From IMG/VR virus record IMGVR_UViG_3300027770_000246, positions 1-24,370 of that record: DNA of 24,370 nt; one strand, given 5' to 3'. A program made the translations under genes and the position numbers. Origin of the DNA: a virus. The notes beneath the pieces were generated by a model. It had not been told where the DNA came from and searched no databases. It was given only the letters and a program-made list of their open reading frames with translations. This document shows positions 1 to 24,370 of this stretch, piece after piece. Position 1 is the first letter of the stretch. Each line of letters starts with the position of its first letter.

Positions 1-48
1 TGACAAGCCGACGCCGTGAAGGCGCGAACTTACATTCGTGCCTAGTGT

Positions 49-195
49 ATGGACGCGCTCGAAATCCTTGTGAAGGGGTGGCCGATTTTCTTGGGCATGA
101 TTACGCTCATCATCGTGCTCTCAAAGCTCGACCTGCGCGTGGCCGTACTTGAGGAAAAAATGAAATCGCTGTTCGACCTTTTTAACAAAAAGTAA
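49..195 (+). CDS. Small single-TM membrane protein
   Basis: This encodes 48 residues. A hydrophobic segment at about residues 11-25 (GWPIFLGMITLIIVL) is probably one membrane helix. It is followed by a charged, helix-prone tail with leucine and valine spacing suited to a short coiled coil (residues 26-45) and a basic end (NKK). I chose the ATG at 49 because the frame runs cleanly to TAA at 193-195, two bases before the next gene's ATG. It opens a run of four adjacent membrane-protein genes that includes a recognisable holin, so a part in lysis (holin accessory, antiholin or spanin-like) is plausible but inferred. No family can be named. The 48 bases before it hold stops in two frames and probably the end of an upstream gene. 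Confidence 0.6.
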   Translation: MDALEILVKGWPIFLGMITLIIVLSKLDLRVAVLEEKMKSLFDLFNKK

Positions 196-197
196 CC

Positions 198-608
198 ATG
201 TTCCCTCTCGCTGAAATCCTAGGCATCGGCACGAAGCTGATCGACAAACTCATCCCTGACCCCGAGGCAAAGGCCAAGGCGCAGTTGGAACTCGCGCAGC
301 TCGCGCAGAGTGGAGAGCTGGCGAAGATGAACGCGGACCTTGAGGCTTACAAGACCGAGCAGAACAACCTCACTGACCGGCTCAAGGCGGACATGGCGAG
401 CGACTCGTGGTGGTCAAAGAACATTCGCCCGATGACGCTGGCGGCAATCCTCGCGGGCTACTTTCTCTTCGCAGGGATGTCGGCATTTGGCTACGACGCA
501 AAAGAGGCTTATGTCTCGCTCCTTGGGCAGTGGGGGATGCTTATCATGTCGTTTTATTTTGGGGGTAGAACGCTTGAGAAAATTATGGAAATGAGGGCTA
601 AAAAATGA
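198..608 (+). CDS. Holin, 3-TM GTA type
   Basis: The 136-residue protein matches the layout of the 3-TM holins first described for gene-transfer agents. An amphipathic N-terminus ends in LIDKLIPDPEAKAKAQLELA, a charged helical stretch follows (residues 30-66), then a conserved W-W-x-K-N-I-R-P-M-T junction (71-80) and two strong hydrophobic segments (about 80-97 and 107-121). By family knowledge such proteins make the inner-membrane lesions that let the lysin reach peptidoglycan. Here the lysozyme-like gene lies about 14.5 kb downstream rather than next door. The gene starts 2 bases after the previous stop and overlaps the next gene by ATGA (605-608). There is no good Shine-Dalgarno sequence. 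Confidence 0.8.
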   Translation: MFPLAEILGIGTKLIDKLIPDPEAKAKAQLELAQLAQSGELAKMNADLEAYKTEQNNLTDRLKADMASDSWWSKNIRPMTLAAILAGYFLFAGMSAFGYDAKEAYVSLLGQWGMLIMSFYFGGRTLEKIMEMRAKK

Positions 609-919
609 GCGACGAAGCCTCAAAGCACGCGCTCATCGAGAAGGCTGCATTTGCCGTGCTGCCGATTCTGTTCTCGTGCGTTGTTTATCTGATGTCGTCG
701 CTCGCTTCGATCTCCCATGAAGTCACCGTGCTAAGGCAGCAGGTGTCTCTCGTTGTGACTTCGGACAACAAGCAGGCGACCAACACCCGAGCGGAGCTAG
801 CTCGCGAGAAACTCAGGCAGGACCTAGAGAAAGAAATCCAGCACAACCGAGACATGATTCTGGAAAACCGAACGAGCATCGCCGTCATCACCGAGCGAAT
901 CGGACAATTCAAAAAATGA
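605..919 (+). CDS. N-terminal TM, coiled-coil protein (spanin-like topology)
   Basis: The protein has 104 residues. One membrane helix lies at about residues 14-34 (rich in F, V, L, I), followed by a long polar alpha-helical region (35-102) with heptad-like spacing (VTVLRQQVSLV, then many E, R, K, Q). The topology is that of an i-spanin (Rz-like) or a small phage membrane protein with a periplasmic or cytoplasmic coiled coil. No lipobox-bearing Rz1 frame is evident inside it. It overlaps the holin by ATGA upstream and the next gene by ATGA (916-919), so the three are translationally coupled. A lysis role is inferred from neighbours and topology only; a structural role is possible. Confidence 0.6.
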   Translation: MSDEASKHALIEKAAFAVLPILFSCVVYLMSSLASISHEVTVLRQQVSLVVTSDNKQATNTRAELAREKLRQDLEKEIQHNRDMILENRTSIAVITERIGQFKK

Positions 920-1077
920 ACGCCGACCACACCAAAGCCATTCTCACCGCCGCAACGCCAGCCGCCGCGATGGTCTCGCTCTCGCAGGTCAACGAGGTCG
1001 CCGCGCTTGTCGGCACGCTCCTCGGCATTGCGTTCCTGCTCTGGCGCTGGCGGCGCGAGGCGCAGAAGCCGGACTGA
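916..1077 (+). CDS. Small membrane protein of the lysis cluster
   Basis: This 53-residue protein begins MNADHTKA. It has an Ala-rich stretch at residues 11-20 and one clear membrane helix at about 27-43 (EVAALVGTLLGIAFLLWRW), ending in a basic tail (RWRREAQKPD). By the positive-inside rule the C-terminus would be cytoplasmic. It overlaps the preceding gene by ATGA, which is why this start was chosen. It is the fourth membrane protein in a row and could be an antiholin or second holin; no family is recognised. Confidence 0.6.
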   Translation: MNADHTKAILTAATPAAAMVSLSQVNEVAALVGTLLGIAFLLWRWRREAQKPD

Positions 1078-1100
1078 ATTTGACGGCCATCGCCTTGGCG

Positions 1101-2039
1101 ATGGAACCCATCATCACATTCGCAGCATCCGCAGGCGTCATCGACGCGCAGACCGGAATCATTCGCGGCGTCTCGCTCATCACCAAGGGCCCAGCGTTGG
1201 GCCACGGCGTGATGATCGACAGCACGACGCTAGAGCAGGTCAAGAAGGCCGCGGAGCAATACTCTGGCGGGCTCAAGGTGAAGCTCGATCACTCGGGCGG
1301 AGCGGGCGACATCGTCGGATACATCGACACGTTGCGCATCGAGGGCGAAAAGCTCCTCGGGGATTTGCACTTGCTCGAATCCTCGGTCCATCGCGCTTAC
1401 ATCTTGGAGATCGCCGAGCGGATTCCTGACACGTTCGGACTCTCGATTGCGTTCTCGGGTCCGTCGGAAAAGAGCGCGGACAAGCTCACTACTTTGCAAC
1501 GGTGCTCAGAAATCTACTCGGTTGACCTCGTTTCAGAGCCAGCCGCAAACGCAGGTCTCTTCGCGCGCAAACTGAAACAACTTCAGAACGGCGAAATCGA
1601 GCAACCGTCCGCAGAAATCGAAATCGAATTACCCATGAACGAAGAAATGAAAAAGGCCATCGAGGGGATGATCCAATCCGCCATGATGAGCATGAACGAC
1701 AAGCTCGCGAAGCTCGAAGCCGCGCTTCCTCCTCCGGTTGAAAAACCCGCCGCCATGAGCGCACAGACTGAGGTCGTGCAACTCGCGGCCAATGCTGCGG
1801 CGCTCGCTGCCGTCAAAGAATTTGCCAAGTCCTTCGGTGCGCCCGCCGCCCCGATCGCCTCGGCGGAAGCTCCTAAACCAGTCGCGCAAGCGCAGAAGTT
1901 CGAGGACATCGTCGCCGCCAAAGCCACCGAGCTGAAGGGCGACAAATCCTCGGCCATCTCCTTCGCGGTCAAAAATCATGCCGACCTTTACGCCGCCTAT
2001 CGTGCGCGCGTGCAGGGCGGCGAACTCGTGAAACTCTAA
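1101..2039 (+). CDS. Capsid maturation protease fused to scaffold
   Basis: Counted from ATG 1101 the protein has 312 residues; a TTG at 1080 would add seven. Residues 1-120 resemble HK97-type (S78-like) prohead proteases. The KVKLDH motif supplies a candidate catalytic His at 64, then comes IVGYIDTLRIEGEKLLGDL, and FGLSIAF supplies a candidate Ser at 115. Residues about 170-312 are helical, rich in K, E, A, P and M, as expected of a scaffolding domain. By family knowledge the protease cuts scaffold and capsid N-termini during prohead maturation. Decoration protein and major capsid genes follow directly. An in-frame ATG at 1635 (residue 179) could yield a separate 134-residue scaffold, as in lambda C/Nu3. 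Neither possible start has a good Shine-Dalgarno sequence. Confidence 0.75.
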   Translation: MEPIITFAASAGVIDAQTGIIRGVSLITKGPALGHGVMIDSTTLEQVKKAAEQYSGGLKVKLDHSGGAGDIVGYIDTLRIEGEKLLGDLHLLESSVHRAYILEIAERIPDTFGLSIAFSGPSEKSADKLTTLQRCSEIYSVDLVSEPAANAGLFARKLKQLQNGEIEQPSAEIEIELPMNEEMKKAIEGMIQSAMMSMNDKLAKLEAALPPPVEKPAAMSAQTEVVQLAANAAALAAVKEFAKSFGAPAAPIASAEAPKPVAQAQKFEDIVAAKATELKGDKSSAISFAVKNHADLYAAYRARVQGGELVKL

Positions 2040-2049
2040 AAATACTAAC

Positions 2050-2400
2050 ATGGCTACTTCATTCCAAAATGCGGGCACGTTTGTCGCGAACTCGGCTATC
2101 ACCGCGTTCCGCCTTGTGTCCATTTCCTCTAACCGCGGGGTCGGTCTTGCCGCCACCGCTTCGCTTCCTGACGGCGTCGCTCTGATCGACGCTGCTTCTG
2201 GCGATCAAATCACCGTACAGTTCCTTGGTGGCACCACTATCAAGGCCACTCTGCTCGCTGGGCCGGTCACCGTAGGTGACACGGTCTTCTCAACCGCCAA
2301 CGGAACCGTGGCCATCACCGGCACTGTGACCGTGGGCAAATCGCTGACTACCGCAACTGACGCAAGCGCGATCATCGAGCTGATCGTAAAGAACATCTAA
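2050..2400 (+). CDS. Capsid decoration (cement) protein, DUF2190-like
   Basis: The 116-residue protein is rich in Ala, Thr, Val and Gly. Its pattern fits the DUF2190 capsid cement family: an N-terminal F-Q-N-x-G-T-F-V segment, a central DGVALIDAASGDQITVQFLGG-type turn, and repeated beta strands with G-x-x-V motifs (GPVTVGDTVF, then TVGKSLTTAT). Such proteins sit on the capsid surface and stabilise it. The position between protease and major capsid protein is typical. The start codon follows the upstream stop by 10 bases (TAACATGG context) with no Shine-Dalgarno sequence. The family assignment rests on pattern and context. Confidence 0.7.
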   Translation: MATSFQNAGTFVANSAITAFRLVSISSNRGVGLAATASLPDGVALIDAASGDQITVQFLGGTTIKATLLAGPVTVGDTVFSTANGTVAITGTVTVGKSLTTATDASAIIELIVKNI

Positions 2401-2418
2401 ACCCTAAAAAATCTTACC

Positions 2419-3384
2419 ATGTACACAAATTCAGCAGCCATTTTTCGCGGCGACATCGCCGGTGTAGTCGAGCAGGCAAAAGACTATGAAGCCGGACTTA
2501 TCGGCGTTCAAGCGATGCCGATCCTCGACGTGCCCGTGCGCGCCGGTCAGTACCCTTCCTTCGTTCTCAAAGAGGGTCAGCTCCTCAAGAGTGACGTAAA
2601 GAACCGCGCCGCTTACAGCGCCTATGCTCGCGGAACGCGTGCGTTTAACCAAGACACCTACACGGCATTGGAATATGGATACGAGGAGGCTGTAGACGAT
2701 ACAGTGACCCTTGACATCGCCCGATTCTTCGACGCCGAGGTGATCGCCGCCAAGCTCGCTAAACGCAAATTGCTCCTCGCGCACGAACTGCGCGTGGCCG
2801 CAAAAATCTTCGACAATACCGTCTTCACGGCGACGAACTCGGCCACGGCATACACGACCGCGAACATCGCTACGTTCGATGTCGCTGCCGACGTGCAGGA
2901 CGCCATCGACCGCTTGCTCGCGAAGGGCGAGAGCGTCACGAACTTGTCCGTCATTATGTCGGCCAGCGTATTCACTCGGATTCGCGCGAGCACGAAATTC
3001 CAAAACCGTTTGCGCGGCGCTGGAATCTCGTCCGACACGATCCTCAATGCCTCGACGGCAGCGGCGGCGGAAGTCTTCGGCGTCAGTCAGGTTTTGATCG
3101 GTAGGGCTTCTTATGATACAGCACCTGAGGGGGTCGCTTTCTCATCTGGGAATGTATGGAGCAACGCTCTGATCTGGGTGGGCTCGGTCACGCAGGCGTC
3201 TGCCGGATTCTTCGGCGGTGGAGCAGGCTTCACCCTCAACTGGTCCGAGTATGGCCCAGCGATCGGCGTCTCGACCTACCGCGAAGAGGCGATCAAATCC
3301 AACATCGTGCGGGCGTCGCACTATGTGGCAGAAAAAATCGTCAATGCGAACGCGGGTCAGCTCGTGACGACCCAATACAGCTAA
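2419..3384 (+). CDS. Major capsid protein
   Basis: The 321-residue protein has the length and layout of an HK97-fold major capsid protein. The N-terminal region is helical (DIAGVVEQAKDYEAGLIGVQAMP). An extended VPVRAGQYPSFVLKEGQLLKSD segment resembles the E-loop. A long spine-helix region follows (about 95-140, with EVIAAKLAKRKLLLAHELRVA). The A domain contains TNLSVIMSASVFTRI and VSQVLIGRASYDT, and the C-terminal region has an aromatic, Gly-rich segment (ASAGFFGGGAGFTLNW). It directly follows the protease and decoration genes and is the last gene before a strong terminator, consistent with high expression. Identification is by these patterns and gene order, not by a database match. Confidence 0.85.
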   Translation: MYTNSAAIFRGDIAGVVEQAKDYEAGLIGVQAMPILDVPVRAGQYPSFVLKEGQLLKSDVKNRAAYSAYARGTRAFNQDTYTALEYGYEEAVDDTVTLDIARFFDAEVIAAKLAKRKLLLAHELRVAAKIFDNTVFTATNSATAYTTANIATFDVAADVQDAIDRLLAKGESVTNLSVIMSASVFTRIRASTKFQNRLRGAGISSDTILNASTAAAAEVFGVSQVLIGRASYDTAPEGVAFSSGNVWSNALIWVGSVTQASAGFFGGGAGFTLNWSEYGPAIGVSTYREEAIKSNIVRASHYVAEKIVNANAGQLVTTQYS

Positions 3385-3404
3385 TCGAAACTAGGTTTCA
3401 GAAC

Positions 3405-3440
3405 AGCCCCACGCCTCACCGCGTGGGGCTTTTTGTTTTG
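3405..3440 (+). terminator. Rho-independent terminator after the capsid gene
   Basis: There is a perfect 10-bp stem, AGCCCCACGC (3405-3414) pairing with GCGTGGGGCT (3421-3430), with a 6-base loop and a TTTTTGTTTTG tract. It lies 20 bases after the capsid stop and 42 bases before the first glycosyltransferase gene, so it separates head expression from downstream genes unless it is read through or antiterminated. Confidence 0.92.
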
Positions 3441-3481
3441 ACGCTGCGGCGCGATTCGCCACACCGGAGGCAACACACAAC

Positions 3482-4867
3482 ATGACGATTTCCCTCTGCG
3501 TGATTGCCGGCAACGAGACCGCGCATATCAAGACCATGCTCGATTCATTCGTCGGCATCATCGACGAACTCTCACTCGTGCGCGCCATCGGCTCGCAGGA
3601 ACCCGACGACACCGAACAACTCGCGCGTGACTGGTGCGAGCGCAATGCGGTCCCGCTGGTGTTCTCCGACTACCGCAACGGCGTCACTGCGCAGGCGTGG
3701 CGGCACGTCGATTCGTTCGCGAGGGCGCGCAACCAAGCCTTCGCCCAAGGCACCGGCGATTGGCTTCTATGGGCGGACTGCGACGACGTGCTGACCGATG
3801 CAGCGGACCTGCGGGAAAGGCTCAAGGAACTCACGGAAGACGTGCTGATGCTGCGATGCCCTTACGACGTGCGCGGCACCGGCAAGAAGCTCCAACGTGA
3901 GCGCATCATTCGGCGCACGGCGTTCGCCTCGGGGCGCGTCTGGCACCACGACGTCCACGAAAACCTGCTGCTGCTGCCGAATGATCTCCACAACGAATGG
4001 ACGGTGCCGGTTTGGCGGCATCAGCCGGTGTCGATCAAGCAATCCAATCGCAAGCGAAACCTAGCAATCCTCGGGCGCAGCGTGGCCGAGTCGGCGACCC
4101 AGTATTTTTACATCCACCAAGAGCACTACTGCGCGGGCAACAAGACCGCCGCCGAGCAGTTCGGGCGCATCGCGCTCAGCTTCCCGAATCTCGATGACTC
4201 TTTTCGCTATGAAGTGCAGCTCAACCTTGCGCGGCTCGTGGCGTCGCGTCGCGAGGCTTTGCAGTTTGCGCTCGGTGCGCACGGGGTCTTTCCGTGGTGC
4301 CGCGAGGCCATCGCCTCGATCATTATGCTGGCCTTTGAGCGCAACGACGGCAGGCGCGCGAGCTTCTGGGCGGAGCGAATGATGTGGCTACCGGAGCCGA
4401 AGGAAAAAGACCGACCGTGGACGCACGAAGTGAAGTGGTATGGCTGGGCCGGTCTCGATCTCGCTGCGCGCTCCTACCGGCTCGCGGACAAGCCGAGGAA
4501 GGCGGACGGGCTCCAGTGGGCTTTCCACAAGTATGAGAAGCCCGCGATTCGGCTCACGCAAAAAACCCTCGGCGACTCGACGCGCTCGGTGTCATTTCGC
4601 GAGGCGTGGCTCGGGACGGCAGCGCAACCGGAAACCATCGAGCACGTCTTTCTCGTGCGACCCGACGACAAGGAAACCATGGCGATGTCTAAGCAATTTA
4701 TCCACGACGTAGGACAGCCGCGGGCAACAGAGCGCGCCATGATCTCGGTTCACATCGAGGACGGCATGGTGCCGCCCCACGACTGGGACAAGCTCGTCAT
4801 CGCAAGCGGCGTAACGCTGATCGACGCGGAGAACATTAAGGAAATCCTCGCAGCCAAGAAGCCGTGA
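3482..4867 (+). CDS. Glycosyltransferase family 2-like, with C-terminal extension
   Basis: The 461-residue protein has an N-terminal GT-A nucleotide-sugar-binding domain. It begins with the strand ISLCVIAGNETAHI and the segment SFVGIIDELSLV, followed by the SFARARNQAF motif (about 78-87) and GDWLLWADCDDVL, whose DCDD (99-102) is the metal-binding DxD site. A R-T-x-F-x-x-G-R-V-W-H-x-x-V-H-E segment follows, as in family 2 enzymes. The rest (about 190-460) is helical with TPR-like features and may bind an acceptor or partner. It is probably a cytoplasmic enzyme adding sugar to a virion protein or host surface polymer; the target is unknown. It overlaps the next glycosyltransferase by GTGA. A GGAGG lies 12 bases upstream of the ATG, separated from it by a CA-rich spacer. 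Confidence 0.78.
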   Translation: MTISLCVIAGNETAHIKTMLDSFVGIIDELSLVRAIGSQEPDDTEQLARDWCERNAVPLVFSDYRNGVTAQAWRHVDSFARARNQAFAQGTGDWLLWADCDDVLTDAADLRERLKELTEDVLMLRCPYDVRGTGKKLQRERIIRRTAFASGRVWHHDVHENLLLLPNDLHNEWTVPVWRHQPVSIKQSNRKRNLAILGRSVAESATQYFYIHQEHYCAGNKTAAEQFGRIALSFPNLDDSFRYEVQLNLARLVASRREALQFALGAHGVFPWCREAIASIIMLAFERNDGRRASFWAERMMWLPEPKEKDRPWTHEVKWYGWAGLDLAARSYRLADKPRKADGLQWAFHKYEKPAIRLTQKTLGDSTRSVSFREAWLGTAAQPETIEHVFLVRPDDKETMAMSKQFIHDVGQPRATERAMISVHIEDGMVPPHDWDKLVIASGVTLIDAENIKEILAAKKP

Positions 4868-5505
4868 GCACGCCAGCAATCATCGTCTGCACGGTTAACG
4901 CCGCGTGCCTCGACGTGATGACCGCGTCGCTCAACGCCTACATTCCGCGCGAGGTCGAGCGGTATGTGCATCACAAGATCGGCACGAACTTCGGAGACGC
5001 CTACAACTTTGCCGCGCGCGAAGCGTTCAAGCGGCACGATGAGATTCTGGTCTGCAATGATGACATCGTGTTCACGCCGACGACGTGGGCGGTGCTCCTC
5101 GCGGATGTCGCGCATCTGCGCAAGGTCGTGTCCGATCTCGGCTACGTCGCGACGCGCTCGGACTACGCGCGCGGCGAGCAGAACGTGCGCAGCGGGCGCG
5201 GGAAGATCGACTTTCTTCGCTACCAGTCCGAGCGGCATATCGTCGAGACGCCGGTGATCGCGCCAATTTGCGCGTGGGTCCACCGCGACGCGTGGGTGGA
5301 TTTCCCGCCGATCAATTGGTTCTCGGACGACGTGCAATGCGCGGACATGAAGCGGCGGCATTTCATCTCGCGGGCCTACGTTCACCACGTCGGCTCGCAG
5401 ACCTGTGGGAAGGACGCACAGCGGTGCTACGAGGATGCCGAGCCGTGGCTACTCGCGAACCGGCCAGAGATGCACGCGCGGTTTTATTTTACAGGCGGCG
5501 CATAA
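4864..5505 (+). CDS. Second GT-A glycosyltransferase
   Basis: The 213-residue protein starts at GTG 4864, overlapping the previous stop by GTGA. Residues 4-50 give the first beta-alpha unit (AIIVCTVNAACLDVMTASL) and the NFGDAYNFAAREA helix. ILVCNDDIVFTP (61-72) carries the NDD metal/sugar-nucleotide motif. INWFSDDVQCADM (150-162) resembles the acceptor-side acidic motif of phage and galactosyltransferase-type enzymes, and YVHHVGSQT (172-180) supplies a late His for metal binding. It is compact, without a membrane segment. Tight coupling to the first glycosyltransferase suggests consecutive sugar transfers on the same acceptor. The nature of the sugar and acceptor cannot be read from sequence. 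Confidence 0.72.
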   Translation: MSTPAIIVCTVNAACLDVMTASLNAYIPREVERYVHHKIGTNFGDAYNFAAREAFKRHDEILVCNDDIVFTPTTWAVLLADVAHLRKVVSDLGYVATRSDYARGEQNVRSGRGKIDFLRYQSERHIVETPVIAPICAWVHRDAWVDFPPINWFSDDVQCADMKRRHFISRAYVHHVGSQTCGKDAQRCYEDAEPWLLANRPEMHARFYFTGGA

Positions 5506-5507
5506 GT

Positions 5508-5828
5508 ATGGCAGCAGTCCGAGACTTCGACCCGACGCAGATTAACTCCGATTTCTCGGCGATACTTGAGCAGGCGGGCGTCTCGTTTACTTATCAGGGG
5601 GTGAGTGTTACTGGAGTCTGGGCAGCGGCGAGCAATGCATTTGCCGACTTCGAGGACCAGCGCCGCGAAGATAGCAAGTTTACCGTGTTCCTTTTGACGT
5701 CGAGCGTGAGCGCCACGCCGAAAGTCACGCAGACGCTTTCACGGGCGAGCATCACCTACTTCATCGAGCGCGTGACGCTAGACGCCGAGGGCGCGGGCTG
5801 CGAAATCAGCGTCGCGAAGGTGATATGA
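5508..5828 (+). CDS. Head-tail connector / head closure protein
   Basis: The 106-residue protein begins MAAVRDFDPTQINSDF. ILEQAGVSFTYQGVSVTGVWA and the later strand-rich segment (FTVFLLTSSV, ASITYFIERV) resemble small beta-barrel head closure proteins of the FII or head-tail joining type. I took ATG 5508 although the frame is open far upstream, because the upstream part lies within the glycosyltransferase coding frame and 5508 starts two bases after that gene's stop. It overlaps the next gene by ATGA. It sits between capsid and tail genes, as expected for a neck protein. The assignment is mostly positional. Confidence 0.65.
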   Translation: MAAVRDFDPTQINSDFSAILEQAGVSFTYQGVSVTGVWAAASNAFADFEDQRREDSKFTVFLLTSSVSATPKVTQTLSRASITYFIERVTLDAEGAGCEISVAKVI

Positions 5829-6727
5829 TTTCAATTTCATCAGACACCAAGAAGCTAGAGTATGCGCTCGCAAGACTTGCCGACGCTGCAAAGGTCGATC
5901 TCGGTCTAGTCGTGAAACAGGAAGCCGCCTACGTCGCAAAGGCGGTCATGCAGATCACGCCGCCGACCGGAGACAAAACGAAAAAAGGACCAACGGTGGC
6001 GACAGTCACGGGCGGGCAAATCACGAAAACAAAAGCAAGCGGACTCAGCACAAACGCAAAGGAGCAGGGCGAGAAAGCGATTCTGGGCGACTTGTTCGGC
6101 GGGAATAAAATGGCCAAGGAATTTCAGATTGGCTTGTTCCAGCGCATCGGAAATTCAACGGAAGTTCCACCGCGCGGCGGGCGGCACGAGACGATGGGCG
6201 TCAGTCTCGGAAATGAAGGCGGCAAGAAAATCCGCATTTACCGAAAGTTCTGGCAAGAGTCGGCATCCATTGGAACGATGCGCGATTTCCATTTTGCAAA
6301 TCGAACCGAGCGCGGAAGGCGGAGGCAAGTCACGAGGAGTCTGGTGGGGCGCTGGGCGGTACAAGACCAGATGTGGGTTTCGGAGCAAGCAGCGAACGCG
6401 TATCTTAAACACACGCAAAAAAAGGTCGGACTCGCGAAGGCTGGATTCGCCGCTGCGGCAATGGCGTGCGGCGTGCGCGTGCCGTCGTGGATTCGGCGAC
6501 ACATGGCAAAGGCTGGAAACGCTCAGGTGAACTTTGGTCCGAATCCGTTCGTGGTCGCGCGGACTACCGGCAACCAGATTCCTGACCTCCAACGCGTGGT
6601 CGATGGCGCCTTGAAGATTCGTTACAAAATCACAATCTCGAAGTATCGCGCAATTCTTGCAAACCGCGCCGTCAATCTCGGCTTCACCCGCGTTGTCGGA
6701 GGGATGCCAATAAAATCTGACGCATGA
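5825..6727 (+). CDS. Putative tail completion / neck protein (gp10-like), enlarged
   Basis: The 300-residue protein is very basic. The N-terminal 60 residues (KKLEYALARLADAAKVDLGLVVKQEAAYVAKAVMQITPPTG) follow the pattern of HK97 gp10-like tail completion proteins, where a long helix leads to a T-P-x-x-x-G motif. The remaining two thirds are unusually long for that family and include Arg-rich stretches (NRTERGRRRQVTRSLVGRW). It lies between head closure and tail terminator genes and overlaps both by ATGA, so a neck role is the best reading. The extra domain is unexplained. Confidence 0.55.
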   Translation: MISISSDTKKLEYALARLADAAKVDLGLVVKQEAAYVAKAVMQITPPTGDKTKKGPTVATVTGGQITKTKASGLSTNAKEQGEKAILGDLFGGNKMAKEFQIGLFQRIGNSTEVPPRGGRHETMGVSLGNEGGKKIRIYRKFWQESASIGTMRDFHFANRTERGRRRQVTRSLVGRWAVQDQMWVSEQAANAYLKHTQKKVGLAKAGFAAAAMACGVRVPSWIRRHMAKAGNAQVNFGPNPFVVARTTGNQIPDLQRVVDGALKIRYKITISKYRAILANRAVNLGFTRVVGGMPIKSDA

Positions 6728-7155
6728 GCACACGCACCAACATCCGCACCGCGACGGCGAACGCTCTCACCGGCGCGCTCGTCGTTCCGACCGCCAACAT
6801 CCTTCGCGGGCGAAACAACACGATTGCAAGCATCTCGTTTCCCGCCGCTGCCGTTTACGCAGTCAGCGAGCAAATCGAGGTGCGCACGCTCGGGCCGAGC
6901 AACCGCACGCAATACCGGCAGCTTCAACTCATCGTTGATTACTTCACTGCCGAGAGCGGAACCTATTTGATCGACGACCTTTTCGACACCGGCAGCGCGG
7001 CGGTCGAGGCCGCAGTTCTCGCCGACGTGACGCTTGGGGGGCAATGCCGCGATCTTCATTTGACGAGTGTGGATTATGTGATCGAGCCCGACGAGGACAG
7101 GCGCTTCGGCACGGCTCGGCATACTTTCAACTGCATTTATTTAACCACCGACTAA
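6724..7155 (+). CDS. Tail terminator protein (gpU-like)
   Basis: The 143-residue protein has an N-terminal helix (TRTNIRTATANALTGAL) and a central strand-helix pattern (YAVSEQIEVRTLGPSNRTQYRQLQLIVDYF). The C-terminal segment ends in RRFGTARHTFNCIYLTT, typical of minor tail or tail terminator proteins that cap the tail tube and join it to the head. Its position immediately before the tail tube gene supports this. It overlaps the previous gene by ATGA; the tube gene begins two bases after its stop. Confidence 0.65.
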   Translation: MSTRTNIRTATANALTGALVVPTANILRGRNNTIASISFPAAAVYAVSEQIEVRTLGPSNRTQYRQLQLIVDYFTAESGTYLIDDLFDTGSAAVEAAVLADVTLGGQCRDLHLTSVDYVIEPDEDRRFGTARHTFNCIYLTTD

Positions 7156-7156
7156 C

Positions 7157-7546
7157 ATGGCAAACCACCTCGGCCGCGAAGGCCTCGTCAAAATCTCGGC
7201 TACCACCATCGGCGAGCTGCGCAACTACTCGCTCAGCCACTCGTCAGACACCGTCGAAGATTCCGTCATCGGCGACACCTACCGCACGCGGCTCGCGACG
7301 ATGAAAACGTGGTCTGCCTCGGGCGATCTCTATTGGGACGAGACCGACGCCGGCCAACTGCTCATTACGATTGGCTCGCAGGTCACGCTCAACCTTTACC
7401 CAGAGGGCGCGGACACCGGCGACCGGTACTATTCCGGCGCTGCAATCGTGACGAAATTCGACATCTCGGCTTCGTTCGACGGCATCGTAGAAGGCTCAAT
7501 CGCCTTCGAGGGCAACGGCGCTCTGAGCACGCTGACCGCCGTCTAA
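7157..7546 (+). CDS. Major tail tube protein
   Basis: The 129-residue protein is strand-rich. It opens MANHLGREGLVKISATTIGELRN, contains TWSASGDLYWDETDAGQLLIT, and closes with a SASFDGIVEGSIAFEGNGALS segment. This matches small siphovirus tail tube subunits (TP901-1/lambda V-like fold), in which the S-x-x-F-x-G-x-x-x-x-S-I-x-F-x-G-N-G ending is common. The subunits polymerise around the tape measure protein. The location just before the chaperone pair is the standard order. The start lies in a TAACATGG context with no Shine-Dalgarno sequence. Confidence 0.8.
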   Translation: MANHLGREGLVKISATTIGELRNYSLSHSSDTVEDSVIGDTYRTRLATMKTWSASGDLYWDETDAGQLLITIGSQVTLNLYPEGADTGDRYYSGAAIVTKFDISASFDGIVEGSIAFEGNGALSTLTAV

Positions 7547-7575
7547 TTTCTCAGCAGCAAAACACACACAACACA

Positions 7576-7899
7576 ATGGAAGCAATCGACCTAGTTCGGG
7601 AACACTTCGCCTCGCTCGGCACGCGCAAAATTGACGTGCCCGAGTGGAAGCTCGTCGTCCACGCATCGCCGGTTACGCTCGGCGAAAAGAATCGGCTCTA
7701 CCGTCGCAGCAAAGAGAACGACATGGAGCTTCTCGTGGACATTTTGATAATGAAAGCCACGGACGAGCACGGCGCGAAGCTGTTCACGATCGAGCACAAG
7801 CCGACGCTGTTGAACAAGGCCGACAGCAACGTCGTCGGACGCATCGCCAACGCCATTCTGGCCGAAAACGGGCCGAGGCCTGACGACTTAAAAAACTGA
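7576..7899 (+). CDS. Tail assembly chaperone, short form (gpG-like)
   Basis: The 107-residue protein begins MEAIDLVREHFASLG and is made of strands and helices (VPEWKLVVHASPVTLGEKNRLYRR, then LVDILIMKATDEHGAKLF). It lies between the tail tube and tape measure genes, where siphoviruses encode a G-like chaperone. It ends at TGA 7897-7899, immediately after the heptamer A_AAA_AAC in the correct frame for -1 slippage. ATG 7576 was chosen because it follows a CA-rich leader (AAAACACACACAACACA), although the frame is open further upstream. The chaperone binds the tape measure protein and recruits tube subunits but is absent from the virion. Confidence 0.75.
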   Translation: MEAIDLVREHFASLGTRKIDVPEWKLVVHASPVTLGEKNRLYRRSKENDMELLVDILIMKATDEHGAKLFTIEHKPTLLNKADSNVVGRIANAILAENGPRPDDLKN

Positions 7900-8057
7900 T
7901 TCACGGCGGGGAGGCGGGCGACTTCCTGACCGTGTATGCTCTCGCTGATAGGCTTCACAAATGCGCCTACGAGATTCTCGCCATGCCAGCGCAGGAACTT
8001 AACGGCTGGCTCGTTTACATAGAGCACCAAAACCGAAAACTGAAGCACCATGGCTGA
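7576..8057 (+). CDS. Tail assembly chaperone, frameshifted form (gpGT-like)
   Basis: A -1 shift at A_AAA_AAC (7890-7896) would join the 107-residue short form to 53 more codons, from CTG 7896 to the stop TGA 8055-8057, giving about 160 residues. The extension (LIHGGEAGDFLTVYALADRL, then a C-A-Y-E-I-L segment, then ELNGWLVYIEHQ) has no start codon of its own at a sensible place. It fills the otherwise unexplained 150 bases before the tape measure gene and looks like the T domain of GT chaperones. It overlaps the tape measure start (8050) by eight bases. By established knowledge the ratio of short to long forms controls tail assembly. The shift itself is inferred. Confidence 0.75.
7890..7896 (+). 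promoter_or_regulatory. Slippery heptamer A_AAA_AAC for -1 frameshifting
   Basis: Six As and a C fall exactly in X_XXY_YYZ register with the zero-frame codons AAA AAC, one codon before the TGA stop. The -1 frame continues open for 53 codons. Confidence 0.78.
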
Positions 8058-9249
8058 AGCATCATTCACACTCAAAGCGGTCGATGCGACGGCGCAGGCG
8101 TTTGCGAGCGTGCAGAACAATTTGCATCAGCTGAAAAACACGTCGAACGAGGCTGGCCGCGCGCTGGCGAAAAACTTGGACGTCAAGGACGTGATGCGGT
8201 CGCTTGCTTTCGCGATTGGATTGAGCGCGGACAAGATCGCAAACAAGATTGCAGAGTTGGCAACAGGGCAAACCGAAGAAGTCGTTAAACTTCAGGAAGA
8301 ACTTGTCAAGGCGAGCGACGAAACATTCGCGAGTGCTGTGGCCTTGCAGAAAGTGAAAAATACCGATCTTATAAATTTGAAGCTCATGCAGCTAGAAGAG
8401 AGGAGATTGAGCGAGATTATAGCGCAAAAGCCCACCAACTTAGAAGAACAGGTAAAGGTCCAGAAAGCTGTAAACAATTTGAATCTAGTTCAAATTCAAC
8501 TGGCTGGGATATATGGGAAGCAATGGGATGAGGTTGTTGCTGGGCAAGATGAATATAATAAACTCAGAAGAGAATTCGCTGAAACTGAGATGGCATTGAG
8601 GATTGTTAGAGGAGGAACAATCGACAAAGCAAAATTGTATAATGATTTGACGGTTAGGGAAATTAAGATTAAAGATGAACTCAACGACGTGGATACATGG
8701 ACGATTGAAGGCATCAAACTTCAGAACGATTTGAAGAGAGAGCAAATTGAGATAAATAAACAACTGATCCCGCTTGAGCAAGATCGCCGCAAGTTGTCGA
8801 TGGATGCAGGCCAAGCAATCGCACAAAGTTTCGAGGATGCAATTCTGAGCGGGAAAAAACTCGGCGAGGTCGTGCGCGATCTCGGGCAAGATTTGCTCCG
8901 CCTCGTCTTCCGCCAGCAAATTACCGCACCGCTCGCCAAGGGAATCGGCGACGCGCTTTTCACAGGCTTCCGCGCCGAAGGCGGACCCGTCGGCGCAGGC
9001 GGTGCCTACATGGTCGGGGAAAAAGGCCCCGAGCTATTCGTGCCGCACTCGTCCGGCAGCATCGTGCCCAACGGCGCAATGGGCAGCAGCGGCGGGGGCT
9101 CGGGCGGCGTCACGGTGAATTACAACATCGCCGCAGGCGTCTCGCGCGCGGAGCTTGTGCCTATCCTTGAACAAGAGCGTCGGCGGCTCAAGGCCGAGAT
9201 TCCCGACATGGTGCGGCGCGGGGGATCGTATCGTAGCGCGTTTGCTTGA
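8050..9249 (+). CDS. Tail tape measure protein (short)
   Basis: The 399-residue protein begins MAEASFTLKAVDATAQAFASV, a common tape measure start. It is almost wholly helical and charged in the middle (about 70-270). Its C-terminus has the lambda-like block FRAEGGPVGAGGAYMVGEKGPELFVPHSSG, then SIVPNG, which is diagnostic for siphovirus tape measure proteins. Using the known 0.15 nm per residue, it would set a tail of roughly 60 nm. The segment at about 8330-8800 is visibly AT-richer than its flanks, suggesting an exchanged module. It overlaps the frameshifted chaperone by eight bases and lies upstream of the distal tail genes. Confidence 0.85.
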   Translation: MAEASFTLKAVDATAQAFASVQNNLHQLKNTSNEAGRALAKNLDVKDVMRSLAFAIGLSADKIANKIAELATGQTEEVVKLQEELVKASDETFASAVALQKVKNTDLINLKLMQLEERRLSEIIAQKPTNLEEQVKVQKAVNNLNLVQIQLAGIYGKQWDEVVAGQDEYNKLRREFAETEMALRIVRGGTIDKAKLYNDLTVREIKIKDELNDVDTWTIEGIKLQNDLKREQIEINKQLIPLEQDRRKLSMDAGQAIAQSFEDAILSGKKLGEVVRDLGQDLLRLVFRQQITAPLAKGIGDALFTGFRAEGGPVGAGGAYMVGEKGPELFVPHSSGSIVPNGAMGSSGGGSGGVTVNYNIAAGVSRAELVPILEQERRRLKAEIPDMVRRGGSYRSAFA

Positions 9250-9263
9250 GTTCCTAGACGCTT

Positions 9264-9860
9264 ATGGCCATCTCCTATCCTCTCACCCCTCCCGCCGCGA
9301 TTCGCATCGCTTCCTTGCGTTTCTCGGCCATCAGCGCGGTCGCCCGCAACATCTCGCCGTTCACCTTTTCGAGCCAGAGCTACAACTGGACCGGCACGAT
9401 GCTCAGCGGCGATGTCGAGTGTCCTCCGATGAACCGCGCCGACGCCGAAGAACTCATTGGCTTTCTCATCATGGCTGCGCGCGGCACGTTCTACTTCCGC
9501 GACTACGCGAACGGGACGCAGCGCGGCAATATGTCGAGCAACCCCAAGCTCGACGGAGCGCACGTCGCGAACACGACGACGATCACGATTGACGGCGGAA
9601 GCGGCTCGTGGGCCGTCGGCGATTACATCCAGCTCGGGACGGGCAGCAGCTCGAAGCTGCACAAGATCACGAAGGTGAACACGGCGACCTCCTACGAAAT
9701 CTTCCCGCTCTTGCGCACCAACTACGCTGACGATGCCCCGATCGTTTACAGCAACGCCGTGGGCGTCTTCCGCCTCGGGACGACGACGTGCGACTGGTCA
9801 ATCGACACGGCGAAAAAGTATGGGCTGAACTTCTCGATCTTCGAGGCGATCAACACATGA
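9264..9860 (+). CDS. Distal tail (Dit-like) / minor tail protein
   Basis: The 198-residue protein has an N-terminal beta-rich domain (FSSQSYNWTGTMLSGDVECPPMNRADAEELIGFLIMAARGTFYFRD) typical of siphovirus minor tail proteins. A Ser/Thr/Gly-rich insertion follows (about 95-140, TITIDGGSGSWAVGDYIQLG), then a C-terminal strand pair (GVFRLGTTTCDWSIDTAKKYGLNFSIFEAI). It is placed directly after the tape measure gene, where the Dit or lambda M/L-like protein is found. It overlaps the next gene by ATGA. The precise subunit identity is inferred from order. Confidence 0.6.
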   Translation: MAISYPLTPPAAIRIASLRFSAISAVARNISPFTFSSQSYNWTGTMLSGDVECPPMNRADAEELIGFLIMAARGTFYFRDYANGTQRGNMSSNPKLDGAHVANTTTITIDGGSGSWAVGDYIQLGTGSSSKLHKITKVNTATSYEIFPLLRTNYADDAPIVYSNAVGVFRLGTTTCDWSIDTAKKYGLNFSIFEAINT

Positions 9861-10471
9861 GCCGCACAATTCCCGCTCCTCTCCTCGCCTCGACGACGGC
9901 GGCGCAGCTCAATCCGTTCTTCGCCACATCGCTTGATTTCGACGCGGGCACGGTGCGGTATTGGACCGGATACGGCACGATCACAATCGGCAGCGTGACC
10001 TATGCGGGCATCGGTGCGTTCTCCGCGATCTCGACCATCGAGGAGACGGAAGACCTCTCGGCGCGCGGGCTGAAGATCGACCTGACCGGAGTGCCGAATG
10101 ATCTCGTCGCGGCGGCTCTCGATGAACCCTACCAAGGCCGGACGGCGGCGGTGCGCTTCGGCACGCTGAACGCGGACACGGGCGCGGTCATCGACTCGAT
10201 CACGGTCTTCTCCGGTAGGATGGACACGATGGTGATTTCCAACGACGGGAAACAAGCGACCATCGGCATCGCAGTCGAAAGCAAGCTGGTCGATTTCCAG
10301 CGCACGCGGGAAAGTCGCTACACGCACGAGGAGCAACTGCGCAGATACCCAGCCGACACGGGGCTCGAATACGTCGCAGGATTGCAGGACAAGGTGATTT
10401 ACTGGGGCAACGCTAACGCGACCGCGTTTCGCACGGGCGGAACAAATGAACCCTTAAACGAAGAACCATAA
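9857..10471 (+). CDS. Tail tip / baseplate hub-associated protein
   Basis: The 204-residue protein from ATG 9857 reads SRTIPAPLLASTTAAQLNPF, then LDFDAGTVRYWTGYGTITIGSVTYAGIGAFSAIS. This pattern is common in minor tail proteins just upstream of J-like proteins and is similar in style to the DUF2163 group. Later segments (RTAAVRFGTLN, FSGRMDTMVISND, ESKLVDFQRTRESRYTHEEQ, and a C-terminal VAGLQDKVIYWG) fit the same group. The frame is open upstream but 9857 overlaps the previous stop by ATGA. The final A of its TAA stop is the first base of the next ATG (TAATG). Confidence 0.6.
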   Translation: MSRTIPAPLLASTTAAQLNPFFATSLDFDAGTVRYWTGYGTITIGSVTYAGIGAFSAISTIEETEDLSARGLKIDLTGVPNDLVAAALDEPYQGRTAAVRFGTLNADTGAVIDSITVFSGRMDTMVISNDGKQATIGIAVESKLVDFQRTRESRYTHEEQLRRYPADTGLEYVAGLQDKVIYWGNANATAFRTGGTNEPLNEEP

Positions 10472-13400
10472 TGTTTGAGACATTCGCGCTCTGGATCGGA
10501 ACTTATCTACTGGAGTGGGGGGTTGCTACCGCCGTCGTTGACGTAATTGTCATGGCGATACCCTACATCGTTACGATCGGACTGAGCATGGCCGCATCAC
10601 GCCTCCTCGCGCCAAAGATGCCGTCAATGGGCGACCTCAACGACCGCGGAATAATGACGCGCAGCCCGACGTCACCGCGGCAAATAATTTACGGGCAAGC
10701 CAAGGTGTCCGGCACCGTTGTCTTCCTCGCGACGAGTGGAGACAGGAACGAGTATCTGCATCTGGTCGTGACTTTAGCTGGCCACGAGGTCGAGGAAATT
10801 GGCAGCGTGTATTTTAATGAGGACGAGGTTTTAACCGGCAGCGGCGACGGCTACGCGACGGGGAAATACGCGCGTGTGGTCAACGGATACACCGGTTCAC
10901 TCATTCACAAGCATCTCGGCTCGACGACGCAGACGGTGGACTCGACGTTGCAATCTGATTTTCCAGTGGACTGGGATTCAAACCATCGCTTGCAAGGCAT
11001 CGCCTACATCTACTGCAAGCTCACATTCTCAAACGAAATCTTCGTCGGCGGAATCCCGAACATTTCGTGCATCGTCAAGGGCAAGAAGGTTTACAACCCC
11101 AGCACGCTCGCGACCGCTTACAGCGCGAACCCTGCGCTCTGCTTGCGCGACTACCTGCTCGACGCCGATCTTGGGATGGGCATGGACGCGAGCGAGATCG
11201 ATGACACCTCGGTCATCGCCGCTGCGAACATTTGCGACGGACAAGTTGAGATTAAGCCGGTGACAAGTCCGGCGACGTATGAGAATCGCTACGAGTGCAA
11301 CGGGCAGGCCGTAACGTCCTCGACGCCAGACTCGATCATCGGGCAAATCCTTTCCTCGATGGGCGGCACGATCGCTTACAGCGGCGGGCAGATCGTGGTC
11401 TATGCCGCAGCGTATCGTTCGCCAACGATCACGCTCGACGAGTCGCACATGGCCGGCGGCTTCACGGTCTCGACTCGCCTGAGCGCGCGCGACCGCGTCA
11501 ACGCCGTGAAGGGCACTTTCATCTCCGCCGAGAACCAGTGGGCGGCGGCCGACTTCCCGCAGATTACGAGCGCGACCTACTTGGCCGATGACGATGGGAT
11601 TTATCACTGGCGCGACGTCATCCTGCCTTTCACGACGAGCAGCAGCGCGGCGCAGCGCATCGCACGAATTAACCTGCGGCAAGCGCGCGAAGAAATCATC
11701 TTCACCGCGAAGTTTAATCTCACGGCGATGCAGCTCCGCGCGGGCGACACGGTGAACCTCACCAACGCAAACCTCGGATTCTCGTCGAAGGTGTTCGAGG
11801 TCATCGCGTGGTCGCTATCGAGCGACGGCACGCCGCCGACTCCGGTAATTGAACTCCAATTACGAGAGACGGCTTCGAGCGTTTATGACTGGACTGTTTC
11901 CGACGAGGTCGCGGTGGAGGATGCGCCGAACACGACGCTGCCGAATCCGTTCTCAATCGACCCGCCGACGAATCTCACGCTGACGGCAGACGGCACGACG
12001 CAATTCATCCAAGCTGACGGCTCGGTCATGCCGCGAATCAAAGTGGCGTGGAGCGCACCGACCGAGCAGTTCGTGACGAGCGGGGGCAAGACCGTAATCG
12101 AATACAAGGAGGGCACGGCGACGACATATTTGGTCTGGTCAACGGTGGATGGCGACCAGACGCTGGACTTCATTTCCAGCGACGTGCGAATCGGCACGAG
12201 CTACAACGTTCGGCTCTACGCTCAGAGCTTCTTCAACACGTCATCGACCTACACGGCGGTTGCCTCGATCACGCCGGCCAAAGACACGACCGCGCCCGTC
12301 ACGCCCACCGGCCTCAGCGCCGTAGTCGGCACGGGCCGCGCCGTCTCGCTCGACTGGAACGACAACACCGAGCCCGACTTCTCGGAATATGGCATTTACC
12401 GGCTCACATCTCCCGTCACCGCTTCCGCGCTGAAAATCGCCGAGGTGCGCGCGTCGCGGTTCGTGGATACGGAGGTGACAATCGGGACGACGTATTATTA
12501 TTGGCTAAACGCTTACGACACGGTGGAAAACGTGTCGGGCTTTACCAACTACGTGCAGGCCACCCCATCGGTCATCACCGCTGGGCCTATCGACCCAACC
12601 GCGCCGAGCACGCCAAACGCGCCGACGCTCATCAGCACGACGGTCTATCTGTCGAGCGACGGCGGTTCGTTTGCGCGCGTCTCACTGACCGCTCCTCCGC
12701 TTCCCTCGGGCGCGGTCGCTCTCGATGTGCTCTATCGGCGCACAGGCGCGAGCGATTACATCGTCGGCAATCAAATCGCGCAGTCAGTTTCCTACGCGGT
12801 GTCGATCGACGATCTTTCGGTGGGCGTGGCCTACGAGTTTGCGGCGCGCGGCATCTCGTTCTCGGGGGCGCAGTCGGCGGTTTCGTCGTCGCTGAGTCAA
12901 TCCGCGCCGTCGAACACGACCGCGCCGACAACTCCAAGCGGCGGGGCCATAACTTCGAAAGCTCCCGCCGTGCTGACATGGGCCGTTAGCGATCTCTACT
13001 TCGGCGCGCACGTTTCGTGGTCGGTAAACAGCGACAAGGATTTCGCTTATTTCGAGATAAAATCAACAACTACCAATTCCGACGCAGCGGTGGATTACAT
13101 TTGGTTCCCTGCAAATGGAACTGCGGGACTTTATCAGACCCGAGAACCGTTTTTTGATTACTATCGGGTGGATGTGCAAAACGGCTATGTTCGGATTCGT
13201 GCAGTCAATCGTTCCGGAACAGCATCGCCATGGCATTACGCTGGCAACATCGCATCTTACACGACGGTGATTGGTGGGAATATGTCGCTTCAAAACAAGA
13301 CCGACGTAACCACCACCGGAATCAAAACCGGAGGCGGCTCATCCACGCTGCAAGTCAATGTCGTCTATGAGGTCAACACGGTCGTCACGCTGACAGGTGG

Positions 13401-13626
13401 CAGCACGACCGAGAACGTGAACATCTCGCTCACGAATCGCGGATTCTCAGCAAAGCCCGATGACGGTTTGGTCGTGGTCGAGGACGTGCTGTATCAGGGA
13501 TTCTATGACTCGCAATCAGGCAGCTCGTCATCGACAAACGCCGTCATCAAAATCTATCGCAACGACGGCGGGACGCTTGCATCAGGACCGCTTCGACTCT
13601 CCGCACGCTTCACGGATTACACCTAA
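10471..13626 (+). CDS. Tail tip / host-recognition protein (gpJ-like) with FN3-like domains
   Basis: The 1051-residue protein is the largest in the window. A hydrophobic N-terminus (about 12-50) precedes RSPTSPRQIIYGQAKVSGTVVF and YLHLVVTLAGHEVEEIGSVYF, the typical start of J-like central tail proteins. About 120-490 forms the hub region. Fibronectin type III-like units follow at about 498-610, 611-705 (clearest: TPTGLSAVVGTGRAVSLDWN, ending YYYWLNAYDTVENVSGF) and 714-810. The last 230 residues, partly from AT-richer DNA near 13060-13310, are beta-rich and variable-looking and probably carry receptor binding. The protein would sit at the tail tip and contact the host surface. The assignment is firm for the class, not for receptor. 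Confidence 0.82.
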   Translation: MFETFALWIGTYLLEWGVATAVVDVIVMAIPYIVTIGLSMAASRLLAPKMPSMGDLNDRGIMTRSPTSPRQIIYGQAKVSGTVVFLATSGDRNEYLHLVVTLAGHEVEEIGSVYFNEDEVLTGSGDGYATGKYARVVNGYTGSLIHKHLGSTTQTVDSTLQSDFPVDWDSNHRLQGIAYIYCKLTFSNEIFVGGIPNISCIVKGKKVYNPSTLATAYSANPALCLRDYLLDADLGMGMDASEIDDTSVIAAANICDGQVEIKPVTSPATYENRYECNGQAVTSSTPDSIIGQILSSMGGTIAYSGGQIVVYAAAYRSPTITLDESHMAGGFTVSTRLSARDRVNAVKGTFISAENQWAAADFPQITSATYLADDDGIYHWRDVILPFTTSSSAAQRIARINLRQAREEIIFTAKFNLTAMQLRAGDTVNLTNANLGFSSKVFEVIAWSLSSDGTPPTPVIELQLRETASSVYDWTVSDEVAVEDAPNTTLPNPFSIDPPTNLTLTADGTTQFIQADGSVMPRIKVAWSAPTEQFVTSGGKTVIEYKEGTATTYLVWSTVDGDQTLDFISSDVRIGTSYNVRLYAQSFFNTSSTYTAVASITPAKDTTAPVTPTGLSAVVGTGRAVSLDWNDNTEPDFSEYGIYRLTSPVTASALKIAEVRASRFVDTEVTIGTTYYYWLNAYDTVENVSGFTNYVQATPSVITAGPIDPTAPSTPNAPTLISTTVYLSSDGGSFARVSLTAPPLPSGAVALDVLYRRTGASDYIVGNQIAQSVSYAVSIDDLSVGVAYEFAARGISFSGAQSAVSSSLSQSAPSNTTAPTTPSGGAITSKAPAVLTWAVSDLYFGAHVSWSVNSDKDFAYFEIKSTTTNSDAAVDYIWFPANGTAGLYQTREPFFDYYRVDVQNGYVRIRAVNRSGTASPWHYAGNIASYTTVIGGNMSLQNKTDVTTTGIKTGGGSSTLQVNVVYEVNTVVTLTGGSTTENVNISLTNRGFSAKPDDGLVVVEDVLYQGFYDSQSGSSSSTNAVIKIYRNDGGTLASGPLRLSARFTDYT

Positions 13627-13627
13627 C

Positions 13628-13951
13628 ATGGCATTCCAAAAAACATTCACGCTCCGCTCTGGCGCACAGGGCAACTACACGCGGCTCATCACCTATCGCG
13701 TGGACCGGATGACGCGCGAGGCCGTGGGGCTTTTCTCGCTCTTCGTGGACTCGGCGGCGGCGCACTCAGGCAAGGACCCGCTGACGCCGTGGATTGCAAA
13801 GCTGCGCGTGACGGGCGACGCCTTCGACCGATACTTTTCAAGCGCCGCGCTCGATGCCGACACGATGGCGAATTTCTACCGCGCAGCGAAGGCCGAGCCG
13901 ATGGTTTCGGATTTCGGCGACGCTTTGTTTTCGGACGCGCTCGACGTATGA
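13628..13951 (+). CDS. Unknown protein at end of tail operon
   Basis: The 107-residue protein (MAFQKTFTLRSGAQGNYTRL) has a short beta-rich start and a helical rest (AVGLFSLFVDSAAAHSG, ALDADTMANFYRAAKAEP). It begins one base after the tail tip stop (TAACATGG), so it belongs to the tail transcript and may be a small tail or fibre-associated protein. No family is recognised. It ends at TGA 13949-13951, but another frame running to 14039 looks coding beyond it; see findings. Confidence 0.6.
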   Translation: MAFQKTFTLRSGAQGNYTRLITYRVDRMTREAVGLFSLFVDSAAAHSGKDPLTPWIAKLRVTGDAFDRYFSSAALDADTMANFYRAAKAEPMVSDFGDALFSDALDV

Positions 13952-14046
13952 GCGCATCGGATACGCGAAGGGGCCGCGCAATTACACGCTTGCCACCGCT
14001 GCCGCAATCCGCTCCGCTCGCATCACCATGCGGCGGTGAGGGCTGA
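13948..14046 (+). CDS. Possible 32-residue ORF (doubtful)
   Basis: ATG 13948 overlaps the previous stop by ATGA and opens 32 codons (MSASDTRRGRAITRLPPLPQ, then SAPLASPCGGEG). Third-position bases are less GC-rich than in a competing frame ending at 14039, so this may be spurious despite the overlap. No function can be suggested. Confidence 0.22.
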   Translation: MSASDTRRGRAITRLPPLPQSAPLASPCGGEG

Positions 14047-14056
14047 GGCCAACCGC

Positions 14057-14096
14057 AAGCCCGCGAGCGGATTTACCGTTTCGCGGGCTTTCTTTT
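14057..14096 (+). terminator. Rho-independent terminator of the tail operon
   Basis: The left arm AAGCCCGCGAGCGG (14057-14070) and right arm CCGTTTCGCGGGCTT (14076-14090) pair with one small internal bulge around an ATTTA loop, followed by TTTCTTTTG. It closes the transcription unit that began before the glycosyltransferases. The stretch 14097-14190 after it holds no gene and no convincing promoter box that I can see. Confidence 0.9.
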
Positions 14097-14190
14097 GCCT
14101 AGATTACAAATCCATCGCCAACATTTGATTCGTTTTAAGTCGCGCAACTGCAACGGCTTAGGGAAGCAGCAGGACAAAATACGCAATTGT

Positions 14191-14250
14191 GTTTACATCG
14201 GGTCGGGAATCCGAGAGAGTTTTCACGTCGGAGGGAAACAACCCAACGAC
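14191..14250 (+). promoter_or_regulatory. Repeated leader element, copy 1
   Basis: GTTTACATCGGG (14191-14202), then TCGGGAATCC, then GAGAGAGT (14213-14220). The same layout occurs at 20449-20478. TTTACA could act as a -35-like box and the conserved GAGAGAGT lies where a -10 region would be, but it is not TATAAT-like. A small hairpin follows: GTCG (14227-14230) and GGG pair with CCC and CGAC (14247-14250) around an AAACAA loop. This suggests a promoter, operator or structured RNA leader; which one is not decidable from sequence. Confidence 0.5.
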
Positions 14251-14269
14251 CAACTCAACCCAAAACAAA

Positions 14270-14416
14270 ATGAAAACGATCACCTCCCTCGCCCAAGTCA
14301 AAGAAATCGCCAGCGCCATGTTCTCCAAGGACTCGGCGATTATTTCGGTGAACATCGAAACGTCTTTCGGATTGGTCGCAGCGTTTCGGGATGGTTTAGT
14401 CAGGATGGCCGAGTGA
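14270..14416 (+). CDS. 48-residue unknown protein in its own transcription unit
   Basis: The protein is MKTITSLAQVKEIASAMFSK, then DSAIISVNIETSFGLVAAFRDGLVRMAE. It has an N-terminal helix and a short strand region and no cysteines or membrane segment. ATG 14270 follows an A/C-rich leader; an upstream GTG at 14189 is open in frame but would translate the repeated element, so it was not used. The gene is flanked by terminators at 14057-14096 and 14439-14469 and preceded by the repeated leader element, making it a monocistronic unit. Function unknown; a small regulator is a guess from this layout. Confidence 0.55.
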   Translation: MKTITSLAQVKEIASAMFSKDSAIISVNIETSFGLVAAFRDGLVRMAE

Positions 14417-14438
14417 CCCAACCCACCCCCGCAAACCA

Positions 14439-14469
14439 CCCCGCCACCTCTTCGGAGGCGCGGGGTTTT
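14439..14469 (+). terminator. Rho-independent terminator with UUCG loop
   Basis: CCCCGC (14439-14444) pairs with GCGGGG (14460-14465), and CCTC pairs with GAGG closing a TTCG tetraloop (14447-14458), with a small internal loop; TTTT follows. It ends the 48-residue gene's transcript. Confidence 0.85.
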
Positions 14470-14519
14470 CCGGTGCCAGACCGGAGGGAACTAACCCCGA
14501 GGCTCGCAACACAACAAAA
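14470..14519 (+). promoter_or_regulatory. Leader with hairpins and CA-rich start region
   Basis: CCGGT (14470-14474) pairs with ACCGG (14480-14484). Next is GGAGGGAACTAACCCC, nearly the same as GGAGGGAAACAACCCA at 14230-14245. The leader ends GCAACACAACAAAA directly before ATG 14520. The shared GGAGGGAANNAACCC can fold as GGG-hexaloop-CCC at both sites. Confidence 0.4.
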
Positions 14520-14753
14520 ATGACTAACACGATTCAAGCAGGACAAGTCCTCAAAGCCCGCAGCGTTTGCGATTGGGACTGCATCTTCTCGGTGGAAGTG
14601 ATCGAGCGCAAAGGCTCCTTCGTCACCGTCAAAGCACAGGGCAACGTGAGCCGCAAAAAGGTAATGATCGATGATCAAGGCGAATACGTTTTTGCGCTCG
14701 GCAAATACTCGATGGCTCCGATCTTCCGCGCGAGCTCAGGGGGTGCCGCATGA
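14520..14753 (+). CDS. Conserved small phage/plasmid protein (CDxDCIF type)
   Basis: The 77-residue protein reads GQVLKARSVCDWDCIFSVEV, then IERKGSFVTVKAQGNVSRKK, then GEYVFALGKYSMAPIFRA. I recognise the pattern of a short all-beta protein, common in phages and mobile elements, with A-R-S-x-C-D-x-x-C-x-F near the start and Y-x-x-A-x-G-x-Y-S-M-A-P-x-F-R-A at the end. Its function is not established as far as I know. The two Cys (about 17 and 21) could bind metal. It overlaps the next gene by ATGA. The start follows a CA-rich leader without a Shine-Dalgarno sequence. Confidence 0.7.
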   Translation: MTNTIQAGQVLKARSVCDWDCIFSVEVIERKGSFVTVKAQGNVSRKKVMIDDQGEYVFALGKYSMAPIFRASSGGAA

Positions 14754-14917
14754 GCCCCACCACCGCACTCACCCGCGCTCTGATCCTCGCGCTCACCGCG
14801 CCCGACCAAGCTCGCGCCGACCGCGCAATCGCGCTCGCCGAATCAATCGGCGCGGGCTGCACGGCGAAGCAGGTAGTCACCGCAAAACGCAACGCAGCCA
14901 AACTCGCACGCGCATGA
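14750..14917 (+). CDS. Small helical protein, unknown
   Basis: The 55-residue protein (MSPTTALTRALILALTAPDQ) is entirely helix-prone, with ALAESIGAGCTAKQVVTAKRNAAKLARA at the end. The pattern L-x-L-A-L-T-A-P-x-x-x-x-A-x-x-A-x-x-L-A-E resembles short proteins often encoded beside the preceding family in phages. No function is known. It is coupled by ATGA overlaps on both sides (14750-14753 and 14914-14917). Confidence 0.6.
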   Translation: MSPTTALTRALILALTAPDQARADRAIALAESIGAGCTAKQVVTAKRNAAKLARA

Positions 14918-15072
14918 AACCTTGGGCCATTAATCCAGTCTTCGCGGTCATCGAGGCGACCGATCTCTATTTCATCGAGAGCCACAACAAATGGTTCCCT
15001 GTTCCGAGGCATTGGGTCGGCGACTTTGTTATCTCGCACACCTACGCGATCAAGTCGCGCGACTCAAAATGA
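14914..15072 (+). CDS. Small unknown protein
   Basis: The 52-residue protein (MKPWAINPVFAVIEATDLYF) is rich in aromatic residues (five F, two Y, three W). It is probably a compact beta structure rather than a membrane protein. ATG 14914 overlaps the previous stop; the next gene's ATG overlaps its stop at 15069-15072. It sits directly upstream of the lysozyme-like gene and could be co-regulated with lysis, but no role can be assigned. Confidence 0.5.
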   Translation: MKPWAINPVFAVIEATDLYFIESHNKWFPVPRHWVGDFVISHTYAIKSRDSK

Positions 15073-15449
15073 AACACCTCGCCCTCCTCCTCGCGCTTGC
15101 GGCTACCGCGCAGGCTGCGCCACCACCCAGCTTCTTCCGCGCGCTCCACGTAGTCGAGACGAGCGGGCGCACCGGTGCGATTCTTGGCGACAACGGCCGC
15201 GCTCTCGGGCCGCTTCAAATTCACCGAGCCTACCACGCCGACAGCCGCGTGGCCGGCGACTACTCAAGGGTGGCCGATCTCGATTACTCGAAGCGCGTCG
15301 TGACCGCCTACCTTCAACGCTACGCGCCGCAGGCGTGGGCGGCGGGGGACGTGACTACGCTGGCGCGAGTGCACAACGGCGGGCCGCGCGGGGCGACTAA
15401 GCCAGCGACGGTGGCCTACGGCGACAAGGTTGCGCGGCTCACTAAATAA
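15069..15449 (+). CDS. Secreted lysozyme / transglycosylase-like endolysin
   Basis: The 126-residue protein has a signal peptide (MKHLALLLALAATAQA, cleavage probable after residue 16). The catalytic-looking Glu is at 30 in HVVETSG. GRALGPLQIHRAYHADS (43-59) matches the G-x-x-Q-I motif of lysozyme-like and SLT-type folds, and VTTLARVHNGGPRG (about 97-110) resembles the A-x-x-x-N-G-G motif downstream. It would cut peptidoglycan in the periplasm, with export by the host Sec system making it only partly dependent on the holin. It is the last gene of a four-gene coupled run. ATG 15069 overlaps the upstream stop (ATGA). It is smaller than typical SLT domains. Confidence 0.75.
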   Translation: MKHLALLLALAATAQAAPPPSFFRALHVVETSGRTGAILGDNGRALGPLQIHRAYHADSRVAGDYSRVADLDYSKRVVTAYLQRYAPQAWAAGDVTTLARVHNGGPRGATKPATVAYGDKVARLTK

Positions 15450-15510
15450 TTTCGGAGCCACCCGATTGCCAAGGCCAACGACGGCGCTCGTGCCGGTGCG
15501 AAAATACGCG

Positions 15511-15548
15511 AGCAACAATCAGCAACAACACAACACAACAGGACGACA
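15511..15548 (+). promoter_or_regulatory. CA-rich translation leader
   Basis: AGCAACAATCAGCAACAACA is followed by CAACACAACAGGACGACA and then ATG 15549. This is the longest example of the ACAACACAACA leaders found before several genes here. A weak AGGA lies eight bases before the start. Confidence 0.5.
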
Positions 15549-15887
15549 ATGAACCAAGACAATTACGACACGGAAAATGAAATGCTCTGGGCCGCGAAAG
15601 ATTTGCGGACCATGACGAGCTGCAAAGCGGAAATCGCGATCTCGCGACGAGTGACGATCAAGCCGAACGCGATCAAAGAAAGCTGGGATTACCAGATCAC
15701 TTTTGGAGACATCCTCAATCGAGGCGCGTGGCGCTGGGAGTGCGCGCAATCCGATTCACTGGAAGGAGCGATGGACATCGCTCGCGGCCAGATCACTGCG
15801 CAGGGCGACGAGAAGGCGCGCGAGCTCCTGCAACTGACGGACGCTGCCGCAAAGCTCGGGCTCAAGCTCGTGGAGGCCACGCCATGA
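15549..15887 (+). CDS. Unknown phage protein
   Basis: The 112-residue protein (MNQDNYDTENEMLWAAKDLR) mixes strands (EIAISRRVTIKPNAI, WDYQITFGDI) with a C-terminal helix (GDEKARELLQLTDAAAKLGLKLVEA). It begins a new cluster after a 99-base gap with a CA-rich leader and overlaps the FGKNKG protein by ATGA. That neighbour and the RecT gene downstream suggest a place in the DNA-metabolism part of the genome. No family is recognised. Confidence 0.55.
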   Translation: MNQDNYDTENEMLWAAKDLRTMTSCKAEIAISRRVTIKPNAIKESWDYQITFGDILNRGAWRWECAQSDSLEGAMDIARGQITAQGDEKARELLQLTDAAAKLGLKLVEATP

Positions 15888-16315
15888 ACCTCGAACTCAT
15901 CGACGTAGAACTCGTCCGCATCCGCGTAGAACTTGTCCGCATCCGCGAAGCTCTCGAAGCTCGCCCGTTCGCATCGGGCGCACCGGCTGCAAAGCCTGCT
16001 CCGAGCCTCGCGAAGTCGGACGAGGTGCCGATGCCCACCGAAATCATCGAGGACGCGGGCAACGTGCAAGTGCATTTCGGCAAAAACAAGGGCGTGGCGC
16101 TCTCGTCGCTGGGCGACCGCTCAGTGGCATGGTATGCGCAGGAGCCCGAGCCGCGCCTAGGGAACAACGGCAAACCCTTCCCGCCGCGACCCGAGGACGT
16201 TCTGCTGCGCAACGCGGCACGGACGCTCATTCACCAAAAGCGCGGGACCATTACAGGTGCCGCAGTTCCTACCGCTCCCGTCGCGAACATCGACGAGGGC
16301 AACGTCCCATTCTGA
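15884..16315 (+). CDS. FGKNKG-domain protein with SSB-like acidic C-terminus
   Basis: The 143-residue protein has an N-terminal helix with a duplicated VELVRIR (9-15 and 16-22), then a Pro/Ala linker. VHFGKNKGVALSSLGDRSVAWYA (63-85) has the F-G-K-x-K-G...W-Y pattern found in ExoX C-terminal and DUF3820-like small domains linked to nucleases. The last residues are NIDEGNVPF, resembling the acidic ...PF tip by which SSB recruits repair and replication proteins. There is no OB-fold SSB elsewhere in the window. It precedes RecT by 80 bases. A recombination accessory or SSB-tip mimic is inferred. ATG 15884 overlaps the upstream stop. Confidence 0.6.
   Translation: MNLELIDVELVRIRVELVRIREALEARPFASGAPAAKPAPSLAKSDEVPMPTEIIEDAGNVQVHFGKNKGVALSSLGDRSVAWYAQEPEPRLGNNGKPFPPRPEDVLLRNAARTLIHQKRGTITGAAVPTAPVANIDEGNVPF
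15905..15946 (+). repeat. 21-bp tandem duplication
   Basis: Two 21-base units (15905-15925 and 15926-15946) differ at a single base (CTC/CTT). They encode the doubled VELVRIR near the N-terminus of the FGKNKG protein, adding two helical turns. Confidence 0.8.
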
Positions 16316-16324
16316 AAGCAAAAA

Positions 16325-16352
16325 CCCGCCGAGGAAACACAACCTCGGCGGG
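16325..16352. terminator. Perfect 10-bp hairpin; terminator only in minus direction
   Basis: CCCGCCGAGG (16325-16334) pairs perfectly with CCTCGGCGGG (16343-16352) around the loop AAACACAA. No T run follows on the + strand, but the minus strand reads into TTTTTGC after the stem. On + transcripts it may protect an RNA end or mark a processing site between the two gene clusters. Confidence 0.55.
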
Positions 16353-16395
16353 CAGCTAGCAGTAACAACACAACACAGAACAGCCAATCGTTAAA

Positions 16396-17085
16396 ATGAA
16401 CACATCAGAAGCACAGCCAGTCACATCAACCGCCGTGATCGAGACGCCCAAGAGCGTCACGACACCAGCTCAAATCAAAACACCGATTAACTTCGGCGCG
16501 CAGGGCGTGAAGCTCGCGTCGCTCGAAGACGCCTTCCGCTTTGCAAACGCAATCGTCGCGTCAGGATTCGCTCCGCGAGGCATGGAGAAACCGGAAGCGG
16601 TCCTCGTCGCGATCCAGCTCGGCGCGGAACTCGGGCTCACGCCGATGGCGGCGCTCCAGAACACCGCAGTCATCAACGGCCGACCCGCGATCTACGGAGA
16701 CGCGGCGCTCGCCTTGGTGCGCGCCAGCGGTCTCCTCGAATCCTTCAACGAGGAGGAGGTGGGAGAGGCGGGCAAGGATTCGTTTGGTATCCGCGTCACG
16801 GCTACACGTCGCGACGGCTCGAAGGGCTCGGAGACGTTCACGGTGGCCGACGCCAAGGCCGCGAAGCTCTGGGGCAAGTCGGGACCATGGACCGATTACC
16901 CGCGCAGGATGCTCAAGTTTCGCGCCCGTGGCTTCGTGCTTCGCGACGTGTTCGGTGACGTGCTCAAAGGACTCCGAACCGCCGAGGAGGTGCGCGACTA
17001 TCCCGAAGAGCGCAACATCACGCCGCTCTCAGAGAAAGTTAGCGGCGGGCTCACGATGTCGATCACGCAAGGGGGTGGCGCATGA
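16396..17085 (+). CDS. recT: RecT-like single-strand annealing protein
   Basis: The 229-residue protein carries FRFANAIVASGFAPRGMEKP, then AIQLGAELGLTPMAALQNTAVINGRPAIYGDAALALV, which matches the RecT-family core. Further on, WTDYPRRMLKFRARGFVLRDVFGDVLKGLRTAEE is the usual C-terminal signature (W-x-x-x-P-x-x-M-L-x-x-R-A-x-x-x-x-x-R-x-x-F). RecT proteins bind single-stranded DNA and anneal complementary strands in phage recombination, usually with an exonuclease; a RecE-like nuclease is encoded at 17859. It is somewhat short, with a Thr/Pro-rich N-terminus. The leader has AACAACACAACACAG. It overlaps the next gene by ATGA. Confidence 0.78.
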   Translation: MNTSEAQPVTSTAVIETPKSVTTPAQIKTPINFGAQGVKLASLEDAFRFANAIVASGFAPRGMEKPEAVLVAIQLGAELGLTPMAALQNTAVINGRPAIYGDAALALVRASGLLESFNEEEVGEAGKDSFGIRVTATRRDGSKGSETFTVADAKAAKLWGKSGPWTDYPRRMLKFRARGFVLRDVFGDVLKGLRTAEEVRDYPEERNITPLSEKVSGGLTMSITQGGGA

Positions 17086-17312
17086 GCACGCTGAACGACC
17101 TGCGGCCAACGTATGTGCTGCGGAAATACAGCACGACGCTCCTGCTCGCCGCCATCCTCGATCGCGCGATGGACCGCGACCAACTCGAAATCGACCGGCT
17201 CGAACTATGCATCGAGAACATCGAGAAGCGGAACGAGGGACGAATCAAAGAGCGCGCCGTCTTGCGCGCGAAACTGGAACAGGAAAACAACGAAAAGAAA
17301 GGCACCAAATGA
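17082..17312 (+). CDS. Small coiled-coil protein
   Basis: The 76-residue protein (MSTLNDLRPTYVLRKYSTTL) has a helical N-terminus and a long charged coiled coil (RDQLEIDRLELCIENIEKRN, continuing to KLEQENNEKKGTK). Coupled by ATGA overlaps to RecT and to the next gene, it lies between annealing protein and exonuclease and may bridge or regulate them, but this is position-based. No family is recognised. Confidence 0.6.
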   Translation: MSTLNDLRPTYVLRKYSTTLLLAAILDRAMDRDQLEIDRLELCIENIEKRNEGRIKERAVLRAKLEQENNEKKGTK

Positions 17313-17605
17313 ACACGGGAGAAATCAAAAACCAAGCAGTCATCAACAACGCGACCGAGCAGTTTCGCTCGCTGCTCGAAACGCACTTCATCGCAATCGC
17401 TCGCGCTGCCGAGGAGTCATTCATGGAGGAGGAAAACCAGACCGAGCCGAAAGCCAAGGCATCCTTTGCGCTTGAGTGGGACGCGCTCTCACTCGCGCCG
17501 AAGGTCGTCGTGAAGATCGGATGGTCGGTGCGCTACAAGGACGAGACGGAGTCGATGGTGGACCCGTTGCAATCTAAGCTCGGGCTCGTGGAGGATGCGA
17601 AATGA
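17309..17605 (+). CDS. Unknown recombination-operon protein
   Basis: The 98-residue protein (MNTGEIKNQAVINNATEQFR) has an N-terminal helix with an EESFMEEENQTEPKAKAS acidic linker, then strands (FALEWDALSLAPKVVVKIGW, SVRYKDETESMVD). The beta half resembles small DNA-metabolism accessory proteins in phage RecT operons only in general shape. It overlaps both neighbours by ATGA. Confidence 0.6.
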   Translation: MNTGEIKNQAVINNATEQFRSLLETHFIAIARAAEESFMEEENQTEPKAKASFALEWDALSLAPKVVVKIGWSVRYKDETESMVDPLQSKLGLVEDAK

Positions 17606-17862
17606 GCGCACCGATCAACGACGGAGGGGCGGAGTTTCCGGTTATGTATGTCAGCGAAGGCATGACCCTGCGCGACTACTTTGCGGGGCAGGCGCTGATT
17701 TCGATGTGTGCGTCCTCAAACAAGGAGATGGATAAATTGAAACCAGACGGAAAGTATTTTGAAAAACACGTCAGGGATTGGTATGAGATCACTGGTCTTC
17801 GTGCGTATTGTTACGCTGACGCCATTCTCGACGCCCGCGCGGTAAAGAGGAGGGCGCCATGA
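17602..17862 (+). CDS. Small conserved phage protein (GMTLRDYFAGQAL type)
   Basis: The 86-residue protein contains GMTLRDYFAGQALISMCASS and a C-terminal YCYADAILDAR. I recognise this combination (M-T-L-R-D-Y-F-A-x-x-A-L ... A-Y-x-x-A-D-A-M-L-x-A-R) as a common small phage protein of unknown function, usually in recombination or replication regions. It is coupled by ATGA overlaps to its neighbours, directly before the RecE-like nuclease. Confidence 0.65.
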   Translation: MSAPINDGGAEFPVMYVSEGMTLRDYFAGQALISMCASSNKEMDKLKPDGKYFEKHVRDWYEITGLRAYCYADAILDARAVKRRAP

Positions 17863-18695
17863 TTGCCGAATCCATCGATGCCTACCACGCGCACGAAGCC
17901 GTGTCGCACTCCAAGCTCGAACTTTTCCGCCGCCGCCCCATCTCGTATTATCGCCGCTTCATCGCGAAGACGGTGGCGCGACCGGAGCCAACAGAGGCCT
18001 TCCGCCTCGGCTCGGCGGCTCATTGCGCGGTGCTAGAGCATACCACATTCTGGGACCGCTACGCGCTGCGACCGGAGGGCATCGACCGGCGAACGAAGGA
18101 AGGCAAGATTGCGTTCGCAGCTTTCGAGGCCTATCACGCGGGAAAGACTATCATCACGCAGGACGAGGCTGGTTCGGTGCAGGAGATGACGGCAGCGGTG
18201 CAACATCACCCGCTCGCGTCGCAGCTCCTTGCCGCTGGCCTACCAGAGTTGAGCTGGCGCGTGCAGCCAGACAAAGGGATGGACCTGCAATGCCGCACAG
18301 ATTGGTTCAACCCTGCGGGCTGCGAGTTGAGCAGCGGGCGACCCTACGTTGCGGACCTAAAGACCGTCGAGAGCTTGGATGCGGATGCGTTCCGCAACTT
18401 CGAACGCGCGTGCTTCAATTTCGGATACCACCGGCAAGCGGGATTCTACCTGCCGCTCATCACGGAAATCCTAGGGTCGCCGGTTTTCGATTTCTTCTTC
18501 GTGGCCGTAGAGAAGTGCGAACCCTACGGTGTCGCAGTCTATCGCCTCAGCGACGCGGCCACCGCGCGCGGGCACGACGAGACGATCACGGACTTGATTC
18601 GGTTGCAGGCGTGCATTAGGGACCAGCAATGGCCCAACCTCCCGAACGACCTCCGCGAAATCGGTCTGCCAAAGTGGTATGGGGGGACAGAATGA
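17859..18695 (+). CDS. PD-(D/E)XK exonuclease, RecE/exonuclease VIII-like
   Basis: The 278-residue protein has SHSKLELFRRRPISYYRRFI near the start, GSAAHCAVLE (51-60) with His 55, and the segment RYALRPEGIDRRTKEGK. The catalytic core is DLQCRTDWFN (Asp 148), VADLKTVESLDADAF (Asp 166, Lys 168) and a Tyr-x-x-Gln helix at 190-197. This is the order of residues in RecE-type and related phage nucleases. It would resect double-stranded DNA to feed the RecT-like annealing protein, from which it is separated by three small genes. ATG 17859 overlaps the upstream stop. Confidence 0.8.
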   Translation: MIAESIDAYHAHEAVSHSKLELFRRRPISYYRRFIAKTVARPEPTEAFRLGSAAHCAVLEHTTFWDRYALRPEGIDRRTKEGKIAFAAFEAYHAGKTIITQDEAGSVQEMTAAVQHHPLASQLLAAGLPELSWRVQPDKGMDLQCRTDWFNPAGCELSSGRPYVADLKTVESLDADAFRNFERACFNFGYHRQAGFYLPLITEILGSPVFDFFFVAVEKCEPYGVAVYRLSDAATARGHDETITDLIRLQACIRDQQWPNLPNDLREIGLPKWYGGTE

Positions 18696-18790
18696 ATCGC
18701 ATAACCGATACACTCATCTTCGCTCTCGTGCTGATTGCGCTCATTATCACTTGGCCAATCCTTTTCGGAAAGGACGACGATGATCTCTGA
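18692..18790 (+). CDS. 32-residue membrane peptide
   Basis: The peptide MNRITDTLIFALVLIALIIT continues WPILFGKDDDDL. One membrane helix (about 7-25) is followed by an acidic tail. It overlaps the nuclease stop by ATGA and the next membrane protein by 11 bases. Function unknown. Confidence 0.5.
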   Translation: MNRITDTLIFALVLIALIITWPILFGKDDDDL

Positions 18791-18968
18791 CATCCTGACA
18801 ATACTCTCGATCTTCTCTGGCGCACTTGCGCTAGGCTTCATCATCGGCGCGCGCATCGGCTACAAGCGCGGGCGAGACGAGCAATGGGTGGACAGCTTTA
18901 TCCAGCGCAACAACCGAGAGCGCGAGCGACGCGACAAGGACGGACGATTCAAATCAAAAACCAAATGA
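18780..18968 (+). CDS. Small membrane protein with basic tail
   Basis: The 62-residue protein has one membrane helix (about 4-25, ILTILSIFSGALALGFIIGA), then RIGYKRGRDEQ and a strongly charged cytoplasmic tail (RNNRERERRDKDGRFKSKTK). ATG 18780 was chosen because it gives the membrane helix at the N-terminus and lies inside the end of the preceding gene. The acidic-tail and basic-tail pair (18692 and 18780) could interact. No family is recognised. Confidence 0.6.
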   Translation: MISDILTILSIFSGALALGFIIGARIGYKRGRDEQWVDSFIQRNNRERERRDKDGRFKSKTK

Positions 18969-19195
18969 ACAAACGAAAATCAGACGAGGCAAAGCGCATC
19001 CAGTGCGACGCTATGCTCGCGCAATTCATGTCCGTTAAAACGATCGCGCAGGCCCTCAGAATGAGCCGTGGGACCGTGAGTGAACGGGCGAAGCGCGCGG
19101 GGTTACATCGGCACTACATCACGGACGAGGAGGTAACGCATCTGCACAGTCGCAGGTCGGGACTCATCGCTCGGGAATGGATGAACACGAATTGA
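18965..19195 (+). CDS. Small helix-turn-helix DNA-binding protein
   Basis: The 76-residue protein has a helix-turn-helix at about residues 22-46 (MSVKTIAQALRMSRGTVSER, then AKRAGL), close to sigma-4/resolvase-type HTH patterns with Gly in the turn replaced by Met-Ser. The rest is charged. Its own last codons lie inside a tandem TGAACACGAAT repeat that continues past the stop, so it may bind that repeat. A transcription regulator or replication accessory is inferred. It overlaps the previous gene by ATGA and sits upstream of an AT-richer ORF. Confidence 0.65.
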   Translation: MNKRKSDEAKRIQCDAMLAQFMSVKTIAQALRMSRGTVSERAKRAGLHRHYITDEEVTHLHSRRSGLIAREWMNTN

Positions 19196-19222
19196 ACACG
19201 AATTGAACACGAATTGAACACG
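19182..19222 (+). repeat. 11-bp tandem repeats (TGAACACGAAT)
   Basis: There are three exact copies of TGAACACGAAT (19182-19192, 19193-19203, 19204-19214) and a partial fourth, TGAACACG (19215-19222). The period is about one helical turn. AT-richer DNA follows. They may be operator sites for the HTH protein just upstream, or iterons. Confidence 0.85.
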
Positions 19223-19244
19223 GAATAAGCACGCTTAGATTTTA

Positions 19245-19994
19245 ATGACCTTCCGATTCAATAACATTCCAGACGCATTGAGCTATCTGCGCGTGATTTC
19301 AAAGCCTGTTATGTTACCCGACCTAACGTCGAAACCGCGCAAGCTGCCACGCCCACAGAAAAAGCGTCGTGAACTAATCGCAGGCGGCGATCCTGTCCGC
19401 GATGCTGTTAATAAACTCACCTCAATGGTGGTCGCTCCCGCCGTATGGTGGGCAAAGCCACTTGCCGTGACAAAATCAACACTGCCAGAAAAACAAAAAA
19501 CAAAAAAATGGAAAATTAAAATGAAAAACGAATACACACAAATCGGAAAAGGAAGCCCAGACTTAAAAGTTACTAGAATAAACGGAGTTGATCATATTAG
19601 TTATGATGATCTCTACCAAGCCATCATGAAGATGGTTATAGATTTACCGCAGGAGGCTACTCCGATTGTAAAGCAAGCGAGGGAATCACGCGAAATCATT
19701 GATCAATTATTGCACGGCATTGGCGGAGAAATGGAGAGATTTCAGAAGGATGCAGGTGGGCATATCCAAAACATACGAAGCACTCGCTACACAATAGTGA
19801 GTGAAGTAAGCACCATGCTCAATGCGCTTAAAGATGTAAGGCAATTTTTTATGGGTAGCGACTACAAGGAGCAGATCGACCGCTTGCGTGGATTCGTTGA
19901 ATTGTGTGAGCGGCTACAAAAGCTAAAGCAAAGCGGATTCCTTGACGCCGTAGCAGACACCATGATCAAGCTCGATAGACCCGCCATCGGATAA
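19245..19994 (+). CDS. Unknown AT-rich ORF, possible transferred gene
   Basis: The 249-residue protein shows no recognised domain. Residues 1-92 are basic (SKPRKLPRPQKKRRELIAGG, then VNKLTSMVVAPAVWWAKPL). Residues 93-249, starting at an in-frame ATG (19521) after an A-rich run, are helical: YDDLYQAIMKMVIDLP, ESREIIDQLLHGIGGEMERF, and DYKEQIDRLRGFVELCERLQ. Base composition is visibly AT-richer than its neighbours from about 19480 to 19860, with unlike codon use, suggesting recent acquisition. It lies between an HTH protein and RusA. It might be two fused genes; the split at 19521 is possible. Confidence 0.55.
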   Translation: MTFRFNNIPDALSYLRVISKPVMLPDLTSKPRKLPRPQKKRRELIAGGDPVRDAVNKLTSMVVAPAVWWAKPLAVTKSTLPEKQKTKKWKIKMKNEYTQIGKGSPDLKVTRINGVDHISYDDLYQAIMKMVIDLPQEATPIVKQARESREIIDQLLHGIGGEMERFQKDAGGHIQNIRSTRYTIVSEVSTMLNALKDVRQFFMGSDYKEQIDRLRGFVELCERLQKLKQSGFLDAVADTMIKLDRPAIG

Positions 19995-19995
19995 A

Positions 19996-20448
19996 ATGAG
20001 CACGCTCGCATTTACAGTCACCGGCGATCCAAAGGGCCAGCCGAGGCCGCGAGCGTTCGCGCGGAAGATGGGCTCGATTCACGTGGCGAGGTTCTACGAC
20101 AGCGACGTGGCGGACGAGTGGAAGCGCGCGGTCCAGATCGTGGTCCTCGATGCATCCATCGTGCACAAGTGGCCGCTGACGCTCGGGCCGGTTGCGATCT
20201 CGATGTGTTTCTCTCTGCCAAGGCCCAAGTCGCATTTCGGCGCGAAGGGCCTCAAGGCGAGCGCGCCCTTGCATCACTCGGGAAAGCCCGACGCGGACAA
20301 CCTCGCCAAGCTCGTAATGGACCAGATCACGAAAAGCGGGAAGGTCTGGCGGGATGACTCGCAGGTGGTCAGCCTGCGCGTTGAAAAGCTCTGGGCGTCG
20401 GGGAATGAATCGGGGTGCTCGGTGCTCATTGCGCTGGCGGGGATTTGA
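19996..20448 (+). CDS. rusA: RusA-like Holliday junction resolvase
   Basis: The 150-residue protein begins LAFTVTGDPKGQPRPRAFAR, the usual RusA N-terminus. It contains HHSGKPDADNLAKLVMDQIT (93-112) with candidate catalytic Asp 99, 101 and 109 and Lys 105, then VWRDDSQVVSLRVEKLW (118-133). RusA dimers cut Holliday junctions symmetrically, working with recombination and replication to prepare DNA for packaging. It starts one base after the preceding stop and is followed by the second leader element. Residues match the family well. Confidence 0.88.
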   Translation: MSTLAFTVTGDPKGQPRPRAFARKMGSIHVARFYDSDVADEWKRAVQIVVLDASIVHKWPLTLGPVAISMCFSLPRPKSHFGAKGLKASAPLHHSGKPDADNLAKLVMDQITKSGKVWRDDSQVVSLRVEKLWASGNESGCSVLIALAGI

Positions 20449-20500
20449 GTTTACATCGGGGGCGGAAGGTGAGAGAGTCCAAACAGGTCGTAAGAAACCT
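20449..20500 (+). promoter_or_regulatory. Repeated leader element, copy 2
   Basis: GTTTACATCGGG (20449-20460), GGCGGAAGGT, then GAGAGAGT (20471-20478). It shares 24 of 30 positions with copy 1 at 14191-14220. A small hairpin follows (AGGT 20485-20488 with ACCT 20497-20500). It begins at the last base of the RusA stop codon, so it is free of coding constraint. Confidence 0.5.
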
Positions 20501-20503
20501 AAG

Positions 20504-20581
20504 ATGAAATTATCAACAGAACTTTGTCCGTCAGTCTGCGCGAGGCGTGTTTCATCGCCAATCTCTTACCGCGTGGGCTGA
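20504..20581 (+). CDS. Possible 25-residue leader peptide
   Basis: ATG 20504 opens MKLSTELCPSVCARRVSSPI, then SYRVG, ending at TGA 20579-20581 inside the right arm of the downstream terminator. Ribosomes translating it would disrupt that stem, as in attenuators. There is no clear Shine-Dalgarno sequence and nothing else supports translation. Confidence 0.2.
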   Translation: MKLSTELCPSVCARRVSSPISYRVG

Positions 20582-20596
20582 CGGACTTTTTGTTTT
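20526..20596 (+). terminator. Terminator / attenuator before replication genes
   Basis: GTCCGTCAG (20526-20534) pairs with CTGACGGAC (20578-20586). The stem extends to 17 positions with wobble pairs and CGCG/CGCG (20539-20542 with 20570-20573). A nested GGCG/CGCC hairpin lies in the loop. TTTTTGTTTT follows and ends right at ATG 20597. Confidence 0.82.
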
Positions 20597-20791
20597 ATGA
20601 ATACCAGCGAAGACGGAAAAGAAATAATCTGCGAAACTAAGATGGAGGTTTCAGCTTACATCACAGAAGGCGGCGGCATTGCGATCGAGCAACTCGATCC
20701 GATGATGAATGAGTCGGGGCTGATCGTTATCCAAAAAAGCGACGTGTCGGCTTTGATTCGCGCTCTGAGCAAACTCAAAAAACGCTTATGA
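20597..20791 (+). CDS. Small unknown protein before replication initiator
   Basis: The 64-residue protein (MNTSEDGKEIICETKMEVSA) has a beta-rich start with AYITEGGGIAIEQLDP, then a C-terminal helix SDVSALIRALSKLKKRL. ATG 20597 directly follows the terminator's T run, so its translation start is next to the RNA 3' end made by termination and needs read-through. It overlaps the initiator gene by ATGA (20788-20791). No family is recognised. Confidence 0.55.
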   Translation: MNTSEDGKEIICETKMEVSAYITEGGGIAIEQLDPMMNESGLIVIQKSDVSALIRALSKLKKRL

Positions 20792-21657
20792 GCATCGGCT
20801 ACACCAAACTCTTTTCCAGCATCGTGACCTCGACGATCTGGGTCGAATCAGACCGGACGCGCATAGTGTGGATTACGATGCTGGCGATGGCGGACAGGAA
20901 CGGCGAGATTCAAGCATCCATTCCCGGACTCGCTCGATTGGCCGGCGTGCCGATTCCCGACTGTGAGGAGGCGCTTGCAAAGTTCATCGCGCCTGACCCC
21001 TACTCGCGAACACCGGACGACGAGGGGCGTCGCATCGAAAAGATCGAAGGAGGCTGGGCATTGCTCAACCATGCAAAGTATCGGGAAATGGCGAGCAGGG
21101 ATGACAGCAAGGCCGCGAACACCGAGCGTCAGCGCAGGCATCGCGAAAAGGAAAAGCGTAACGCCACAGTAACGCCCCGTAACGCCAAGGTAACGCCGAG
21201 TAACATCAAAGTAACGCATACCTTGCACATAGCAGAGGCAGAGGCAGAGGCAGAGGCAGAAGCAAGGAATACACATACAGCGCCGGTTCCCGTCGCGGCG
21301 GGCGATGAAGCTCCTGCCCGCGATTGTCCGTTTCCGCCTGAGGTCGCCCGCAAGCAGTCCGCTCGCGAGCTCGAAGCCGAATCGGTCTGGGCGCTTTACC
21401 CGAAGAAAAAAGGAAAGAAGGAGGCCATGCGCGAGGTTATCAATGCGATTCGAACCGAGGGCATCGAGCGCATCCGCGAGCGCGTGAAAGCGTATGCGGA
21501 TGCCGTCAGCCGGTGGTCGCAGGACGATCGCAAATACGTTCCTGACCCCGTGCGTTGGTTTAAGCGCGGGAACTACGACGACGACCCGAAAGAATGGCAG
21601 CGTAACGCAATTCCCGAATCCGAAAAGTCTGAATACAACAAAGATAATGCTTGGTAA
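20788..21657 (+). CDS. Replication initiation protein with winged-helix N-terminus
   Basis: The 289-residue protein has an N-terminal region (SIGYTKLFSSIVTSTIWVES, then VWITMLAMADRNGEIQASIP, then GLARLAGV) found in phage helix-turn-helix replication proteins. A charged RQRRHREKEKR linker (115-124) leads to a repeated NATVTPR/NAKVTPS/NIKVTH segment (125-144) and a run of Glu-Ala (about 149-159). The C-terminal part (VWALYPKKKGKKEAMREVI, ending VPDPVRWFKRGNYDDDPKEW) matches the usual end of this class. By analogy with lambda O it would bind the origin, perhaps the repeats within its own gene, and pass the site to the DnaC-like loader at 22322. Confidence 0.72.
   Translation: MSIGYTKLFSSIVTSTIWVESDRTRIVWITMLAMADRNGEIQASIPGLARLAGVPIPDCEEALAKFIAPDPYSRTPDDEGRRIEKIEGGWALLNHAKYREMASRDDSKAANTERQRRHREKEKRNATVTPRNAKVTPSNIKVTHTLHIAEAEAEAEAEARNTHTAPVPVAAGDEAPARDCPFPPEVARKQSARELEAESVWALYPKKKGKKEAMREVINAIRTEGIERIRERVKAYADAVSRWSQDDRKYVPDPVRWFKRGNYDDDPKEWQRNAIPESEKSEYNKDNAW
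21158..21218 (+). repeat. Six GTAACGCC-type iterons (candidate origin)
   Basis: GTAACGCC starts at 21158, 21169, 21179 and 21190, with variants GTAACATC at 21200 and GTAACGCA at 21211. Spacings are 11, 10, 11, 10 and 11 bases, averaging 10.6, so all copies lie on nearly the same face of the helix. They are inside the initiator gene, as in lambda ori. Confidence 0.75.
21232..21261 (+). repeat. GCAGAG hexanucleotide repeat
   Basis: Four GCAGAG units and one GCAGAA unit encode alternating Glu-Ala in the initiator. It lies 13 bases after the iterons. Slippage could vary the linker length. Confidence 0.85.
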
Positions 21658-21681
21658 TTTCAACCACAACAACACAACACC

Positions 21682-22041
21682 ATGAACACACCCAAACCCA
21701 CACCCCGCACCGACGCCGCATGGACATCGTCGTTTGAAGGAAAACAAATGAGCGCAGGCCAAACCGCGAGGGCCTTGCGCGAATGCTCACAGAAACTCGA
21801 AACCGAACTTGCCGCGCTCCGCGCCGACCTCGCCGCCCTTGAGCAATGCCACGACGATAACTGCCGCGCCTTGGTGAAGATCGCCGAAGAACTCGCCACC
21901 GAGCGGGAGCGGCTGGATTGGCTCTTGTCATACGACGGAGTTGATTGGATTCTTTCGGCGCACAAAAACCGGAAACTATTCGAGGGCGAATCCGATAATC
22001 GAGCGTTGCTTGAGGCGGCGATGAAGGATGGCGCGAAATGA
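21682..22041 (+). CDS. Unknown coiled-coil protein (PTPRTDA start)
   Basis: The 119-residue protein starts MNTPKPTPRTDAAWTSSFEG and contains a long coiled coil (ARALRECSQKLETELAALRA, then DLAALEQCHDDNCRALVKIA), then LDWLLSYDGVDWILSAHKN. Proteins starting T-P-R-T-D followed by an ARxLE coil are frequent in phages of some environmental bacteria, without assigned function. It follows the initiator with the leader CAACCACAACAACACAACAC and overlaps the next gene by ATGA. Confidence 0.6.
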   Translation: MNTPKPTPRTDAAWTSSFEGKQMSAGQTARALRECSQKLETELAALRADLAALEQCHDDNCRALVKIAEELATERERLDWLLSYDGVDWILSAHKNRKLFEGESDNRALLEAAMKDGAK

Positions 22042-22325
22042 CCGCCTCCCGCACCGCATACTGGCGCGAATACAATCGAAGAAACGCCGCTAAAAAACGC
22101 GAGCAGCACGCGGCGTTTCGCGAGCGGAACCGCGAGAAGGTCAACGCGGACAAGCGCGCGCTTCGGGCTGCGGGCAAGGTCGCGCCGCGCAAGGTGAGCG
22201 CGATTCGGGCGGTGAAGCCGACGGTCGCGAAGCCGCGCACGGACGAGGGAAAGGCTGAGGCCCTGCTCACGCTGCGGGGAAAGTTCGCGGCGTTTCGGGC
22301 AAAGCGGGCGGAGGGGAAGGGATGA
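22038..22325 (+). CDS. Small highly basic protein
   Basis: The 95-residue protein is Arg/Lys/Ala-rich (MTASRTAYWREYNRRNAAKK). Its first half is a single charged helix of the Y-x-x-x-N-R-x-x-x-x-K-x-R-E-x-x-x-x-x-R-E type seen in small phage nucleic acid-binding or HNH-linked proteins, but no zinc or nuclease motif is present. It probably binds DNA. It is coupled by ATGA to both neighbours, between the initiator region and the helicase loader. Confidence 0.6.
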   Translation: MTASRTAYWREYNRRNAAKKREQHAAFRERNREKVNADKRALRAAGKVAPRKVSAIRAVKPTVAKPRTDEGKAEALLTLRGKFAAFRAKRAEGKG

Positions 22326-22990
22326 CCGCGCAACCGATGGCCAGCCTGCTCGCGGGCGTCGTTCCTGAGGGATTCTCGGGCACTCCGTTCGATGGTGACG
22401 CCGCAAGCGCGCATTTCCTCGCAGAGGCCCGCAAACGCGACGCAATCGCCCGTTTCGATTCCGCCGTGCCTCCGACGATGCGGGAATCAGACTGGGGACA
22501 CGCTGGGATGGCCGCGAACCGCGCGCAGATCGAGCGAGTGCTTGCGCACCAAGTCGGGGCTAAGGGGCTGCTGCTGAGCGGCAGGACCGGACGCGGAAAA
22601 ACGCGCTCGATGTGGGCGCTCATGCGCAGGCTGGCGCACGAGGAGGCGCGGGACATCCGGTATTTCCACGCGGGCGATTGGTTCGCGACGTTGCAGGGAT
22701 GCCTCAACTACGGGCGGGACGATGCGCGGGGATGGGTCGATGCGGTGGCGCGTAGGCCGGTCGTGTTCATCGACGATCTCGGGCAAGAGGCAATCCAGAC
22801 CGCGCGCAGCGAGTGGGCGATGTCGTGGTTCATGCGCTTTCTCGACATCAGGGTGAGCGAGCGGCTGCCGCTCTACGTGACCACCAACCTCGATGCGCAG
22901 GGCATTGCCGAGCGCGGGGCTTCGAGCGTCAGGGGCGACCCGATGGTCAGGCGGCTCATCGAGATTTGCGAGCCGATCAAATTCGTTTAA
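22322..22990 (+). CDS. DnaC/IstB-like helicase loader ATPase
   Basis: The 222-residue AAA+ protein has Walker A GRTGRGKT (87-94), Walker B VVFIDDLG (147-154), sensor 1 VTTN (186-189) and the late RGDPMVRRLIEIC segment (204-216) with sensor/arginine residues. The N-terminal 60 residues are variable, as in DnaC-type loaders, where they bind the replicative helicase. It would load the host DnaB-type helicase at the site opened by the initiator at 20788. No phage helicase is seen. It overlaps the previous gene by ATGA. Confidence 0.85.
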   Translation: MTAQPMASLLAGVVPEGFSGTPFDGDAASAHFLAEARKRDAIARFDSAVPPTMRESDWGHAGMAANRAQIERVLAHQVGAKGLLLSGRTGRGKTRSMWALMRRLAHEEARDIRYFHAGDWFATLQGCLNYGRDDARGWVDAVARRPVVFIDDLGQEAIQTARSEWAMSWFMRFLDIRVSERLPLYVTTNLDAQGIAERGASSVRGDPMVRRLIEICEPIKFV

Positions 22991-23488
22991 ATGAAGGCCA
23001 TCAAAAATGTCACGAACGGGAGAAGGCTCGATCACATGAAGCCTAATTTGATCGGGGTGTATGCTCTGCATCTCGCGGAAGAGATTGTTTACATCGGCCA
23101 AGCGCATTGCATTCGGACGCGAATTCAGCATCACGAGCGAGAGAGGGAGAAGGAGTTTGATGGCTATTCTTTTGCGAATTTAATGCCGATTCTCGAAAGA
23201 ATGAACTACCCGACAGGAAAGATGTATCTCGACTGGGTGGAGTGCTGGGAAATAGCCCGCGCGGAGCCTATCCTGAATCGAAGAATTCCAAAGATGCGGC
23301 AGATTGAAATGATGATGCCTGTTGGGCTGCTTCGATTTTGCAGAAATGTTTCCGATCGCGAGGGAGTCACGACCGATGACGACTTTTTGCGTTTGAAGGA
23401 ATCGCTGCAAACTGTCGCCGGTCGCAAATTAAAGATTGATTCGATTGAACATTCAGCCCTTTGCGCGTGCGCCAAAATCGAGGCTTGA
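22991..23488 (+). CDS. GIY-YIG nuclease domain protein
   Basis: The 165-residue protein has IGVYALHLAEEIVYIGQAHC (21-40) with GVY and VYIG in the right spacing, then IRTRIQHHERE (41-51), and WVECWEIARAEPILNRR (82-98) with a candidate catalytic Glu 84. This fits a freestanding GIY-YIG endonuclease domain. The last 65 residues are of unknown type. An alternative start at 23036 (MKPNLIGVY) would drop 15 residues. The DNA is AT-richer than its neighbours, which suggests mobility, as with free-standing homing nucleases. It starts right after the loader's stop. Confidence 0.72.
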   Translation: MKAIKNVTNGRRLDHMKPNLIGVYALHLAEEIVYIGQAHCIRTRIQHHEREREKEFDGYSFANLMPILERMNYPTGKMYLDWVECWEIARAEPILNRRIPKMRQIEMMMPVGLLRFCRNVSDREGVTTDDDFLRLKESLQTVAGRKLKIDSIEHSALCACAKIEA

Positions 23489-23512
23489 CACGCAACGCAC
23501 GCGGGCCGAAAC

Positions 23513-23568
23513 CCCACGCGTGCGCGGCATAGAACACAAACCTAAAAGCATCAGCGGCCACGCGTGGG
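23513..23568. repeat. Inverted repeat around CACGCGTG palindromes
   Basis: CCCACGCGTG (23513-23522) and its exact complement CACGCGTGGG (23559-23568) are separated by 36 bases, each with the 8-base palindrome CACGCGTG 44 bases apart. They may be a paired protein-binding site or an RNA hairpin. Confidence 0.45.
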
Positions 23569-23666
23569 CAAAACACAAGCGTCTCAACGCACAGCTCACG
23601 CGCGGAGGCCGACGGCGGAAACACACAACATGGAAACGAACAACGACAACGAGCGGCGAGAGCTAG
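23520..23666 (+). CDS. Possible 48-residue basic protein (uncertain)
   Basis: GTG 23520 opens MRGIEHKPKSISGHAWAKHK, then RLNAQLTRGGRRRKHTTWKR, ending TAG 23664-23666. Third codon positions look like neighbouring genes up to about 23630, and it fills an otherwise empty gap. However, it overlaps the next gene by 37 bases and the same frame is open upstream to a TTG at 23436. No function is suggested beyond nucleic acid binding. Confidence 0.3.
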   Translation: MRGIEHKPKSISGHAWAKHKRLNAQLTRGGRRRKHTTWKRTTTTSGES

Positions 23667-23896
23667 AGGCTTTGCGCTTCTCCTCGCGTGCTGCGCGGGC
23701 GATTACAACCCTCGAAGTGCAGCGGAAAGCGATCGGGCGCGAATACGGCGAGAGGATAAAAAAAATCAAGGCTCTCATCCTCATCCTGCAACAGCGCGAG
23801 AGCCTCGGGCAAATGGGCATCGAGGGAATTGACGCGGTCGAGATTACGCCTGAGCTGAAGAAACTGATCTACAATCCGGTGGGCGACTTGTCGTGA
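23630..23896 (+). CDS. Small charged helical protein
   Basis: The 88-residue protein (METNNDNERRELEALRFSSR) is helical and charged through residue about 55 (KAIGREYGERIKKIKALILI), then has GIEGIDAVEITPELKKLIYN. ATG 23630 follows the leader GGAAACACACAAC. It overlaps the next gene by GTGA. No family is recognised; it might be a regulator or an interaction partner of the next protein. Confidence 0.6.
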   Translation: METNNDNERRELEALRFSSRAARAITTLEVQRKAIGREYGERIKKIKALILILQQRESLGQMGIEGIDAVEITPELKKLIYNPVGDLS

Positions 23897-24303
23897 ACTC
23901 GATCACCGCCGCCGACTGGGTGACGAACTGCGTTACGACCTACGACGCAGCGCGCGGCACGGCACAGCTGTCCTGCGAGATCATGGAGCGATTAGTGGAG
24001 ATGCACGAGATGCGGCACACGAGCGCGGCGGACCTTTGCCGGCGACTCGGGACGCTGGCCGACCTGTCGCCGTCGATGTTCCTGACCACGGTGCGGCTGG
24101 GGTCGGGGGACGTGCACGCGGTGCGGCAGTCGTTTGCCGAGATGGCCGAGCAGACCGGAAGGACGCGGCAGGCGCTGCATTACGAGTGGGCGCACGAGGT
24201 GGCCAAGGTCAGGATGGTTTTCCCTGAACTTGCGCAGCTTATGGCGGATTACCGGCAGTCAACGGATGAGCCTGAGCGGGGCGATTCGGAGGAAGGGCGG
24301 TGA
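23893..24303 (+). CDS. Unknown protein with possible HTH-like helices
   Basis: The 136-residue protein from GTG 23893 is wholly helical. The part at about 80-106 (SFAEMAEQTGRTRQALHYEW) has the A-E-x-x-G-x-T-R-Q-A-L pattern of a helix-turn-helix. Its acidic C-terminus ends DEPERGDSEEGR. A regulator or small terminase subunit is possible because packaging genes could follow beyond the window, but this is speculation. It overlaps its neighbours by GTGA on both sides. Confidence 0.6.
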   Translation: MNSITAADWVTNCVTTYDAARGTAQLSCEIMERLVEMHEMRHTSAADLCRRLGTLADLSPSMFLTTVRLGSGDVHAVRQSFAEMAEQTGRTRQALHYEWAHEVAKVRMVFPELAQLMADYRQSTDEPERGDSEEGR

Positions 24304-24370
24304 TCGCACGCATCGAGGCGCGGAGGGGGCTAGAATCGCACGCAAGGGGTGTTTGCGGGGGCATGGGGCA
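24300..24370 (+). CDS. Partial gene cut by window end
   Basis: GTG 24300 overlaps the previous stop by GTGA and opens MIARIEARRGLESHARGVCG, which is still open at the window end. The overlap matches the style of the region. Too little is present to identify it. Confidence 0.4.
   Translation, partial: MIARIEARRGLESHARGVCGGMG

Follow-up and report, generated by a model that had tools for sequence, protein, structure and literature searches.

The window analyzed here is one entire IMG/VR virus record, a contig of 24 kb (24,370 nucleotides). Its plus strand carries a replication initiator gene and, downstream, a gene for a DnaC-like helicase loader. Two repetitive DNA elements are located within the initiator coding sequence, in front of the segment that encodes the C-terminal domain. 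The features at this locus are as follows.

20788..21657, + strand: replication initiator gene, 289 aa (phrog_270, replication initiation protein, E 6.8e-15)
20788..21069, + strand: N-terminal winged-helix domain, aa 1-94 (AlphaFold2 and invariant residues; conservation high)
21070..21165, + strand: single long basic helix, aa 95-126 (AlphaFold2; covariation with iteron bases)
21118-21120 (N111), 21127-21129 (R114), and 21130-21132 (Q115), along with H118, + strand: specificity residues of the helix
21142-21144, + strand: R119, near-invariant (link between R119 and iteron base G1)
21158..21218, + strand: six GTAACGCC-like iterons, one per helical turn (spacing, pattern, and shuffle tests)
21232..21267, + strand: hexamer tract (GCAGAG)4-GCAGAA-GCAAGG, consensus NCANNN (third-base test; phase to the last iteron)
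21370..21612, + strand: swappable C-terminal domain, 'WALYPKKKGKKEA...DPVRWFKRGNYDDD' (modules differ among relatives that share the N-terminus)
22322..22990, + strand: DnaC-like helicase loader (phrog_50, E 7e-15; phrog_3277, E 4.1e-12)

That an initiator and a helicase loader are encoded near one another was part of the original prediction, and the phrog_270 and DnaC-like phrog_50 matches uphold it. The phrog_270 match covers initiator residues 22-270. Pfam profile searches returned no match for the initiator and weak IstB/AAA matches for the loader gene. An AlphaFold2 model made with 97 relatives places a winged helix at aa 8-92 and, after it, a single long helix at aa 95-126, with pLDDT values mostly of 89-98 in the N-terminal domain and low confidence in the linker. 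Structure searches with Foldseek yielded only generic winged-helix matches in the PDB, none with E<1e-3, and unnamed phage proteins in a viral library. The family profile had no match among PDB sequences, and a tblastn search of named phages with the window initiator gave a C-terminal match alone, in Faecalibacterium phage Lagaffe. The C-terminal domain, where aa 197-266 match phrog_10293, is the probable contact for the loader or helicase. Relatives with a common N-terminal half exchange their C-terminal domains, and the junction lies at or after the hexamer tract.

Upstream of these genes, an inverted repeat of 17 bp (20526-20542 and 20570-20586, 82%) is followed by TTTTTGTTTT, forming a terminator-like element (window 20526-20594) placed between a RusA-like gene and the initiator operon. 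GC skew has no clear turn at the initiator locus.

Phased iterons and an adjoining hexamer tract

Within the region that encodes the initiator linker, copies of GTAACGCC start at positions 21158, 21169, 21179, and 21190, followed by GTAACATC at 21200 and GTAACGCA at 21211. These direct repeats of about 8 bp have start-to-start spacings of 11, 10, 11, 10, and 11 bp, exactly as described in the original prediction, and the first copy overlaps the helix codons for R124-N125. No exact GTAACGCC occurs elsewhere in the contig. The phased pattern GTAACGCCN{2,3}GTAACGCC has three matches, all within the array, compared to 0 for a reversed-pattern control, and the array reaches a score of 27.4, well above 15.5, the 99% limit from codon shuffling. 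Translation passes through the word in two frames, as xGT-AAC-GCC (R/S-N-A) and as GTA-ACG-CC (V-T-P), and thus the peptide heptad is a by-product. The earlier observation of the repeats is confirmed by these results, but it was incomplete in that a second element, at 21232-21267, had been missed.

Relatives from IMG/VR and GTDB genomes provided 198 distinct initiators with 194 unique linkers. The same 7-mer reappears 10 bp further on, with no more than one mismatch, in 152 of the 194 linkers, where codon shuffling produces a mean of 13.4. Recurrence is also above expectation at 11 bp (91 linkers versus 16.4), at 20 bp (72 versus 15.6), and at 31-32 bp (56 and 59 versus 10.6 and 12.4), and it dips at 13-17 and 23-28 bp. 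Autocorrelation among 50 non-redundant linkers, judged against synonymous-codon randomization that keeps the peptide, peaks at lag 10 (z=12.6) and is likewise raised at lags 11 and 20. Codon choice was evaluated in 45 genes of the GTAAC class. Here, the V of the linker "VT" is encoded by GTA in 117 of 123 instances compared to 65 of 465 elsewhere. Similarly, T is the last base of the codon preceding the linker N in 112 of 124 instances compared to 382 of 2273 elsewhere. Moreover, in 122 of 126 genes the copies are spread over two or three reading frames. Peptide repetition cannot produce such a pattern of phasing, codon bias, and alternating frames.

The iteron word differs from phage to phage (GTAACG, GTCAAC, GTCAAT, GTGGAC, GTAGAC, GTAGAA, GTCCCG, GTCACG, GTTAGC, and others), and the 10/11-bp spacing is found throughout. 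According to the original prediction, relatives that keep the peptide and lose the DNA repeats would speak against selection at the DNA level. The opposite is seen, in that the 10/11-bp repeat is kept while the word and the peptide vary. The comparison of synonymous conservation that was proposed at the same time points in this direction as well, given that V and N are nearly always encoded by the codons that spell the iteron. The comparative evidence therefore supports the conclusion that the iterons are selected at the DNA level inside the initiator gene.

The hexamer tract starts 21 bp, or two turns, after the last iteron in the window. Among 118 genes, its onset follows the last iteron by 10-11 bp in 24 and by 20-21 bp in 45. 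The encoded peptides vary in relatives (AEAEAE, ADTDTD, APAPDP, ASTTTT, and PTPTPT), and the DNA keeps NCANNN. With the second codon base as the sole criterion for picking tracts, A occupies the third position of 802 of their 982 alternating NCN codons, compared to 2382 of 11220 elsewhere; the corresponding values for GC-rich genes are 382 of 489 and 993 of 5963. This conserved tract adjoins the array, but the window copy is GC-rich (GCAGAG), unlike classical A+T-rich unwinding elements, and so simple ease of melting is not its explanation. The tract could be a strand-opening or initiator-loading element.

Covariation between a basic helix and the iteron word

For 131 genes (effective number 101), the bases at iteron positions 3-7 were compared with the residues of the protein by mutual information. 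The highest values belong to residues 114, 111, 102, 117, and 115, all of which reside on the helix formed by aa 95-126, and residues 40 and 110 come next. Iteron words were called with GT as the anchor, and seven strong non-GT arrays were set aside; that these seven start without GT is partly a consequence of this anchoring.

In weighted counts, the base at position 4 follows residue 111, being A with N (24.8/24.8) or L (14/14), G with K (19/21), and C with E (4.3/5.3). Residue 114 corresponds to both position 5, which is C with R (44.9/47.9) and A with K (23/25) or Y (10/10), and position 6, which is G with R (41.9/48) and C with K (22/25). Weighted tallies also pair residue 115 with position 3, where A accompanies I or V, C accompanies K, T accompanies M, and G accompanies E. 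Arg is found at residue 119 in 190 of the 198 initiators. Two initiators of the GTAAC class carry no basic residue there: L008 has Tyr119 and CTAACGC-type copies whose first base is C in 5 of 5 strong copies, and L419 has Gln119 and a mixed first base of C, G, or A. These departures suggest that R119 probably reads iteron base G1.

To account for shared ancestry, a tree was built on the winged helix alone, with the helix excluded, and changes were counted by parsimony. Each of the nine gains or losses of G4 is placed on a branch along which residue 111 acquires or loses K or Q (P=2e-14), R114 and C5 change jointly on 8 of 11 (P 2e-10), and the pairs M115/T3 and E115/G3 each reach P 3e-5. For K114/A5 (P 0.09) and K115/C3 (P 0.02), the association is weak when ancestry is taken into account. 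Three winged-helix control residues (40, 42, and 53) exhibit no excess on this tree (P 0.1-1). The strictest sister-pair test, a greedy choice of the 65 closest pairs, gives the same direction, yet winged-helix residues 50 and 53 are also picked, and it thus separates the columns less cleanly than the tree test. Specificity probably lies in the basic helix that follows the winged helix and covaries with the iteron word. The winged helix itself was rejected as the specificity determinant because its best columns (40, 42, 50, and 53) score lower than the main residues of the helix, and because different words occur in phages whose winged helices are identical.

A natural cassette swap is evident in two relatives, L331 and L327. 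Their winged helices are identical (aa 28-99), they share the same hexamer tract and near-identical C-termini, and the flanking DNA is 90.7% (443-1511) and 92.2% (1671-2763) identical. The ~160 bp in between differ in L331 versus L327, with helix ...SQEKNRDRQRRFREK and a GTAACG array versus helix ...REAEADRKRRYREQ and a GTCCC array. The changes N111>E and Q115>K occur alongside AA>CC at positions 3-4, matching the code. Because helix and iterons are adjacent in one gene, a new specificity could be exchanged as one short cassette.

Two initiators can also occur on one contig. A 93.6-kb IMG/VR contig (L022) carries two paralogous initiators (L022:3007-3435 and L022:5887-6315) about 2.9 kb apart, which differ in helix and iteron class (GTCCCG versus GTAGA-type).

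Other phage initiators and known systems

A pattern scan of IMG/VR for three phased GTAACG words identified at least 120 stretches, compared to a chance expectation that we estimate to be a handful. Among the matches listed, most are in phage initiator genes, which represent several N-terminal families. Again among the matches listed, 65 distinct ORFs with GTAACG arrays are outside the family, and 56 of them have the helix motif immediately in front of the array; residue 114 is R in 56 of 56 of these helices, even though the motif finder took K as readily as R at this position. Residue 111 in this set is mostly T, S, or N, and residue 115 is mostly V or Q.

For 13 named phages, the word was predicted from residues 111, 114, and 115 and ranked against all GTNNNN words of the gene; these predictions were written after the genes had been seen and are not formally blind. 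The predicted word ranks first in 8 of the 13 (SM1, phiPV83, Javan584, SpT5, E. coli phage EcoS-689R5, pAEv1818, Marin, and phi11), ranks second or third in A500 and phiS11, and is present as two copies 10 bp apart in ctOK67. Prediction fails in two of the 13, with no copy in 031MP002 and one copy in Javan374. The initiators of TP901-1, Tuc2009, Andrew, and Renaud18 have neither such a helix nor phased GT arrays, and therefore the module is not universal.

The location of the array is variable. In L638 (EcoS-689R5), L640 (pAEv1818), L643 (Marin), L512, L527, L541, and L566, there are two phased arrays, or one, within the segment coding for the N-terminal domain, besides or ahead of the linker. 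An initiator type that begins with 'MAGDWIK...' or similarly (L515, L517, L567, L569, L579, L582, and L587) carries reverse GTAACG arrays in its N-terminal part.

Several known systems share parts of this arrangement. In Bacillus phage SPP1, the direct repeats bound by gp38 are part of gene 38 itself, and oriL has an A+T-rich unwinding region (PMC6316719). When compared to this published layout, the window likewise has, within its initiator gene, repeats succeeded by a special tract, and the loader is a phage gene; unlike the SPP1 unwinding element, the window tract is not A+T-rich. The original prediction had instead drawn a parallel with lambda, which holds insofar as lambda also has iterons within its initiator gene O and an opening region neighboring them in ori-lambda (PMC5043065). 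However, each lambda iteron is an inverted repeat of 19 bp to which O binds as a dimer (PMC5043065), whereas the window has direct repeats of about 8 bp, one per turn and apparently one helix each. Lambda thus offers a positional analogy only, and SPP1 gp38/oriL is closer. Classical plasmid iterons have roughly double the length of those in the window, are contacted by the winged helices of Rep, and usually lie outside the gene. The iteron plasmids P1, RK2, and R6K resemble the window in their helix-phased direct repeats, initiator monomers, and adjacent opening region (PMC5043065).

The Phage_rep_org_N organizers (PF09681) of Firmicutes phages phi11, phiPV83, SM1, and A500 have an N-terminal DNA-binding domain, a basic helix with the same code positions, and linker iterons followed by a repetitive purine-rich or GATATA tract. 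In contrast to the window initiator, they belong to a different N-terminal family, and several of their arrays include inverted GTAACGTTAC copies. The PF09681 profile did not match the window and matched 1 of 97 relatives at E 0.0047.

A further likeness is to eukaryotic bZIP basic regions, whose DNA contact residues are i, i+3, i+4, i+7, and i+8, with the conserved Arg last, and for which GTCA and GTAA are CREB and PAR half-sites. The window helix, N111-x2-R114-Q115-x2-H118-R119, can be aligned with the bZIP pattern N-x2-A-A-x2-C/S-R, and the N-x7-R contact spacing is present (N111/R119) with specificity at 111, 114, and 115, a correspondence of analogy and not of homology. The words GTCA and GTAA likewise resemble the CREB and PAR half-sites. 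Unlike bZIP sites, the iterons are phased direct repeats rather than palindromes, and the helix is fused to a winged helix. The bZIP Pfam profile has no match in the window or in 97 relatives, and no leucine zipper was seen; the helix ends at residue 126 and is followed by the low-confidence linker. The resemblance to bZIP proteins is probably convergent. Among bacterial proteins, RptR has been proposed to be a bZIP-like repressor (PMC12255303).

A candidate replication origin

We propose, with a probability of roughly 0.85, that the locus is a phage replication origin that is written inside the initiator coding sequence and bound through a helix resembling a bZIP basic region. Initiator protomers would dock side by side along one DNA face, and the basic helix of each protomer (aa 95-126) would enter one major groove and read one GTNNNN iteron. 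In this model, R119 would contact G1, and positions 3, 4, and 5-6 would be read by residues 115, 111, and 114, respectively. The occupied array might then strain or open the NCANNN hexamers next to it, and recruitment of the DnaC-like loader (22322-22990) and the host helicase would fall to the C-terminal domain. Binding, groove geometry, strand opening, and origin activity are what we infer from the sequence patterns described above. It is also likely that the locus represents a widespread, modular origin-recognition system of phages, wherein a bZIP-like helix is carried by many N-terminal domains, a residue-to-base code relates it to the DNA, and helix and iterons form one cassette. The one-turn iterons, the helix code, and cassette swapping appear to be new, whereas origins inside initiator genes are already known. 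Among openly accessible papers, our literature search found none describing such a helix code and none reporting binding, footprint, or replication results for a member of this family.

One alternative is that the initiator binds the iterons mainly as an operator, for autoregulation or copy-number control, and that the origin is elsewhere. It is true that the covariation of helix and iterons speaks for a binding partnership rather than for origin firing, and that some initiators have two arrays, in the winged-helix part and in the linker. However, a site about 370 bp into the gene would be an odd place for an operator. We consider this explanation unlikely given also the conserved second element in fixed phase after the array, the DnaC-like loader downstream, and the similar layout of SPP1 oriL. 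Another protein, such as a host or phage regulator, could read repeats that hitchhike in the initiator gene, and the winged helix could have another target. This seems very improbable because the word changes with the initiator's own helix, both on the same tree branches and in the cassette swap, and because the GTAACG arrays of unrelated initiators accompany the same helix residues.

The repeats and hexamer tract might instead constitute a recombination junction for swapping of the C-terminal module, as swaps do occur right after the tract, and helix and iterons are swappable too. This proposal leaves the helical phasing, the change of word between phages, and the covariation with helix residues unexplained, and we regard it as highly doubtful. 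Finally, a disordered N-A-x-V-T-P linker could have grown by 21-bp duplications with no role for the DNA, which would fit a linker that is repetitive and modeled by AlphaFold2 with low confidence, as well as window copies that also make three 21-bp units. Such an origin by slippage or peptide-level repetition is contradicted by the codon, frame, and autocorrelation tests, and we assign it a negligible probability. The synonymous bias is extreme, the reading frames alternate, the half-step spacing exceeds the peptide-preserving null, and arrays in other initiators are reversed or located elsewhere in the gene.

To our knowledge, most phage replication origins are unknown. If the array is indeed an origin read by the basic helix of the initiator, and if the code holds, then both an origin and its specificity would be readable from the helix sequence. 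Phages could switch replicon specificity at a stroke, with protein and DNA site co-evolving in one gene and being exchanged as one cassette, and a bZIP-style recognition helix would be at work in prokaryotic viruses. A study of mycobacteriophage RepA found no repeats, and the origin was guessed to be in or just upstream of repA (PMC7157519). A helix rule of this type would say where to look for origins, though the one mycobacteriophage initiator that we inspected, from Renaud18, is without the helix and GT arrays. The linker of that initiator (L641, 283-1230) contains a 10-bp repeat, GAGGAACAGA/G, in about four copies, which is possibly another iteron type.
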